From Bacteroidota bacterium (GTDB taxonomy: Bacteria; Bacteroidota; Bacteroidia; Chitinophagales; JADIYW01): 64,000 nt of DNA. The notes beneath the pieces are model-generated. The model was given only the letters and a program-made list of their open reading frames with translations, was not told the origin of the DNA and searched no databases. Of this stretch, positions 1 through 64,000 are shown in pieces. The stretch's first letter is position 1. Every line of letters begins with the position of its first letter. The translations under genes were made by a program, and so were the position numbers. The stretch spans positions 134,096 through 198,095 of the forward strand of contig CAUJCO010000006.1 in assembly GCA_963169645.1 (NCBI GenBank), in the 5' to 3' direction.

Positions 1-984
1 AAAAATATGATCGTACCAATATTCTGTACCAATACCCATAGTCCATTCTCTCATTTCTTCTTTAAATTTGCCCGGTGCATCGCCTAAAGAGGTGAACATA
101 CCTTTAAAAGAAGATTGTTGTTTAAAATCGTAGATATTGTCGTTGTTTTTATCAATAGTATCCGGTGTTGGTACCAATAATTTATTGGCATCTAAATAAA
201 TTCCCCATTCATGGCTTTTAGTTGGCTGCAATCTAAATCCAAAACCAATGCCGAAATTTGTTGGAATAAAATCTTTTTCAACAGCATCTTCTGTATAAGA
301 AATTTTGGAACCCATATTGGTAATTGCGATACCTGTCATGAAGTTGGCTTTCATTTTCTTTTTTCCGACCGTCATATCTAAGTTATAGGTTCCGGTTAAG
401 TCTGCTGCTCCGGCATGTCCGGCTTTAATAGGTGTGCTTCCAATACTTTGCCCTTGAGCTAAGTTGGAGTAGATATATCGGAAGGCTACACCTAAACCAA
501 AATGTTTTCCTAATTTTCGGGTATAGCCGGCGTCGAACGATAATTCTCGTGGACGACCACTGCCAATAGGATTTCCGGCATTGTCTGTAAATTCAATATC
601 ACCTAAACTAAAAAACTTCAAAGAAGTATGAACCACATCATTCGGTGTTACTTTATAATAGAAGGTAAAATGAGTCATGAAAATATCCGTAATGCCTAAT
701 GCACGTAACCACGGTGCATACGATAATGAAAGTCCTAATTTACGTTTGGCAAATGCTAATTTGGAAGCATTGTAAAATGTAGTATTCGGATCAACAGAAG
801 TCGCGATACCAACATCACCCATGCCACCACCACGTGCATCCGGCACAATGCGTAAAAAAGGAACAGCACTGTTTACGGTGTTAATACCACTTTTACTGCT
901 GCTAATTTGAGCGATAGAAACGGAACAAAAAGTCGTAAGTAGAAATGCAGTAAGTAGGAAATTGGTAATTAATTTATATCTCAT
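1..984 (-). CDS. porV: PorV, type IX secretion outer membrane protein (C-terminus cut by window edge)
   Basis: PorV is an outer-membrane beta-barrel of the FadL-like fold. In the type IX system it receives secreted cargo and shuttles it to the PorU sortase. I translated 328 codons from an ATG at 984. Residues 1-25 form a signal peptide ending near SVSIAQ. The mature start has VPDARGGGMGDVGIA, a hallmark of the family, and the rest is rich in alternating hydrophobic and aromatic residues typical of barrel strands (LSLSYAPWL, GLGVAFRYIYSNLAQG). The reading frame is open to base 1, so the last part lies outside the window. It lies 53 bases downstream of porU on the same strand, so the two are probably co-transcribed. 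Neighbourhood and motif make the call firm. Confidence 0.93.
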   Translation of the reverse strand, partial: MRYKLITNFLLTAFLLTTFCSVSIAQISSSKSGINTVNSAVPFLRIVPDARGGGMGDVGIATSVDPNTTFYNASKLAFAKRKLGLSLSYAPWLRALGITDIFMTHFTFYYKVTPNDVVHTSLKFFSLGDIEFTDNAGNPIGSGRPRELSFDAGYTRKLGKHFGLGVAFRYIYSNLAQGQSIGSTPIKAGHAGAADLTGTYNLDMTVGKKKMKANFMTGIAITNMGSKISYTEDAVEKDFIPTNFGIGFGFRLQPTKSHEWGIYLDANKLLVPTPDTIDKNNDNIYDFKQQSSFKGMFTSLGDAPGKFKEEMREWTMGIGTEYWYDHIF

Positions 985-1037
985 ATAAAAACACTATGGT
1001 TTGGAAACGTTAAAATGGCAAAATTATTTGAAATAAT

Positions 1038-4000
1038 CTAATTTAGTACGACTAATTTTTGATATTGACTCACTTTTTTTCCATTATCATCTTTTATGGT
1101 GATTCTGTAGATATACACACCTTTGCCAATTTTATCTCCAAAATCATCCAAACCATCCCAAGCAATATCATCTACTCTGTAGCCTACACTATTTATATTT
1201 TTAATAATCGTTTTAATTATTTTTCCGGATACGGAAAATATCTCAATTTTTACATCTAATGCAGTGCCCGGTCGATTATGCTCAAACATAAAATGTGTAG
1301 AGGTTGTAAACGGATTCGGATAGTTTAATACATGCGATAATGCTAATTTTGCATCTTCTTCCACCAAAAACTCGGTGTAGCCAACGCCGGAATTATTTAA
1401 AACATCCCAAGCTTTAACTTCTAAAGTGTGTTTTCCTTTTTTTAATTTAGAAAAAGGATATAGGATTTTTCCATTTGCAATGTCATCTATCTCCGTTTCA
1501 TAAAAATCATTGAGCGTGTAAATATTTCGAGTATCATTGTCAATGATGGCAGTTATATCGTGTCCAATTCCATTTCCGGAAGTGTTGATTCCGTTTTCAT
1601 CATATAGCTTACAAAATAATTTGGGATTTTCATTGGTGATGCCACCAAAAACAAACTTTTCATCATTCATAAAAACATCTACAATGGGTCCTTCATTATC
1701 AATCGGAAAAGTATCACTTGCACCACCGATTATAATGTCATTGGTATATCCGGCAGCATCTGTCGTATCTGAACTTGCGTACAAACTTATTTTTCCATTT
1801 CCATAATTGTAGTCGATATCTTTAGGCACTAAAAACGTAAACTGAAATTTTCCATTGGTGATTTTTGTTTTTCCTTTATAGATGCTGTTTTTTTGTAAAT
1901 TAAAAGGAAAAGGAGCACTTTCGGGATCGTTGCTTAGGGTTGTAATCGATTTCATTTTGTCATACAACGTTGTTGCGGCAATGCCATTAAAATCTGTCAT
2001 TAACGCATTACTGTTATCGCGTACTTCACCATCAATGGTAATTTTTGATAAGGCTTTAATTGTATCGTGTGGTGAAGAAATTGGAATCGAATTAATTTTA
2101 GTTACAACAATATCGTACGTTGGAATAGCTAATCGTAAAGCCGGGTCGCCTAGTAGTGTAAATTTTCTATTTCCGTCACCGGTGTTTGTGTTGTTTTTTG
2201 CATTGCGAAGTATATCGCCTAATGTGGTATTTTTATTAGTATAAGCATTGTTCAATTGAGCCATGAAATTTTCATTCATCGTTTTATTTCTATTAGAATA
2301 TACAACACGAGTTGTAGTAACCAATGCAATTCCACCACCATTTTCTTTAAATAAAACACGCTCGCCGGCTGTGTATTGATCCATAAAATCAAACGGAGCA
2401 AATTCGCATGTAGCTGTAATAAATAAAGGTAGTTTGGTGCTGTTGTTCCATTGGTTAATGTCGTCTATTGTCAGGATTTTTTCTTTTGCTAATCCGATTG
2501 GTCCACCATGTCCAACATAATTAATAAAGAGTGTTCCTGTAAATAATTTTTTGTTGATGGCATCATTTACTGCCGGATAAGCGGCTCCACCTGTTTGCGA
2601 TTGTTGTTGATAGGCATCTAAATAAATTTTGTCAACGTTTATCTTTTTTTGAACGGTAAAAAGATTGTCAGCAAATTCGTCGGCATCGTCAATGTGAATG
2701 TTGTAATCCTCATCATCTGCTATAAATGTTCCTTGATTTCTCCATTCGCCATACGCCTCTTTTGAGCCATACATTTTTATTTTATCAACGGCCGTTTGTG
2801 CTTTTGTCATATCATCTGCAGGAATTCTGCCAACACTCACATCTAATTTTTCTGTTGATGTATTTGTAATATTTGCACCTTCGTTATCATCCAATAATCC
2901 AAAATAATCATCGGAAACAAACGTTTCTAATGCTTCAAATGTTTTATCACTCTCATATGTTGGCATCAAATAGTCGCCATAGTTTTTATTGTCGAATGTT
3001 CCATCACCTAAAATCAAAACATATTTTGGCATTATAGCTGTATTGCCTGCAGCTCTATCATAAAACATTTTAATGCAATTACGGATAGCAGTAATGTCAT
3101 TTGTACCTGAAGAAAATTCATTGAGCACTTGATTTAATTCAAAAACTGCAGAAGATAAATTTTGTTTGGTTTGATGAAATTGTGCCAACTCATTTGCTTG
3201 AGAAAGAAATGCACTTCGAGTGAAAATCAATAAATCTTTTTGTGGTGTAGCATGTATATTTTGATTGGCTATACTGCCCATTCCGGTTGGTATATTGGTT
3301 GTGTTTTCTAATGCAATAAATTCTTTTAATGAGTCTGTTTCAATTTTGAAAGATGCCGTGCTGCCATTTAATGTGTAGTTTATTTTTTGAATATGAAAAG
3401 GGTTGGTTACATCCCAAATCTCAACATTCGAATGCATGTTTTGAATCTCAAATGTAGAGATATCACCACTGCCAACAGATGCTATACTCCTAAAGGACAG
3501 CGGTGTGCCATTGTAACGCAAGGTAGAAATGGCATTTATTTGGATATAATCCAACCAACCTTTTGTGTTGAAATCGCCGTTTCTATTGAAGTTGAGCGAA
3601 ATATTAAATACCGGATTTAGATTAGAAAAAGTATATAACTTTTCCATTTTTACAGCATAATTATCGATGCCGGAAATGTTGGAAACATTGGGTGTGAAAT
3701 AGCTATTTGCATTGGCATTTCCATCTGATGAAATTGTAAATGTTGAGCCGGATGCCTTAGAAAATGCAGCAGTTGCAATGCGTACTTTGGTAGGTTGTGT
3801 TGTAAGTATATTTGGAAAATTAAACGCATATACTTTATCCGTTATACTACCAAATTCGTCACCTAAAAATTGTTTTCCGGATTGTGCAATATTTACTTTG
3901 TCTTCTTCAAAAAATCCGTAATCATTATACGTCGTGATAGTTTTAGTAGATGCTGCTGCCGGAGTGGTAGCAGTACCAATTCTACTTCCAGCACCAGCAT

Positions 4001-4856
4001 CAGTAGTAATGAAGAAATTTTTTGTGTTGCTATATAAATGCTTTTTTGCAATAAACGTTTGTGAACTTGATTGGTAATCCCATTTTTCCGGTCCAGGAAG
4101 ATATGCTAACACATAATCGTTTTCTTGGAATTGTGTAGCGTTAGCACTAACTACTTTAATGGGAATTTCAAGTACCTCATCTTCTCTATCAGCTCCGGCT
4201 AATTCCGGGAGCATGCCGCTGCGATGCCCGAAAATACGAATGTTTTGCGGATTAATATTTTGTACAGAAATACCTAAGTTCTTCAAAAATGTATAATCTA
4301 ATTTATATACATCGGATTTGGGTACACCGAATTTATACCATTTGCCTGTGCTTAAAATGGAATTAGCTACATAGGTTCGGTTGGTACCTGTGTTTTCAAA
4401 ATTCCTTTCATCCAAAGTAGTAGAAGTGGTGATGTTCCACTGAAATTGTTTTAGGATTTCAATCGTGCCATTGTTATTTCTAAATGGTAAGATTTCAATG
4501 GTAGCTAATTTATTTCCACGTTCATAGCCATATTCTACTTGTACTAGTGGTTGTTGTTGGATTGCAAGTCGTTGATTATTTGTCAACATTTGTGCAGTAA
4601 GTGGTTCGTATTGTTCATTGGATATGAATATATGAATAGCCTGATTTTTATTGATTTTTTCTACGAATGAATACGCGGGCAGTGATTGAAATTTTGAAAG
4701 ATATACTGCCGAAGAAAAGGTAGGAAATGTAGTATTGTTTTTCCATTTAAGTACTACTTCACGTGTATTTTTATTACTATTTTGAGCGTTCAAGGCAAAA
4801 AATAGTAGAGAAAAAAAGAATACAAACGCTGTTTTTTTATGGAATAATATATTCAT
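1038..4856 (-). CDS. porU: PorU, type IX secretion sortase (peptidase C25 family)
   Basis: PorU is the cell-surface cysteine peptidase that removes the C-terminal sorting domain of type IX cargo and attaches the cargo to the surface. The 1,272-residue length is normal for the family. Residues 1-25 are a signal peptide ending ALNAQ. The gingipain-like catalytic domain occupies about residues 540-920. The catalytic dyad is visible as His783 in YVGHGGP and Cys817 in TATCEFAPFD. The C-terminal part is Ig-like and ends in a FlgD/CTD-like module (YPNPF near residue 1175, GKGVYIYRI near the end). The gene is divergent from gldJ and directly upstream of porV, the arrangement known from Flavobacterium johnsoniae. 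No truncation was seen. Confidence 0.95.
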   Translation of the reverse strand: MNILFHKKTAFVFFFSLLFFALNAQNSNKNTREVVLKWKNNTTFPTFSSAVYLSKFQSLPAYSFVEKINKNQAIHIFISNEQYEPLTAQMLTNNQRLAIQQQPLVQVEYGYERGNKLATIEILPFRNNNGTIEILKQFQWNITTSTTLDERNFENTGTNRTYVANSILSTGKWYKFGVPKSDVYKLDYTFLKNLGISVQNINPQNIRIFGHRSGMLPELAGADREDEVLEIPIKVVSANATQFQENDYVLAYLPGPEKWDYQSSSQTFIAKKHLYSNTKNFFITTDAGAGSRIGTATTPAAASTKTITTYNDYGFFEEDKVNIAQSGKQFLGDEFGSITDKVYAFNFPNILTTQPTKVRIATAAFSKASGSTFTISSDGNANANSYFTPNVSNISGIDNYAVKMEKLYTFSNLNPVFNISLNFNRNGDFNTKGWLDYIQINAISTLRYNGTPLSFRSIASVGSGDISTFEIQNMHSNVEIWDVTNPFHIQKINYTLNGSTASFKIETDSLKEFIALENTTNIPTGMGSIANQNIHATPQKDLLIFTRSAFLSQANELAQFHQTKQNLSSAVFELNQVLNEFSSGTNDITAIRNCIKMFYDRAAGNTAIMPKYVLILGDGTFDNKNYGDYLMPTYESDKTFEALETFVSDDYFGLLDDNEGANITNTSTEKLDVSVGRIPADDMTKAQTAVDKIKMYGSKEAYGEWRNQGTFIADDEDYNIHIDDADEFADNLFTVQKKINVDKIYLDAYQQQSQTGGAAYPAVNDAINKKLFTGTLFINYVGHGGPIGLAKEKILTIDDINQWNNSTKLPLFITATCEFAPFDFMDQYTAGERVLFKENGGGIALVTTTRVVYSNRNKTMNENFMAQLNNAYTNKNTTLGDILRNAKNNTNTGDGNRKFTLLGDPALRLAIPTYDIVVTKINSIPISSPHDTIKALSKITIDGEVRDNSNALMTDFNGIAATTLYDKMKSITTLSNDPESAPFPFNLQKNSIYKGKTKITNGKFQFTFLVPKDIDYNYGNGKISLYASSDTTDAAGYTNDIIIGGASDTFPIDNEGPIVDVFMNDEKFVFGGITNENPKLFCKLYDENGINTSGNGIGHDITAIIDNDTRNIYTLNDFYETEIDDIANGKILYPFSKLKKGKHTLEVKAWDVLNNSGVGYTEFLVEEDAKLALSHVLNYPNPFTTSTHFMFEHNRPGTALDVKIEIFSVSGKIIKTIIKNINSVGYRVDDIAWDGLDDFGDKIGKGVYIYRITIKDDNGKKVSQYQKLVVLN

Positions 4857-4978
4857 TAATGGCGAATAAATGAGTTAGCGTGAAATTATAAAATATAATC
4901 TTGTTTTTATAGACAAAAATAGCCGACATGTAACAATAAGTTAAAAAAAAATCCGTTTATAAAGTTAGACTAAATGTT

Positions 4979-5008
4979 TTGCAATTTAATTTATTTAACC
5001 TATCTTTG
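4979..5008 (+). promoter_or_regulatory. Bacteroidota-type promoter of gldJ
   Basis: A TTG at 4979-4981, 19 bases, then TATCTTTG at 5001-5008 match the Bacteroidota sigma-A consensus (TTG, about 19 bases, TAnnTTTG). The start codon of gldJ is 25 bases further on. This is the best-formed promoter in the window. Confidence 0.72.
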
Positions 5009-5033
5009 ATTTTTATAATAAAAAGCCGAAATA

Positions 5034-6533
5034 ATGACCTTTAATAGAATGAGAAAATTCTTACACTTAAGTATTATTGCAAGTGTATTAGCAATTAGTT
5101 GTAAAGGTGGTAAAAGCAATTCATCTGCTACTACCGGTTGGAATTACAACGACAAAAAATGGGGTGGTTTCGAACGCTCTGAAAATACGAATCAAATTAC
5201 CGGACCTAACTTAGTGTTGGTTGAAGGTGGTACTTTTGCAATGGGTGCTACGGAAGATGATTTGATGTATGAAAACAGCAATATCCAGCGTCGTGTTACG
5301 GTTTCTTCTTTTTATATGGATGAAACAGAAGTAACTAACTTAGACTACCGTGAGTATGTATATTGGTTGGATAGAGTTTTCGGTACTGACCATCCGGAGT
5401 TTGTTAAAAGTGCTAAACCGGACTCTATGTGCTGGAGAAGAAACTTGGCATATAATGAGCCTTATGTAAAATATTATTTTACGCATCCTTCTTATAATAC
5501 ATATCCTGTTGTTGGTGTGAGTTGGTTACAAGCAACTGAATATTGCAAATGGAGAACAGACCGTGTAAACGAGATGATCTTGATTAAAGAAGGTTATTTA
5601 GATTTGAACGCAAACCAAAAAAATGAAGATAACTTCAACACAGAAGCATATGCATTAGGTTTGTATCAAGGTGCAACTAAAAAACAAAAAGAAGATTTAA
5701 ATCCAAACGGATCAGGTAAACGTAATGTAAATATCAGTGATGGTATCTTATTACCGGATTACAGACTCCCAACTGAAGCAGAATGGGAATACGCAGCTTT
5801 AGGCTTACGTGGCAATATGCCAATGCCGGGTGAAGAGGTTATTACAGATAGAAGAATTTATCCATGGGATGGTGCTACTTTCCGTTACCAAAAACATACC
5901 AAAAGCCAAGGTGATTTCTTAGCTAACTTTATGAGAGGTCGTGGTGACTATATGGGTGTTGCCGGTGCATTAAATGACAATGCAGAGATTACTGCAGATG
6001 TACATGCAAACTATCCAAATGATTTTGGTTTGTTTAATATGGCTGGTAACGTAAACGAATGGACACAAGATGTTTACCGTGCAATGACAGAGCCTGATGG
6101 GGAAGATTTAAATACGTACCGTGGTAATATCTTTATGAGACCTACTTTTGAAGAAGGTTTGGATAGCATGGGTAGAATCAAATATGTTCGTGAAGAAGAT
6201 GAAGATTTAACCAACAGAAGAAACTATAGAAAATCATTCGCATTAGATTATAATGACGGCGATTCTTCTTCTCAAGTAGAATATCAATACGGTGTATCTA
6301 CTTTAGTGAATAACAAAGCACGTGTATTTAAAGGCGGTTCTTGGAGAGACAGAGGATATTTCTTGTCTCCGGGTACAAGAAGATTCTTAAATGAAGATCA
6401 ATCATCTGACGATATCGGTTTCCGTTGTGCAATGGTACGTGTTGGTTCTCCGGATGGTAACATGTTCGGTGGAAAAAAATTCTGGGAGATGAAAAAACAA
6501 ATCTCTAAAAATGAAAAATCTAGAAAATACTAG
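5034..6533 (+). CDS. gldJ: GldJ, gliding/type IX secretion lipoprotein
   Basis: GldJ is a lipoprotein with a formylglycine-generating-enzyme/sulfatase-modifying fold that is needed for gliding and for stability of the type IX motor protein GldK. The N-terminus has a lipoprotein signal with lipobox LAISC (Cys23 from the chosen start, Cys18 if the ATG at 5049 is used). The FGE-type domain starts near residue 60 (LVEGGTFAMGATEDD), continues through MDETEVTNLDYREY, PVVGVSWLQATEYCKWR, RLPTEAEWEYAA and NMAGNVNEWTQD, and ends in FKGGSWRDR and DDIGFRCA. GldK has the same fold but normally sits with gldLMN, so the adjacent porU/porV favours GldJ. The 499 residues are somewhat short for GldJ. A terminator follows. 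Confidence 0.92.
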   Translation: MTFNRMRKFLHLSIIASVLAISCKGGKSNSSATTGWNYNDKKWGGFERSENTNQITGPNLVLVEGGTFAMGATEDDLMYENSNIQRRVTVSSFYMDETEVTNLDYREYVYWLDRVFGTDHPEFVKSAKPDSMCWRRNLAYNEPYVKYYFTHPSYNTYPVVGVSWLQATEYCKWRTDRVNEMILIKEGYLDLNANQKNEDNFNTEAYALGLYQGATKKQKEDLNPNGSGKRNVNISDGILLPDYRLPTEAEWEYAALGLRGNMPMPGEEVITDRRIYPWDGATFRYQKHTKSQGDFLANFMRGRGDYMGVAGALNDNAEITADVHANYPNDFGLFNMAGNVNEWTQDVYRAMTEPDGEDLNTYRGNIFMRPTFEEGLDSMGRIKYVREEDEDLTNRRNYRKSFALDYNDGDSSSQVEYQYGVSTLVNNKARVFKGGSWRDRGYFLSPGTRRFLNEDQSSDDIGFRCAMVRVGSPDGNMFGGKKFWEMKKQISKNEKSRKY

Positions 6534-6553
6534 TTTGTAAAATTTATCATATC

Positions 6554-6590
6554 AAAGTCCTGAATATTCTTCAGGACTTTTTTATTTTTA
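6554..6590 (+). terminator. Rho-independent terminator after gldJ
   Basis: A perfect 11-bp stem (AAAGTCCTGAA at 6554-6564 with its complement at 6570-6580) has a 5-base loop and runs into TTTATTTTTA. It sits between the gldJ stop and the murF start. murF begins only 5 bases after the T-run, so murF must be read through or have a promoter overlapping this element. Confidence 0.85.
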
Positions 6591-6594
6591 TCGC

Positions 6595-7878
6595 ATGGAA
6601 ATTACGCAACTCTACCAACTGTTTTCACCTTTAATTGGTATTACTACAGATACAAGAAATATTCTTCCTAATCAACTTTATTTTGCCTTAAAAGGGGAAC
6701 AATTTAATGGAAATAAATTCGCACAACAAGCATTAGAGACAGGAGCATCGTATGCAATTATTGATGAAGAAGGATATAAAACTTCGGATAGATGTATTGT
6801 TGTAACTGATGTGTTGCAGACTTTACAAGCATTGGCAAAATATCATTTGCAACAAGTCAAACCCAAAGCAATTATTGCGATAACAGGCTCTAATGGAAAA
6901 ACTACTACGAAAGAATTAGTCAACGCAGTTTTAGCAACCACCTACCAAACACATTTTACAAAAGGTAACCTCAATAATCACATTGGAATACCATTAACCA
7001 TTTTACAAATGCAATTCGGTACAGAAATTGCCATTATAGAAATGGGTGCCAATCATCAAAAAGAAATTGAAAGCTATTGTTCCATTGTACAGCCAACTCA
7101 TGGTATCATTACAAATTGTGGTAAAGCACACTTAGAAGGTTTTGGAGGTTTGGATGGCATTCGCAAAGGAAAAGGTGAGTTGTACGATTTTTTAAATATG
7201 CATGCTGGAACCGTTTTTGTAAATGGTGATGATATGATATTAATGGATATGATACACGAAAGAAATTTGCAAAACGTTATTTCGTACGGGAAAAACGAGT
7301 CAAATAATTTTTCGAGTGTTGTGTTGAACGAACATCCATTTTTGAAAATTCAATTTGAATCTACAGAAATAAATTCCCATTTATACGGAAACTATAATTT
7401 TAGTAATATTATGTGTGCCATTGCTATTGGGAAATATTTTAACGTAAAAAATGAACATATTAAACAAGCTATCGAACAATATAATCCAACTAATGCACGT
7501 TCTCAATTGATTCAAAAGGCAACCTATTCTTTAATATTGGATGCTTATAATGCCAATCCAAGCAGTATGCAACATGCATTGGAAAACTTTGCACATTCTA
7601 ATGCAGCGAAAAAGATTGTTATTTTAGGTGATATGTTTGAATTAGGAAAATATGCAGCAGAAGAGCATCAAAAAATTACCGACTTAGCCTTACAATTAGC
7701 ATTTGATACTATCGTGTTGGTAGGTGAGGAGTTTGGTAAAACAACCGGAAATAATCTTTTAAAATTCAAAAATTCCATCGAAGCGGGAACGTGGTTTCGT
7801 GAGCAATCTTTTAAAGATGCCGAAATTTTATTAAAAGGTTCACGAGGTATGAAAATGGAAAAAGTAGTAGAAGCGTAA
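6595..7878 (+). CDS. murF: UDP-N-acetylmuramoyl-tripeptide--D-alanyl-D-alanine ligase
   Basis: MurF is the cytoplasmic Mur ligase that adds D-Ala-D-Ala to UDP-MurNAc-tripeptide, the last soluble step of peptidoglycan precursor synthesis. The ATP-binding P-loop TGSNGKTT is at residues 97-104. The N-terminal substrate domain contains the DTRN motif at 19-22, and IIEMGANHQKEI and ITNCGKAHLEGFGG belong to the central domain. The C-terminal domain has LILDAYNANPSSM and ILGDMFELG. The length of 427 residues is normal. The gene follows gldJ, which is also seen in other Bacteroidota. The stop lies 2 bases from the stop of a convergent small gene. There is no Shine-Dalgarno sequence, as usual in this phylum. 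Confidence 0.96.
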   Translation: MEITQLYQLFSPLIGITTDTRNILPNQLYFALKGEQFNGNKFAQQALETGASYAIIDEEGYKTSDRCIVVTDVLQTLQALAKYHLQQVKPKAIIAITGSNGKTTTKELVNAVLATTYQTHFTKGNLNNHIGIPLTILQMQFGTEIAIIEMGANHQKEIESYCSIVQPTHGIITNCGKAHLEGFGGLDGIRKGKGELYDFLNMHAGTVFVNGDDMILMDMIHERNLQNVISYGKNESNNFSSVVLNEHPFLKIQFESTEINSHLYGNYNFSNIMCAIAIGKYFNVKNEHIKQAIEQYNPTNARSQLIQKATYSLILDAYNANPSSMQHALENFAHSNAAKKIVILGDMFELGKYAAEEHQKITDLALQLAFDTIVLVGEEFGKTTGNNLLKFKNSIEAGTWFREQSFKDAEILLKGSRGMKMEKVVEA

Positions 7879-7880
7879 CT

Positions 7881-8177
7881 TTATTCTTTTACTAATTTTT
7901 TTAAAAAGAAAGTACCAAACGGCACAATCGATAATAAGAAAGCATACGTAGCATTTTCTACATCTAATTTTTTTGCCAAGTACATTCTGAAAATATAAAA
8001 TACAAAAGCTACAAATAAAATGCCGTGCAATGAACCAGCAATGCGAACGGCTAATGGCATATCAGCAAAATATTTTAATGGCATTGCAATCAATAATAAG
8101 GCTAAGTAACTGTATCCTTCTATTTTTCCTACGGATAAAAATTTAGGTGTAATGGAATCGGTTGTTGTGTTTGTCAT
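7881..8177 (-). CDS. DUF3817 small integral membrane protein
   Basis: This 98-residue protein has the DUF3817 pattern: a G-x-x-E-G-x-S-Y start of the domain (GKIEGYSYLALLLIAMPLKY), three predicted hydrophobic segments, and the AGSLHGILFVAFVFYIF stretch with its conserved His in the second segment. Its biochemical function is unknown. It lies 1 base downstream of the lipoprotein gene 8179-8787, so the two are very likely one transcript. It converges tail to tail on murF with only two bases between stops. Confidence 0.82.
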   Translation of the reverse strand: MTNTTTDSITPKFLSVGKIEGYSYLALLLIAMPLKYFADMPLAVRIAGSLHGILFVAFVFYIFRMYLAKKLDVENATYAFLLSIVPFGTFFLKKLVKE

Positions 8178-8178
8178 T

Positions 8179-8787
8179 TTAATTTTCTTTTACAGTAATG
8201 AAGATATCGCCGCAATTATCTACATTTTTAAATGTCAAGATACCTTCAATACTATCTTTGGGTTGAATAACTTTATTGCGTAAATCTAATAGATTCAAAT
8301 CGTTTTGTAATTTTTTATTAGCCTTTAGTGCTACACCATAGTTTACAGCAGCAATTGGAATTCCAAATGGTAATGGAATAAATTTTTTACTGCCTTTTGG
8401 CGGTCGAGGATACACGACAACACCCGGAGAATATAACCAATACAGAGCTGCTTTTTGTTTTATGGTGTTATAATAATCTTCTTTTGAAATGGGAATTAAT
8501 GGCAAAGCTGCACCGCAATAAAATTGCAAATCATTTATATTTAAAGGTAAATCAGTTTTATTGATGATTTTAAATGCAATTAAATTCACATCTTTTTTGA
8601 ACTCTCTTTTGGCGTAAAATAAGTTTTTTAAATTGTACATTACACCTTGACGAACGGAATACGAGATGCTATTTTCATCTCTATATTCATTAAAAGGAAT
8701 ATCAGTCATTTTTATTTTTCGGTATGGTCGGGCACAACTCGATATAAAAACAACAAAGAGAAAAATATAAAGCGATTTCATTCGCAT
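8179..8787 (-). CDS. hypothetical lipoprotein
   Basis: I do not recognise this 202-residue protein. The N-terminus is a lipoprotein signal (hydrophobic run then FISSC, Cys18; the second Met at residue 3 is an equally good start). The mature part is mixed alpha/beta and contains FKIINKTDLPLNINDLQFYC, resembling an Ig-like strand pair, then a proline-rich YSPGVVVYPRPPKGS segment. The C-terminal SIEGILTFKNVDN and DIFITVKEN suggest further beta strands. It is probably a periplasmic-facing lipoprotein co-transcribed with the DUF3817 gene. No enzyme motif was seen. Confidence 0.65.
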   Translation of the reverse strand: MRMKSLYIFLFVVFISSCARPYRKIKMTDIPFNEYRDENSISYSVRQGVMYNLKNLFYAKREFKKDVNLIAFKIINKTDLPLNINDLQFYCGAALPLIPISKEDYYNTIKQKAALYWLYSPGVVVYPRPPKGSKKFIPLPFGIPIAAVNYGVALKANKKLQNDLNLLDLRNKVIQPKDSIEGILTFKNVDNCGDIFITVKEN

Positions 8788-8823
8788 AGGTTACCTGATT
8801 TTTGTAAAAATACGGAAATTTGT

Positions 8824-9315
8824 TTAAACCGTTACGAATTTAAAATAAGCTGATTCTTTTAACGGGATTTCCCATTTTGTTTCAAAATCTTTTTTATTAT
8901 CTACCAAATTATTGAATACAATCGTGTCTTCATTTATCTTGCCAGATTCTATGTATTCATTTAATTGATTAAAAGGAAAACTTCCAACTAAATCCGTCGT
9001 TATTTTATAGTTTACTTTTAATCGGTCGAATAGTTCGATGGAATATGCTTGTTCAATTTCTTGCAATAATTTTGCCGTTTCATAAATAGAGCATCCGCCT
9101 ATTTTGCAATTACTATCATCCGCTACTAATACGATAAAACGTCTGTAATAAATAGAGCCGCAGCCATTGATATCTTTTCCATGAGATTGCCATCGGTCCA
9201 CAAAATTTTCGAGTATATCGCTTATTTCTCTCACTTCTTCTTGTGTGAAACTTCTGCTGGCTTGGTACACCCAAACTTTCGCATAATCCGGTAAAATATG
9301 ATATGGTGTCAACAT
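8824..9315 (-). CDS. conserved Bacteroidota protein of unknown function (163 aa)
   Basis: This is a cytoplasmic protein without signal peptide or membrane segment. The sequence opens with LTPYHILPDYAKVWVYQASR and carries FVDRWQSHGKDI, YYRRFIVLVADDSN and a GGCSIYETAKLLQEIEQ helix. I recall this family as widespread in Bacteroidota and often labelled 'ABC transporter ATPase', but no Walker A or signature motif is present, so that label should not be carried over. CGS and GGCS place two cysteines close together, which might be functional. It lies alone on its strand, about 36 bases upstream of the lipoprotein gene. Confidence 0.72.
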   Translation of the reverse strand: MLTPYHILPDYAKVWVYQASRSFTQEEVREISDILENFVDRWQSHGKDINGCGSIYYRRFIVLVADDSNCKIGGCSIYETAKLLQEIEQAYSIELFDRLKVNYKITTDLVGSFPFNQLNEYIESGKINEDTIVFNNLVDNKKDFETKWEIPLKESAYFKFVTV

Positions 9316-9475
9316 GTTTAATAAATTAATTTAAAAATGGAAACGGATATTTTATCTCGTTTCTATTGTAAAAATACAAAAGTTTTTGCGTGTAAAAATG
9401 CTTTAGCTTATTATACAACTATGTAGTTTATGTTGTTTTTTGTTAATGTCATTTATGTTGTAGATATAGTATGAA

Positions 9476-9501
9476 AATAAAAAAGCCGGATGAAACATCC
9501 G
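9476..9501 (-). terminator. terminator of the Fe-S oxidoreductase pair
   Basis: On the minus strand a 6-bp stem (CGGATG, loop TTT, CATCCG; bases 9487-9501) is followed by GCTTTTTTATTTT. It lies 33 bases after the stop of the gene at 9534. Confidence 0.72.
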
Positions 9502-9533
9502 ACATTTAAAAAGATTGAAACAACTTATCTAAA

Positions 9534-10319
9534 TTAGTATTTATTGGCTTGTGCTACTAACTCCGCAATATCTACTACTTTAATCTCATCTTGTTTGTTT
9601 TCATTTTTCACACCATCCGTTAACATGGTGTTGCAAAAAGGACATGCCACCGCAATAATATCCGGATAAACTTCCATTAATTGTTCGGTGCGTTGTATGT
9701 TGATGCGTTTGTCGCCCGGTTCATCTTCTTTAAACATTTGTGCACCACCGGCACCACAACACAAACCGTTTGCTTTGCTTCGGTCTATCTCTACTAAATC
9801 TGCATCTAATGCTTCAATAACTGAACGTGGTGCTTCGTATATTTCATTAGCTCTGCCTAAATAGCAAGAGTCGTGGTAGGTGATACGTTTTCCTTTAAAT
9901 GGTCCACCTTCTACTTTTAATTGTCCTTCGTTGATTAATTGTTGCAAATAAGTAGAATGATGCAATACTTCGTATTGGCCACCTAATGCAGGATATTCAT
10001 TTTTAATGATGTTAAAACAATGCGGACAAGTTGTCAAAATTTTCTTTACGCCGTAACCGTTTAAAGTGGCAATATTTTGTTGTGCTAACATTTGAAATAC
10101 AAATTCGTTTCCTGCACGTCTTGCCGGATCGCCGGTACAAGCTTCTTCTGTTCCTAAAACGGCAAAATTGATATTGAGCTGATTTAAGATTTTTGTAAAT
10201 GCGACTGTAACACGTTGTGCTCGTTGGTCAAAACTGCCTGCGCATCCTACCCAAAAAATAACATCCGGTGTTTTTCCTTCGGCAACCAACTCGGATAATA
10301 CTGGTACTTTATATTGCAT
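9534..10319 (-). CDS. CCG-domain (Fe-S)-binding oxidoreductase subunit (HdrB/LutA-like)
   Basis: The protein has two cysteine-rich CCG repeats, as in heterodisulfide reductase HdrB, GlpC and LutA. The first half has WVGCAGSFDQRAQR and TTCPHCFNIIKNEYP. The second half has YHDSCYLGR, then GLCCGAGGAQMF and ACPFCNTML. Each half carries the Cx(n)CCGxxC-type set that binds a non-cubane or 4Fe-4S cluster. At 261 residues it holds only the CCG unit, with no ferredoxin domain of its own. That is supplied by the membrane partner encoded 52 bases upstream (10372-11700). Together they probably form a membrane-bound electron-transfer module, perhaps between an electron-transferring flavoprotein and quinone. 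The substrate cannot be told from sequence. Confidence 0.87.
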   Translation of the reverse strand: MQYKVPVLSELVAEGKTPDVIFWVGCAGSFDQRAQRVTVAFTKILNQLNINFAVLGTEEACTGDPARRAGNEFVFQMLAQQNIATLNGYGVKKILTTCPHCFNIIKNEYPALGGQYEVLHHSTYLQQLINEGQLKVEGGPFKGKRITYHDSCYLGRANEIYEAPRSVIEALDADLVEIDRSKANGLCCGAGGAQMFKEDEPGDKRINIQRTEQLMEVYPDIIAVACPFCNTMLTDGVKNENKQDEIKVVDIAELVAQANKY

Positions 10320-10371
10320 AAAAATGATAAATTTTAATTTTGAAATAGTTTTTAATAAATGATAACCTGGA

Positions 10372-11700
10372 TTAATTTAATTCTTCTGTCCAATTTAAAC
10401 GGTCACTTGGTGAAAATTGCCATGGAGCTTGGTTATTTTCCATATTGGCAAAAACGTTATTCCATTCCGCCGGAGAATCTGATTGTTCCATAATTAAATT
10501 ACGACGTAATTCTAAGATGATATTTAATGGAGAAATACTTACCGGACATTCTTCTACACATGCATTACATGTGGTACAAGCACGTAATTCTTCGCCGGTG
10601 ATATAGTCGCCTAAAAGTGTTTTATTGTCAACAAAATCCGGTCCATGTTCTTTTTTGCAAGCAGCTATTTCTTCCATTCTATCACGCGTATCCATCATGA
10701 TTTTACGTGGAGATAATTTTTTTCCTGTTTGGTTTGCCGGACATGCAGCAGTACATCTTCCGCACTCTGTACAAGTATAAGCATCTAACAAACTTTTCCA
10801 AGATAAATCATAAACATCTTTAGCTCCAAATTGTACTTCACCCTCTGTTTCCGGTACTACAAAGCTTGGATCCATCATGGATTGTACTTCGTGTTGGATA
10901 GCCGGCATGTTGCGCATTTCGCCTTTGGCTTCCGGACGCGTGAAAAAAGTATTTGGGAACGCTAATAAAATATGTAAATGTTTAGAATATGGTAAATAAA
11001 GTATAAATGCCATTACCGTAATGATGTGTCCCCACCAACCTAATTTTTCAATAAAATGTAATAAACCGGTTGGTAAATCGCTCAGCATAGAACCCAACAC
11101 GCCACTTAAAATAAATCCATAATCTTTTCCATGCTCTTGAATGTGTAAGGCACTGTCGCCACCATTCATCATAAAAATAAAAGTAATTAAGGTAAGCTCA
11201 GCAGCTAAAATGATTAAACCATCTTTGGTTGCCCAACCTTTCATTTCCGGTTTGTTGAAACGATTGATTTTGAAAATAGTTCTTCTTAAAATGAAGGCAA
11301 TGGTTACAAATAAAGTTAAGAGTGATAATATCTCAATAAAGTTGATGACAAAAATGTAGAACGAATTAATGAAAGTGCCTTCTGATAAATGATAGATGAA
11401 ACGATGTGTTCCAAAAAATCCATCGATGAAGATTTCTATTAATTCTATTTGTGTAATACAAAATGAAGCATAAATTACTAAATGTAAAAGTGCCGGAAAA
11501 GTAATTTTAAACATTTTTTTCTGTCCAAATGCAATCAGTAAAACACTCTTAATACGAAAACCCATTGTAGAGTTTATCGTTTCCGGTTTTCCCATGTTTA
11601 CATTGTCGTAGATTTCTTTAAATTTGCGGAAAGCTAAATAAAAGGTAGTGCCTACTAAGGCAATAAAAAAGATAATTTGAATGATTGTAAGAAAACTCAT
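10372..11700 (-). CDS. membrane (Fe-S)-binding protein, HdrC/NarI-like with two 4Fe-4S motifs
   Basis: The N-terminal 250 residues contain about five or six hydrophobic segments (the first at residues 5-25, then around 60-80, 110-135, 165-180 and 215-235), like the cytochrome-b/NarI-type anchor fused in EtfD-like proteins. The C-terminal domain carries two ferredoxin motifs: CTECGRCTAACP near residue 300 and CTTCNACVEECP near residue 375. These should hold two 4Fe-4S clusters passing electrons to the CCG subunit encoded just downstream. At 442 residues it is a complete member of the pair. Histidines in the membrane segments (LLHLVIYASF, LLHFIEKLGWWGH) could ligate heme, which is inference. 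Confidence 0.86.
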   Translation of the reverse strand: MSFLTIIQIIFFIALVGTTFYLAFRKFKEIYDNVNMGKPETINSTMGFRIKSVLLIAFGQKKMFKITFPALLHLVIYASFCITQIELIEIFIDGFFGTHRFIYHLSEGTFINSFYIFVINFIEILSLLTLFVTIAFILRRTIFKINRFNKPEMKGWATKDGLIILAAELTLITFIFMMNGGDSALHIQEHGKDYGFILSGVLGSMLSDLPTGLLHFIEKLGWWGHIITVMAFILYLPYSKHLHILLAFPNTFFTRPEAKGEMRNMPAIQHEVQSMMDPSFVVPETEGEVQFGAKDVYDLSWKSLLDAYTCTECGRCTAACPANQTGKKLSPRKIMMDTRDRMEEIAACKKEHGPDFVDNKTLLGDYITGEELRACTTCNACVEECPVSISPLNIILELRRNLIMEQSDSPAEWNNVFANMENNQAPWQFSPSDRLNWTEELN

Positions 11701-11814
11701 CAGAAATTTATTTGATTTTATTGCGAAAATACACTATTATAGGCTTATTTTTAATTTCTATTTTGAAAGAATGTTTAATTCTGATTTATTTAGAAATAAT
11801 CTAAATTAATTAAC

Positions 11815-12333
11815 ATGTTAATTCCGAAAACGGCACAGAAAATATTAAATGCTTCCACGATTGAACTTATGCTGGATAGAATGGCGTTTCAAGCATTAGA
11901 ACTAACGTATGGTGATGATGAATTGGTGATTTTAGGCATAGAACCCGGCGGTGGCTTAACGATAGCAAAAGAAATTGGTACAAAAATTGAACAATTTGAT
12001 TCGACCAAACAAATACAATTTTCTACGATTAGTGTTCATAAACCGGAACCATTAAAAGAAAGCATAATTATAAAAAATGATATAAATTTGAATAATAAAA
12101 CGATATTGATTATAGATGATGTAGGTAATACCGGAAGAACCTTGTTTTATGCATTACAACCACTCACACATTTTAATCCTAAAAAAATTATTATTGCAAT
12201 TTTGGTAGATAGAACACATAAAACATTTCCGATAAACGCTGATATTGTGGGTTTCCCTATTGCCACTACTTTAAACGAACATATAATTGTAAATATCGAA
12301 AATAATAAAGCCGAAGGAGCTTATCTCTTCTAA
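11815..12333 (+). CDS. phosphoribosyltransferase family protein (PyrR-like)
   Basis: This is a type I PRTase fold protein. The PRPP-binding loop is VLIIDD-like: TILIIDDVGNTGRTLFYAL at about residues 99-117, with the two acidic residues followed by G-N-T-G-R-T. An N-terminal LGIEPGGGLTIAKEIG loop matches the pyrophosphate loop. Length (172) and pattern resemble PyrR and the small purine/uracil PRTases, and the substrate cannot be fixed from sequence. It is divergent from the Fe-S membrane gene and 17 bases upstream of a secreted protein gene with which it may share a transcript. Confidence 0.8.
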   Translation: MLIPKTAQKILNASTIELMLDRMAFQALELTYGDDELVILGIEPGGGLTIAKEIGTKIEQFDSTKQIQFSTISVHKPEPLKESIIIKNDINLNNKTILIIDDVGNTGRTLFYALQPLTHFNPKKIIIAILVDRTHKTFPINADIVGFPIATTLNEHIIVNIENNKAEGAYLF

Positions 12334-12350
12334 CCATAAAACTTACACAC

Positions 12351-13436
12351 ATGAAAACAATAATCACCGCTTTCCTAATTTCTATTTCGTTGTGCGTATT
12401 TGCAGAAGCACCGGTGCAAATGGTGCAAGCAAATGCAGCCGATAAATTGGTAACAGACCGTATGGAATATTTACGTACCATGAAAAATATTGTAGGCGAA
12501 TTATATTGGCCTAAATTAGTAGGCAACGATTTTCCAAACACGGTAGTTTATTTTGCAGATACAGTATCTTACTTCATCCATCCACAACCTAAAATGAAAT
12601 CGCAGGTGAGTAAATACACCGTGATGGAAAATGAATACGATTGGAATATCTGGCGTATGCACATGCCATTGGATAGTGCACCATACGTAATTGAAACGCA
12701 ATTTCAATTTATCAATCCTAAAAAAGAAAAACACTATATCAATTATAAAACACCGGTTTTGTTTATTAGCTCACCCGAATTGATGGTGAAAAAAAATGAT
12801 AAACTTACATCTACTCAAGCATGGTCTATTCCAGTAATGCATCAATTGTTTCGTCAATTTCAATATGCGAATGAAGCGATGATTACGTATGCAATGCGTT
12901 TGTACGAAGAGAAAAAAATGGTGGAAATTGATAGCTTACAAGGTATTTATAGAAATGTACAAATTTTTAAAGATACTTTAAATGCAGAAAATGATATATT
13001 GAAAAAAGCATTGGCTGCAACTACTCTTGAAGAAGAAAAAGCTTTGTTTACAGAGTTTTTAAGATTGAGAGCTAAACGTTATACACTGTATAATAAAGAG
13101 AATAAAACTTGGGTGAGTGCCGCCGAAAATTTTTGGGAAAAAATGGAAGGTACATGTGAGATGATGGAAAAAATTTTGAAAGAAAATTTTACCAAAGTAC
13201 CAATTTCTGAAAAGCTACTCCAATCTGATGCAATGTATGCAAAAGAATATACAATGCTAACCGAAGATGCATCGTATTATTCCGAATTAAAAGACGATAA
13301 ATTTTATGTCGGCACTACCGGATATAACATGATACAGTTATTAGAAAAAAATAAGGTTCCGTATAAAGATAATTTCTTCAGTTATGCGTCGCTTTCGTTG
13401 GATTTGCAATTAAAATATTTTTATAAAATCCAATAG
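12351..13436 (+). CDS. hypothetical secreted protein (361 aa)
   Basis: I do not recognise this protein. A signal peptide covers about residues 1-20 (hydrophobic run ending VFAEA). The mature part is mostly helical. It has a WPKLVGNDFPNTVVYFAD segment, WNIWRMHMPLDSAPY, and a strongly charged helical stretch near residues 180-285 (EEKALFTEFLRLRAKRYTLY). There is no lipobox, repeat or metal motif. It is probably periplasmic. It follows the phosphoribosyltransferase by 17 bases and precedes the SanA-like gene by 17 bases, so the three may be one operon. Confidence 0.62.
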   Translation: MKTIITAFLISISLCVFAEAPVQMVQANAADKLVTDRMEYLRTMKNIVGELYWPKLVGNDFPNTVVYFADTVSYFIHPQPKMKSQVSKYTVMENEYDWNIWRMHMPLDSAPYVIETQFQFINPKKEKHYINYKTPVLFISSPELMVKKNDKLTSTQAWSIPVMHQLFRQFQYANEAMITYAMRLYEEKKMVEIDSLQGIYRNVQIFKDTLNAENDILKKALAATTLEEEKALFTEFLRLRAKRYTLYNKENKTWVSAAENFWEKMEGTCEMMEKILKENFTKVPISEKLLQSDAMYAKEYTMLTEDASYYSELKDDKFYVGTTGYNMIQLLEKNKVPYKDNFFSYASLSLDLQLKYFYKIQ

Positions 13437-13453
13437 CCTAATTAGTTGGTTCG

Positions 13454-14113
13454 ATGATAAAAACGTTGTTCTCTAAAAAAGCATTCTTGTTTTTTTATTT
13501 ACCGATGAGTGTATGTGCATTGGCAGTTTTGTTTTTTTGTAATTATAAAGTTGAGCAATTTGCAATCGGAAAAACATATAGCTCCGTTGCTGAAATTCCA
13601 TATCATAAAGTTGGCTTGTTGTTAGGCACTTGCAAAACATTAAAAGATAAAAAAACTATAAATCCGTTTTGGCAAAATAGATTAGATGCAACGTATGCAT
13701 TATGGAAGGCAAAAAAAATAGATCGTATTTTAATTTCCGGAGATAATGGCTGGCACGGTTATAACGAACCACAAGATTTTACGGATGCCTTAATTGCATT
13801 AGGTGTGCCCGATTCTTGCATCGTTTGTGATTATGCCGGATTTAGAACACATGACTCGGTAATACGTTGCAAAAAAGTATTTGGTCAAAATAAGGTTACA
13901 CTCATCTCTCAACAATTTCACAATGAACGTGCGTTGATGATTGCGCATAAATATGATTTGGAAGCGATTGGTTTTAATGCTAAAGATGTAAGTTTTAATG
14001 CAGGTTTGTATAATTTTTTTAGAGAACGAGCCGCGCGTGTTTTGCTGATGTTAGACTTGTATGTACTGAACACACCACCTCACTTTTTAGGAAAAAAAAT
14101 TACGATATATTAA
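13454..14113 (+). CDS. SanA/YdcF family membrane protein (DUF218)
   Basis: SanA-type proteins are inner-membrane DUF218 proteins linked to envelope barrier function at high temperature and vancomycin exclusion in enterics. The first 30 residues form one membrane anchor (AFLFFYLPMSVCALAVLFF). The DUF218 core follows: VGLLLGTCKTL, FWQNRLDATYALWKAKKIDRILISGDNG, EPQDFTDALIALGVP, and DYAGFRTHDSVIRCKKVFG, which has the usual acidic and Arg residues. QQFHNERALMIAHKYDLEAIGFNAKDV and a FREXXAR-like run (NFFRERAARVLLMLDLYV) complete it. The last four bases (TTAA, 14110-14113) also contain the stop codon of the convergent shikimate kinase gene. Confidence 0.85.
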   Translation: MIKTLFSKKAFLFFYLPMSVCALAVLFFCNYKVEQFAIGKTYSSVAEIPYHKVGLLLGTCKTLKDKKTINPFWQNRLDATYALWKAKKIDRILISGDNGWHGYNEPQDFTDALIALGVPDSCIVCDYAGFRTHDSVIRCKKVFGQNKVTLISQQFHNERALMIAHKYDLEAIGFNAKDVSFNAGLYNFFRERAARVLLMLDLYVLNTPPHFLGKKITIY

Positions 14114-14616
14114 GCTTTCAAAAAAGCTTGTATTTTTTGATAGATAGTATCTAAATCATCGTCGCCCACGTGTAACGCAGCACGTTCATAAAATGGAGCA
14201 CGCATAGCTAATCGGTCATCATAAAAATTTTCCAATTCAGATTCGGTTAGTTGAGCAATTAGCGGACGTTTATGTTGTCCTTTTATTAGGCGTGGAATGG
14301 TAATAGATTTGCTTCTATTTAAATAGATAGTCAATCCTTTTTCATTCATCAAATCCATATTATTATAAAAGCAAGGTACGCCACCTCCTGTGCTGATTAC
14401 TTTATCTTTTGTAATATCAATATTTAATAAAAATTGATGTTCTTGTTCTCTAAAATAAGTTTCTCCTTTTTGCTCAAATATTTCAGCTATAGATAGTTGT
14501 TCTTGTTCTTCAATAAATTTATCCATATCCACATAATCGTAATGGAGCATTGGTGCTAAGTTTCGTCCAATAAACGATTTTCCACAGCCCATAAATCCAA
14601 TCAAAAAAATTAGCAT
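14110..14616 (-). CDS. aroK: shikimate kinase
   Basis: Shikimate kinase phosphorylates shikimate at the 3-hydroxyl with ATP, the fifth step of the chorismate pathway. Walker A is G7-FMGCGKS14. The shikimate-binding Asp is in VDMDKFIEE (Asp32), Arg56 is in TYFR, and the glycine loop STGGGVP is at 75-81. QHKRPLI carries the lid Arg. The length of 168 residues is normal. aroC, for a later step of the same pathway, lies 10 kb away. The gene overlaps the convergent SanA-like gene by four bases. Confidence 0.95.
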   Translation of the reverse strand: MLIFLIGFMGCGKSFIGRNLAPMLHYDYVDMDKFIEEQEQLSIAEIFEQKGETYFREQEHQFLLNIDITKDKVISTGGGVPCFYNNMDLMNEKGLTIYLNRSKSITIPRLIKGQHKRPLIAQLTESELENFYDDRLAMRAPFYERAALHVGDDDLDTIYQKIQAFLKA

Positions 14617-14640
14617 GAATGTTTGATTTATTCTAACGAT

Positions 14641-15702
14641 TTATTTTCCAATTCGAATTCTTGGGTCTAACACGGCATAAGCAATATCTACTATAATATT
14701 CATTATAATAAAAACAAAAGCGGTGAATAACACGCTGCCCATTGCTACCGGAAAATCAAATTTTTGCAAAGCATCAACGGCTGTATAACCTAATCCTTTT
14801 ATATCAAAAATTACTTCGACAAAAAACGAACCGGCTAATAAAGAAGCAAACCATCCGGATACAGCCGTAACAACCGGATTCAATGCATTACGTAAGGCAT
14901 GTTTAAATAAAACGGTTATATTGCTTAATCCTTTTGCTTTGGCTGTACGAATAAAATCTTGAGATAAAACATCTAACATAGCACTTCGCGTTAATTGGAA
15001 AATAATACCAATTGGTCGAGAGCCTAATGCAAATGCCGGTAAAATCAAGTTTTTGAGCATCAATACTTCATTGCCGTAATCGTCAATCATGGTTAGTCCG
15101 CCGGTTTGTTCTAATCCGGTATATTTATGTAATACAATTCCGAAGAAATAACCCAGCACAATTGCCGAGAAATACGATGGCACCGAAATTCCTAAAACGG
15201 ATAACGACATGGCGGCATTGTCAAACCAAGAATGTTGTTTTACCGCAGCAATAACGCCTAAAAAAATGCCGACGATGCTGGCAATAAACATAGCTGCAAA
15301 TGCCAAAATAATAGTTTGTGGCAATGCCCGTTTCAAAATTTCCGAAACGTTTTCTTTGGTTTGATAGGAGCGTCGTAAAAAGGGTGCTTTTACCACTAAT
15401 GCTTTATCTTTTCCAACACTAAATAATTTGGTATAACCATATTTTTCTTGTGTTTTAACGTCGGTTTCGTGAATGGCTATAGGTGATAAATCATTTAAGT
15501 ATAATGCAAATTGCACATATTTGGGTTTGTCTAATCCTAATTCTTTATTAATTGCTTCTACGGATTCTACATCGGCACGTTGTCCTAAGGTGAGTCGGGC
15601 TGGATCCACCGGAAGAATATTAAATAATCCAAATACTACAAACACGACACCTATTAATACTAATAAGCCGTAAAAGAATTTATTTAAAATGAATTTCGAC
15701 AT
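14641..15702 (-). CDS. ABC transporter permease, DppB/OppB type
   Basis: This is the inner-membrane permease of an oligopeptide/dipeptide importer. A first membrane segment at residues 8-30 (GLLVLIGVVFVVFGLFNILP) is followed by the family's DPARLTLGQRAD motif, a periplasmic loop, then five membrane segments. The EAA-like coupling loop is visible as IIFQLTRSAMLDVLSQDFIRTAKAKGL near residues 237-262, and FFVEVIFDIKGLGYTAVDAL follows. The 353 residues are normal. No DppC or binding protein is adjacent. The fused ATPase at 34700-36472 is the likely partner class, but that pairing is only inferred. Confidence 0.9.
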   Translation of the reverse strand: MSKFILNKFFYGLLVLIGVVFVVFGLFNILPVDPARLTLGQRADVESVEAINKELGLDKPKYVQFALYLNDLSPIAIHETDVKTQEKYGYTKLFSVGKDKALVVKAPFLRRSYQTKENVSEILKRALPQTIILAFAAMFIASIVGIFLGVIAAVKQHSWFDNAAMSLSVLGISVPSYFSAIVLGYFFGIVLHKYTGLEQTGGLTMIDDYGNEVLMLKNLILPAFALGSRPIGIIFQLTRSAMLDVLSQDFIRTAKAKGLSNITVLFKHALRNALNPVVTAVSGWFASLLAGSFFVEVIFDIKGLGYTAVDALQKFDFPVAMGSVLFTAFVFIIMNIIVDIAYAVLDPRIRIGK

Positions 15703-15720
15703 AATGAAGTGGTAAGATAC

Positions 15721-16965
15721 TTATTTTATCACACTTTTTTTCAAATCTGAATAGGTACTTAATTCGTTGTAATGGTATTTTCCAACGATGATACCTTTTT
15801 TCAAAATCAATAAACCCGGATTTGAACGCAAAATAGTTTTTAATGGTGTGGCATCTGTATTAAATATTCCGTATTCGTACTCTTGTTTATACTTGTCTGC
15901 AAATGTTTGCATATCATCTAAAAGACTACCGGTTAGTATAAATACCAATCGACCGTCATCGGCTGCTGCATCTACAATTTTAATCATCTTTTTATAGCCA
16001 TCAACGTTTACTTTTTTCAATTCAGGAATGATAATAAAAAAGATATATTGTTCTTCAGTAAAAAAATCGTTTGAAACGTCCACACCTTCAGCATCTTTGA
16101 TTCCAAAATCTTTTAATTTTGGATCGTCGCCTTTTTGTATCATGATGTCTTTTCTATCTACATATTCCCAATTGTCATAGTCTGCTGCATCCGGAAATTG
16201 ATTAGGTGGAAATGTTTTTAAAGCACCTGTTTTTTTATTTTTATACGTGTAAACATTCTCATATTTATACGGTTTTGCATTTGGTGGTAATCTTAATCCT
16301 TCCGGAACAGAAGTGCCAATTTGGTATGGCCTGAAATCTACAATAGGTTCCCAATAAATGTTTCTATATGCAAATACGATGGATACTAAAGTAAAAGCCA
16401 TTAACACTATTTTTCCTAATAATTTTCCAAAAAGTTCTTTTATATTTTTTTGTCCCAATAAAATGATTAAGATTAAAACACTTAAGAAAACATCTTTATA
16501 AAACGATTGAATAGGAGCTAATTTAAGGAAGTCGCCAAAGCAACCGCAATCTGTTACTTTGCCTGTTTTTGCTGAGTATCCGGTTAAAAAAGTGAAAAAT
16601 AAAATTAATAAAATAAGCAACCAAATAGTCGTTTTTTTCCTCGCACCTAATATCAAAGCAAAGCCAAGATAAATTTCCAGAATTATCATAAAAAATGAAA
16701 TGGAAAGAGCATGTTCTACTGAGAATTTCCACAAGAATGCCAGCCATGGAACCGATTTTTCAAAAATCTCAAAGTATTCTTCCATTTTAATGGCGGTTCC
16801 ACTTGGGTCTATTGCTTTTACTACGCCGGAAAATACAAACCAAACGCCCACAAAATAACGCAAGAAATTGATAGGTAAATTGGATTGGCTAAATATAAAT
16901 TTTCCAATGAGAGTTAGTCCAACGGCAATGGCAGCAAATAATCCGATTAAGGTAATTAAATCCAT
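15721..16965 (-). CDS. DoxX-like membrane protein with thioredoxin-like C-terminus (BT_3928 family)
   Basis: The N-terminal 190 residues hold a DoxX/MauE-like four- to five-helix bundle. It starts IFSQSNLPINFLRYFVGVWF and includes VKAIDPSGTAIKMEEYFE and the cysteine motif VTDCGCFGDFLKL near residue 138, typical of this group. After a membrane segment around residues 180-200, the C-terminal half looks soluble and thioredoxin-like (FFIIIPELKKVNVDGYKKMIKI, PGLLILKKGIIVGKYHYNEL) but lacks a CxxC. Redox work in the envelope is inferred. It lies between DUF1599 and the permease on the same strand with gaps under 30 bases. The DUF1599/DoxX/folP neighbourhood is familiar from Bacteroidota. Confidence 0.83.
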   Translation of the reverse strand: MDLITLIGLFAAIAVGLTLIGKFIFSQSNLPINFLRYFVGVWFVFSGVVKAIDPSGTAIKMEEYFEIFEKSVPWLAFLWKFSVEHALSISFFMIILEIYLGFALILGARKKTTIWLLILLILFFTFLTGYSAKTGKVTDCGCFGDFLKLAPIQSFYKDVFLSVLILIILLGQKNIKELFGKLLGKIVLMAFTLVSIVFAYRNIYWEPIVDFRPYQIGTSVPEGLRLPPNAKPYKYENVYTYKNKKTGALKTFPPNQFPDAADYDNWEYVDRKDIMIQKGDDPKLKDFGIKDAEGVDVSNDFFTEEQYIFFIIIPELKKVNVDGYKKMIKIVDAAADDGRLVFILTGSLLDDMQTFADKYKQEYEYGIFNTDATPLKTILRSNPGLLILKKGIIVGKYHYNELSTYSDLKKSVIK

Positions 16966-16992
16966 GTCTGAAAATTGAAATTGATAATAGTT

Positions 16993-17541
16993 TTATTGTT
17001 CGTTTAATTTTATTAAAGCAAAGATGGCATAGTTTACAATATCCATGTAATTGGCATCTATTCCTTCAGAAATAATGGTTTGTCCTTTATTTTCTTCTAT
17101 TTGTTTAATGCGATGTAATTTCGACAAAATTAAATCGGTATAAGAACTGATACGCATATCTCGCCAAGCCTCGCCGTAATCGTGGTTTTTTGCCAAAAAT
17201 AATTTTTTGATGATAGTGTATTGTTCATCAAACAACAAAGCGGCTTCTTCGTAACTAAGTTCTATCGCATAATTTTTTTTAGTTTCTAAGTTTAATTGAA
17301 TGATGCCAATAATGCCATAGTTCACACACGCTACAAATTCCGATTCTATACTGTCGCCAACTTTATTTTCACCTGTTTCGTCGATGGTACGAATGCGTTT
17401 TGCTTTGATATAAATTTGGTCGGTGATGGAGCGTGCTCTAAGAATACGCCAAGACGTTCCATAATCTTTTGTTTTTTTCAAAAAAACATCTTTGCACTTA
17501 GCAAAGGCTGTTTCGTATTGTAATATGGTTGTTTCACTCAT
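16993..17541 (-). CDS. DUF1599 protein (two tandem domains)
   Basis: The protein of 182 residues is an internal duplication. The first copy has KKTKDYGTSWRILRARSITDQ and the second AKNHDYGEAWRDMRISSYTDL, each followed by a KxxRI(K/R)xIxE helix and then a VNYGIIGIIQLNLE or VNYAIFALIKLNE helix. This is the DUF1599 (nucleotide modification-associated domain 1) pattern. The family's activity is not established. The acidic/Lys helices and the helical duplication make a nucleotide-binding role plausible. It is divergent from folP, as is common in the phylum. Confidence 0.88.
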   Translation of the reverse strand: MSETTILQYETAFAKCKDVFLKKTKDYGTSWRILRARSITDQIYIKAKRIRTIDETGENKVGDSIESEFVACVNYGIIGIIQLNLETKKNYAIELSYEEAALLFDEQYTIIKKLFLAKNHDYGEAWRDMRISSYTDLILSKLHRIKQIEENKGQTIISEGIDANYMDIVNYAIFALIKLNEQ

Positions 17542-17682
17542 GTTTAATAGTTGCTAATGTATTATACGAAAAATAGTTTAAATTTTACGTACGTACTTTT
17601 GAATTGGAGATTTTCCTCATCAATCCGCAAAAATACATAAATTTGTAGTTGTTTCAGAATAGAATTGTCTTTCTCATTTATT

Positions 17683-18519
17683 ATGCATCATTTTAGTTTG
17701 AATTGTAAAGGTAAAATATGGTCGGTTCAGCAACCGGCCGTGATGGCAATTTTAAATTTAACACCGGATTCTTTTTACGACGGTGGAGCATACAGCAGCG
17801 AAAAAAAGATATTAAAACAAGTTGAAAAATTTGTAAACGAAGGTGCTGATATAGTAGATATTGGTGGTGTTTCCACGCGTCTTTCAGCTGATATTATTTC
17901 TGTGGATGCCGAGTTAAATCGTGTATTAAAACCGATACAACTCATCCATCATTATTTTCCGAATGTACGTTTAAGTATTGATACCTATAGCAGTAAAGTA
18001 GCGGAATATGCTGTACAGAGTGGTGTCTCAATCATTAATGATATTACAGGCGGAACAAATGATACCGCCATTTTTGAAGTGGCACACACACATCGTTGCC
18101 CAATAATTTTAATGCATATACAAGGTACTGTGCACACCATGCATCAACGAACCAATTATGTAAATATTCTAACCGATATTTATGATTTTTTTGTGCAGCA
18201 AATAGGATATGCGACAAAAATTGGCATAAAAGATGTTATTGTAGATGTAGGATTTGGTTTTTCAAAAACGATGGAACAAAACTATACACTATTAAAGCAT
18301 TTAGCTGTTTTTCAGCAATTAGATAAACCTATTTTGGTAGGTTTGTCGAGGAAAAGTATGTTTTATAAATTGTTGCAAACATCACCGGATAAAGCATTAA
18401 ATGCAACAACTGTAGCACATACTATTGCATTGCAGAATGGTGCATCATTTTTGCGTGTTCACGATGTAAAAGAAGCTAAAGAATGTATCACCATTTATCA
18501 ACAAATGCAACAATTATAA
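17683..18519 (+). CDS. folP: dihydropteroate synthase
   Basis: FolP condenses p-aminobenzoate with dihydropterin pyrophosphate in folate synthesis. I chose the ATG at 17683, giving 278 residues. A TTG 18 bases upstream is in frame but adds nothing conserved. The first signature is NLTPDSFYDGG at residues 25-35, and the second is GADIVDIGGVSTR at 54-66. SIDTYSSKVAEYAVQSG, IINDITGG, ILMHIQGT, VDVGFGFSKT and PILVGLSRKSM follow in the expected TIM-barrel order. In the pterin pocket, GFGFSKT shows the conserved Lys. The gene is divergent from DUF1599. Confidence 0.95.
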   Translation: MHHFSLNCKGKIWSVQQPAVMAILNLTPDSFYDGGAYSSEKKILKQVEKFVNEGADIVDIGGVSTRLSADIISVDAELNRVLKPIQLIHHYFPNVRLSIDTYSSKVAEYAVQSGVSIINDITGGTNDTAIFEVAHTHRCPIILMHIQGTVHTMHQRTNYVNILTDIYDFFVQQIGYATKIGIKDVIVDVGFGFSKTMEQNYTLLKHLAVFQQLDKPILVGLSRKSMFYKLLQTSPDKALNATTVAHTIALQNGASFLRVHDVKEAKECITIYQQMQQL

Positions 18520-18583
18520 ATCTAACTAATAAAAATTTGTAACTTTATCGGAGTAGTAAACAGCAAAAACCCATAAATAGCAA

Positions 18584-19477
18584 ATGAAAAATAGACTTAT
18601 ATTATTCATTTTAGTGTGTAGTAATTCTTTTTTCTACGCAAACCCAATGTTGGTCGGAGCATGGCGTGGCGTAATTGTTGGGCATGTTGATAATAGAGAT
18701 TATTTTATTAATGCTACAATTGAAAATAAGAAGAAAGATATTTTTGACATTAAATTGAATTTATTTAGCAATGATTATTCCGGTGATTTTATTTTGCATA
18801 CTACACTAAAAGAAAATAAATTATTTATTGATAAATTAGATAAGATAAAAGAGTTTCCATATCCATATTTACATATAGAAGATTGTTTTAGTGGCTATTT
18901 TTTATTAAAACCACAACCTGATAAAACGATGGAATTGGACTTGTATAGAACACCCGTTTATCATAAAATTGAAGAGTTTACCAATATAGATGGCGATGGC
19001 AATTTTGTGCCTGGTTTTGAGTGTTTCACTTCTGTTTTGTTGCGTTCTAAAGTGAAAGACACATCAATGATTGCTACTGAAAAACACGCAGCATCGTTGA
19101 TTGCATCTAAAAAGAAACGTGCTGCAGAATTAGCCGAAAGGAAAGTAGTTTCCGCTAAAAAATGTTTGGTGAAAAATACGGATTTAGTATTGCAGGTTTG
19201 GGATAATAACACACAAGATGGTGATATCATTTCATTGAAATTAAATAATACTTGGATACTAACAGATTTTCCATTGAAAAAAGAAAAACATACTATTCCA
19301 ATTCAACTTAAAAAGCCGGAAAACGAATTATTATTGTTTGCAGAAAACTTAGGAAAAATTCCACCTAATACGGCTTCCATTTCTATCAATGATAGCTTAC
19401 AAGTGAAAACATATATCTTGAATTCTGACATGAAAAAGAGTGAAACAATCAAGATAAATTATATCGGCAAAAAATAA
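18584..19477 (+). CDS. hypothetical secreted protein (297 aa)
   Basis: I do not recognise this protein. It has a signal peptide (residues 1-19, ending FFYANP). The first half is beta-rich (LVGAWRGVIVGHVDN, NATIENKKKDIFDIKLNLF, DFILHTTLKENKLFIDKL) and looks like a lipocalin-like or sugar-binding sheet. A charged helical linker lies near residues 165-200 with repeated Ala-Lys-Arg. The C-terminal 95 residues (KNTDLVLQVWDNNTQDGD, SLKLNNTWILTDFPL) resemble a beta-sandwich that is common at the end of secreted proteins in this phylum. It lies 64 bases downstream of folP and converges on the thioredoxin gene. Confidence 0.62.
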   Translation: MKNRLILFILVCSNSFFYANPMLVGAWRGVIVGHVDNRDYFINATIENKKKDIFDIKLNLFSNDYSGDFILHTTLKENKLFIDKLDKIKEFPYPYLHIEDCFSGYFLLKPQPDKTMELDLYRTPVYHKIEEFTNIDGDGNFVPGFECFTSVLLRSKVKDTSMIATEKHAASLIASKKKRAAELAERKVVSAKKCLVKNTDLVLQVWDNNTQDGDIISLKLNNTWILTDFPLKKEKHTIPIQLKKPENELLLFAENLGKIPPNTASISINDSLQVKTYILNSDMKKSETIKINYIGKK

Positions 19478-19483
19478 ACTGAT

Positions 19484-20647
19484 TTATTTTAGGCTGTCGA
19501 TGAGTTCTTGAATAGAAAATGTATCTACACCCATTTCTTTAGCCAACGACAATGAAGTTTGTGCGTATTTTAATGCCATTTTTTTGTTGTTTAATTTTGC
19601 ATATAAACGAGCCACTGTGTCGTTGTTTTCGTAATTGCTATCTAATTTTACAGAACGCAATGCATATTTTAATGCTTTTTCTAAGGTTGTTTTTGCAGTG
19701 TAGTTTTCCCATAAATTTCCGGCAATTTGGTTAAGTCTGTCGGCATCGTTTTGGCAATATTTGTCGGCAAACAAAATTGCTTTTGGCAAATACGATTTCC
19801 AATTATCTGCTCTTTTTAATAAACTCAATTCGTATTCGGCACAAAGTAAGTTGGTTTTTTCCGGTAAATATTGTTGAATTACAGCTTTAAATGCTGCTTT
19901 GTCTGTGCCTTTCTTTCCGGCTTTTTTAGCTTCGTACCAAACCAATTCTTCTTGCTGTGTTTCTACTGTTTTTTTTCCTAATACATCAATAAATTTATTT
20001 TTATTTGCTTGTAAAATGGCATAGCTTGGGTCGTGAATACTATTGGTAACGGTACTTATCAGTACAATATTTTCCGGCGATAATTCTTGTTGTACCGCAT
20101 TTAAAAAATAGATTAAAGCCTGTTGTGTGGTGCTATCTTGAGCATTGTTGGAAGCATATACATAGTTTCGCAAAAAAGCGGTATCACGTTCACCGTTTTC
20201 ATACTTGTTTTTAAGTGTAATGAATTGCATTTCTGGCTTTAAGGAATTATTGCAGAGCTCAATAAAATCAGCGGCTGGCATAGAACCTAAGCTTCGGTGC
20301 ACGAGTTCTCCATTTGGATTAAAAAATAAATAAGTTGGATAACTGCGAACATTAAATTTTTTAGCTAATTCTAATCCTTCGCCTTTTTCCATATCTATTT
20401 TTGCAGAAATATAATTGGGATTGATGGCTGCTCCGACTTCCGGTTTAGGAAACACTTCTTTTGCCATCCATTTACAAGGACCACACCAACTTGCGTACGC
20501 ATCTAAGAAAATAAATTTATTTTCTTTTTTAGCTTTATCGAGTATTTGCTGCCAACTGGCATCGTGTTCAAAATGCATCCCGCTTTCTTCCGAAAAAGCA
20601 GATAATGCTATACAAATACAAAAAAAGATACTTAGTATATTTTTCAT
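19484..20647 (-). CDS. secreted thioredoxin-family protein
   Basis: This periplasmic thiol-disulfide protein has a signal peptide (residues 1-19, ALSAFSEE). A thioredoxin domain follows with active site WCGPC at residues 54-58, the usual cis-Pro region near SYPTYLFFNPNG, and the preceding FIFLDAYAS strand. From about residue 140 to the end (residue 387) a helical region contains TPR-like repeats (KALKYALRSVKLDSNYENND and KKMALKYAQTSLSLAKE). A thioredoxin fused to a TPR tail is common in Bacteroidota. The start codon lies 24 bases from the 12-copy heptamer array 20671-20796, which therefore occupies the expected promoter region. Confidence 0.87.
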   Translation of the reverse strand: MKNILSIFFCICIALSAFSEESGMHFEHDASWQQILDKAKKENKFIFLDAYASWCGPCKWMAKEVFPKPEVGAAINPNYISAKIDMEKGEGLELAKKFNVRSYPTYLFFNPNGELVHRSLGSMPAADFIELCNNSLKPEMQFITLKNKYENGERDTAFLRNYVYASNNAQDSTTQQALIYFLNAVQQELSPENIVLISTVTNSIHDPSYAILQANKNKFIDVLGKKTVETQQEELVWYEAKKAGKKGTDKAAFKAVIQQYLPEKTNLLCAEYELSLLKRADNWKSYLPKAILFADKYCQNDADRLNQIAGNLWENYTAKTTLEKALKYALRSVKLDSNYENNDTVARLYAKLNNKKMALKYAQTSLSLAKEMGVDTFSIQELIDSLK

Positions 20648-20670
20648 TTTTTTTTCATTTAGATTTTATT

Positions 20671-20796
20671 GAGTAGAGAGTAGAGAGTAGAGAGTAGAGA
20701 GTAGAGAGTAGAGAGTAGAGAGTAGAGAGTAGAGAGTAGAGAGTAGAGAGTAGAGAGTATTGAGTATAGAGTATAGAGTATTGAGTAGAGAGTAGC
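20671..20796. repeat. heptanucleotide tandem array (GAGTAGA)n
   Basis: Twelve perfect copies of GAGTAGA occupy 20671-20754. Six degenerate copies then run to 20796 (GAGTATT, GAGTATA twice, GAGTATT, GAGTAGA, GAGTAGC). The array starts 24 bases upstream of the thioredoxin start codon, so it fills the promoter/leader of that gene. Together with the next array it makes up nearly all of the 338-base gap 20648-20985, where I see no gene. Confidence 0.95.
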
Positions 20797-20803
20797 GAGA
20801 ATC

Positions 20804-20985
20804 TCATATTTCATATTTCATATCTCACATCTCATAACTCATATCTCATATCTCATGTCTCATATCTCATATCTCATATCTCATATCTCATATCTCATAT
20901 CTCATATCTCATATCTCATGTCTCATATCTCATATCTCATATCTCATATCTCATATCTCATATCTCATATCTCACATCTCACATC
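20804..20985. repeat. heptanucleotide tandem array (TCATATC)n
   Basis: Twenty-six units of seven bases run without a break. Most are TCATATC, with variants TCATATT, TCACATC, TCATAAC and TCATGTC. The first two and last two units are the diverged ones. The TCA that encodes the TGA stop of the thioesterase (20986-20988, minus strand) is in register with the array and begins the next unit. On the minus strand the unit reads GATATGA, which shares GAGA-type phasing with the facing array. Confidence 0.95.
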
Positions 20986-21381
20986 TCAATACTTACTAAT
21001 ATCAATCTTTATAGGTTTTTTATCTTCACCAACAGCAACAAATTTAAACATTCCTGTAATTGCCAATTCTCGCTTGTCGGAATTCATTAACTCTATATAA
21101 ATATCAACTTTAATATCTAAACTTGTATTGCCGAGTTTTATGACACGACCAACTAATTCAATAATTGTTCCACTCGGAATAGGTACATTGAAATCTATTT
21201 TATCGGTAGAAACGGTAACCATTTTTAATCGAGTAAAACGAGTAGCTGTAATGAAGGCTACTTCGTCCATGAGTTGCATAGCGGTGCCGCCAAATAACGT
21301 ATCGTAATGGTTGGTCGTGTTGGGAAATACTGCTTTAAATATGCGTGTTTCCGATAGTTGTGCGCGTTCTTCAAATGTCAT
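20986..21381 (-). CDS. acyl-CoA thioesterase, hotdog fold (YciA/BACH family)
   Basis: It hydrolyses acyl-CoA thioesters. The 131-residue single hotdog domain has the family motif NHYDTLFGGTAMQLMDEVAFITATRF at residues 23-48, with the catalytic Asp/Glu in MDEVA. VTVSTDKIDFNVPIP and GTIIELVGRVI form the sheet. The C-terminus ends KPIKIDISKY immediately before the heptamer array, and its stop codon is in register with that array. A TACCTTTG -7 motif ends only four bases before the start codon. Substrate chain length cannot be told. Confidence 0.9.
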   Translation of the reverse strand: MTFEERAQLSETRIFKAVFPNTTNHYDTLFGGTAMQLMDEVAFITATRFTRLKMVTVSTDKIDFNVPIPSGTIIELVGRVIKLGNTSLDIKVDIYIELMNSDKRELAITGMFKFVAVGEDKKPIKIDISKY

Positions 21382-21385
21382 ACTG

Positions 21386-21393
21386 CAAAGGTA
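21386..21393 (-). promoter_or_regulatory. -7 promoter element of the thioesterase gene
   Basis: TACCTTTG on the minus strand fits TAnnTTTG. It ends 4 bases before the ATG, which would put the transcript start at or near the start codon. No TTG at proper spacing was found upstream. Confidence 0.45.
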
Positions 21394-21439
21394 TGTTTTC
21401 TACAAAAGAAAATAGAAAATAATTAGTAGTAGCTAAAGA

Positions 21440-22192
21440 TTATTCGTCTTTTTTAGGATTTAGTATAGGTTGAAAAGTATGCGGATATCTTATATCATCA
21501 TAATAATCAATAACATTTGTAATATTAGATTTAAGGGTTAGTCCTAATGGCACACGATTAAATATTTTGTTGTTTGGTATTGTCTCATTGTAAATATTTA
21601 CAAATAAAATGGAGTCTTCTTTAAATTCGATTGTACCGGCTTCACCATCGACTTCGAGCGAATCTATACTATTTGCAACGCTTGCAGACGTATCCATGCT
21701 ATAAATTAATTTATTACATTTTAAATTAAAGCGATGGCACTCATTTTTGTGAAAGATAGATAAGGATATAAGCGGACTGTTATAAAAACTATCTACAGCA
21801 GCATAAAATGTAAATTTTGTACTGTCCGGTAAAATGAGCGTTCTAACTGTGGAAAGACGGTCTTTAATGTGTTTACCGTTTAAATTTTCATGACTTGCAT
21901 CCATTCGTTCTATATTATTTATGGAATCCATAACAGAACCCCAAAAGTCAAGACGAAAGCCGGATATACTATCATTTGTAATTGTAATAGTTTGAAAATT
22001 ACTAATTATTATATTTATTCCATTTCCTACTTTGTAAGTATATGTATTGGTTGAGCTATTATACATCAAGTTTCCAACCGGATTTACTGCTTGAATATCG
22101 GAACAAGTAACTTCTATTTCTTTCTGCGTTTCTTTTTTGCAAGCAAATAATGATATGATAATTGCGAGGCAAAAGCTATATTTTATTTTCAT
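21440..22192 (-). CDS. hypothetical lipoprotein (250 aa)
   Basis: I do not recognise this protein. Residues 1-18 are a lipoprotein signal with lipobox LFAC (Cys18) followed by KKETQKE. The mature part is largely beta strands (NTYTYKVGNGINIIISNFQTITI, GEAGTIEFKEDSILFVNIYN) without cysteines or enzyme motifs. The pattern of short strands and polar loops resembles small-molecule or carbohydrate-facing lipoproteins of this phylum, but that is only a guess. It lies 42 bases downstream of the PafA-like phosphatase and may be read with it. Confidence 0.6.
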   Translation of the reverse strand: MKIKYSFCLAIIISLFACKKETQKEIEVTCSDIQAVNPVGNLMYNSSTNTYTYKVGNGINIIISNFQTITITNDSISGFRLDFWGSVMDSINNIERMDASHENLNGKHIKDRLSTVRTLILPDSTKFTFYAAVDSFYNSPLISLSIFHKNECHRFNLKCNKLIYSMDTSASVANSIDSLEVDGEAGTIEFKEDSILFVNIYNETIPNNKIFNRVPLGLTLKSNITNVIDYYDDIRYPHTFQPILNPKKDE

Positions 22193-22234
22193 GTTTTTGT
22201 TTTTTTTAAATTTATAGAATTCATTAGAATAATG

Positions 22235-23884
22235 CTACTTTTTTATAACGTCGTCAATGGTATTTCCAATACAACCACTTGGCATTTGTATATGTAGAAG
22301 GCTGGTAATTGTGGGTGCAATATCAGTCATATAGGTTTTTGTATACGTTTTTCCTTTATTAATGCCATAGCCGTAAAAAAGTAATGGAATATGTGCATCA
22401 TACGGATTCCAAACACTGTGTTGTGTTCCTGTTTCATACTTAGTATCTAAATAGCCCGGTTTTAAAATAACTAAAATATCGCCACAACGTCTTGGATAAT
22501 ATCCTTTAGTAAATTGTTCTTTTAATTCTTGTGGCAACATGGCTTTATGCATGGCTGTATAATCTAAAACGCGGTCAACACCATCAATCGTATTTAAAAA
22601 TGAAATGGCACTTTCTATTATTTTATTTTTGTCTAATTGATGTTTTTCTATCGCATTAAAATTTAAATAAAATTGATTTTTGAAATTAGCAATAATGATG
22701 CTGTCATATCCAAATTTCTCTTTCAAATGGTTATTTAATTTTTTCTTGGAATCACTTCCGGAAACAATGTTGTTGGGCAATTTATGTTTTTCTAAAAAGC
22801 CCGGAACATGTGCCACACCGTGGTCGGCACTTAAAAATAAGGTGTAATTATTTTTGCCTATTTCAATATCTAAATATTTCAAAAAAGCAGCAATTTCTCT
22901 ATCTAAACGTAAATAGGTGTCTTCCGTTTCAATGGAATTTGGACCAAATGCATGTCCAATATAATCAGTTGAGGAAATAGACACGGCTAATAAATCTGTA
23001 ATAGAATCTTTACCTAATTGTTCTTTCTTAATGGCTGTTTTGGCAAATTCCATTGTTAAAGCATTTCCTTGTGGAGTGCTAAAAATTTTGTCAAAATCGT
23101 TCTGTTCCGCATATTTTTTCAAATTATATGGAAACCCATTTTGCGTACTATCAAATTCATGTGCTTCATAGGTATTTATATCGTTGTCGCTTTGAAGATA
23201 TGTTTGTATAGGATACAACGTATTCCAATCTTGCTGATAATAATCTAACACTCTTTTGGGTGCATTAAAATCAAGAACCCATTGTGGTAACGCGGTTTCA
23301 TAATAAGATGACGTGATAAAATTTCCTGTTTTTTTATCATACCAATACGCAGCATCTGCACTATGGCCTGCCGGTAAAATAGAGCCTCTGTCTTTGAGTG
23401 CAATACCAATTACTTTACTTCTGAAATTGGTGGCTAATTTTAATTCGTCACCTATTGTTGTTACCAACATATTTTTCGGACTCATTTTCCCATTGTTGTT
23501 ACTGGTACCAACAGAAGTTACATTTTTATCTTCAGTGCAATACATGGATTTTTGTTGGTCGTAATCATACCAATCATTGCCTACTATGCCATGAATGGCA
23601 GGCGAAGTGCCGGTGTAAATGCTGGCATGTCCCGCAGCTGTTACTGTTGGATAGTAAGGAATAAAGGTGTTTTCACAATTAAAGCCATCTCGCATCAAAC
23701 GTTTAAAACCATCATTTGTATAGCGGTCGTAATATCTATATAAAAAATCCCATCGCATTTGGTCTATAACCAGACCTACGACTAATTTAGGTCTTGCATT
23801 TTGGTTAGATAAATTCGGTTTGTTTTGTGTAAATGCAACAGAACAATGGAAGAGCAATAAAAGGGTAATTAATTTTTCTTTCAT
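22235..23884 (-). CDS. PafA-like alkaline phosphatase/phosphodiesterase
   Basis: This is a secreted, two-zinc hydrolase of the alkaline phosphatase superfamily. It has a signal peptide (1-19). The PafA hallmarks are all visible: metal ligand Asp41 in LVIDQMR, catalytic Thr80 in YYPTVTAAGHASIYTG, an Asn at 103 in GNDWYD, and the K-x-R pair Lys164/Arg166 in ALKDRGSILPAGHSADAAYW, which marks PafA-type monoesterases. ISSTDYIGHAFGPNS and LFLSADHGVAHVPG supply further zinc ligands. The C-terminal GTQHSVWNPYDAHIPLLFYG has the last His. The length of 549 is right. Phosphate monoester hydrolysis in the periplasm is the likely job. Confidence 0.88.
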   Translation of the reverse strand: MKEKLITLLLLFHCSVAFTQNKPNLSNQNARPKLVVGLVIDQMRWDFLYRYYDRYTNDGFKRLMRDGFNCENTFIPYYPTVTAAGHASIYTGTSPAIHGIVGNDWYDYDQQKSMYCTEDKNVTSVGTSNNNGKMSPKNMLVTTIGDELKLATNFRSKVIGIALKDRGSILPAGHSADAAYWYDKKTGNFITSSYYETALPQWVLDFNAPKRVLDYYQQDWNTLYPIQTYLQSDNDINTYEAHEFDSTQNGFPYNLKKYAEQNDFDKIFSTPQGNALTMEFAKTAIKKEQLGKDSITDLLAVSISSTDYIGHAFGPNSIETEDTYLRLDREIAAFLKYLDIEIGKNNYTLFLSADHGVAHVPGFLEKHKLPNNIVSGSDSKKKLNNHLKEKFGYDSIIIANFKNQFYLNFNAIEKHQLDKNKIIESAISFLNTIDGVDRVLDYTAMHKAMLPQELKEQFTKGYYPRRCGDILVILKPGYLDTKYETGTQHSVWNPYDAHIPLLFYGYGINKGKTYTKTYMTDIAPTITSLLHIQMPSGCIGNTIDDVIKK

Positions 23885-24041
23885 AAAAAAATGTATACTG
23901 TTTTAAAAAAATCCTATTCGTATAGTTGGATGTTATTTATTTTAATGCAAGTTACTAAAAGCAGTATGTTTTCTTTTATTTTCAGCTTATTAATATAAAA
24001 TCAAATCTTGGTGACTATTTAGAAAACGGAGTGCTTTTTTT

Positions 24042-24049
24042 TATCTTTG
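24042..24049 (+). promoter_or_regulatory. -7 promoter element of aroC
   Basis: TATCTTTG is a perfect TAnnTTTG match, five bases before the chosen aroC ATG. Transcription would start at about the start codon. No clear TTG at 17-21 bases upstream was seen. Confidence 0.5.
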
Positions 24050-24054
24050 TTTTT

Positions 24055-25137
24055 ATGGCAGGAAATTCGTTTGGAGAAATATTTAAAATTACCACGTTTG
24101 GTGAAAGTCATGGTGTTGCATTAGGTGTAATAATAGATGGTTGCCCCGCAGGTTTGAAGATTGACACGGCATTTATACAAGCCGAATTGGATAGAAGAAA
24201 ACCGGGACAATCCAGCATTGTAACACAACGTAAAGAAGCCGACGAATTGGAGATACTTTCCGGTATTTTTGAAGGCGTTACACAAGGGACACCTATTGGA
24301 ATAATAATCCGAAATGCCGACCAAAAATCCAAAGATTACGACCATATAAAAGATAGTTTTCGCCCTTCGCATGCAGATTTTACGTATGATGCCAAATACG
24401 GCGTTCGCGATTATCGCGGTGGCGGAAGAAGTTCAGCCCGAGAAACAGCAGCCCGCGTTGCTGCCGCTGCAATTGCTAAGCAATTATTGCGTCATTTTAA
24501 TATTGAAATTAATGCGTATGTTTCTAAAGTTGGCACGATTGCTTTAGATAAAGATTATACCGAATTAGATTTTTCGCAAACAGAATCTAATATAGTTCGT
24601 TGTCCGGATGCAGTTACTGCCGACAAAATGATAGATTTAATTAAAGAAGTAAAGAAAGATGGTGATACGATTGGTGGTGTTATTTCTTGTGTAATTAAAG
24701 GTGTTCCGGTTGGGTTGGGCGAGCCTGTTTTTGATAAATTGCATGCCGATTTAGGAAAGGCGATGTTAGGTATCAATGCAGCAAAAGGTTTTGAATATGG
24801 AAGTGGTTTTGATGGTACGGCTTTGCGTGGTTCAGAGCATAATGATCTTTTTTATAAAGATGAACATCAACAAATAAAAACACAAACCAATCATTCCGGT
24901 GGCATACAAGGTGGCATCAGTAATGGAATGGATATTTATTTTAAGGTGGCCTTTAAACCGATTGCAACCATTATGCAAGAGCAAGATTCGATAGATAAAT
25001 ATGGCAATGAAACCGTAGTTACCGGCAGAGGCAGACATGACCCATGTGTGTTGCCGCGTGCTGTGCCTATAGTAGAAGCAATGGCTGCATTGGTTATTGC
25101 CGACCATTTATTAAGAAATAGAAGTAGTAAACTATAG
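24055..25137 (+). CDS. aroC: chorismate synthase
   Basis: AroC makes chorismate from EPSP using reduced FMN. I start at the ATG at 24055 ([10 protein letters not shown], 360 residues). A GTG 24 bases upstream is in frame but would place the promoter motif inside the gene. Conserved motifs are TFGESHG (14-20, His19), [51 protein letters not shown]-like sequence, [31 protein letters not shown] and [18 protein letters not shown]. The length is normal. Its stop directly abuts the stop of the convergent beta-helix gene, with no base between. Confidence 0.97.
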
Positions 25138-26709
25138 TTACTTTTTCTTCTTTCTTTTTCGGATACATTTTTTCTTTTTTGTTTTTGTTGTTTCTTTTGT
25201 AATTGCTGTTTTGGTAGGCTCTACAGTAGTTGTAGCTTGTTTAATATTATCTGTTTTGTCTGCTACTACAATTGTTTTTACCGTTTTATTATTGCGTAAG
25301 TATGCCTCGTTTTTCCACGAGTTATACGTGTTGGGCGTACCAATTTTTGCATGATAATTTTTATTTATTAAAGAAGTTTCTTTTACGGTTCCACTTTGTA
25401 GAGAACCTTTTACATTATTGGCAATTTCTTGTTGCTTTCCGTTCAATGTTAGCATTCCTTTTAATAAGCCGGAACCCGTTATTTCATTGGCAATGAAATG
25501 CATATTGTCGCCCGAATTACCATTCATCACCATACCATAACTTTCTACTCTATTTCTGAAAAATGTATTATCCGGACCATTTATTCCATGCGAGTTATCA
25601 ATGACAATATTTTGTACGATGTTGCCTTCAAATAGATTGGCATACGGATAATTGCCATGCAACACAATATCTCCTGCGGAGCCGGAAGGCAGCCAAGAGC
25701 CTGTCCAATATGGGTTGTAGGAATAATTATAGGCAAGTACATTTCCATTTGCTTCAGCTTGTAATAAAAATGAATGCCGAAGATGTTGTGCTATATTATC
25801 ATAAACGAAATTGTTGCTTGCACCAAATTGTAGCACCACGCCATAGCCTTTTCCACCACTTCCATAATCAAAAGCATCGTGTATATAATTTCCAGAAATA
25901 GTAATGTTTGCAGCACTTTGCACTAATATATGCGCATAATTACTATTGATAGATTCTACACCTTTTACCCAACAATTAACAGCATAGTTAAAGTAAATAT
26001 TAGAAGTTTGTCCGGATGTTGCATCGTTTCTTTTTATCGTTAAAGATTCTATGCCGACATTTTGTGTCGGTGTAATTTTTTGTAATATTGGATTGTTGCT
26101 CTTAGGATAATCTAATCGTACTGCATGTTCCAACGTAATGGTATTTCCTTTTATTTGGATAATCCTTTCTATTTGATAAAAATGATTGTAAGCCCAATTA
26201 GAATACAATAAATTATTGGCACTTTGTTTTACCAACACATAATCATCTTTTTTAAATGCAGCTACATCAGCTACGGTAAATGTATTCGTTCCTTTTTTTA
26301 TTTCTTGTGTAATATTTGTAGATATGTTGCTTGTTTTTCCTTGAATAGAAATTAAATCTCCATTGCCTCCTAAATTAAAATCGAGTATTGTTTTATCGCT
26401 TCCTTTTCCTTTAATTAAGATATTAGAAGGAATGGAAATAGGTTTTTTGAAGTGATATGTTCCGGCTTCTAATTCAATCACACCAAATTCGCCGTTCAAT
26501 GATTTGAGGGCATTAAGAAAAATGACTGAATTGTCAAAACTTGGTTGATTGGGTTTTGCACCTACATTGTTTAATGTAATATGCTTTACGTTTTTTGGAA
26601 TTTCAAATTGATTGCCTGCATGGCTCCAATCTATGATTTCTAAATTATTGCCGGCAAATAAAGTTGTAATAGTGAATAACGTAATAAAGAGTATAAAATA
26701 TTGTTTCAT
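25138..26709 (-). CDS. secreted right-handed beta-helix (pectate lyase-like) protein
   Basis: The start at 26709 gives a proper signal peptide (MKQYFILFITLF to LFAGN). An upstream in-frame ATG at 26742 would bury it. The region after residue 20 has the pectate-lyase-3 entry (NNVGAKPNQPSFDNSVIFLNAL, GVIELEAGTYHFKKPISIPS). Repeated parallel-helix turns follow: ANITISGNYIHDAFDYGSG, NNFVYDNIAQHLRHSFLLQAEANGN, NLFEGNIVQNIVIDNSHGINGPDNTFFRNRV. These are typical of carbohydrate-active proteins, but no complete catalytic set can be asserted. The last 35 residues are Thr/Lys-rich and end in KKKCIRKRKKKK, not a type IX sorting domain. Total length is 523. Confidence 0.78.
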   Translation of the reverse strand: MKQYFILFITLFTITTLFAGNNLEIIDWSHAGNQFEIPKNVKHITLNNVGAKPNQPSFDNSVIFLNALKSLNGEFGVIELEAGTYHFKKPISIPSNILIKGKGSDKTILDFNLGGNGDLISIQGKTSNISTNITQEIKKGTNTFTVADVAAFKKDDYVLVKQSANNLLYSNWAYNHFYQIERIIQIKGNTITLEHAVRLDYPKSNNPILQKITPTQNVGIESLTIKRNDATSGQTSNIYFNYAVNCWVKGVESINSNYAHILVQSAANITISGNYIHDAFDYGSGGKGYGVVLQFGASNNFVYDNIAQHLRHSFLLQAEANGNVLAYNYSYNPYWTGSWLPSGSAGDIVLHGNYPYANLFEGNIVQNIVIDNSHGINGPDNTFFRNRVESYGMVMNGNSGDNMHFIANEITGSGLLKGMLTLNGKQQEIANNVKGSLQSGTVKETSLINKNYHAKIGTPNTYNSWKNEAYLRNNKTVKTIVVADKTDNIKQATTTVEPTKTAITKETTKTKKKKCIRKRKKKK

Positions 26710-26789
26710 AAAGGAGGTTGATGTATAAACGTAATTAACCATATTAAAGTGTATCTTTCATCAAGTCAAAAATCATACCATTTGAATGT

Positions 26790-26803
26790 TTGATTTAAAT
26801 CAA
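26790..26803. promoter_or_regulatory. candidate FNR/CRP-family operator
   Basis: TTGAT-TTAA-ATCAA is a perfect match to the FNR-type consensus (TTGATnnnnATCAA), within a 16-base palindrome at 26789-26804. It lies between the divergent beta-helix gene (start 26709) and the type IX sorting-domain protein (start 26977). Function is inferred from sequence match only, and AT-rich chance is not excluded. Confidence 0.4.
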
Positions 26804-26976
26804 AATCTTTAAATTCTCTAAAAACCCACTTGACAAGTTGTTAATTATTACTTAATATTGTATTGTAAACCCATAATAATTAATTAAGAAACATAATACA
26901 ACCCGATTTTCTATTTTAATTCGTATCAGTTTCTTTCGAGATTATTATTATTACTAATAATATAAAACCCTTAGTT

Positions 26977-27369
26977 ATGAAACATTTATTAAACAAAATC
27001 CTATTTATCTGCTTCTTATCAGTAGCATACATTGGAACTTCATTTGCACAAAACGATTTATTGGCAGAAAATGTAAGCATGTCTGCTGCGAATGTTGCCT
27101 CACTTCATCAAACAGATGAAAAAATTACTTTTGGTGATTTAATACAAAATAAAAATAATTCAAAATTATCGGTGAATGTTACTTCTCCGACAACAATGCA
27201 AGTGAAATACTTCAGTTTGTCAGGAAATATGGCAAAAAAAGAAACTGTAACTATCGAAGCCGGTAATAATGAATTGGAAGTAAACATGGATAATTTAGAA
27301 GCCGGTGTTTATATGGTTCAGTTTTATACAGCACAAGGAAGTGCGGTTCGAAGAGTTGTGAAGAACTAA
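26977..27369 (+). CDS. small secreted protein with type IX sorting-domain-like C-terminus
   Basis: This protein of 130 residues has a signal peptide (1-25, GTSFAQN) and little else besides a C-terminal domain. The last 80 residues have the type IX type-A sorting-domain pattern: LSVNVTSPTTMQVKYFSLSGNMAKK, VTIEAGNNELEVNMDNLEAGVYMVQFYTAQGS, then RRVVKN. The expected order is the beta strand, the GxYxxxx(L/F) motif and the basic end. Between signal and CTD there is only a ~30-residue Ser/Ala/Asn-rich linker. It may be surface-delivered by the PorU/PorV system in this window. It is preceded by a 266-base gap with the FNR-like box and followed by a strong terminator. Confidence 0.8.
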   Translation: MKHLLNKILFICFLSVAYIGTSFAQNDLLAENVSMSAANVASLHQTDEKITFGDLIQNKNNSKLSVNVTSPTTMQVKYFSLSGNMAKKETVTIEAGNNELEVNMDNLEAGVYMVQFYTAQGSAVRRVVKN

Positions 27370-27455
27370 TTTTTACTACACGCAATTAAGGGAAATATAT
27401 AAAATATTGGATTTAGTTCAAGTCTAGAATTAAATGATTACCTCGACATTTTCGA

Positions 27456-27490
27456 AAATTAGGTCTGCAGCAGCAGACCTAATTTTTTTC
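27456..27490. terminator. bidirectional terminator
   Basis: A perfect 14-bp inverted repeat (27456-27469 with 27474-27487, core TTAGGTCTGC) has a 4-base loop and a T-run on the plus side. It serves the plus-strand gene ending at 27369 and also abuts the stop of the convergent PAP2 gene. Confidence 0.85.
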
Positions 27491-28068
27491 TATCTTTTGA
27501 GGTAGTTCGCAAATAGCTTTCTCAAAAAAGGAAAAAACAACATGTAATTTATTATCGCGACGACAAATCCAAAAATAAATCCGCCAATGATATCACTTGG
27601 ATAATGAACGCCAACATAAACTTGAGCAATTCCAATTATTACAGCCCAAGTAATCCATAAAAAATTTAATATTCTTGATTTAAAAATGCCGGCAAATATA
27701 ATACTACTTGCAATTGCCATGTGATTACTGGCATGTGTTGATGGAAAACTCCATTTTCCACCACAACTATCCAACACCAATCGAATAGGTATGATTGTTG
27801 AATGACAGGGTCGCAAACGAGCAAAAAATGGTTTAAGTATATTGACAGAAATAGCATCCGCGAATGCAAACGCAATCAACAAATATAAAATATACACAAT
27901 GGCTAATTGTTTATATCGATGATATAGATACATGAAAACAAGGATATATAGCGGAATCCAAGTCGTTGCATTTCTTATTATTGGGAAAATAAAATCAAAA
28001 ACAGTATTCGCACAAGTTTGATTGATAAAATCAAAAATTAAATAATCTATGGCAAATAAGGCTGCCAC
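27490..28068 (-). CDS. PAP2-family membrane phosphatase
   Basis: This is an integral membrane acid phosphatase of the PAP2 superfamily, which acts on lipid phosphates such as undecaprenyl diphosphate or lipid A. The three motifs are visible: K-x6-RP (Lys79 to Pro87, KPFFARLRP), PSTH at 109-112 in SFPSTHASNH, and VGVHYPSD near residues 152-159 with the catalytic His155. In the third motif the usual SR is replaced by AQ. Five to six hydrophobic segments cover 192 residues. Its start overlaps the stop of the upstream SDR by one base, so the two are translationally coupled. Which lipid it uses is not known. Confidence 0.88.
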   Translation of the reverse strand: MAALFAIDYLIFDFINQTCANTVFDFIFPIIRNATTWIPLYILVFMYLYHRYKQLAIVYILYLLIAFAFADAISVNILKPFFARLRPCHSTIIPIRLVLDSCGGKWSFPSTHASNHMAIASSIIFAGIFKSRILNFLWITWAVIIGIAQVYVGVHYPSDIIGGFIFGFVVAIINYMLFFPFLRKLFANYLKR

Positions 28069-28715
28069 TAATATGTAATTTCAAATTCGTTTCTGTCGGT
28101 GTATAATTTCCAAAACTGCTCCGCTACTTGTTGCGTAGAGCGGTCTGCATCGCCTGGTTTTACTGCACCACTAACTGTAACAGTTCCAACAAAAATATTT
28201 TTTGGTTTCAATGCCAAATGTAAGGAATGTGCTAAGTTGCGAATGCCAGCTTTTCCAATGGACAAAGAACCTAAATCCGGATTGGGCTGCAAAGCATATC
28301 CACCGCCTGTAATTAAGATGGTTCCCATTTCTTTTTTCTCCATATCCGGCAATACTAAATTCACGGCAGTCATCACGGATGCAACGTTTACTTTAAAATC
28401 TTTCGTTAAGCTATCAGCTGTTTCATCTGCAATATTTACTTTTTTGCGTTTAGCAACATTATAGTGTAACACATCAATGTTTTCCCATTTTTCCCAAATT
28501 TGATTGAAGGCATCTTTGATAGATTCTGCATCGCCGGCATCCGCTACAAAATAATGCGCATCTATTTTTTTAGAAGATAATAATTTTTGAAGTTCTTCTA
28601 ATTTTTCTTCTCTTCTTGAAATTAAAACAACAGAGAATCCTTCTGTTCCAAATTTTTCTGCTACGGCTTGCGAAATACCCGAACCGGCACCAATAATTAC
28701 AATTACTTTTTGCAT
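28068..28715 (-). CDS. SDR-family protein with altered catalytic site
   Basis: This is a Rossmann-fold short-chain dehydrogenase of 215 residues. The cofactor motif GAGSGIS is at residues 9-15, and SRREEKLEEL near 37 favours NADP(H). FVADAGDAESI and VLHYNVAKRKK follow. In place of the catalytic YxxxK the sequence has LSIGK (in DLGSLSIGKAGIRNL), so the Tyr is Leu while Lys remains. The enzyme may therefore be atypical or non-catalytic. It is in a tight cluster with PAP2 (one-base overlap) and a methyltransferase four bases upstream. Confidence 0.85.
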   Translation of the reverse strand: MQKVIVIIGAGSGISQAVAEKFGTEGFSVVLISRREEKLEELQKLLSSKKIDAHYFVADAGDAESIKDAFNQIWEKWENIDVLHYNVAKRKKVNIADETADSLTKDFKVNVASVMTAVNLVLPDMEKKEMGTILITGGGYALQPNPDLGSLSIGKAGIRNLAHSLHLALKPKNIFVGTVTVSGAVKPGDADRSTQQVAEQFWKLYTDRNEFEITY

Positions 28716-28719
28716 AATG

Positions 28720-29460
28720 TTATTTCTTTTTTGCTAATAAAATATAGCGATCCGAAGTTTTGGGATGATATGGTGTGAGATGATAATCGCCAAATTCTTT
28801 CACTAAAGTAAAACCGGTATTATTTAAAAAAGTATGAAAATGATGTTGCATTAAAGCTTGCACTTCTTCTTTGTACAACCACATCTTTTCATTTTTTTCT
28901 ACTTGTATATGTTTGATGATTTTTCCTTCTGTAATTTCTTTTCGGATATAAAAAGAATACTCATCTATCACTTTATTTTCGCGCGGAATTAAGTTTTGTA
29001 CTACTTTTTCCGTATTCATAAAATCTATCAAAATATGTCCACCTTCTTTTAATCCGACATGCATACTTTCAAATACTTTTTCATTTTCTTGTAAATCTTC
29101 AAAATAGCCGATGCTCGTAAATAGATTGAAGATATAATCAAAGTAATTGATACGAAATGGTAAACGCATATCGTGCACATAAAATTCCAAGTTAGGAAGT
29201 TGGTACGCTGCATTGGCGTAGTGAATACTTTCTTTTGATAAATCTAATCCTACGACATCAAATCCTTTTTCAGCCAGATAATGTGCATGTCTTCCTTTGC
29301 CACACGCTAAATCAAGTATGCTTGATTTTTTTATATCTAATGTTGAAACAATATGGTCAATAAAATAATTGGCTTCCTCTTGATTCCTATTTTTATATAA
29401 GATATGATAGAGTGGTGAATCGAACCAAAGTTCAAACCATTTTTTATTTTGCTCAGCCAT
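28720..29460 (-). CDS. class I SAM-dependent methyltransferase
   Basis: Residues around 60-70 carry motif I (SILDLACGKGRHAHYLAEKGF), followed by the acidic strand end VVGLDLSKESI and the motif IV-like MRLPFRINYFDYIFNLFTSIGYF. These indicate the methyltransferase_25/11 group that acts on small molecules or lipids. YHLTPYHPKTSDRYILLAKKK ends the 246-residue protein. It starts the SDR/PAP2 cluster. TATTTTTG with a TTG 16 bases further upstream lies 23 bases before the start. The substrate is unknown. Confidence 0.88.
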   Translation of the reverse strand: MAEQNKKWFELWFDSPLYHILYKNRNQEEANYFIDHIVSTLDIKKSSILDLACGKGRHAHYLAEKGFDVVGLDLSKESIHYANAAYQLPNLEFYVHDMRLPFRINYFDYIFNLFTSIGYFEDLQENEKVFESMHVGLKEGGHILIDFMNTEKVVQNLIPRENKVIDEYSFYIRKEITEGKIIKHIQVEKNEKMWLYKEEVQALMQHHFHTFLNNTGFTLVKEFGDYHLTPYHPKTSDRYILLAKKK

Positions 29461-29483
29461 TTTTAAAATTTATGTACAAAATA

Positions 29484-29510
29484 CAAAAATAGCTACACTT
29501 GCTATTGCAA
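29484..29510 (-). promoter_or_regulatory. possible promoter of the methyltransferase cluster
   Basis: On the minus strand TTG (29508-29510), a 16-base spacer and TATTTTTG (29484-29491) fit the phylum's promoter pattern with a short spacer. It lies 23 bases before the start codon. Confidence 0.4.
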
Positions 29511-29544
29511 TTCATATAAATAAATTGAAAAAAATCATTTAAGT

Positions 29545-30894
29545 TTAGTTTGGAGTATCTACGTTTTTAATGTATTTTCTCCAAATTCCACTTGTCCAAT
29601 AAGCAGAAGTAAATAAGAGTAATGTTGTCCAATATACTACCTCGCAACCCCAAGCAATATATAATGCACTTTCCCTAAGATGAATGAAGTAATAGCAATA
29701 GGCAACATAAAAAATACAACAAAAAATTTCTACAATTGTAGGTACAAACGTAGCACCGGTGCCTGTAATTCCAAAGTTCATTATCATAGCAGATGAGAAA
29801 AATAAAAGAGCAATCATTAAGGTGTAAAATGGTTGTATTGCGTCTGCTATAATAGTGGCATCATTTGTAAAAATGGAAAATATTTGATGTGGAAATAGCA
29901 TAATAATGACATTAATACCCATGGAAATTCCAACGGATAAGGCGATTACTTTTTTTAATGCCGGCACTACATCATTAATTCTATTTTGTCCGATAATGTT
30001 ACTCACTACGGTATTGCTGGTGCTTGCTAAACTCCAAACCGGAATACCAATAAATACAAATAAACTTTTTAAAATTCCGGAAACAGCCAACTCGTGTTCT
30101 CCTAATTTTTCAATAGATAAAAAGAAATACCACCAAGAGCCAATCCCAATTAAATTTTGTAAAATAATAGGTATAGATAAGTGAGTGATAGACCATATAG
30201 TTGTTGCTTGAAATTTTTTAAATACAAATGCGTTGTATGTTTTGTAATGTTTAGAAAGTACGAAATATATTAAATATACTAAAAATAAAACCGTATCGGC
30301 AATTGCTGTTGCAATGCCGGCACCTTTGATGCCCATCGGTGCAAATCCCATTTTTCCGAAAATAAAAATATATCCGAAGATGATATTCGTGATTGCCATA
30401 AAAACCGTTGCAACCGTAATAATTCTTGTTTTTCCAATGCCGGTATAAAAACCATTGAAACAAAATCCTAAAACAACAGGAAATACAGCATAATTCATCA
30501 TGAAGATATACTCTAAAACAGCTTGTTGAATGGCGGTAGATTTAACGACCATTGGAATGATGTATGGTGTTACATATCTAAAAAAGAACATTAAAAAAAT
30601 AGATAAAACACTTGCCATCATAATTAAATGGTCCAATGATTTTCCGATTAATTCCGGTTTATTTTCACCACTGTGTCTGGCAATAATTACTTGTGCACCA
30701 CGAGCCAAACCACCTGCTATAAATACAAATACGAAATAATAAATTCCGGCTAACGTAATGGATTCTAAGGCTGTTTTAGAGGAATGCCCTAAGTAAGCCG
30801 TATCAATTAATTGGTTGATGGAATGAGCTAAACTTCCTAAAATAATAGGATAGGAGATTTGCCAAATTTCTTTATATGTTCCTTTTAATTGCAT
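29545..30894 (-). CDS. MATE-family efflux transporter
   Basis: This is a multidrug and toxic compound extrusion transporter with 12 predicted membrane segments in two homologous halves (449 residues from the ATG at 30894; an in-frame TTG 12 bases upstream is not needed). It opens with the family pattern YKEIWQISYPIILGSLAHSINQLIDTAYLGHSS. The second half repeats it with ILKSLFVFIGIPVWSLASTSNTVVSNIIGQN. The substrate and coupling ion are not determinable. Its start region is flanked by heptamer AGTCAAT repeats. Confidence 0.9.
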   Translation of the reverse strand: MQLKGTYKEIWQISYPIILGSLAHSINQLIDTAYLGHSSKTALESITLAGIYYFVFVFIAGGLARGAQVIIARHSGENKPELIGKSLDHLIMMASVLSIFLMFFFRYVTPYIIPMVVKSTAIQQAVLEYIFMMNYAVFPVVLGFCFNGFYTGIGKTRIITVATVFMAITNIIFGYIFIFGKMGFAPMGIKGAGIATAIADTVLFLVYLIYFVLSKHYKTYNAFVFKKFQATTIWSITHLSIPIILQNLIGIGSWWYFFLSIEKLGEHELAVSGILKSLFVFIGIPVWSLASTSNTVVSNIIGQNRINDVVPALKKVIALSVGISMGINVIIMLFPHQIFSIFTNDATIIADAIQPFYTLMIALLFFSSAMIMNFGITGTGATFVPTIVEIFCCIFYVAYCYYFIHLRESALYIAWGCEVVYWTTLLLFTSAYWTSGIWRKYIKNVDTPN

Positions 30895-30900
30895 TTTTTT

Positions 30901-30920
30901 AGTCAATAGTCAATAGTCGA
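30901..30920. repeat. short heptamer repeat AGTCAAT
   Basis: There are two copies of AGTCAAT and a diverged third (AGTCGAT), immediately upstream of the MATE start codon. With the array at 30953-31015 it repeats the two-array layout seen at 20671-20985. Confidence 0.6.
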
Positions 30921-30952
30921 TGGATAATAGAACATCTTCTTATATTTTATTC

Positions 30953-31015
30953 TCATTTCTCTTTTCTCATATCTTATATCTTATATCTTATATCTCATAT
31001 CTCACATCTCACATC
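30953..31015. repeat. heptanucleotide array (TTATATC/TCATATC)n
   Basis: Seven clean seven-base units cover 30967-31015 (TCATATC, TTATATC three times, TCATATC, TCACATC twice), preceded by about two decayed units (TCTCATT, TCTCTTT). The array overlaps the first bases of the SDR stop codon. Its last 25 bases match the end of the 20804-20985 array. Confidence 0.85.
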
Positions 31016-31802
31016 AAGTCAGTGATTCGCTCCACATTTTCCATTGGTCGCCCCAAAGTCGGTTGCCTGCATCTACATATAAGGTTTCACCAGAAATATA
31101 GGAAGCCATCGGAGATGATAAAAATACAACAGGATAGGCAACTTCTTCTGTTGTGCCCATTCTACGGTTTGGTATGCTGTTTTCTATTCCTTTAAGTATT
31201 TCCGGTGGATAGGTGTCCATGCCGGAAGAGCTAATAATTCCGGGAGCTACGGCATTTACACGTATATTAAAACGTACCCATTCTATCGCCAAAGTTTTTG
31301 TGAGATTATCCACGCCGGCGCGTGCAGCACCGGTGTGTACCATGCCCGGAAAACCACGAAATATATTAGCAATAATATTAACGATATTTCCTTTCTTTTG
31401 CGGAATGAAAAATGTTTTTGCCATAATTTGAGTAACATAAAATGTTCCAATTAAATTATTGGTTACCACTGCTCTAAATCCGTTGTACGAAATGTTTTCT
31501 GCTGCAGATGGAAATTGTCCACCGGCATTATTTACCAATATATCTAATCTGCCAACTTCATCTTTTATTTTAACTGCTAATGCTTCAATATGTGTTGTTT
31601 CGCGGATGTCTGCAATGGCGCTGCGAACATCACCGTAAGTTTTCAATTCATTTATAGCTTTTTCTAACTTATCTGCATTACGAGAAGCAATATAAACGGT
31701 AGCACCTAATTCTAAATATTTTTTTGCAATGGCATATCCGATGCCACTGCCACCACCGGTTACTAATACAATTTTTCCTTTAAATAAATCTGGTTGAAAC
31801 AT
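31014..31802 (-). CDS. SDR-family oxidoreductase (2,4-dienoyl-CoA reductase-like)
   Basis: This is a Rossmann-fold SDR of 262 residues. The TGGGSGIGYAIAKKY cofactor motif is at about 15-29, ASRNADKLEKA specifies NADP(H), and VNNAGGQFPS is the NNAG motif. The active-site region reads VHTGAARAGVDNLTK: Tyr is absent and Lys is Arg. As in peroxisomal-type 2,4-dienoyl-CoA reductases this subgroup lacks the canonical YxxxK, so the call is to that group. EWVRFNIRVNAVAPGIISS and SYISGETLYVDAGNRL complete the pattern. The stop overlaps a heptamer array. Confidence 0.87.
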   Translation of the reverse strand: MFQPDLFKGKIVLVTGGGSGIGYAIAKKYLELGATVYIASRNADKLEKAINELKTYGDVRSAIADIRETTHIEALAVKIKDEVGRLDILVNNAGGQFPSAAENISYNGFRAVVTNNLIGTFYVTQIMAKTFFIPQKKGNIVNIIANIFRGFPGMVHTGAARAGVDNLTKTLAIEWVRFNIRVNAVAPGIISSSGMDTYPPEILKGIENSIPNRRMGTTEEVAYPVVFLSSPMASYISGETLYVDAGNRLWGDQWKMWSESLT

Positions 31803-31816
31803 AAATTAAATTTGTA

Positions 31817-31843
31817 CAAAAGTAAATAAATATATTTTACCAA
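31817..31843 (-). promoter_or_regulatory. possible promoter of the 31014-31802 SDR gene
   Basis: On the minus strand TTTG (TTG at 31841-31843), a 16-base spacer and TACTTTTG (31817-31824) match the phylum's consensus with a slightly short spacer. It is 14 bases before the ATG. Confidence 0.45.
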
Positions 31844-31873
31844 ACGAGCGTTTGATAAGATATACTAAAAAAC

Positions 31874-32791
31874 TTATCCTTCTATAATTTTATTTTTTTT
31901 ATTTCCTTGAATGCTGATAAATAACACACCAATTAAAACGAAAGCTGTGCCTATAAGATGCAGAAGTGTGAACTGCTCATCCAAAATATAATAAGATAGA
32001 AATATAGTTGCTATAGGACCAATACTTGCTATTATTGCCATATTTGATGAACCAATATAGGCAATGCCTTTCGTCATTAAAAATGAAGGTAATACTGTGC
32101 TGACTATTGCAATGATAAGTCCAATCCAATATACTTGTGCCGGAAAATTAAAAATATTCCATCCGTGTAATAAAACAAAATGCACGATAACAGCTAAGCA
32201 AGATACGATCATGGAAATACAAGTAAAACGGACTGTTCCGATGTTTTTTATCAGTTTATCACTTTTTACTAAATACAATGCATATGTGAGTGCACTGAGT
32301 AAAATATAAATTGTTCCTTTCGTTAAATTGGCTGAAACATACGAAGACTTATCGGAATAAAAAGCAATAACGATACCGAGATAACAAATGATGACTGCCG
32401 TTATTTGTGTCGTATTTATTTTTCTGTTGAAGAATATTTTAGACATGATGAGTACAAATGTTGGATAAGTGAAAATGATATTTCGTTCCAATGAGGCACT
32501 TACATATTGCAATCCAATAAAATCAAATAAAGCTGCCAAATAATAGCCAATTAACCCGAGCGTGATGATGTTTATCCAATCATTTTTTTGTATTACAGTG
32601 GGTTGTTTAATTCGATATTCATTCCATAAAATAATCAGATAAAATGGCAATGCAAATAACATACGCAACATAAGAATTTGTAAACCATTTACTCCGTATT
32701 TAAAGGCTAATTTGGCAAATATACCTTTGGTAGAAAAGCAAAGTGCTCCGAAAAATACCAAAATAACACCTTTGTAAAAATTAGATTGCAT
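31874..32791 (-). CDS. EamA/DMT-family transporter
   Basis: This drug/metabolite transporter has ten membrane segments in two EamA repeats over 305 residues. The first repeat opens VILVFFGALCFSTKGIFAKLAFKYG and has YYLAALFDFIGLQYVSASLERNIIFTYPTFV. The second has TIYILLSALTYALYLVKSDKLIKNI and YIGSSNMAIIASIGPIATIFLSYYILDE. Substrate is unknown. It is a separate unit: a terminator for the gene upstream lies just before its start. Confidence 0.88.
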   Translation of the reverse strand: MQSNFYKGVILVFFGALCFSTKGIFAKLAFKYGVNGLQILMLRMLFALPFYLIILWNEYRIKQPTVIQKNDWINIITLGLIGYYLAALFDFIGLQYVSASLERNIIFTYPTFVLIMSKIFFNRKINTTQITAVIICYLGIVIAFYSDKSSYVSANLTKGTIYILLSALTYALYLVKSDKLIKNIGTVRFTCISMIVSCLAVIVHFVLLHGWNIFNFPAQVYWIGLIIAIVSTVLPSFLMTKGIAYIGSSNMAIIASIGPIATIFLSYYILDEQFTLLHLIGTAFVLIGVLFISIQGNKKNKIIEG

Positions 32792-32792
32792 A

Positions 32793-32824
32793 AAAAAAAT
32801 GGGCAGCCGTACGGCTGCCCAAAA
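32793..32824 (-). terminator. terminator of the coiled-coil protein gene
   Basis: A perfect 20-base palindrome (GGGCAGCCGT and its complement, 32801-32820) is followed on the minus strand by ATTTTTTTTA. It lies 20 bases after the stop at 32844. Confidence 0.87.
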
Positions 32825-32843
32825 TTACTCTTTTTTAGGGAGT

Positions 32844-33803
32844 TTATTTCATTGTGAATGTAGATTGTCCGATTAAGAAACCATTTTGATATACTTCAAC
32901 AGAATATTTTCCGGAAGCAAACTTAAATGTTTGTGCCCAATAAGAACAAACGGTTTTAGTATCGTTTTGATAATCCGGAGAAATATTATACGTGTATGGA
33001 ATTTCATTTCCGGTAGTTGCTTCATTAAATGTACCACTACCTAAACTTTGCATTTGAATGGTAGAACCATCCGGCGAAATAATACGAATTGCTAATTCTG
33101 TTGGTCCGCTTGGTGCAATTTTATTTTGTAATAAATCGAAGCAGATTCTTAGTTTTTCTGCATCTTTTGCTTTGCTCACTTCATCTTCCTTACCTTTTTT
33201 AGTGATGCGGATTGGAGAACATTGAATATTTGAAGTAGTAAGAATAGAAGCTTTGTCGATTCTATCTTTCATTTTTTTGTTTTCATCATCAATTTCTTGT
33301 TTTTTCTGCATCGTTGTTTTTAACTCACCGGAAATACTGTCGCGTTCTTGATATAATTGTTGATTTACGGTCAACAAAGAATCAATAGAGGTTTGCATAC
33401 GCACTTTATCATCTTCCATTTGCTTAATTAATGCTTGTGCTTCTGCTAATAATTTAGCTTTTGTTGCATCACCTGATTTTAATTTAGCTACTTCAGATAA
33501 TAAGGCATCTACTTTCGCACGTTTTGCCGTTAATTCTTGTTCTTTTACCGTCAATAAACTGTCTAAGCCTGCATTTTCTGCACGGTAGCTTTCAATTTCT
33601 TGCATAGACTCGGCATATTTACGGTCTAATTCTTGTTTTAATGTAGTAACATCGTCGCGTTGTTTTTCTGTAACGACAATTGTTTCTTTTGATTTTTTTA
33701 ATTTGAGGTTGGTATATACCAATCCACCAATTAATAAGGCAATTAATACAATATACATTGCATGTAATTTCCCATTTGAGTTGGAAGTTTCATTTTCGCT
33801 CAT
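32844..33803 (-). CDS. membrane-anchored coiled-coil protein (unknown function)
   Basis: The 319-residue protein has one membrane segment near residues 13-28 (AMYIVLIALLIGGLVYTNL) without a cleavage site, so it is probably an N-in type II anchor. Residues about 30-195 form a heptad-rich coiled coil (repeated LDSLLTV and KLKSGDATKAKLLAEAQALI, KKQEIDDENKKMKDRID). The C-terminal 115 residues are a beta-rich domain: ITKKGKEDEVSKAKDAEKLR, ELAIRIISPDGSTIQMQS, YWAQTFKFASGKYSVEVYQNG. The order anchor-coil-beta domain recalls envelope scaffolds, but I do not recognise a family. A strong terminator follows. Confidence 0.7.
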   Translation of the reverse strand: MSENETSNSNGKLHAMYIVLIALLIGGLVYTNLKLKKSKETIVVTEKQRDDVTTLKQELDRKYAESMQEIESYRAENAGLDSLLTVKEQELTAKRAKVDALLSEVAKLKSGDATKAKLLAEAQALIKQMEDDKVRMQTSIDSLLTVNQQLYQERDSISGELKTTMQKKQEIDDENKKMKDRIDKASILTTSNIQCSPIRITKKGKEDEVSKAKDAEKLRICFDLLQNKIAPSGPTELAIRIISPDGSTIQMQSLGSGTFNEATTGNEIPYTYNISPDYQNDTKTVCSYWAQTFKFASGKYSVEVYQNGFLIGQSTFTMK

Positions 33804-33922
33804 AAAAAGTGTTTTTTATTGTTTACGTTAAACAAAGCTACATAAAAAAATCATTATTTTTTATCTTTAATTCGTTTTATCTTGTGAAAAATTCTGAATT
33901 ATATAACTATTAAAATGCGTAT

Positions 33923-34651
33923 ATGCTTGAAAATGTGAAAATTGATGACGTTTTGTTTATTGATATAGAAACCGTGCCTAATAGGGCAAAATACCAAGAA
34001 TTGGGCAGTTATGAACAAGAATTATGGGAAGAAAAAAGAGGTAGAATACGTGCTGAAAATGAATCCAAAGAAGATTTTTATTTTAATAATGCCGCTATTT
34101 TAGCAGAGTTTGGTAAAATTATTTGTATATCTGTAGGTACATTCAGTTCTAATGGGTTATTTCAAGAGTTTGAATTAATTTCTTTTTATGGAGATGATGA
34201 ACGTAAATTGTTAGCAGATTTTTCCCAATTTTTACAAACACAACTACGACAAAAACGCAATTTGAGTTTGTGTGGACACAATATCCGCGAGTTTGATGTG
34301 CCATATATTTGTCGCAGAATGTTAATCAACACAATGAAATTACCGGATTATTTTGAGGCCTTACAAAATAAAAAACCATGGGAAGCAGGTTTACTCGATT
34401 CGATGGATTGGTGGAAATTTGGCGATTATAAAAATTATATATCACTCAAATTATTGGCCTTTTGCTTAGGCATTCCTTCGCCTAAAGACGATATTTCCGG
34501 AAAAGATGTAGGTAATGTCTATTGGAAGGAGAAAGGTTTAGAACGTATTAAAACCTATTGCCAAAAAGATGTGTTAACGGTCGCACAAATTTTATTGAAA
34601 TTAAAAGGATTATCCTTAATTTCGGACAATAATATTAAGTACAAAAATTAA
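33923..34651 (+). CDS. predicted 3'-5' exonuclease, PolB-exonuclease-like (DEDDy)
   Basis: This is a DnaQ-fold exonuclease of the PolB-associated type. ExoI is FIDIET (Asp14, Glu16) in VLFIDIETVPN. ExoII is in LCGHNIREFDVPYICRRML with its Asp. ExoIII is YCQKDVLTVAQILLKLK with Tyr and Asp four residues apart, the DEDDy pattern. All four acidic positions and the Tyr are present, so it should be active on DNA or RNA ends. The length of 242 fits a free-standing domain. The following ABC gene starts 48 bases downstream. Confidence 0.87.
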   Translation: MLENVKIDDVLFIDIETVPNRAKYQELGSYEQELWEEKRGRIRAENESKEDFYFNNAAILAEFGKIICISVGTFSSNGLFQEFELISFYGDDERKLLADFSQFLQTQLRQKRNLSLCGHNIREFDVPYICRRMLINTMKLPDYFEALQNKKPWEAGLLDSMDWWKFGDYKNYISLKLLAFCLGIPSPKDDISGKDVGNVYWKEKGLERIKTYCQKDVLTVAQILLKLKGLSLISDNNIKYKN

Positions 34652-34699
34652 CAAGCATCTTTTTTAGAGTTTGTTTTTTCTACAAATGAATTAAGACGT

Positions 34700-36472
34700 A
34701 TGGCGGAATTACTTTTAGACGTAAAGAATTTAGTAACAGAGTTTAATACAGAAAACGGACTGGTTAAAGCCGTAAACGATGTTTCTTTTCAAGTAAATAA
34801 AGGCGAGGTAATTGGAATAGTAGGTGAATCCGGTTCCGGTAAATCCGTTACTTCTTTATCTATTATGCGATTAATTCCTAATCCACCCGGAAAAATTACA
34901 GGAGGCGAAATTAATTATTACCGCGATGGAAAAGCACCGATTGATTTGGTGAAAGTAGAAGATGCCATGATGCGTGAGTTTAGAGGGAACGAAATCTCCA
35001 TGATATTTCAAGAACCAATGACTTCTTTAAATCCTGTTTTTACTTGTGGTAATCAAGTAGCGGAAGCATTGATGTTGCATCAAAAAATATCCAAAAAAGA
35101 AGCCGAAGAAAAAACGCTGGAGTTATTTGCTAAAGTAAAATTGCCCGATCCGAAACGTGCTTTAAATGCATATCCGCATCAACTTTCCGGTGGTCAAAAA
35201 CAACGTGTAATGATTGCTATGGCAATGAGTTGCCAACCCAAAATATTAATTGCAGATGAACCTACTACGGCATTAGATGTAACGGTACAAAAAACCATCT
35301 TAGAACTCATCAATGATTTGAGCAGAGAAACCGGCATGTCTACCATTTTTATTACGCACGATTTAGGCGTTATTGCTGAAATTGCAGATAGAGTGATAGT
35401 AATGTATAAAGGAAAAATTGTGGAACAAGGTACCGTGTTAGATATTTTCTCTAATCCCAAACATCCATATACCAAAGGCTTATTAGCTTGCCGTCCGCCA
35501 TTAGATAAACGCTTGCATAAATTACCCGTAATTGCTGATTTTATGGAAGAAAAAGATGGCGTAATTACTGAAAAAGCAGCAGATATGAATGCCTTGGTTG
35601 AAGCATTTGTGGTAAGCGATGAACAAACAAAAAAACGTTATGAAACTTTGCAGCAAGGAAATCCGATTTTGCAATTAAAAAATATACAAACATGGTTTCC
35701 ATCTAAAACCAACATCTTTGGTAAACCGTTGGAATATGTGAAAGCAGTAGATGATGTTTCATTTGATGTATATGAAGGCGAAACGCTTGGTTTAGTAGGA
35801 GAGAGCGGTTGCGGAAAAACGACACTCGGTAGAACCATTTTGCGATTGATAGAACCAACAGGCGGAAAAGCTATTTTTGATGGGAAAGATATTTTTAATT
35901 TAGGTCAACGTAATTTGAAAGAATTGCGCGAACACATGCAAATTATTTTCCAAGATCCATATTCCTCTTTAAATCCGAGAATGACTATTGGAAATGCGAT
36001 TTTAGAACCTATGCAAGTGCATAATAAATATAGCAATGATGCCGAACGAAAAGATAAAGTGATAGAATTACTGGAAAAAGTAAACATGAAAGCGGAACAT
36101 TTTCAACGTTATCCGCACGAATTTTCCGGTGGTCAACGTCAGCGTATTTGTATCGCACGAGCCTTGGCATTAAATCCTAAATTTATTATTTGCGATGAGT
36201 CGGTTTCGGCATTAGACGTTTCGGTACAAGCACAAGTGTTGAATTTGTTAATACAGCTTCGGGAAGAATTTAAGTTTACGTATATCTTTATTTCGCACGA
36301 TTTATCAGTGGTGAAATTTATGAGCGATAGAATGGTGGTGATGAACAAAGGTAGAATAGAAGAAATGGGTATTGCTGATGATATTTATAATAATCCACAA
36401 CGAGAATACACGAAACAATTGATTGCCGCAATTCCGAAAGGAAAATTATCTGACATTCAAGCTCGTTTTTAA
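34700..36472 (+). CDS. oligopeptide ABC transporter, fused double ATPase (DppD-DppF type)
   Basis: Two complete ATPase domains lie in one chain of 590 residues. In the first, Walker A GESGSGKS is at 42-49, MIFQEPMTSLNPVFT is the Q-loop, QLSGGQKQRVMIAMAM is the signature and LIADEPTTALDV is Walker B. The second has GESGCGKT at 367-374, IIFQDPYSSLNPRMT, EFSGGQRQRICIARAL and IICDESVSALDV. The GKIVEQGTVLDIFSNPKHPYTKGLLAC segment is the peptide-importer C-terminal motif, repeated after the second domain. Such fusions serve DppB/DppC permeases, and a DppB-type gene is 20 kb away. Confidence 0.93.
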   Translation: MAELLLDVKNLVTEFNTENGLVKAVNDVSFQVNKGEVIGIVGESGSGKSVTSLSIMRLIPNPPGKITGGEINYYRDGKAPIDLVKVEDAMMREFRGNEISMIFQEPMTSLNPVFTCGNQVAEALMLHQKISKKEAEEKTLELFAKVKLPDPKRALNAYPHQLSGGQKQRVMIAMAMSCQPKILIADEPTTALDVTVQKTILELINDLSRETGMSTIFITHDLGVIAEIADRVIVMYKGKIVEQGTVLDIFSNPKHPYTKGLLACRPPLDKRLHKLPVIADFMEEKDGVITEKAADMNALVEAFVVSDEQTKKRYETLQQGNPILQLKNIQTWFPSKTNIFGKPLEYVKAVDDVSFDVYEGETLGLVGESGCGKTTLGRTILRLIEPTGGKAIFDGKDIFNLGQRNLKELREHMQIIFQDPYSSLNPRMTIGNAILEPMQVHNKYSNDAERKDKVIELLEKVNMKAEHFQRYPHEFSGGQRQRICIARALALNPKFIICDESVSALDVSVQAQVLNLLIQLREEFKFTYIFISHDLSVVKFMSDRMVVMNKGRIEEMGIADDIYNNPQREYTKQLIAAIPKGKLSDIQARF

Positions 36473-36568
36473 GTACGATACTATTTTTTTTATTCCGTTT
36501 TTTTATTGACCTTGTACTATGTTTACAACGGAATTGCCATTTTATTTTAACCATAAACACCATACAAT

Positions 36569-37846
36569 ATGAACGATATTATTTGTCCAAATTGCCATAA
36601 AGCATTCAAAGTGGATGAAGCCGGATTTGCGAGTATTTTAAAGCAAGTTCGCGATACAAAATTTGAAGAAGAATTACACGAACGATTGAAATTAGCCGAA
36701 CAAGCCAAAGTAAGTGCCGTTCAGTTAGCCGAAGCAAATCTTAAAAATGCATTGCAAATAAAATTAGCCGAAAAAGAAAACGAACTATTACAATTAAAAG
36801 CCAACAGTGAACGCCGTTTGGCAGAAGAAAAAGCACAAAAAGATGCACAACTTTTAGAATTGAAAGCAAAATTGGAACTTGCAGAAACTGAAAAAAAATT
36901 ATCTATTACAGAAGCCATCCAACAATTAGAGAAAGAACGCGATATTTTGGCAAATGATGTGCGTTTAAAAGAAACTGAAAAGCAATTATTGGAAAAATCA
37001 TTGAACGAACAATTTGCATCTGTTATTAAAACGAAAGACGACATCATTAAATTGAAAGATGAAGAAATTGCACTTCGCAAAGATATGAAGATGAAACTAT
37101 CAACAAAAATGATAGGTGAAACCTTAGAGCAACATTGTGAGTTGGAATTTAATAAACTACGTGCAACGGCTTTTCAAAAAGCATATTTTGAAAAAGATAA
37201 TAACGCAAAATCGGGTAGCAAAGGCGATTATATTTATCGGGAACAAGATGAGTTTGGAAATGAGATTATTTCCATCATGTTTGAAATGAAAAACGAAGGT
37301 GATGAAACAGCAACCAAAAAACGCAATGAAGATTTCTTTAAAGAATTAGATAAAGATAGAAGCGAAAAAAAATGCGAATATGCCGTGTTGGTTACGCTAT
37401 TAGAAGCTGAGAATGAATTGTATAACGTTGGAATTGTAGATGTATCGCATAAATATGAAAAAATGTATGTGGTGCGACCGCAATTTTTTATTCCAATTAT
37501 TACCTTACTACGCAATGCAGCAATGAATGCAGCACAAGTGAAATCAGAATTGGCAAGAATTCAAAATCAAAATATTGATATAACAAATTTTGAAAATAGC
37601 TTGTTAGAATTTAAAGAGAAATTTGCAAAAAACTACGAGTTGGCGGCACGCCAATTTAAAACGGCCATTGACGAAATAGACAAGACAATTGACCATCTTC
37701 AAAAAACAAAAGATGCCTTATTGTCATCCGTAAATAATTTACGTTTAGCAAATAATAAATCAGAAGAGTTGACCATTAAACGCTTAACACGAGGCAACCC
37801 AACCATGACAGCAAAGTTTGAAGAACTTCAAAATAAGAAAGCGTAA
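36569..37846 (+). CDS. DUF2130 protein with coiled coil and nuclease-like core
   Basis: The protein starts with a half zinc-ribbon (Cys6-x2-Cys9) and the DUF2130 opening ([16 protein letters not shown]). A long charged coiled coil covers about residues 25-170, including [20 protein letters not shown]. The conserved core follows: [36 protein letters not shown] with Asp220, then [28 protein letters not shown] with Glu239-x-Lys241. Asp, a gap of about 18 residues and ExK is the PD-(D/E)XK nuclease pattern, so a nucleic-acid-cleaving role is possible (inference). The family's function is unknown. Length is 425. Confidence 0.85.
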
Positions 37847-38020
37847 TTCCAACTTATTTTTGAGTTAGTATTGATACATTAAAAATATAAATACCATTTT
37901 TTATGACTTTTTTATAGTTGTAAAATTGTACTATCTTTCAGGATATCGAATAAATTAAATCCTAGAGCTATTTTATACATTCCAATTTGCGGTTCGTTTC
38001 TATTACCTTTGTAATAATAT

Positions 38021-40027
38021 ATGGCAAAAAAGAAAAAAATAAATAAAGGTTCTCAACGTGTTTCGAACCAGCGAGCTAAAAATGCAGATACCAAAAATCA
38101 TACGTCGTTTTTAGTAGGCGAAGAGTTGATTGGTGTTATTGATATTGCGCGTAGTGGTGATGGTTTTGTGATGATAGAAGGAAAACCAAAAGATTATTAC
38201 GTACATCGCAAAAATGTAAACCATGCATTTGATGGTGATACAGTGAAAGTGCGACGTATGCACAAACCCAATAGTTCTCGACCGGAATGTACTGTAATCG
38301 AAATTGTAAAACGTAATAGAACGCATTTTATTGGTGTAGTAGAACGCATCAACGATACTTGTTTCGTAGTGCCGGATAATCCCGGAATTAAAGCAGATTT
38401 TTATATTCCGGAAGCACGTACGCACAAAGCCAAACATCACGATAAAGTAGTGGTGGAATTGGTTGAATGGCGAACTAAAGATAAGAATCCAATCGGTCAC
38501 ATCACCGAAATTTTGGGCAATGCCGGCAGTAACGATATTGAAATGAAATCCATTTTAGTTGAGAATGGTTTTTTTACTTCTTTCCCCAAAAATGTATTGG
38601 ATGAAGCTGACGCATTAGATATAAAAGTATCAGATGAAGAAAAGAAAAAACGCAGAGATTTTACCAAAGTACCAACGTTTACAATTGATCCGACAGATGC
38701 GAAAGATTTTGATGATGCACTTTCCATCCAAACTTTAGAAGATGGAATATTTGAAATTGGTGTTCATATTGCCGATGTGTCGCATTATGTAGCCGAGCAT
38801 TCTGCAATGGAAAAAGAAGCATTTAAACGAGCTACTTCGGTATATTTAGTTGATAGAGTAGCACCAATGTTTCCGGAACGCTTGTCGAATATTGTGTGTT
38901 CCTTGCGGCCGAATGAAGATAAATGTTGTTATGCTGCCGTTTTTAAAATGGATGCCAAAGCCAATGTAAAAGAAGTGTGGTTTGGTAGAACTGTTATTCA
39001 TTCTCAAAAACGGTTTACCTATGATGAAGCACAAGAAATTTTAGAAGGAAAAAATGGTGTGTTTAAAGATGAATTATTACAATTAAATGCATTGGCTCAC
39101 ATCTTGCGAAAACATCGATTTAAACATGGTGCAATCGGATTTGAAGCTCCGGAAACAAAGTTTCAGTTAGACGAAAATGGAAAACCCATAGGTGTGTATG
39201 TCAAAGAGCGAAAAGATGCTCATTTGCTAATAGAAGATTTTATGTTGTTGGCAAATAAGGCAGTGGCTACATATATTGGAAAAGAAGTAAACCAAAACGG
39301 AAAAGTTCCATTTGTATATCGCGTACACGATTTGCCGAATGAAGAAAAGTTGATCGATTTCCAATTGTTTGCTCAGAAATTTGGTTACAAAATTCAATTT
39401 GACAACCCCAAACAAATTGCCAAAGCATTGAATAATTTGATGCAAGAAATTGAAGGTAAACCGGAACAAGCTGTGTTGCAACAGTTGGCAATTCGTTGTA
39501 TGGCAAAAGCAATTTATACAACGGATAATATTGGTCATTATGGTTTGGGGTTTGATTATTATACGCATTTTACATCGCCTATACGTCGTTATCCGGATGT
39601 GATGGTGCATCGTTTGTTAGATAAAATTATGCATCGCAAGAAATTACCAACACAAGATGAAATAGAATACCTATGCAAGCATAGCAGTGAGCGAGAACGT
39701 GCCGCAGCCGATGCGGAACGCAGTTCCGTAAAATATAAAATGGCAGAGTTTTTATTGGATAGAATAGGAGAGACTTTTAAAGGTGTTATTTCCGGTGTGA
39801 AAAATTGGGGAATTTATGTAGAGCTTCCTGCGTATAATTGTGAAGGTATGGTACGTAGCGAAACGCTGAAAGATGATGTTTATGTGTATGATGAACGTAA
39901 AATGCGTATGATAGGAAGACGAACAGATAAAGTATATCAATTGGGTGATGATGCTATTGTAAAATTAGTAGCTGTTGATATAGAAAAGAAAACTATTGAT
40001 TTTGAATTTTGCAAAAATGTTTTTTAA
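38021..40027 (+). CDS. rnr: ribonuclease R
   Basis: RNase R is a processive 3'-5' exoribonuclease of the RNB family that degrades structured RNA. The order is: Lys-rich N-terminus, cold-shock/OB domains (about 30-190), RNB domain from about residue 215 with the catalytic acid cluster in TIDPTDAKDFDDALSI, VHIADVSHYVAEHSAMEKEA, RATSVYLVDRVAPMFPERLSN, HYGLGFDYYTHFTSPIRRYPDVMVHRLL and finally an S1 domain (GETFKGVISGVKNWGIYVEL). The length of 668 is slightly short for the family but all domains are present. A TACCTTTG ends nine bases upstream of the start, possibly its -7 element. Confidence 0.95.
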   Translation: MAKKKKINKGSQRVSNQRAKNADTKNHTSFLVGEELIGVIDIARSGDGFVMIEGKPKDYYVHRKNVNHAFDGDTVKVRRMHKPNSSRPECTVIEIVKRNRTHFIGVVERINDTCFVVPDNPGIKADFYIPEARTHKAKHHDKVVVELVEWRTKDKNPIGHITEILGNAGSNDIEMKSILVENGFFTSFPKNVLDEADALDIKVSDEEKKKRRDFTKVPTFTIDPTDAKDFDDALSIQTLEDGIFEIGVHIADVSHYVAEHSAMEKEAFKRATSVYLVDRVAPMFPERLSNIVCSLRPNEDKCCYAAVFKMDAKANVKEVWFGRTVIHSQKRFTYDEAQEILEGKNGVFKDELLQLNALAHILRKHRFKHGAIGFEAPETKFQLDENGKPIGVYVKERKDAHLLIEDFMLLANKAVATYIGKEVNQNGKVPFVYRVHDLPNEEKLIDFQLFAQKFGYKIQFDNPKQIAKALNNLMQEIEGKPEQAVLQQLAIRCMAKAIYTTDNIGHYGLGFDYYTHFTSPIRRYPDVMVHRLLDKIMHRKKLPTQDEIEYLCKHSSERERAAADAERSSVKYKMAEFLLDRIGETFKGVISGVKNWGIYVELPAYNCEGMVRSETLKDDVYVYDERKMRMIGRRTDKVYQLGDDAIVKLVAVDIEKKTIDFEFCKNVF

Positions 40028-40030
40028 TAG

Positions 40031-40255
40031 AAAAAACTTTGTGCACTATGTGGTTCATAAAATTAGTAGTAAGTAACGAGTAGTAAGTATTGAGAAATGA
40101 AAGTTATTTTGTAAAAAAAATGAAATAAGATTCCCATTTACATGTGAATGATATTAAAAAACTTTGTGCTCTTTGCGTAAGAGCTTTGAGCGCTTTGTAG
40201 TTAAAAGATGAGATTCCCTCTTTCGAGGGAATGACATTACTACATTACTACATTA
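40031..40255. repeat. composite intergenic repeat region
   Basis: In the 267-base convergent gap I see four units of a heptamer (TAGTAAG, TAACGAG, TAGTAAG, TATTGAG at 40067-40094). There are two copies of AAAAAACTTTGTGC (40031-40044, 40156-40169), and a low-complexity TTTGCG/TTTGAGCG stretch follows the second. There are two hairpins of the form GATTCCC...GGGAATGA (40130-40150 diverged; 40213-40232 with an 8-bp stem and TTTC loop). Octamer ACATTACT repeats two and three-quarter times at 40235-40256. The hairpin at 40213 could terminate rnr. Confidence 0.7.
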
Positions 40256-40294
40256 TTTCATTCAAATAAACTTTGCTGTTAAACAGAAAGTATA

Positions 40295-41533
40295 TTAATG
40301 AACATGTTCTTCGGGTTTTGTCATTTTTGCATTGATGAAAAATGCACCTTTTACAGCAATTTTCGCATTGTTGGGCAAATCTATCACGGGTGTAATAGCG
40401 GTGTATCCAACTTCTGAAATGCCTTTTACTACTTCTATTTTTTCAAAATATATTTCTGTTGTTTTTTCCTTTTCTTCCGCTTCTTTTACTTCATGTTCAT
40501 CTTTTGGTCTTTTATCTGTTACCATAAATATATAATCACGACCATCTGCATTAATAATTGCATCGTTTGGAACTGCCGGCATTACGGCATTATTTAAACT
40601 AACAATTGCAGTGATGTTCATGCCATCTATCAATCCTGATTTGTTACCGTTTACTTTGCAATGTACCGCAATAGTTTTGCTTTCCGATTCAAAGGCTGTT
40701 CCAATACTGTACACATGTGCATCGTATTCTTGAATCGGATTATTGGTTAATGTAAAATGGATGGTTTGACCAATTTTTATCAAAGGCAAATCCTTTTCAA
40801 AAATTTGTAAATCTAAATGAAGTTGGTTGTTATCCACGATTTCCGCTACCGGCGATGATACATCTACATAAGAACCAATTTTAGAAAATAAATTGCTAAT
40901 CGTTCCATTTATCGGGCTGGTAACTGTTAATGCTGATTTCATGTTTTCATTACTAATATTATTTGGGTTGATGCCCATTAATTGTATTTGTTGTTGTAAA
41001 GATGCTTTACGTGTACGTAATGTTTTCAATTCTACATCGGCACTTTGAAAGTTTTTCAGTGCACCGGCATTTTCCTTGTTTAATTCTTTTTGACGATTAA
41101 GTTCTTGTTCTGCATATATAATTTTGCTACTTACCAATAAATATTCTTCTTGCAGTTGAATAAATTGTGGGTTGGCGATAGTGGCTATTACTTGACCTTG
41201 TTTTACATAACTACCTACTTGTACGTTCAATGTTTTAATTACGCCACCGTATAACGAAGTGGCATTTGCTTTGTTGTTATTGGGCACACGCAAGTTGCCG
41301 TTTAGTTTGAGAGTAGCTGTTAATTGTTTATTTTCAATGTTGCCAATTTGTATGTCAACAGCTTTTATTTGTGCATCTGTTAATGAAGTTATTGTCTTTT
41401 CTGTTTCCGTTGTTGCTACGTCGTGCGTGTGTGCATCTTCTTCGTTGTGTGAATGGTTAGAACATGCAATCAATACGCTACTTGCAAGTACACATTGCAT
41501 AAAAAGTTTGAAATTATTTTTAGAGATAAACAT
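40295..41533 (-). CDS. RND efflux periplasmic adaptor lipoprotein, CzcB-like
   Basis: This is the membrane-fusion subunit of a heavy-metal efflux pump. It is a lipoprotein (LIAC, Cys24), and the mature end is His-rich (SNHSHNEEDAHTHD), a common metal-binding start in CzcB/CusB. Lipoyl-like half motifs are GGVIKTLNVQVGSYVKQGQVIATIANP and ALTVTSPINGTISNLFSKIGSYVDVSSPV. The coiled-coil hairpin lies between them (about 130-200). A beta-barrel domain with QTIHFTLTNNPIQEYDAHVYSIG follows. The stop lies near the window's repeat region. It is 10 bases downstream of the pump gene, so the transcript runs pump then adaptor. Confidence 0.9.
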   Translation of the reverse strand: MFISKNNFKLFMQCVLASSVLIACSNHSHNEEDAHTHDVATTETEKTITSLTDAQIKAVDIQIGNIENKQLTATLKLNGNLRVPNNNKANATSLYGGVIKTLNVQVGSYVKQGQVIATIANPQFIQLQEEYLLVSSKIIYAEQELNRQKELNKENAGALKNFQSADVELKTLRTRKASLQQQIQLMGINPNNISNENMKSALTVTSPINGTISNLFSKIGSYVDVSSPVAEIVDNNQLHLDLQIFEKDLPLIKIGQTIHFTLTNNPIQEYDAHVYSIGTAFESESKTIAVHCKVNGNKSGLIDGMNITAIVSLNNAVMPAVPNDAIINADGRDYIFMVTDKRPKDEHEVKEAEEKEKTTEIYFEKIEVVKGISEVGYTAITPVIDLPNNAKIAVKGAFFINAKMTKPEEHVH

Positions 41534-41543
41534 AGGATTTATT

Positions 41544-44500
41544 TTATTGGTGGATAAGATATTTTAAATAAAGAATGGTTTCATTAAGTTGATATATACT
41601 TTTTAAGAAATTCAATTTTGTATTTCCGGCGGTTTGCAATGCCATTAAATATTCAACATAATCAATATCTCCAGTACGATAACCAACTTGCGCATTTTGA
41701 ATTATTTCATTTGCATTCGGTAATGCTGTATCGTTGTAATATTGATATTCTTGTTTGCGTTGTTGATATTGTTCGATAGCATTTTGTTGTTGCGTGCGTA
41801 ATTCTTGGAGCTTGTAATCTGCAATTGTTTCAATAGCTTGTTTTTGATAATCTAACGCTTTTATTTTTGCTTTTGTGGCGCCAAATGAAACCGGAATTTG
41901 TATGCCAACGCTACCAACATGAAATCTTTTTTTACCATTAAAATACTCGTCTTGTCCGTCTATCGTTTGAAATCCAATTAATGATTGATTGGTGTAACCT
42001 AAAGTAAAGTCAGGTAAGGCTTGTGCTTTTTCAACCTTTTGTGTTTGTGTAAGAATGGCAGCTTCTTGCAGTAATAACTGTATGTTTGGATGATTTTTTA
42101 ATGAAAAAGTATCACTTGCTGATAGCACATCAATTGGTAAATATGTGCTATCTGAATTTATTGAAAAATCATTTTCTGTATTCAACATAATGCTCAAATT
42201 ATTGTAGGCAATGTTGTAGTTGGTGTTGTTTTGTTTCCATAGTAATTGCATTTCTCCATGTTTTGTTTCGGCACTACTAATTTCAATTTTCTTTCCTTCT
42301 CCGGTTTTGTAACGTACCGTTGCTGCTTGCAAAAATGCGGTGTACAAACTATCTAAATAGAGTAGCTGTTTTTTATTGTGTTCTAAAAATAATAGTTCGT
42401 TGTACAACTTTCTAACAGTATATACAAGCTCATTTTTTGTGATTTCTTGTTGCCATTTTTGTCCTTGTAATTCTGCATTGATTAATTGTTTTTTTGCATT
42501 AAATACAGTTGGAAATGGAATAGTTTGTTCTATGCTAACGGCATGGTCGAATTGAATGCTGCTGTATTGTCCAAATTGTGTATTTAAGGATAGTTTAGGA
42601 AATTCTCTTGCAGATTTTTGTGCGTTCTGTTTAGCTTGTATTTCCAAATTTTGAGCCTTTATTTCCGGATTATTTTTTGTTGCTAATTCAATGGCTTGTT
42701 CTACTGTTAATACTTGTCTATTTTGTGCGGTTACATTTGAAGTAACATTCAATAGCAATATACCTAAAAGTAAAATTGTTGTTTTCATCGATTTATTTTT
42801 TGTTTGGAAGATGGATTGAAATACGATGTATAATAAAGGCAATACAAAAAGGGTAAGCAGCGTAGCACTTATCAAACCTCCAATAACTACGGTAGCTAAT
42901 GGTTTTTGTACTTCGGCTCCTGCACTGTTACTTAATGCCATCGGCAGAAATCCTAAAGATGCAACAGTAGCTGTCATGAGTACAGGTCGCAAACGAATTT
43001 TTGTACCTTCATACACTCTATGCAAAATATCATTAATGCCTTCTTTTTCAAGTTGGTTAAATGTGCCAATTAATACGATTCCATTTAAAACGGCAACACC
43101 AAATAGTGCAATAAAACCGACACCTGCGGAAATACTAAATGGCATATCTCTGATTAACAAAGCAAATACACCGCCTATGGCACTCATCGGAATGGCTGTA
43201 AATATGAGCATTGCTTGCGCAAACGAACGAAAAGTAAGATAGAGTAAGATGAAAATAAGTAGTAAGGAAATTGGTACAACTATCATTAATCGATTGCTTG
43301 CTTTTTGTAAGTTCTCAAACGTTCCGCCATAGGCAAAGTAATATCCGGATGGCAATTTTATGTGTTGTTCTAATTTTTCTTGAATTTCTGCTACGATACT
43401 TTTTACATCTCTATTTTTTACATTAAAACCAATGACAATTCTTCTTTTTCCGGCTTCTCTACTTATTTGTGCTGCACCTAATTTGTACGAAATGTTGGCC
43501 ACTTGTGATAGCGGAATTTGCGAGCCATAATTGGTCGGTATCAATAAGTTTTGTACATCGTTGATGGAATTTTTATGTGTGCTATCTAAACGTACTACTA
43601 AATCGAATTTACGTTCGTTTTCATACACGACACCGGCTGATTTTCCTGCAAATGCTGTGCTAATTATGCTGTTTACATCTTCCACATTTAAACCATAATT
43701 CGCCATTCTATTTCGGTCATATTCAATATTGATTTGTGGTAAACCACTTACACGTTCTATTTGTGGAGCTGAAATTCCTTCAATTGTTTGTAGTACGTTG
43801 CTGACACTCTCAGCATAACGACTTAAAGTATCCATATTTTCTCCAAAAATTTTTACGGCTACGTCTTGACGGATTCCGGTCATTAGCTCGTTGAAGCGCA
43901 TTTGTATCGGTTGGTTTTTTTCAAAAAATATTCCGGGAATTACTTCCAATTTTTCCATCATCTCATCTGCAAGTTCATCGTATGTTTTATGCGTTTTCCA
44001 TTCCGATTGTGGTTTTAAAATAATCATCATGTCGGTTGCTTCCGGAGGCATTGGGTCAGTCGGCACTTCGGCACTTCCGGTTTTCCCGACTACCATTTTT
44101 ACTTCATCCATTTCTTTTATGATACGAGATGCTTGCATTGATGTTTCGATACTTTGTTGGAGCGATGCACCTTGAGGTAAAATACAGTGGAAAGCAAAAT
44201 CTCCTTCATTTAAAGTCGGAATAAATTCGCCACCCATCTTATTAAATAAGAATATGGAAAGTGCGAAAAGTGCTACGGAAAATGCAATTAAACTATTTTT
44301 AAATTGGATTGCTTTTTTTAATAAAGGTTGATAAAGTTGCTGAAAAAACTGCATCATTTTATCAGAAAAAGATAGATGATGTTGTTGTTTTAAGAACAAC
44401 GCACACATCATCGGAATATAAGTTAATGATAAGATGAGTGCACCTAAAATGGCAAAGCCTACTGTTTTTGCCATTGGTGCAAACATTTTCCCTTCAATAC

Positions 44501-45389
44501 CTATTAAGGTTAATATTGGAATGTAAACAATTAAGATTATTATTTCGCCAAATGCGGCACTGTTTCTGATTTTAGAGGATGATTGAAATACTTCTTCATC
44601 CATTTCTTTTTGTGTTAATGCATGTGTTGTTTTTCGCAATCCTAAGTGGTGTAACGTTGCTTCTACAATTATTACGGCACCATCTACAATTAAACCGAAA
44701 TCAATAGCACCTAAACTCATTAAATTGGCACTTACATGAAACACATTCATTAATCCTAATGCAAATAATAAGGATAATGGAATAGCAGATGCAACGATTA
44801 AACCGGCTCTTATATTTCCCAAAAATAATACCAATACAAAGATGACAATTAGTGCACCTTCGATAAGATTTTTTTCTACAGTACTGATGGCTCTTCCAAC
44901 TAATTCTGTTCTGTCTAAGAAGGGTTCTATCACCACATCATCCGGTAATGATTTTTGTATAGTTGGTATTTTTTCTTTGATCCTTTTTACAACTTCATTG
45001 CTATTTTCTCCTTTAAGCATCATCACTACACCACCTACTGCATCTACTTCACCGTTGTAGGTCATGGCTCCATAACGCACTGCACTTCCATAACGCACAT
45101 CAGCTACATCTCTAATAAAAATGGGAACATGTGTAGAATTGCTTTTTACTACAATATTTTTTATGTCATCTAAAGAGGATACCAGACCGATGCCACGAAT
45201 AAAATGCGAATAGGGTTTTTCATCAATATAAGTGCCACCTGTGTTTTGATTATTTTTTTCTAAGGCATTAAATATGTCCGGAATAGTAACACCCATTGCT
45301 CGGAGTCTATCCGGATTTACAGCAACTTCGTATTGTTTTAGTTGACCACCAAAACTATTGACTTCAGCAATGCCCGGAATTCCATACAA
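41544..45389 (-). CDS. C-terminal fragment: CzcA-like pump body plus fused TolC-like domain (1281 aa)
   Basis: The first ATG after the stop is 15 bases on (MYGIPGIAEV), but the conserved frame continues from the stop itself. It carries the porter subdomains, two sets of RND membrane segments and the metal-site motif GAIDFGLIVDGAV. MPPEATDMMIILKPQSEWK and PISLLLIFILLYLTF lie in the second half. From residue 868 the TolC-like part runs (TVEQAIELATKNNPEIKAQN, then PFPTVFNAKKQLINAELQG) with long helices, ending LNETILYLKYLIHQ. CzcA-TolC fusions occur in other Bacteroidota, so the fusion itself is probably genuine. Confidence 0.85.
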   Translation of the reverse strand: MYGIPGIAEVNSFGGQLKQYEVAVNPDRLRAMGVTIPDIFNALEKNNQNTGGTYIDEKPYSHFIRGIGLVSSLDDIKNIVVKSNSTHVPIFIRDVADVRYGSAVRYGAMTYNGEVDAVGGVVMMLKGENSNEVVKRIKEKIPTIQKSLPDDVVIEPFLDRTELVGRAISTVEKNLIEGALIVIFVLVLFLGNIRAGLIVASAIPLSLLFALGLMNVFHVSANLMSLGAIDFGLIVDGAVIIVEATLHHLGLRKTTHALTQKEMDEEVFQSSSKIRNSAAFGEIIILIVYIPILTLIGIEGKMFAPMAKTVGFAILGALILSLTYIPMMCALFLKQQHHLSFSDKMMQFFQQLYQPLLKKAIQFKNSLIAFSVALFALSIFLFNKMGGEFIPTLNEGDFAFHCILPQGASLQQSIETSMQASRIIKEMDEVKMVVGKTGSAEVPTDPMPPEATDMMIILKPQSEWKTHKTYDELADEMMEKLEVIPGIFFEKNQPIQMRFNELMTGIRQDVAVKIFGENMDTLSRYAESVSNVLQTIEGISAPQIERVSGLPQINIEYDRNRMANYGLNVEDVNSIISTAFAGKSAGVVYENERKFDLVVRLDSTHKNSINDVQNLLIPTNYGSQIPLSQVANISYKLGAAQISREAGKRRIVIGFNVKNRDVKSIVAEIQEKLEQHIKLPSGYYFAYGGTFENLQKASNRLMIVVPISLLLIFILLYLTFRSFAQAMLIFTAIPMSAIGGVFALLIRDMPFSISAGVGFIALFGVAVLNGIVLIGTFNQLEKEGINDILHRVYEGTKIRLRPVLMTATVASLGFLPMALSNSAGAEVQKPLATVVIGGLISATLLTLFVLPLLYIVFQSIFQTKNKSMKTTILLLGILLLNVTSNVTAQNRQVLTVEQAIELATKNNPEIKAQNLEIQAKQNAQKSAREFPKLSLNTQFGQYSSIQFDHAVSIEQTIPFPTVFNAKKQLINAELQGQKWQQEITKNELVYTVRKLYNELLFLEHNKKQLLYLDSLYTAFLQAATVRYKTGEGKKIEISSAETKHGEMQLLWKQNNTNYNIAYNNLSIMLNTENDFSINSDSTYLPIDVLSASDTFSLKNHPNIQLLLQEAAILTQTQKVEKAQALPDFTLGYTNQSLIGFQTIDGQDEYFNGKKRFHVGSVGIQIPVSFGATKAKIKALDYQKQAIETIADYKLQELRTQQQNAIEQYQQRKQEYQYYNDTALPNANEIIQNAQVGYRTGDIDYVEYLMALQTAGNTKLNFLKSIYQLNETILYLKYLIHQ

Positions 45390-45404
45390 TTGCCGAGCAA
45401 CTAT

Positions 45405-45902
45405 CTAATCTTGCATGGTACGCAAATCCATTGCAGAATATTGTTTTTTGCTCTCTTTTTTAGGATGTAAAATGTATTGGTAAACTTCGCCTAATCCGGT
45501 GCTGATAGGTGCTAACTCGGGCGTTCCAATGCCTTTGGGTATGTTTTCTTTAGCTTCAATTAATCGTTCATTGATGAGTTGGCGGGCAAAATAAATGTCC
45601 ACTTTATCTTTGAAAACTACCGTAATGACAGATAGTCCGAAACGAGAAATACTTCGAGTTTCTTCAATATCCGGTAAGTTGGCGATACTTTGCTCTATCG
45701 GAAAGGTGATGAGTTGTTCCACTTCTTGTCCGGCTAAGGTTGGACAAACAGTAATAATTTGCACTTGGTTGTTGGTAATGTCCGGAAGTGCGTCTATCGA
45801 CAATTGGGAAGCACTCCAGAAGCCCCAAATAGCTAGTAATATAGTGCCTATTCCAATAATGAGTTTATTGTGAATGCTAAATTTAATGATGCTATTTAAC
45901 AC
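45405..45902 (-). CDS. N-terminal fragment of the CzcA-like pump (165 aa)
   Basis: It contains the first membrane segment (LIIGIGTILLAIWGFW near 15-30) and the start of the periplasmic porter domain: SIDALPDITNNQVQIITVCPTLAGQEVEQLITFPIE, the conserved opening of HME-RND pumps, and TGLGEVYQYILHP. It ends at the in-frame TAG after LRTMQD. The fragment cannot be a functional transporter alone. Confidence 0.82.
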   Translation of the reverse strand: MLNSIIKFSIHNKLIIGIGTILLAIWGFWSASQLSIDALPDITNNQVQIITVCPTLAGQEVEQLITFPIEQSIANLPDIEETRSISRFGLSVITVVFKDKVDIYFARQLINERLIEAKENIPKGIGTPELAPISTGLGEVYQYILHPKKESKKQYSAMDLRTMQD

Positions 45903-46011
45903 AGTTAAAATTTAATTGAATTGATAAAATTAATAGCGATGATTTGACTTGGATTGGAGTCAATGCATGATGTGTTCACTTAATAAGGAACATCAATAGT
46001 TATTTAGAAAA

Positions 46012-46323
46012 TTAAATTTTGGGTGGTTGCCAAATGTTTCCTTCAAAGGAAGAAATAAACTGTGTATTGAAAGTTGGAATTTTTTCAATAGTAGTTGAGG
46101 TGTAAAAATTGTCAGTAACTAAATGTTGTGGGTTTGCAATTGTAACACCATTGATACAGCAAGTACACGTACAAAATGGAGTGCAATTATCATCTGCATC
46201 TTGGTTGTGGTGATGTTGTTTTTCAGTAGCTTTTTGATTGAAACACTCATTCTTAATATCGCTACAAGGCACAACAGATAGTGCTATCACGTAAATACTA
46301 AAAATGAAAACTAAATATTTCAC
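46012..46323 (-). CDS. small Cys/His-rich secreted protein (DUF6660-like)
   Basis: This protein of 103 residues starts with a signal peptide (ISYVIALSVVPC-like hydrophobic run). The mature part has ATEKQHHHNQDADDN, three His in a row next to acids, and the cysteine cluster TPFCTCTCCINGV. That composition suits periplasmic metal binding. The DUF6660 assignment is from memory of such genes placed next to Bacteroidota metal-efflux operons. It lies about 110 bases upstream of the pump gene on the same strand, so it probably leads the operon. Confidence 0.7.
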   Translation of the reverse strand: MKYLVFIFSIYVIALSVVPCSDIKNECFNQKATEKQHHHNQDADDNCTPFCTCTCCINGVTIANPQHLVTDNFYTSTTIEKIPTFNTQFISSFEGNIWQPPKI

Positions 46324-46374
46324 GGATTAAATTTAGGATTATTTTTTAAAAATGACTTAAAATATTTGAATTCA

Positions 46375-48552
46375 TTAACTTTTATTAGATTTTGAAGCAG
46401 CAATTGCCATGCGTAATTGTCCAAATGAAAACCGTTCTCCAAAATGAGCTTTTAAAGGACTTAATTGTGTCGTTTCCAATTGTTGAATAGCAGAAAGAAT
46501 ATCCGTTAACGCAATGGTATCTAAAAAATCAGTAATAGGAATTTCGCCACTTGCAATAAATTCTGCTAAATGAGATTCAATGGTAGATATTCCCAAGTTG
46601 CGTTCGGTGGCAATTTCTTCAATTCTTTTTCCGGATTTGTATAGTCGTAAACTTTCTCTGTGTGAATCACCTTTCACCGCTTTTTGAGTTAGCTTATTGG
46701 AGATGTCTTCATGAGTTGTTGTAAAGAAGGATTTACCGCTGTAAAATGCTGCATCGCCAAATTGTAATTGCTCTATATGATGTAACTTTGTTACTAACGT
46801 TTGTTTCAGCTCATTTGCCTGTTTTAAAAATCCTTTCATTCCTTTTTTATTTTGATTTTCTATAATATAGGTATGCAAAGGTTGTATGATTTGTTGTGCT
46901 AAATTTTCACCAAAATAATGTATTGATTTTAAAACACGCTCTTGCAAGATGTTTTGGTTTTCCGGTTTGTCAATTTTGTTTAATATTTCTTGCAATTGTA
47001 CCGAGAATTTTTTTCCGGTTTGCTCTAAATTTCTTAGTGCTTTTTCTATTTTTCTAAAACGTTCCAATACTTCCTCTTTTTGTTGCAATTTTTTTTCTTC
47101 TGTAAAATGAATAAATTCAACAAATTGATCTACTGTTTTTCGCCAATCAAAGGCTTTTAGTAGTTGTGCTTTGGCAAATTCAATTTTATAAAAAGGCAGT
47201 TTTCGAAGCATCTCGGTTTCGCCATCTAAATTATTTTCCGTGTACTCAATAATTCGCTCATCACTTTTAATGGCATTTGTGTGGATTTGTGTCATTAAAT
47301 ATAGACCTTGCAAAGAGGTGCATCTACTTAAAGCTACATACACTTGTCCGGGTGCAAATGCTTGTCCGGCATCGATAACGGCTTTATCAAAAGTTAAACC
47401 TTGGCTTTTGTGAATGGTGATTGCCCATGCTAATCGAATCGGAAATTGGGTGAAACTACCTAATTTTTCTTCTTCAATTTTATCGGTTGTCGGATTGTAA
47501 GCATAACGTATGTTTTCCCATGTTTCTGTACCTAATGTATATTCATCACCATCATCTAAAAATTGAACCACAATACCATCATCTGTAAAGTTTTTGATGT
47601 TGGCTAATTTGCCATTAAAATATTTCTTTTCCGGATTGCTATCGTTTTTAATAAACATAATTTGTGCACCTCTTTTGAGTTGCAATGTTTGCTCTGTAGG
47701 AAAAGAACTTTCAGAAAAATCACCGGAAATAGTGGCTTCGTATTCCGTTATTTCGTCCTCTAATTTTTGCAATTGAGCTTGGTTGATTTTATCTGCTTTA
47801 TAATTGTGTGTCGTCAAAGTGATATAATCTTCTAAACTACTCAGTGCTTCGGGTTCGTATCGTTCGTTCAATCGCTCAAAATCATCTTCATTCATTTCGT
47901 TATTGCGTACTTTATTGAGTAAGCGAATGAATTTCTCTTCATTTTGTCGATAGATTTTATCAAACTCAATATTTACAAAGCTGCTTTCTTTAAGCACTTG
48001 TGCGTGGAAAAAGAAAGGTGAATCATAATATTCTTTAAGGTAGTACCATTCTTCATCTTTAATAATTGGAGGTAATTGAAATAAATCTCCGATAAACAGA
48101 ACTTGCAGACCGCCAAAGGCTTCTTGTTGGTTTTTGCGTAATGTTCTAAGTGTTGTGTCAATGCAGTCGAGTGTATCGCAACGCAATATACTCACTTCAT
48201 CTATAATAAGTAGTTCTAACTCTCGGATAAGTTCAATTTTACTTTTGCTAAATCTAAATTTTTCAAATAAAGATTGTTGGTTTACAAAATTATCTGGAAC
48301 ACGTTGCTTGGTTGGTAAAAAAGGCATTAATGGTAATTGGAAAAGTGAATGCAAAGTCATTCCACCGGCATTGATGGCAGCCACACCGGTTGGTGCTGCT
48401 ACTGCCGTCTTTTTAAGCGTATTTTTCTGTATATTTCTAAGAAAAGTCGTTTTTCCTGTTCCGGCCTTTCCTGTAACAAATACATTTACAAAAGTTTTTA
48501 ATGCATATTCACTCGCTAATTGTTGTTTTACATCTATTTGCTCTGTTACCAT
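46375..48552 (-). CDS. Pif1/RecD-like helicase with C-terminal helix-turn-helix
   Basis: This is a superfamily 1B DNA helicase of 725 residues. Walker A is GKAGTGKT (28-35), and LLIDEVSILRCDTLDCID is Walker B. FGGLQVLFIGDLFQLPP is motif III, and QFPIRLAWAITIHKSQGLTFDKAVID with VYVALSRCTSLQGLYL are motifs V and VI. From about residue 450 a helical region is followed near residue 645 by a winged-helix/HTH-like segment (YKSGKRIEEIATERNLGISTIESHLAEFI), the C-terminal module found in RecQ-type and related helicases. TAATTTTG ends five bases before the start codon. It may unwind or repair replication-fork DNA, which is inferred from the family. Confidence 0.9.
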   Translation of the reverse strand: MVTEQIDVKQQLASEYALKTFVNVFVTGKAGTGKTTFLRNIQKNTLKKTAVAAPTGVAAINAGGMTLHSLFQLPLMPFLPTKQRVPDNFVNQQSLFEKFRFSKSKIELIRELELLIIDEVSILRCDTLDCIDTTLRTLRKNQQEAFGGLQVLFIGDLFQLPPIIKDEEWYYLKEYYDSPFFFHAQVLKESSFVNIEFDKIYRQNEEKFIRLLNKVRNNEMNEDDFERLNERYEPEALSSLEDYITLTTHNYKADKINQAQLQKLEDEITEYEATISGDFSESSFPTEQTLQLKRGAQIMFIKNDSNPEKKYFNGKLANIKNFTDDGIVVQFLDDGDEYTLGTETWENIRYAYNPTTDKIEEEKLGSFTQFPIRLAWAITIHKSQGLTFDKAVIDAGQAFAPGQVYVALSRCTSLQGLYLMTQIHTNAIKSDERIIEYTENNLDGETEMLRKLPFYKIEFAKAQLLKAFDWRKTVDQFVEFIHFTEEKKLQQKEEVLERFRKIEKALRNLEQTGKKFSVQLQEILNKIDKPENQNILQERVLKSIHYFGENLAQQIIQPLHTYIIENQNKKGMKGFLKQANELKQTLVTKLHHIEQLQFGDAAFYSGKSFFTTTHEDISNKLTQKAVKGDSHRESLRLYKSGKRIEEIATERNLGISTIESHLAEFIASGEIPITDFLDTIALTDILSAIQQLETTQLSPLKAHFGERFSFGQLRMAIAASKSNKS

Positions 48553-48711
48553 GTCATCAAAATTAAAGTGTTTCTTTTTTATTTTACTTTAAAGAGGTCA
48601 TTTTGTGCTAAATTCCATACTATTTTTTCATTTTTCTTTTATTAGTATTGATAAACAATGTGTTGCGAATTAGAATAATATCAACATCAAAATAAAACTG
48701 ATAAAAATCAC

Positions 48712-48743
48712 TTGTACAAATTATAAACTTAATAGTATCTTTG
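48712..48743 (+). promoter_or_regulatory. promoter of the nuo operon
   Basis: TTG (48712-48714), a 21-base spacer and TATCTTTG (48736-48743) fit the Bacteroidota consensus well. The nuoA ATG begins eight bases later, so the leader would be at most a few bases. Confidence 0.62.
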
Positions 48744-48751
48744 TGCGTTAA

Positions 48752-49132
48752 ATGTATATGATACTCTCCGCAAATCAAGTATTTATTTTCCTACCTGTTG
48801 TCATGATGTTTTTGGTAGCATTAGGCTTTGTAGGTATGGTAATGGGTTTAACTCATTGGATGGGACCTAAACGAAAAACACAAACGAAATTAGAAACTTT
48901 TGAATGTGGGATAGATGTGCAAGGGAATGCCCGAACACCTTTTTCTATCAAATATTTTTTAGTGGCAATTTTATTTGTTTTGTTCGATGTAGAAGTGATA
49001 TTTATGTATCCATGGGCTGTAAATTTTAAACAATTAGGTTTGATGGGAATTATTGAAATGTTTACATTTATATCTATTTTCTTAGTAGGTTTCTTCTATA
49101 TTTTGAAGAAAGGAGCTTTGAAATGGGAATAA
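48752..49132 (+). CDS. nuoA: NADH-quinone oxidoreductase subunit A
   Basis: NuoA is a small three-helix membrane subunit of complex I at the junction of arms. The 126-residue sequence has the family motif KLETFECGIDVQGNARTPFSIKYFLVAILFVLFDVEVIFMYPWAV (quoted in its parts: ETFECGI and LFDVEVIF). A second in-frame ATG is six bases on (MILSANQVF). The ATG at 48752 lies eight bases past the -7 motif, so either is possible. It starts the nuo operon. nuoB follows after 76 bases. Confidence 0.96.
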   Translation: MYMILSANQVFIFLPVVMMFLVALGFVGMVMGLTHWMGPKRKTQTKLETFECGIDVQGNARTPFSIKYFLVAILFVLFDVEVIFMYPWAVNFKQLGLMGIIEMFTFISIFLVGFFYILKKGALKWE

Positions 49133-49208
49133 ATACATTGAATTATTTTTTGTAGTTCAATGTTGATTTTTTAACAGCAAAATTAGTTTGCATTAAATTA
49201 TAAGTAAA

Positions 49209-49763
49209 ATGAGTGCAACAGCAATAGATATAAATCCAGCGTACCAACCCGAAGGTTTTGAAGGTCAAGGTTTCTTTGCTACTTCTTTAGATAAGGTAGT
49301 TGGCTTGGCAAGAGCTAACTCATTGTGGCCATTGCCTTTCGCAACATCTTGTTGCGGAATAGAGTTTATGGCAACCATGGGTGCACACTACGATTTATCT
49401 CGATTTGGCTCCGAACGATTGAGTTTCTCACCACGTCAAGCAGATTTGTTGATGGTAATGGGAACCATATCCAAAAAAATGGGACCCATCTTGCGTCAAG
49501 TGTACGAGCAAATGGCAGAACCTAAATGGGTGTTGTGTATGGGAGCTTGTGCCAGCAGTGGCGGTATCTTTGATACATATAGTGTGTTGCAAGGCATTGA
49601 TAAAATTATTCCCGTTGATGTATATATTCCGGGTTGTGCACCTCGTCCGGAACAAGTATTAGATGGAATATTGCAAATTCAAAAATTGGCAGAAAGCGAA
49701 GAAAGAAGAAGAAGAGAAATGCCGGAATATAAAGCCCTTTTGGCTCAATATGGAATTGAATAA
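49209..49763 (+). CDS. nuoB: NADH-quinone oxidoreductase subunit B
   Basis: NuoB holds the N2 4Fe-4S cluster near the quinone site. The conserved SCCGIEFMA with the paired Cys, [29 protein letters not shown], and [20 protein letters not shown] are all present, giving the four cluster cysteines. The 184-residue length is normal for the phylum. The next gene starts 59 bases on. Confidence 0.97.
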
Positions 49764-49822
49764 TTGGACAAGTAGATAAATTATCATTGTTTATCAGTGT
49801 AATATAGTAACGGATATAGCGC

Positions 49823-50329
49823 ATGAGTGAAGTATTAGAAATAGTTAAAAATAAGCTACAAGCACAATTCGGACAAGATGTACTTTCATCAGAAATGTTG
49901 TACGATTATCCGGTTTTTATTTTGCAAAAAAATGTGGTGAAAGATGCATTAACTTTCCTTAAATCAGATAAAGAACTTAATTTCCATTTTTTAACCACAA
50001 TGTGTGGTTTGCATCATCCGGAAAATTCGGAAGACCAAGAGTTTGGATTAATGTATCAATTACACAATATGCCCAAAGGTTGGAGGATTCGTATTAAAAC
50101 GTTTATGCCCAAAAGTGATTTAGATATGCCAACAATCACGGATTTATGGAAAACAGCTAACTGGATGGAACGTCAAGAATATGATTTCTTCGGATTCAAT
50201 TTCGTAGGACATCCAAATCTAACTCGTATTCTAAATATGGATGAGATGAATTATTTCCCAATGAGAAAAGAATATCCATTAGAAGATATGTCTCGCGAAG
50301 ATAAAAATGATAAAATGTTCGGTCGATGA
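49823..50329 (+). CDS. nuoC: NADH-quinone oxidoreductase subunit C
   Basis: NuoC is the 30-kDa-type subunit of the peripheral arm. The signature WKTANWMERQEYDFFGFNFVGHPNLTRIL, quoted here as ERQEYDFFG and HPNLTRIL, and FPMRKEYPLEDMSRED define the family. The 168 residues are typical of the Bacteroidota, where nuoC is separate from nuoD. Subunit D follows after 60 bases. Confidence 0.96.
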   Translation: MSEVLEIVKNKLQAQFGQDVLSSEMLYDYPVFILQKNVVKDALTFLKSDKELNFHFLTTMCGLHHPENSEDQEFGLMYQLHNMPKGWRIRIKTFMPKSDLDMPTITDLWKTANWMERQEYDFFGFNFVGHPNLTRILNMDEMNYFPMRKEYPLEDMSREDKNDKMFGR

Positions 50330-50389
50330 AACGGACTGTAACATCATTGTTAGTGAAGCAATCTCTATTCTATAAAAGATTATTGACCA

Positions 50390-51583
50390 ATGAACATTGA
50401 CCAAACAACATACGAAGAAAAACAATATACCACGCTTAATTTAGGACCTACACATCCGGCAACACACGGTATTTTTCAAAATGTACTAACCTTGGATGGT
50501 GAATTTATTGTGGATGCTGTTCCTACAATTGGATATATACATCGTGCATTCGAGAAATTAGCAGAACATCGTCCATTTAACCAAATCACTACACTGACAG
50601 ATAGAATGAACTATTGTTCGTCACCTATTAATAATATGGGTTGGCACATGTCTGTCGAAAAATTAATAGGAGCAGAGATACCGAAAAGAGCACAATATCT
50701 TCGCGTTATCATCATGGAATTATCTCGTATTGCAGATCATATTATCTGCGATACCGTAATTGCCGTAGACACAGGAGCTATGACAGGTTTCTTGCATCTT
50801 TTCCAAAGTAGAGAATGGATTTATGAGATTTTTGAAGAAATATGTGGTGCTCGATTAACAACTAATATCGGTAGGATAGGCGGTTTAGAACGCGATTTTT
50901 CTCCTAAAGTTATGGATAAAATCAATCAATTTATGAGAGAGTTTCCGAAGAAACTTGCTGAATTTCAAAAGTTGATTGACCGAAATAGAATCTTCATGGA
51001 TAGAACCATCAATGTTGGTGGAATTTCTGCTGAAAATGCATTAAACTATGGCTTCACAGGCCCTAACTTAAGAGCAACCGGCGTTGATTACGATGTGCGT
51101 GTAGCAAACCCTTATTCATCTTACGAAGATTTTGAATTCGATATTCCGGTAGGTACCAACGGTGATACCTATGATAGATATATGGTGCGTATGGAAGAAA
51201 TGTGGCAAAGCTACCGTATTTTAGAACAAGCTATCAAAAATTTACCGGATGGAAGTTTCCACGCCGATTTGCCTGAATTTTATTTGCCACCCAAACAAGA
51301 TGTGTATAGCAAAATGGAATCATTAATTTATCATTTTAAATTAGTGATGGGCGAAACCGACATTCCAAAAGGAGAAATTTATCACAGCGTAGAAGGCGGT
51401 AACGGTGAGTTGGGTTTTTATATTATCAGTGATGGTGGTCGCCAACCTTTCAGGTTGCATTTTAGAAGACCATGTTTTATTTATTATCAAGCATATCCAG
51501 AAATGATAAAAGGAGCAATGTTGAGTGATGCAATTTTAACAATGAGTAGCATGAATGTGATTGCCGGTGAATTAGATGCTTAA
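50390..51583 (+). CDS. nuoD: NADH-quinone oxidoreductase subunit D
   Basis: NuoD is the 49-kDa subunit forming the quinone pocket. It has the LNLGPTHPATHG opening, with the conserved His pair, and GYIHRAFEKLAEHRP, TDRMNYCSSPINNMGW, GETDIPKGEIYHSVEGGNGELG and LHFRRPCF. The length of 397 is normal. The end of the gene overlaps an in-frame-independent ATG (51576) that could start nuoE early. Confidence 0.97.
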   Translation: MNIDQTTYEEKQYTTLNLGPTHPATHGIFQNVLTLDGEFIVDAVPTIGYIHRAFEKLAEHRPFNQITTLTDRMNYCSSPINNMGWHMSVEKLIGAEIPKRAQYLRVIIMELSRIADHIICDTVIAVDTGAMTGFLHLFQSREWIYEIFEEICGARLTTNIGRIGGLERDFSPKVMDKINQFMREFPKKLAEFQKLIDRNRIFMDRTINVGGISAENALNYGFTGPNLRATGVDYDVRVANPYSSYEDFEFDIPVGTNGDTYDRYMVRMEEMWQSYRILEQAIKNLPDGSFHADLPEFYLPPKQDVYSKMESLIYHFKLVMGETDIPKGEIYHSVEGGNGELGFYIISDGGRQPFRLHFRRPCFIYYQAYPEMIKGAMLSDAILTMSSMNVIAGELDA

Positions 51584-51617
51584 TTCATTTCATCTAAAAG
51601 GAATAAATTATAAGAGA

Positions 51618-52139
51618 ATGACAGCGACGGAAGAAATAAAATTTAATGATGCAGCCTTGCAAAAAGTGCAAGAGATTTTAGCTCAATATCCCAAAGAGAA
51701 AAGTAAATCTGCCTTAATTCCACTTTTACATTTAGCACAAGCAGAATTTGATGGTTGGTTATCTGCTCCGGTTATGGATTATGTTGCGTCCATCCTACAA
51801 ATTAAACCGATTGAAGTGTACGAAGTCGCTACTTTCTATTCTATGTTTAATTTGCAACCTGTCGGCAACTATTTGATTGAAGTTTGTCAAACAAGCTCTT
51901 GTTGGTTATGCGGTGCAGAAGATATTATCAATTATTTAGAAAAAAAATTACAAGTAGAAGTTGGGCAAATTACAGCGGATGGAATGTTCCAAATTAAAAG
52001 AGTTGAATGTTTAGGTTCTTGTGGTACAGCACCAATGTTTCAGATAGGAGATAAATTTTATGAACATCTAACATTTGAAAAAATTGACCAAATATTAGAT
52101 ACATTAAGAGCAGAAAATAAAAGAAGTAGATACGTTTAA
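51618..52139 (+). CDS. nuoE: NADH-quinone oxidoreductase subunit E
   Basis: NuoE binds a 2Fe-2S cluster (N1a) in the NADH-dehydrogenase module. I start at the ATG at 51618 (173 residues). The ATG at 51576 overlapping nuoD is in frame and adds 14 residues with no conserved content. The thioredoxin-like domain has the cluster cysteines 90 and 95 in VCQTSSCWLCGA and 131 and 135 in VECLGSCGTAPM. VATFYSMFNLQPVG precedes them, and all four ligands are intact. nuoF follows. Confidence 0.95.
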   Translation: MTATEEIKFNDAALQKVQEILAQYPKEKSKSALIPLLHLAQAEFDGWLSAPVMDYVASILQIKPIEVYEVATFYSMFNLQPVGNYLIEVCQTSSCWLCGAEDIINYLEKKLQVEVGQITADGMFQIKRVECLGSCGTAPMFQIGDKFYEHLTFEKIDQILDTLRAENKRSRYV

Positions 52140-52205
52140 TTAAATGAGCTATTTTAAAACGGATTTTCATTCAATACAAAAAAGAGTAATTGCAAACAAG
52201 ATAAA

Positions 52206-52751
52206 ATGAGCAAGAAACTATTATTAAAATACGATCACATTCCCGGAATTAATACTATTGAAGTTTATCGTCAACACGAAGGATATCAAGCCTTAGAAAA
52301 AGCATTGAAAACAATGCAACCGGACGACGTTTTGGAAGAAGTGAAAAAATCAGGATTGCGTGGTAGAGGTGGTGCCGGTTTCCCAACCGGAATGAAATGG
52401 AGTTTCTTGGCAAAGCCGGAGGGAGTGTCGCGTTATTTGGTTTGCAATGCAGATGAATCGGAGCCGGGTACATTTAAAGATAGATATTTAATGGAACGCA
52501 TTCCGCATATTTTAATTGAAGGAATGATTATTTCAAGCTATGCTTTAGGTGCAAAAACAGCTTACATTTATGTGCGTGGCGAGTATTATTACATCATCAA
52601 AATTTTACAAAAAGCCATAAATGAAGCTTATGCTGCAGGTTTCTTAGGTAAAAATATTTTAGGTTCCGGTTATGATTTAGATTTATACGTACAACCCGGA
52701 GCAGGTGCATACATTTGTGGTGAAGAAACAGCCTTGTTAGAGTCGTTATAA
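52206..52751 (+). CDS. nuoF N-terminal fragment (181 aa)
   Basis: It holds the FMN/NADH-binding part ([31 protein letters not shown], then [20 protein letters not shown]) but lacks the cluster domain. It ends at the in-frame TAA of codon 182. As a separate protein it would not be expected to support NADH oxidation. Confidence 0.85.
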
Positions 52752-52862
52752 GGAAAAAGAGGTAATCCAAGAATAAAAACGCCTGTTCAGGCAGTTGCCG
52801 GATTATGGGGTTGCACATACGTTGTAAATAATGTAGAAACCATTGCCGATGTAGTTCCAATC

Positions 52863-53549
52863 GTGAACGAAGGTGGCGAAGCATTTTCTAAAATTGGAGT
52901 TGGAAAATCAACAGGAACTAAATTAATTTCTGCTTCCGGCCATATCAATAAACCGGGTGTATACGAAATAGAATTAGGTGTTCCGGTAGAAGAGTTTATT
53001 TATAGTGATGCCTATTGTGGAGGCATTCGCAATGGAAAAAAATTAAAAGCTGTGGTAGCAGGTGGTTCTTCTGTTCCTATTTTGCCGGCTGAATTGATAT
53101 TGAAAACAGCTAAAGGTGAACCACGTTTAATGACGTATGAATCGTTGAGTGATGGTGGTTTTGCTACAGGAACTATGTTAGGTTCCGGAGGTTTTATTGT
53201 AATGGATGAAGATACTTCAATTGTGAAAAATCTATTTACTTTTGCTCGTTTTTATAGGCATGAAAGTTGCGGACAATGTTCGCCATGTCGCGAAGGTACA
53301 AGCTGGATGGAAATGATATTGCGAAACTTTATTACCGGAAAAGCAAAAATGTCGGATATTGATTTGTTGTGGGATGTGCAATCAAAAATAGATGGGAAAA
53401 CAATTTGTCCATTAGGTGATGCGGCATCTTGGCCGGTGGCAGCTGCCATACGACATTTCCGCCACGAATTTGAGGAATACGTTAACAATCCGCAATCTAT
53501 CAAAGAAGTAAAACACTATTTCCGATTAAATAATTTACAAGAAGCTTAA
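52863..53549 (+). CDS. nuoF C-terminal fragment (228 aa)
   Basis: The first ATG after the stop is at 52863, but conserved coding sequence resumes directly at 52752 in the same frame. It carries the SLBB-like beta-grasp region (SASGHINKPGVYEIELGVPVEEFIY) and the N3 4Fe-4S domain. It probably cannot work without the N-terminal part. Confidence 0.85.
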   Translation: MNEGGEAFSKIGVGKSTGTKLISASGHINKPGVYEIELGVPVEEFIYSDAYCGGIRNGKKLKAVVAGGSSVPILPAELILKTAKGEPRLMTYESLSDGGFATGTMLGSGGFIVMDEDTSIVKNLFTFARFYRHESCGQCSPCREGTSWMEMILRNFITGKAKMSDIDLLWDVQSKIDGKTICPLGDAASWPVAAAIRHFRHEFEEYVNNPQSIKEVKHYFRLNNLQEA

Positions 53550-53687
53550 TTGCCATTTTAGTTTCTTTTGCTGCTGCTCTTGTTAGATTTATAATCTACT
53601 ACAATAGAATAAACATTAGCATATAAACTTACTTTTGTTTATCAAAAAACAGCGTATTCTGTCTTAATTTTATAAAAATGAAATTAA

Positions 53688-55166
53688 ATGATAGATGCTG
53701 AAGTGATTATTATTGGTTCCGGATTTTCCGGTATTGGTGCCGCCATCGAATTAAAGAAAGCTGGTTTTTCCTTTTTAGTTTTAGAAAGAGCATCTGATAT
53801 CGGCGGCACTTGGCGAGATAATCAATATCCGGGAATTGCCGTAGATATCACGTCGTTTACTTATTCTTATTCGTTTGAGCAATATCCCAATTGGAATAGA
53901 GTGTTTGCTAAAGGAGATGAGTTATATCAATATGCACAACATTGTGTAGATAAATATAACATCAGAGCTAATTTTCAATATAATGTTGATGTAGAGAAAG
54001 CTATATTTAACGAGCAAAATTCTACTTGGACTCTTATTGCAAAAAATGGAAAATCGTTTACATGTAATGTAATCATCTCTGCAACAGGAGCATTAACAGA
54101 TCCAAAATTTCCCGAAATAAAAGGCATTGAAAAGTTCAAAGGTGAATTGGTACATACGGCTCGTTGGAAACAAGATTTACAATTAAAAAATAAAAAAGTT
54201 GCTATCATCGGAACCGGTGCTTCCAGTGTGCAAATTGTACCAAACATTGCACCGGAAGTACAGAAATTAACTGTTTACCAACGCACACCAATTTGGATTA
54301 TGCCAAAGCCGGATACAACAATTCCGACATCCGTGAAAACACTCTTTCAAAAATTACCATTTACACAAAATAGCATCCGAAAAATAACAGACAAAATAAT
54401 GGAAACAGTATTGGTAACTGCAGTAGTAAACTACAAGCAATTGCCTGTTTTAGTTAAATCGTTAGAACAGTTTTGTTTGCAATTTTTAAAAATTCAAGTA
54501 AAGGATGAAAATATTCGAAAACAACTCACTCCTAAATACGGTTTTGGTTGCAAAAGACCAAGTTTTTCCAATACATATCTTTCGACTTTTAATAGGAAAA
54601 ATGTAGAATTAGTAACTACATCAATACAAGAAATTACGGCAAATGGAATTGTAACCAGCGATGGTATTGAAAGAAAAATGGATGTACTGATTGCTGCAAC
54701 AGGTTTTCATGTAATGAAAAATAGTAACTATCTTAATTATGAATTGTATGGAAAAAATAAGTTGGAATTAGGTGCTTATTGGGGACAAAACAGATTACAA
54801 GCCTACCAAGGTTGTGCCATTCCAAATTTTCCCAATTTCTTTATCATATTTGGACCGTATAGTGCTTCCGGATTGTCGTGGTTTAATATGATTGAAATTC
54901 AGATGTTACATATCATTCGGGTGTTGAAAGAGAAACGAAAAAGAAATGTTCAACAAGTAGAAATAAAACAAACAGAACACGATAAATATTTTAAATACAT
55001 TCTGAAGAATCAAGAGAATACCGTGTTTTTTAATAATAATTGCGGTACATCCAATTCGTATTATTTTGATAAGTTTGGCGATGCTCCTTTTCTTCGACCT
55101 TTAAGTGTTGCCAAGTCCAAGAAATTCAGCGAACATTCGGATTTAAATCACTATCAGTATCATTAA
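53688..55166 (+). CDS. flavin monooxygenase, Baeyer-Villiger type
   Basis: This is an FAD/NADPH-dependent monooxygenase of 492 residues. The FAD motif GSGFSGIGAAI is at 10-20, the NADPH motif IIGTGASSVQIVP near 164-176, and between them the Baeyer-Villiger fingerprint FKGELVHTARWK at 140-151 (F-x-G-x3-H-x3-W). The last position is Lys in place of the usual Pro or Asp. GGTWRDNQYPGIAVDI is the conserved third patch. Homologues oxidise ketones, aldehydes or heteroatoms, and the substrate is unknown. It sits between nuoF and nuoG, with 138 and 219 bases of non-coding sequence on either side. A TACTTTTG (53630-53637) could be its own -7 element. It is an unusual guest in a nuo operon. Confidence 0.88.
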   Translation: MIDAEVIIIGSGFSGIGAAIELKKAGFSFLVLERASDIGGTWRDNQYPGIAVDITSFTYSYSFEQYPNWNRVFAKGDELYQYAQHCVDKYNIRANFQYNVDVEKAIFNEQNSTWTLIAKNGKSFTCNVIISATGALTDPKFPEIKGIEKFKGELVHTARWKQDLQLKNKKVAIIGTGASSVQIVPNIAPEVQKLTVYQRTPIWIMPKPDTTIPTSVKTLFQKLPFTQNSIRKITDKIMETVLVTAVVNYKQLPVLVKSLEQFCLQFLKIQVKDENIRKQLTPKYGFGCKRPSFSNTYLSTFNRKNVELVTTSIQEITANGIVTSDGIERKMDVLIAATGFHVMKNSNYLNYELYGKNKLELGAYWGQNRLQAYQGCAIPNFPNFFIIFGPYSASGLSWFNMIEIQMLHIIRVLKEKRKRNVQQVEIKQTEHDKYFKYILKNQENTVFFNNNCGTSNSYYFDKFGDAPFLRPLSVAKSKKFSEHSDLNHYQYH

Positions 55167-55225
55167 TTTATCGCTAATTTTTTAAGTTGATTTATGATAG
55201 TAGTACTACATAAAATGCTGTTTTT

Positions 55226-55239
55226 CTGATTCAAATCAT
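55226..55239. promoter_or_regulatory. possible FNR/CRP-family operator upstream of nuoG
   Basis: CTGAT-TCAA-ATCAT keeps the central TGATnnnnATCA of the FNR/CRP consensus with changed outer bases. It lies 147 bases before nuoG in the gap after the monooxygenase. It is weak on its own. The perfect FNR-like palindrome at 26790 makes such a regulator more plausible. Confidence 0.28.
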
Positions 55240-55364
55240 ACGCATTTGACACAATATTCAATTTTGAAAAAAAGTTATCAACCTTTTGTAAAATCATGAA
55301 CAATTAAAGTGTTTTTAAATGAATTTATTTCATCTACTTTTTAGCTTTAATCATAATAGTATTG

Positions 55365-55372
55365 TATTTTTG
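55365..55372 (+). promoter_or_regulatory. possible -7 element before nuoG
   Basis: TATTTTTG fits TAnnTTTG and lies 13 bases before the nuoG ATG. No convincing TTG at proper spacing is seen. If active, it would give nuoG-N a separate transcription start after the inserted gene. Confidence 0.35.
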
Positions 55373-55385
55373 TAGTTTATTTGAT

Positions 55386-56417
55386 ATGGCTAAAGTTACG
55401 ATAGACGATATTACCATAGAAGTTCCGGACGGCACTACCATATTGCAAGCAGCAAGAATGATAGATGAGAAATATGGTACACATACAGCACCGCCAACCA
55501 TGTGCTATTATTCCAAATTAAAAACAACAGGTGGATATTGCAGAACTTGCATAGTAAGTGTTACACAAGGTTCAGAAAAAGACCCAAGACCAATGCCTAA
55601 ACCGGTAGCAAGTTGCCGTACCAATGTGATGGATGGCATGGTGGTAAAAAATAATACTTCGCCTGAATTATTAGAAGCACGTGCCGGTGTGGTAGAGTTC
55701 TTATTAATTAATCATCCGTTGGATTGTCCGGTATGCGATCAAGCCGGCGAATGTCATTTACAAGATTTAAGTTATGAAAATGGAGATGAAGGTTCTCGTT
55801 TTCAATTTCCTAAAAGAGTATATGAGCCAATCGATATTGGTGATAAAGTAAAATTAAACATGAATCGCTGCATCATGTGCTACAGATGCGTGAAAGTATG
55901 CGATCAAATTACGGATAATAGAGTACATGGTATGCTATACCGTGGAGCTGATTCAGAAATTTCTACCTATATCGAAAAAGCAATTGATAATGATTTTTCA
56001 GGAAACGTAATTGATGTATGTCCTGTGGGTGCATTAACCGATAGAACTTTCCGATTTAAAAGTAGAGTGTGGTTTACAAAACCGGTAGATGCACACCGCA
56101 ATTGCGAAACAGAAGGTTGTACCGGAAAAGTGCGTTTGTGGTTTAAAGGCGATGATGTATTGCGAGTTACCAGTAGAAAAGATCAATGGGGCGAAGCCGA
56201 AAGTTTTATTTGTAATACATGCCGTTTTGAAAAGAAAAATGCGAATGATTGGGTGATGGAAGGCCCAAGCAAAATTTCACATCATTCTGTTATTAATCAA
56301 AATCATTATGAATTACAACAAATTAAATTAGGTATAAAAAGACAAATCAAACATTTAACCGGAGTAAAAATTGATTTAGGAGAAGGTGCGTTAAATCCAA
56401 ACAATATTCAAAAATAA
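55386..56417 (+). CDS. nuoG: NADH-quinone oxidoreductase subunit G, short form without molybdopterin domain
   Basis: NuoG carries several iron-sulfur clusters of the electron wire. The ATG at 55386 (MAKVTIDDI, 343 residues) is chosen over an upstream in-frame TTG. A 2Fe-2S ferredoxin domain has cysteines 40, 52 and 55 plus one near 72 (VASCRTNV). The HPLDCPVCDQAGECHLQ His/Cys cluster (N5) follows, and NRCIMCYRCVKVC plus VIDVCPVGAL supply the two 4Fe-4S groups. The protein ends soon after, so the molybdopterin-like domain of E. coli NuoG is missing. A short form is usual in Bacteroidota and not a truncation. Confidence 0.92.
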   Translation: MAKVTIDDITIEVPDGTTILQAARMIDEKYGTHTAPPTMCYYSKLKTTGGYCRTCIVSVTQGSEKDPRPMPKPVASCRTNVMDGMVVKNNTSPELLEARAGVVEFLLINHPLDCPVCDQAGECHLQDLSYENGDEGSRFQFPKRVYEPIDIGDKVKLNMNRCIMCYRCVKVCDQITDNRVHGMLYRGADSEISTYIEKAIDNDFSGNVIDVCPVGALTDRTFRFKSRVWFTKPVDAHRNCETEGCTGKVRLWFKGDDVLRVTSRKDQWGEAESFICNTCRFEKKNANDWVMEGPSKISHHSVINQNHYELQQIKLGIKRQIKHLTGVKIDLGEGALNPNNIQK

Positions 56418-56446
56418 AAGCGCGAAGCGTGTCTTTTATTTTTGAA
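56407..56446 (+). repeat. 14-bp perfect inverted repeat at the nuoG end
   Basis: The arms TTCAAAAATAAAAG (56407-56420) and complement (56433-56446) surround a 12-base GC-rich loop (CGCGAAGCGTGT). The nuoG stop codon lies in the left arm. It is AT-rich and not followed by a long T-run, so it might act in RNA processing or as a weak attenuator inside the operon. Confidence 0.6.
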
Positions 56447-56496
56447 AAAAAAGTGCGATTGTAATTGTATAAAATATACAAATAGAAAATAAAAAA

Positions 56497-57531
56497 ATGG
56501 AAATTTTCATTCTATATAAAGCCATCTTAGTATTAGTTGTTTTTGCTATTTCATTAGGTGTTGCTGCATATTCCACGTATGGAGAACGTAAAGTAGCAGC
56601 CTTTATGCAAGATAGAGTTGGACCGGATAGAGCAGGCCCTTTCGGTATGTTGCAGCCTTTGGCTGATGGGTTGAAAATGTTTATGAAGGAAGAGATTATT
56701 CCGACTGTTTCCAATAAATTTTTGTTTGTACTTGGCCCAAGTTTAGCTATGCTGACAGCTTTAATGACCGGTGTTGTTATTCCTTGGGGCGGCGATATCA
56801 CTATTGGAAATATGGTATTTCCATTACAAATTACTGATATCAATATTGGCATATTGTACATTTTTGGTGTTGTGTCATTTGGTGTATATGGAATTATGAT
56901 TGGTGGTTGGGCTTCTAATAATAAATATTCTATGTTAGGTGCATTGCGTGCATCTTCCCAAATGATTAGCTATGAAATAGCCATGGGTTTAGCTATTGTA
57001 GCTTTGGTAATGACAACCGGAACACTTAGCTTGCGAGAAATAGTAACACAACAAAGCGGCAATTGGGTGAATTTTATTTATCAACCTTTAGGTTGTTTAA
57101 TCTTTATCATTTGTGCTTTTGCAGAAACTAACCGTGCACCGTTCGACTTGCCGGAGTGTGAAACAGAATTAGTTGGTGGTTATCACACCGAATATTCTTC
57201 CATGAAATTAGGATTCTATCTTTTTGCTGAGTATATCAATATGTTCATTTCATCAGCTATAATCATGTCATTGTATTTTGGCGGATATAACTTGCCGTTT
57301 CAAAATTATATCGCACCATATATTGATGGAAATATTTTATCCATTTTACAATTTGGTTGTTTCTTTACAAAAGTACTTTTTGGTATTTTCTTTTTCATGT
57401 GGATACGTTGGACGATTCCACGTTTTAGATACGACCAATTGATGAATTTAGGATGGAAAGTGTTGATACCTTTAGCTATTTTTAATATATTAATTACAGG
57501 TGTATTGATGTATGCTTTAGGTAAAGTATAA
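56497..57531 (+). CDS. nuoH: NADH-quinone oxidoreductase subunit H
   Basis: NuoH is the membrane subunit at the quinone chamber. It has about eight helices in 344 residues. ERKVAAFMQDRVGPDRAGPFGMLQPLADGLKM is the conserved first loop (here given by ERKVAAFMQDRVGP and LQPLADGLKM). ASSQMISYEIAMG, FAETNRAPFDLPECETELVGG and YHTEYSSMKLGFYLFAEY carry the acidic quinone-site residues. It follows nuoG by 79 bases containing the inverted repeat. Confidence 0.97.
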   Translation: MEIFILYKAILVLVVFAISLGVAAYSTYGERKVAAFMQDRVGPDRAGPFGMLQPLADGLKMFMKEEIIPTVSNKFLFVLGPSLAMLTALMTGVVIPWGGDITIGNMVFPLQITDINIGILYIFGVVSFGVYGIMIGGWASNNKYSMLGALRASSQMISYEIAMGLAIVALVMTTGTLSLREIVTQQSGNWVNFIYQPLGCLIFIICAFAETNRAPFDLPECETELVGGYHTEYSSMKLGFYLFAEYINMFISSAIIMSLYFGGYNLPFQNYIAPYIDGNILSILQFGCFFTKVLFGIFFFMWIRWTIPRFRYDQLMNLGWKVLIPLAIFNILITGVLMYALGKV

Positions 57532-57594
57532 TAGATGAATAGGTTAATAATAGCATAAGCTATTAAATTATAATAACTGACAAACTAACAACTA

Positions 57595-58209
57595 ATGATG
57601 CAGTTAACGAATAGAAAGCGAGTTGTAGTAAAAAAAGAAATGTCTTTGGCAGAAAAACTATATCTGCCCGCTATTACAGATGGAATGGTGATTACATTAA
57701 AACATCTTTTTAAAAAACCGACAACCGTAAAATACCCGGAAGTAAAAAGAGAATTATCAGCTACATTTAGAGGACAACACGTTTTAAAACGCGATGAGCA
57801 AGGTGCAGAACGATGCACCGCATGTGGCTTGTGTGCAGTGGCTTGTCCGGCAGAAGCCATCACGATGGAAGCGGCTGAACGCAAAAAAGGAGAAGAACAT
57901 TTATACCGCGAAGAAAAATATGCAACCATATATGAGATTAACATGTTACGTTGTATTTTTTGCGGTTTGTGCGAAGAAGCTTGTCCTAAAGAAGCTATTT
58001 TCCTAACAGATAGAATTGTTCCGGTAGATGTGAACAGAAAAGATATGGTGTATGGCAAAGATAAATTAGTGGAAGATATTCAAAATAGAGTAGATGTGAG
58101 CAAACGACAAACAGCAGCCGTTTTAGAATTTAAAAAAGATAAAAAACATTTTCATAATCAAACATGGGACGATATCCAAAAACAAATTAAACCTAAAAAA
58201 CATCATTAA
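57595..58209 (+). CDS. nuoI: NADH-quinone oxidoreductase subunit I
   Basis: NuoI carries two 4Fe-4S clusters (N6a, N6b). The motifs are C74-TACGLCAVACP-84 and C120-IFCGLCEEACP-130, both complete CxxCxxCxxxCP. The N-terminal helix precedes them, and the C-terminus is basic with KPKKHH. Its 204 residues are normal. A second ATG at 57598 is an equally good start. Confidence 0.97.
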   Translation: MMQLTNRKRVVVKKEMSLAEKLYLPAITDGMVITLKHLFKKPTTVKYPEVKRELSATFRGQHVLKRDEQGAERCTACGLCAVACPAEAITMEAAERKKGEEHLYREEKYATIYEINMLRCIFCGLCEEACPKEAIFLTDRIVPVDVNRKDMVYGKDKLVEDIQNRVDVSKRQTAAVLEFKKDKKHFHNQTWDDIQKQIKPKKHH

Positions 58210-58269
58210 TACATTTTCCTTTTGATAGCAATTTGGAATAAATAGTTTATACTTTAATCAGAAAATAAA

Positions 58270-58773
58270 ATGCTCTTATCACAATATATATTTCTCTTTT
58301 TATCGTTTGTGGCCATCATCAGTGCATTGATGTTGGTTTTGGATAAAAATCCGGTGCATTCCGTTTTGTATCTTATCATTACATTTTTTGCCATTGCCGG
58401 TCATTACCTTTTACTGAATGCCCAATTTTTAGCTGTTGTACATATCATCGTATATGCCGGTGCCATTATGGTATTGTTCTTATACGTAATTATGATGTTG
58501 AACTTAAATAAAGATATTGAACCTCATAAAAAAAATATACCCAAAGTTGCTGCAGCCGTAGCTGCCGGTTTATTGTTGTTGAGTTTAACGGCATTAGTAA
58601 ATGGAGCTGAAGTGAATATGTTACCGGCTGCCAGAAATAGCAATATAGGACTGATGGACAACTTAGGAAAAACCTTGTTTAAAGAATATATGTTACCATT
58701 TGAAATATCATCTATTTTGTTTTTATCAGCGATGGTAGGTGCTGTTTTCTTAAGTAAAAAAGAAATTCATTAA
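58270..58773 (+). CDS. nuoJ: NADH-quinone oxidoreductase subunit J
   Basis: NuoJ is a membrane subunit with five helices and the pi-bulge that marks helix 3. The sequence has NPVHSVLYLIITFFAIAGHYLLLNAQFLAVVHIIVYAGAIMVLFLYVIMMLN, shown here by its ends NPVHSVLYLI and VYAGAIMVLFL. The length of 167 is normal. nuoK follows after 33 bases. Confidence 0.96.
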   Translation: MLLSQYIFLFLSFVAIISALMLVLDKNPVHSVLYLIITFFAIAGHYLLLNAQFLAVVHIIVYAGAIMVLFLYVIMMLNLNKDIEPHKKNIPKVAAAVAAGLLLLSLTALVNGAEVNMLPAARNSNIGLMDNLGKTLFKEYMLPFEISSILFLSAMVGAVFLSKKEIH

Positions 58774-58806
58774 AACACATTTCAATACAGAAGTATAAAT
58801 AAAGTT

Positions 58807-59127
58807 ATGAAAGAAGTAATAATAGGCATCCCAATTCAATGGTATATTTTTCTAAGTATTGCCTTGTTTTGTATCGGTGTTTTAGGCGTTTTGTTTAGAC
58901 GAAATGCTATTGTCATATTTATGTGTATTGAGCTTATGCTGAATGCGGTCAACTTATTAATGGTCGCATTTTCCAGATATTTAGGCGATACCGGCGGACA
59001 AGTATTTGTGTTTTTTGTGATGGTGGTAGCAGCAGCAGAAGTTTCCGTTGGGTTAGCAATTTTAATGATGATTTATCGAAATACTAAATCAACCGATATT
59101 GATACGTTAAATCGTTTGAAGTGGTAA
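58807..59127 (+). CDS. nuoK: NADH-quinone oxidoreductase subunit K
   Basis: NuoK is a three-helix antiporter-like membrane subunit. [25 protein letters not shown], with the conserved Glu in helix 2 ([11 protein letters not shown]), and [19 protein letters not shown], with the helix 3 Glu, are both present. The length is 106. It is followed by a non-core gene in place of nuoL. Confidence 0.97.
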
Positions 59128-59153
59128 TTATATTGAATAGTAAATTTATAAAA

Positions 59154-60035
59154 ATGAAAAAATTTGGATTAATTGTGTTGTGTGTAGTTGCACTTTCATC
59201 TTGTGTAACAAAGAAAAAATTTCAAGCTACACAAACAGAAAAAGACAAAGTAGAACAGTCTTTAAGACAGACTACATCAGACTTAGCAGAATGTGAGAAA
59301 AAATTTGGATTAAAATCCGCTGAATATGCTGCATTGCAAGATGAACTATCGAAAGCAAAAGCAAAAGTAGATGAACTATCGAAAGAAATTGACTATCAAA
59401 AAAATGCAAATGTAAAATTGTTAGATCAGTTATCAGCCTTATCTGTCATTAGTAAAGAAGGTGCTGCCAGCATCAAACAATCATTAGAAACAATTGATAA
59501 ACAACGCGGAGAAATCTCGTTGTTAAATGCACAAATCCGTACAAAAGATTCCGTGAATTTGGTTTTGGTTATGAACTTAAAACGCTCTTTGGCGGATGTA
59601 AACGATACGGATGTAAATGTAAAAGTAGATAAAGGTGTAGTGTTAATCTCCTTGTCAGATAATATGCTGTATAAATCCGGTAGCTCACAAATTTCTTCAA
59701 AAGCCGGCGTAGTATTAGAAAAAATCGCGAAAGTAATCAACGATTATAAAACATTTGATGTGTTAATTGAAGGAAATACCGATAATGTACCGATTGCCAC
59801 AAATTGTATTTCCGATAATTGGGATTTAAGCGTGATGCGCGCTACTTCTATTGCACGTGCTTTACAAAAAAGCTATGGTGTTGATCCTTCTCGCATAATT
59901 GCAGGCGGTCGCTCAGAGTACAACGCTAAAGTTCCGAATGATTCTAAAGCAAATAAAGCCATCAACAGAAGAACAGAAATCATCATTATGCCAAAATTAG
60001 ATGAGTTCTTTAAATTGTTAGAAATTAAAAATTAA
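59154..60035 (+). CDS. OmpA-family lipoprotein inserted in the nuo operon
   Basis: It is a peptidoglycan-associated, OmpA/MotB-type lipoprotein. I start at ATG 59154 (293 residues). An upstream GTG at 59121 overlaps nuoK. The lipobox is LSSC (Cys17). Residues about 25-130 form a coiled coil (QATQTEKDKVEQSLRQTTSD, ELSKAKAKVDELSKEIDYQK). The OmpA C-terminal domain (about 155-285) has the peptidoglycan-binding Asp in EGNTDNVPI and Arg in NKAINRRTEI, with NWDLSVMRATSIARAL between. It is not a complex I subunit. It sits between nuoK and nuoL with 8 bases to nuoL, so it is co-transcribed. Confidence 0.9.
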   Translation: MKKFGLIVLCVVALSSCVTKKKFQATQTEKDKVEQSLRQTTSDLAECEKKFGLKSAEYAALQDELSKAKAKVDELSKEIDYQKNANVKLLDQLSALSVISKEGAASIKQSLETIDKQRGEISLLNAQIRTKDSVNLVLVMNLKRSLADVNDTDVNVKVDKGVVLISLSDNMLYKSGSSQISSKAGVVLEKIAKVINDYKTFDVLIEGNTDNVPIATNCISDNWDLSVMRATSIARALQKSYGVDPSRIIAGGRSEYNAKVPNDSKANKAINRRTEIIIMPKLDEFFKLLEIKN

Positions 60036-60043
60036 ACTAAATA

Positions 60044-61945
60044 ATGGAACAGCTCATATATCTTATTCCTTTATTTCCATTAATCAGCTTTTTGATAATT
60101 TCATTATCAGGCAGCCGATTGCCGAAAAGTATAACAACCTACTTAGCACCCGGAAGTATCTTCGTTTCTTTTGTGGTAGCGTTACTCATTTTTGCCGCTC
60201 AAATTTCTCATCCGCAAGCAGTAACAGTACCGTTGTTTACATGGTTTAAAGTAGGTGAGTTCCATGCCGATTTTTCTTTTTTAGTAGATGCACTTTCCAT
60301 CTTGTTTACCTTAGTAATTACCGGTGTCGGATTTTTAATTCATGTTTATTCTACCGGATATATGCACGATGAAAAAGATTACAACAGATATTTTTCTTAC
60401 TTAAATCTGTTCGTTTTCTTTATGTTGTTGTTAGTATTGGGCGATAATTTCTTATTGATGTTTATCGGTTGGGAAGGTGTTGGTTTGTGTTCCTATTTAT
60501 TAATCGGATTTTGGTTTAGAAATTCCAATTATGCAAGTGCAGCCAAAAAAGCATTTGTAATGAACCGTATCGGCGATTTTGGTTTCTTGTTAGGAACCAT
60601 CTTGATATTTGGCGTTTTTGGAAGCATCAATTATCACGAAGTGTTTGCACAAGTAGGCAATGTAGTGGTGGATGGAAAATTAATAACTTGGATTACTATT
60701 TTATTGTTTATTGGTGCAGTAGGTAAATCGGCACAAATACCATTGTTTACTTGGTTACCCGATGCAATGGCCGGACCTACGCCGGTTTCTGCATTAATAC
60801 ACGCTGCAACAATGGTAACAGCCGGCATTTATTTAGTAGCACGTTGTAGTGCCTTGTTTTCCTTGTCCACCTATACCATGCACGTAATTGCTATCATCGG
60901 CATTGCAACTGCCTTTTTATCGGCAACAATAGCATTATTCCAAAATGATATTAAAAAAGTTTTAGCCTATTCTACTGTATCACAATTAGGTTTAATATTT
61001 TGTGCATTGGGTTGCGGTGCATTTTCAGCCGGTGTGTTTCACGTAGTTACACACGCCTTTTTTAAAGCATTATTATTCTTAGGTGCCGGAAGCGTTATTC
61101 ACGGAATGAGTGGCGACCAAGATATCAGAAATATGGGTGGATTGAGAAAGAAAATGCCAATTACATTTTATACATTTTTAATTGCAACAATTGCTATTTC
61201 AGGTATTCCGCCGTTTGCAGGTTTCTTTTCTAAAGATCAAATGTTAGCAGAAATATTTGCTGTCAATAAAATCATGTTTGTATTGGCATTATTGGTTTCT
61301 TTAATGACAGTTTTTTATATGTTCCGTTTGTTATTCTTAACGTTTTATGGAGAAACCAGAGCAAATGATATAGTAAAAAACCATATACACGAATCACCTA
61401 AAAGCATGACTATCCCATTGTCTATATTAGCAGTTCTGTCTGTAATTGGCGGTTTTATTGGGTTTCCACATGCATTAGGTCATGAATTACATATTCATCA
61501 TTGGTTAGATGGTTTCTTGGCAAATGCCGTTAAACCAAATAACGTAGAAATGCATCTAAATACAGAATTGCTATTAATGGCGATAACCTTAGTGTTAATT
61601 GCAGTGGTAATCATATTGGCAAGAAATATTTTCATCTCTAAAAAATCAATACCACAAAGTGATGAAGCCGCAATGCCATTATTAAAAGAAGTTATTTATT
61701 ACAAGTATTATATAGATGAAATTTATGAAGCCATTATCGTAAAACCATTAAATAAAATTGCTGGTTTTCTACGTGATTATATAGAACGTTCCGGTATTGA
61801 TGCAGTGGTAAATGGAATTGGAAATTCAGTGGTAAATTGGAGCCAATTATTGCGATTAACACAAACCGGCGGATTAGGTTTTTATGTAGGTGCGATGGTG
61901 ATCAGTATGATTGTTTTACTGTTATTTTTAATTTTAAAATTATAA
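60044..61945 (+). CDS. nuoL: NADH-quinone oxidoreductase subunit L
   Basis: NuoL is the distal antiporter-like proton-pumping subunit with the long lateral helix. It has 633 residues and more than 12 helices. LMFIGWEGVGLCSYLLIGFW, the proton-path GKSAQIPLFTWLPDAMAGPTPVSALIHAATMVTAG (shown in parts as GKSAQIPLFTWLPDAM), AYSTVSQLGLIFCALG, and HAFFKALLFLGAGSVIHGM are conserved. Lys and Glu residues of the channel are in place. The next ORF begins three bases after its stop. Confidence 0.97.
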   Translation: MEQLIYLIPLFPLISFLIISLSGSRLPKSITTYLAPGSIFVSFVVALLIFAAQISHPQAVTVPLFTWFKVGEFHADFSFLVDALSILFTLVITGVGFLIHVYSTGYMHDEKDYNRYFSYLNLFVFFMLLLVLGDNFLLMFIGWEGVGLCSYLLIGFWFRNSNYASAAKKAFVMNRIGDFGFLLGTILIFGVFGSINYHEVFAQVGNVVVDGKLITWITILLFIGAVGKSAQIPLFTWLPDAMAGPTPVSALIHAATMVTAGIYLVARCSALFSLSTYTMHVIAIIGIATAFLSATIALFQNDIKKVLAYSTVSQLGLIFCALGCGAFSAGVFHVVTHAFFKALLFLGAGSVIHGMSGDQDIRNMGGLRKKMPITFYTFLIATIAISGIPPFAGFFSKDQMLAEIFAVNKIMFVLALLVSLMTVFYMFRLLFLTFYGETRANDIVKNHIHESPKSMTIPLSILAVLSVIGGFIGFPHALGHELHIHHWLDGFLANAVKPNNVEMHLNTELLLMAITLVLIAVVIILARNIFISKKSIPQSDEAAMPLLKEVIYYKYYIDEIYEAIIVKPLNKIAGFLRDYIERSGIDAVVNGIGNSVVNWSQLLRLTQTGGLGFYVGAMVISMIVLLLFLILKL

Positions 61946-61948
61946 GCT

Positions 61949-62188
61949 ATGATGTTGATTTTTTTAATGACCTTATTGGTGGTAGCTATTCCGGTGTTGC
62001 ATACTTTAAATGCAAAATCGGTACAAAAAATTGCACTCTTTATTGGTGCTACACAAGTTGCTTGTCTTGCTTTAAGTGGTAAAATAGATACATATATATC
62101 CGGCTTTTTGGTCGATGCATACAATCATCTTATTTCAAAATCAGCATGCTTGTTGTTGGATAAAATTGTGTGTTTGTTTGTGATTTAA
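61949..62188 (+). CDS. small hypothetical membrane protein between nuoL and nuoM
   Basis: This 79-residue ORF has a first hydrophobic segment (MMLIFLMTLLVVAIPVLHTL), a second around 32-42 (LFIGATQVACLALSG) and a weak third at the end (LLLDKIVCLFVI). The ATG is three bases after the nuoL stop, the spacing of a translationally coupled gene, and the stop is 31 bases before nuoM. I recognise no family, and it is not a fragment of nuoM that I can align. Position and hydrophobicity support a real gene. Its short length means a chance ORF is not excluded. Confidence 0.5.
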   Translation: MMLIFLMTLLVVAIPVLHTLNAKSVQKIALFIGATQVACLALSGKIDTYISGFLVDAYNHLISKSACLLLDKIVCLFVI

Positions 62189-62219
62189 TTTAATTTTTTT
62201 TGATAGAATATTTTAGTTC

Positions 62220-63704
62220 ATGTTAGCATTGTTAATCATCATTCTGCCACTTGTATTTTTGCTCTTTAATTTGTTTTTGAGCGAGAAGCAAGTAAAAAAT
62301 AATACATTAGTCGGTTCGTTGGCAACTTTAGGTCTAAGCGTCTATACATTGTATAATTATACTTTACAACCTACCAGTATCGACTTTGTTTTTATTACAG
62401 ATTGGATTGGAAAATTAGGCGCTACTTTTTTTATTAAAATAGATGGAATTAATTTCGTGTTGATATTATTAACGGCATTATTAGTGCCATTTATTGTGTA
62501 CAGTACATTTGAACGTGAAATCAAAAATCCGAAAGCGTATTTTAGTTTAATATTAGCCATGCAGAGTGCATTGTTTGGCGTTTTTTTAGCAAAAGATGCC
62601 TTGTTGTTTTATGTATTTTGGGAATTAGCTTTACTACCAATTTATTTAATTTGTTTAATTTTTGGAGAAGAAGGAAGACAACGAATTACGTTTAAATTTT
62701 TCATCTTCACGTTATTTGGTAGTTTGTTCATGTTGTTAGCTATCATATTTTTATGGTTACACAATCCGGAACGCACATTTAATATCTATGATTTATACCA
62801 ATACGGTTCAGTATTGCCGGCAAAACAACAAGTATTTATTTTTATAGCTTTCTATTTAGCATTTGCTATTAAAATTCCAATTTTCCCATTGCATACTTGG
62901 CAGGCAGATACTTACGTAAATGCGCCAACACAAGGTACCATGCTTTTGTCGGGAATTATGCTAAAAATGGGAACATTCGCTTTAATTGTTTGGCTAATTC
63001 CAATTGTTCCAATTGGCTGGAAATTGGCATCTAAATATGTGGTTATTTTAAGTGTGATTAGCGTTGTGTATGGTTCGTTGTTGGCATTATCTCAACATCA
63101 TTTCAAACGAATGTTGGCCTATTCATCGTTAGGACACGTTGGGTTAATAGCTGCCGGAATTTTTACTTTCAACTTGCAAGGTGTGCAAGGTGCATTGTAT
63201 CAAATGCTATCACATGGTATCAATGTCGTTGCATTGTTTTTCATTTGTGATATGATTTTACACCGAATGAAAACAGATAACATGAACAGTTTAGGCGGTA
63301 TCCGAAATGTGTCAAAAACATTTGGCGCATTCTTTTTAATTGTAACTTTTGCGAGTGTAGCATTGCCTATAACCAATAGCTTTGTTGGTGAATTTTTGTT
63401 GTTACATGGTATTTTCCAATATAATACTATCGCAGCTGTTTTTGCTTGCACAACAGTTGTATTGAGTGCCTTGTATATGTTGCGTGCTTACCAAAAAATA
63501 ATGCACGGAGATGCCAATGATTTGACGATGACTTTTAGTAATATCACACGTCACGAAAAAATAGTATTAGGAGCAATGGCAGTTTTAATTTTATTTTTTG
63601 GGATTTTTCCAAATGTCATTTTACAAGTATCAGAAGAACCTATAAAACAATTAATTGAACACGTACGTACCGTAACAGCATTGCCATCGTACGCTAAATT
63701 TTAA
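62220..63704 (+). CDS. nuoM: NADH-quinone oxidoreductase subunit M
   Basis: NuoM is the second antiporter-like subunit. The 494 residues include FVLILLTALLVPFIVYSTFE, YFILWELALLPIYL-like FYVFWELALLPIYLICLIFGEEG with the Glu of the channel, AIKIPIFPLHTWQADTYVNAPTQGTMLLSGIMLKMG (shown by its first and last parts), and KRMLAYSSLGHVGLIAAG. The length is normal. Confidence 0.97.
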   Translation: MLALLIIILPLVFLLFNLFLSEKQVKNNTLVGSLATLGLSVYTLYNYTLQPTSIDFVFITDWIGKLGATFFIKIDGINFVLILLTALLVPFIVYSTFEREIKNPKAYFSLILAMQSALFGVFLAKDALLFYVFWELALLPIYLICLIFGEEGRQRITFKFFIFTLFGSLFMLLAIIFLWLHNPERTFNIYDLYQYGSVLPAKQQVFIFIAFYLAFAIKIPIFPLHTWQADTYVNAPTQGTMLLSGIMLKMGTFALIVWLIPIVPIGWKLASKYVVILSVISVVYGSLLALSQHHFKRMLAYSSLGHVGLIAAGIFTFNLQGVQGALYQMLSHGINVVALFFICDMILHRMKTDNMNSLGGIRNVSKTFGAFFLIVTFASVALPITNSFVGEFLLLHGIFQYNTIAAVFACTTVVLSALYMLRAYQKIMHGDANDLTMTFSNITRHEKIVLGAMAVLILFFGIFPNVILQVSEEPIKQLIEHVRTVTALPSYAKF

Positions 63705-63759
63705 TGAATATAAAATGTAAGCAGTGCATTTAATAGTATGCATTGGTAAAAGAATAAAA

Positions 63760-64000
63760 ATGAAAGAATTATTATTGTTATCCGGATTAGGCGTTTTAGC
63801 ATTAGTAGCAGAAATCATCAATGCACGTAAGCTCATTTATCCATTTGTCATCTTCGGATTATTATTGAATATCGGACTTTGCTACCACGACTTAGGTTCC
63901 AACGAATCTATTTATGGTATGTTGCGTTTGGATAATGCTGCGTTAGCATTTACAATTTTATTTTCTGTAATTGCTTTGGTGTGGTTTATTATGGCAAAAA
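63760..64000 (+). CDS. nuoN: NADH-quinone oxidoreductase subunit N (start only; cut by window edge)
   Basis: An open frame of 80 codons begins at ATG 63760 and runs off the window. It encodes a leading membrane segment (LLLLSGLGVLALVAEIINA) followed by KLIYPFVIFGLLLNIGL and LDNAALAFTILFSVIALVWFIM, the NuoN start pattern, and it follows nuoM by 55 bases as expected. Confidence 0.85.
   Translation, partial: MKELLLLSGLGVLALVAEIINARKLIYPFVIFGLLLNIGLCYHDLGSNESIYGMLRLDNAALAFTILFSVIALVWFIMAK

Follow-up and report, generated by a model that had tools for sequence, protein, structure and literature searches.

A Baeyer-Villiger-type monooxygenase gene between nuoF and nuoG in three Chitinophagales species: a probable single insertion followed by a putative second promoter

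The analyzed stretch of DNA (the window, 64,000 nt) comes from a Chitinophagales genome, G000, and carries a nuo operon for respiratory complex I on its forward strand. The gene order around the junction of interest is nuoF (52206-53549), a gap of 138 nt (53550-53687), a monooxygenase gene (53688-55166), a second gap of 219 nt (55167-55385) and nuoG (55386-56417). The nuoF gene, the only nuoF match in its own genome, matches TIGR01959 with an E-value of 4.8e-173 when an internal stop is read as X. The nuoG gene starts with ATG at 55386 and encodes a short form of the subunit (343 aa) with the domains PF22117 and PF10588; its TIGR01973 match, searched from codon 2, is partial and falls under the TIGR cut-off. 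The other nuo genes, whose names we assume from their sequence, presumably stand in the usual order before and after the insert. The flanking gene order is the same as in the standard nuo operon; the standard operon is uninterrupted, whereas here it is broken after nuoF, and a conserved promoter block lies ahead of nuoG. An earlier note on this DNA had described a flavin monooxygenase of 492 residues between nuoF and nuoG, flanking gaps of 138 and 219 bases and a broken nuoF directly upstream. The intact ORF, assigned to class B by Pfam and solved structures, the end of nuoF at 53549, the nuoG start at 55386 and an in-frame TAA in nuoF (52749-52751) bear out this description.

The monooxygenase ORF encodes 492 aa and contains no internal stops. 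Its product matches the Pfam families Pyr_redox_3 (PF13738, E = 7e-21) and FMO-like (PF00743, E = 1.6e-15). The top solved relative is 6a37_A (E = 7e-68), further ones are cyclohexanone, phenylacetone and steroid monooxygenases, and the whole set spans E-values of about 1e-67 to 1e-57. By these Pfam matches and solved relatives, the predicted product is a class B flavoprotein monooxygenase of the Baeyer-Villiger type. The type I Baeyer-Villiger monooxygenases (BVMOs) among these relatives share with it the first Rossmann motif, GGTWRDNQYPGIAVD and the core FxGxxxHxxxW of the second BVMO fingerprint, and the RP of 6a37 aligns with a KRP segment of the window enzyme. The first Rossmann motif is present in all four orthologs that we identified (in G000 and its congeners G001, G002 and G003). 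The first fingerprint, GGTWRDNQYPGIAVD, is intact in all four and fits the definition [A/G]GxWxxxx[F/Y]P[G/M]xxxD as worded in the excerpt of PMC4498894. The second fingerprint, FxGxxxHxxxW[P/D], retains its core in 4/4 orthologs. In type I BVMOs P or D follows this core, whereas the residues found here are K, N, K and D in G000 to G003, respectively, so that the full form occurs in one of the four and the window copy is without it. Likewise, the second Rossmann motif of type I BVMOs ends in G or A, while that of all four orthologs reads GTGASS or GTGATS, with a final S. The window enzyme is also shorter than the solved type I BVMOs, which mostly have 532-573 residues. A flavin-containing monooxygenase (FMO), defined in the excerpt of PMC10682829 by FxGxxxHxxx(Y/F)(K/R) without BVMO fingerprints, was considered and rejected, as none of the four orthologs fits that FMO fingerprint. 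An AlphaFold model from a two-row alignment reached a mean pLDDT of 40, too low to weigh on the fold either way. By sequence, the enzyme would work like the Baeyer-Villiger type, with two motif positions that deviate from strict membership; judged from its family, it probably uses FAD, NADPH and O2 on an organic substrate of its own.

Among the plasmid matches listed, the best is a monooxygenase (H1) on a plasmid of Mycolicibacterium chubuense NBB4, with 42.5% identity over 96%; GIAVD and GCKRP are common to H1 and the window enzyme. The neighbours of H1 encode an SDR, an alpha/beta hydrolase, a P450 and a fatty acid-CoA ligase, in contrast to the nuo setting of the window gene. By analogy, this mycobacterial cluster hints at a role in ketone or lipid breakdown.

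The TAA at codon 182 of nuoF cuts the only copy of this gene in the genome. Identity to six relatives is 83-94% before the stop and 84-92% after it, and none of the aligned nuoF genes of the seven other genus genomes (in G002, over residues 9-446) contains an internal stop. The nuoF stop is thus private to G000 among the eight genomes and is therefore no consequence of the insertion; it is either very new or a consensus error. Eight same-frame stops were flagged in the window, of which two cut conserved genes, four were read on inspection as ordinary neighbouring genes, and two are the ends of listed ORFs (58773 and 61945). Besides nuoF, the conserved gene affected lies on the reverse strand (41544-45902) and has an in-frame TAG at 45405-45407. 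We take it to be a CzcA/CusA-like RND pump; its long ORF (41544-45389) presumably continues from the pump into a TolC-type outer membrane protein, and the two may be fused.

The nuoF-nuoG junction was compared across the eight genomes of the genus. The monooxygenase gene occupies it in three related environmental bacteria: the window genome, G001, where nuoF, the monooxygenase gene and nuoG lie on one contig, and G002, whose monooxygenase gene is broken up between the ends of two contigs, one carrying nuoF and the other nuoG, with 124 identical bases shared by these ends. We infer that the G002 gene is continuous across these contigs. In the remaining five genomes (G003 to G007), nuoF and nuoG either share one base or leave at most 14 nt between them. 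No ortholog was found at E 1e-120 in G004 to G007, where the best match is a paralogue of 39-41% identity; the completeness of G004 and G005 is 85% and 95%, respectively. A search for NuoG in 60 genomes of the order matched 32, including G000 and G002. The loci examined outside the genus number 29, namely 28 from this search and that of G010, with G059 and G038 (no locus) left out. None of the 29 shows the monooxygenase gene at nuoG. Directly before nuoG, 21 of them have nuoF, at distances of about 10 to 162 nt in 20 cases and of about 514 nt in one. The adjacency of nuoF and nuoG is thus the usual state, as the earlier note had held, in five of eight genomes within the genus and 21 of 29 loci outside it. 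The comparison of nuo operons among relatives that the note had proposed found the gene order to differ, so the arrangement of the window is not common to all relatives. These data support a lineage-specific insertion into the nuo operon, as read from gene order.

The eight other loci outside the genus lack nuoF within the 1.5 kb covered beside nuoG. The two genes are on separate contigs in six of them (G053, G063, G035, G015, G019 and G050), and nuoG sits at a contig edge in G043 and G047. Of the two genomes left out, G038 has nuoF and nuoG on the same contig at a distance of about 78 kb, and G059 has a nuoF match of only 40%. Separation of nuoF from nuoG occurs in several families of the order. 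The one gap of about 514 nt belongs to G044 and holds an unrelated ORF of 126 aa (L079, 1029-1409), which we assume to resemble four-helix-bundle proteins. Among the literature matches listed, none reports in its title or abstract that a nuo operon contains a monooxygenase gene. According to the excerpt of PMC12361115, most clades mix split and single-cluster nuo genes. Splitting is common in that account, whereas the two halves described here stay neighbours with one gene between them.

A species tree was built on NuoD, E, F, G and H, all five of which are encoded by nuo genes of the locus under study. The three species with the insertion are monophyletic in this tree (support 99/99), with the uninserted G005 as their sister, and one change suffices to explain the insertion state; a further analysis gave a concordant result. 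A tree forced to join G003 with the trio was rejected (p-AU 6e-7). We also placed the protein in a monooxygenase tree, another step proposed for this locus. The copy of G003 falls outside the trio, followed by G001 and then by G000 with G002, with support of 98/99, 93/94 and 84/84, of which the latter two lie under the 95/80 mark; this order matches that of the species. The four copies share 72-79% pairwise protein identity with dN of 0.13-0.20. Within the trio dS is 1.4-1.8, against G003 it is saturated, and changes are concentrated at third codon positions. The low dN relative to dS in the trio argues that the monooxygenase has been kept under purifying selection. Most simply, the pattern would reflect one insertion inherited through three species; being common to three species of one clade, the insertion predates their split. 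The suggestion of a recent insertion therefore holds in part: the insertion is lineage-specific (three of eight genomes in the genus, none of 29 loci outside), but its presence in three species with 72-79% identity and dS of 1.4-1.8 argues against a recent date.

The gap between the monooxygenase gene and nuoG is poorly conserved apart from its last part. This part contains a block of 30 nt (55344-55373, forward strand) in which the three inserted species agree at 26 columns; this best ungapped 30-base match compares with a maximum of 17 and a mean of 14.6 identical columns in 60 dinucleotide shuffles. Within the block lies TATTTTTG (55365-55372), a -7 element of the Bacteroidota type, which all three inserted species have at a distance that agrees to within one base. 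It fits the -7 consensus of Bacteroidota sigma-ABfr, given as TANNTTTG/TAHHTTTG in the excerpt of PMC6847099. About 24 bases ahead of it, TTAG, TTAG and TTCG stand where the -33 element TTTG would be placed, as judged by eye and without a score. With up to three mismatches allowed, the block was found once per inserted genome, in all three of them, and nowhere in the five uninserted genomes of the genus. The uninserted species have no room for it because their nuoF and nuoG abut or almost do so. The block thus either came with the insert or arose later. A possible second promoter before nuoG, as proposed in the earlier note, is strengthened by this conservation, by the fit to the consensus and by the absence of the block from the uninserted genomes. 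This predicted promoter is well supported and forms the best-supported part of the finding.

The region upstream of the monooxygenase gene gave a different result for the promoter that had been suggested there. The weak -7-like motif TACTTTTG (53630-53637, forward strand) occurs in G000 only, and the corresponding gaps of G001, G002 and G003 contain no TAnnTTTG. This pattern is expected by chance in 13-20% of shuffled gaps, and in 20% (0.2) for the window gap. Being not conserved and likely due to chance, TACTTTTG was rejected as the monooxygenase's own promoter. A 12-nt palindrome, TTACATAAGTAA, is located at -59 and -58 from the monooxygenase start in G001 and G002, respectively (L039 and L040), and is degenerate in G000; it could belong to an unrecognised promoter or operator of the gene. 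No terminator-like sites were found on the forward strand between 53400 and 55500, and in fold predictions five stretches of the gaps did not clearly outdo shuffles (z from -0.85 to 1.07). A mobile element was also considered and rejected: repeats of note are absent from the flanks of the insert, and an inverted pair of 34 nt at 71% is weak in A+T-rich DNA.

Taken as a whole, these observations make it quite probable that a single event in the ancestor of the trio brought the monooxygenase gene into the nuoF-nuoG junction, that nuoG is served by a conserved promoter and that the nuo genes now form two units. The opposite view, that the insertion was created by an assembly artefact, could appeal to the nonsense codons in two conserved genes of the window, nuoF and the RND pump-like gene (45405-45407), yet the same junctions recur on a single contig in G001 and at both flanks in G002; for the insertion it is refuted, and we regard it as extremely improbable. 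Another reading is that the monooxygenase is kept in the nuo operon by a tie between respiration and either the enzyme's product or its use of NADPH and O2. The retention of the position in three species and the strong purifying selection agree with such a coupling, but the ortholog in G003 lies away from nuo, and the nuoF-nuoG junction has undergone other events, namely the G044 ORF and the location of nuoF and nuoG on separate contigs in six other genomes. We consider this coupling very unlikely. The metabolic link with respiration raised in the earlier note is weakened by the ortholog at a hem locus and by these other events at the junction, and stays a guess.

The single insertion leaves two accounts of where the gene came from: relocation within the genus, which is one version of it, and horizontal transfer, another version of the origin. 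In G003 the ortholog (74% identity) lies in reverse orientation between hemL and hemH, which may be an older home of the gene or the site of a separate arrival. Relocation, to which we give nearly an even chance, would have an old gene of the genus move from elsewhere, such as the hemL-hemH site, to nuo in the ancestor of the trio and be lost in the other species. The path between the G003 and window copies (0.37) agrees with this, being about as long as that of a 35-41% paralogue between G003 and G000 in the same tree (0.34); this paralogue is present in at least seven of the eight species. The uninserted sister G005 gave no hemL match at E 1e-100, and a copy could hide there in an assembly gap. 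On the other hand, several losses would be needed, as hemL and hemH abut with no gene between them in G004 and G006, and the stretches around hemL in G000 to G002 show no hemH and no trace of an old home. Horizontal transfer, by which an unsampled donor would have supplied the gene separately to the ancestor of the trio and to G003, at different sites, is plausible while falling somewhat short of an even chance. It accords with two unrelated insertion sites, with patchy presence and with a nuo tree that keeps G003 apart from the trio (p-AU 6e-7), but the genomes and plasmids searched yielded no sequence resembling a donor. At E 1e-140, no match came from any of 248 genomes of the order other than the four carriers (six best candidates scored in each), and besides the window's own none of 395 genomes of the phylum gave one at 1e-110 (three scored in each), the samples of both order and phylum (Bacteroidota) being part of what exists. 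All 715 matching plasmid records stay under 60% identity, with 42.5% as the best among those listed.

The hemL-hemH junction that holds the G003 monooxygenase gene carries two genes in G007 (L064, 3434-4888), which we take to encode a MerR-like regulator and an SDR-like protein. This insert is flanked by a 29-nt direct repeat (93%) within hairpin-like sequence.

Under the single-insertion reading, gene order and the tree indicate that a single-gene BVMO-type unit was inserted between nuoF and nuoG on one occasion, in an ancestor shared by three species of one Chitinophagales genus. A Bacteroidota-type promoter directly ahead of nuoG, presumably active, has been maintained by selection, as its conservation shows. 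The nuo operon would then consist of two transcription units. One would be nuoA-F, probably joined by the monooxygenase gene as a distal gene reached by read-through; the other, nuoG-N, would be driven from the new promoter. It is unlikely, if conceivable, that the amounts of nuoE, nuoF and monooxygenase are controlled separately from those of nuoG-N, and that complex I of the strain, whose sole nuoF is cut, may lack its NADH-oxidising subunit.

The finding is a solid but fairly ordinary operon rearrangement, which leaves the picture of complex I and of Baeyer-Villiger enzymes unchanged. It provides a natural case in which another gene interrupts the operon of a central complex and a seemingly new, conserved promoter keeps that operon working, and close relatives that carry the insert can be set against others that lack it to test what operon polarity costs.
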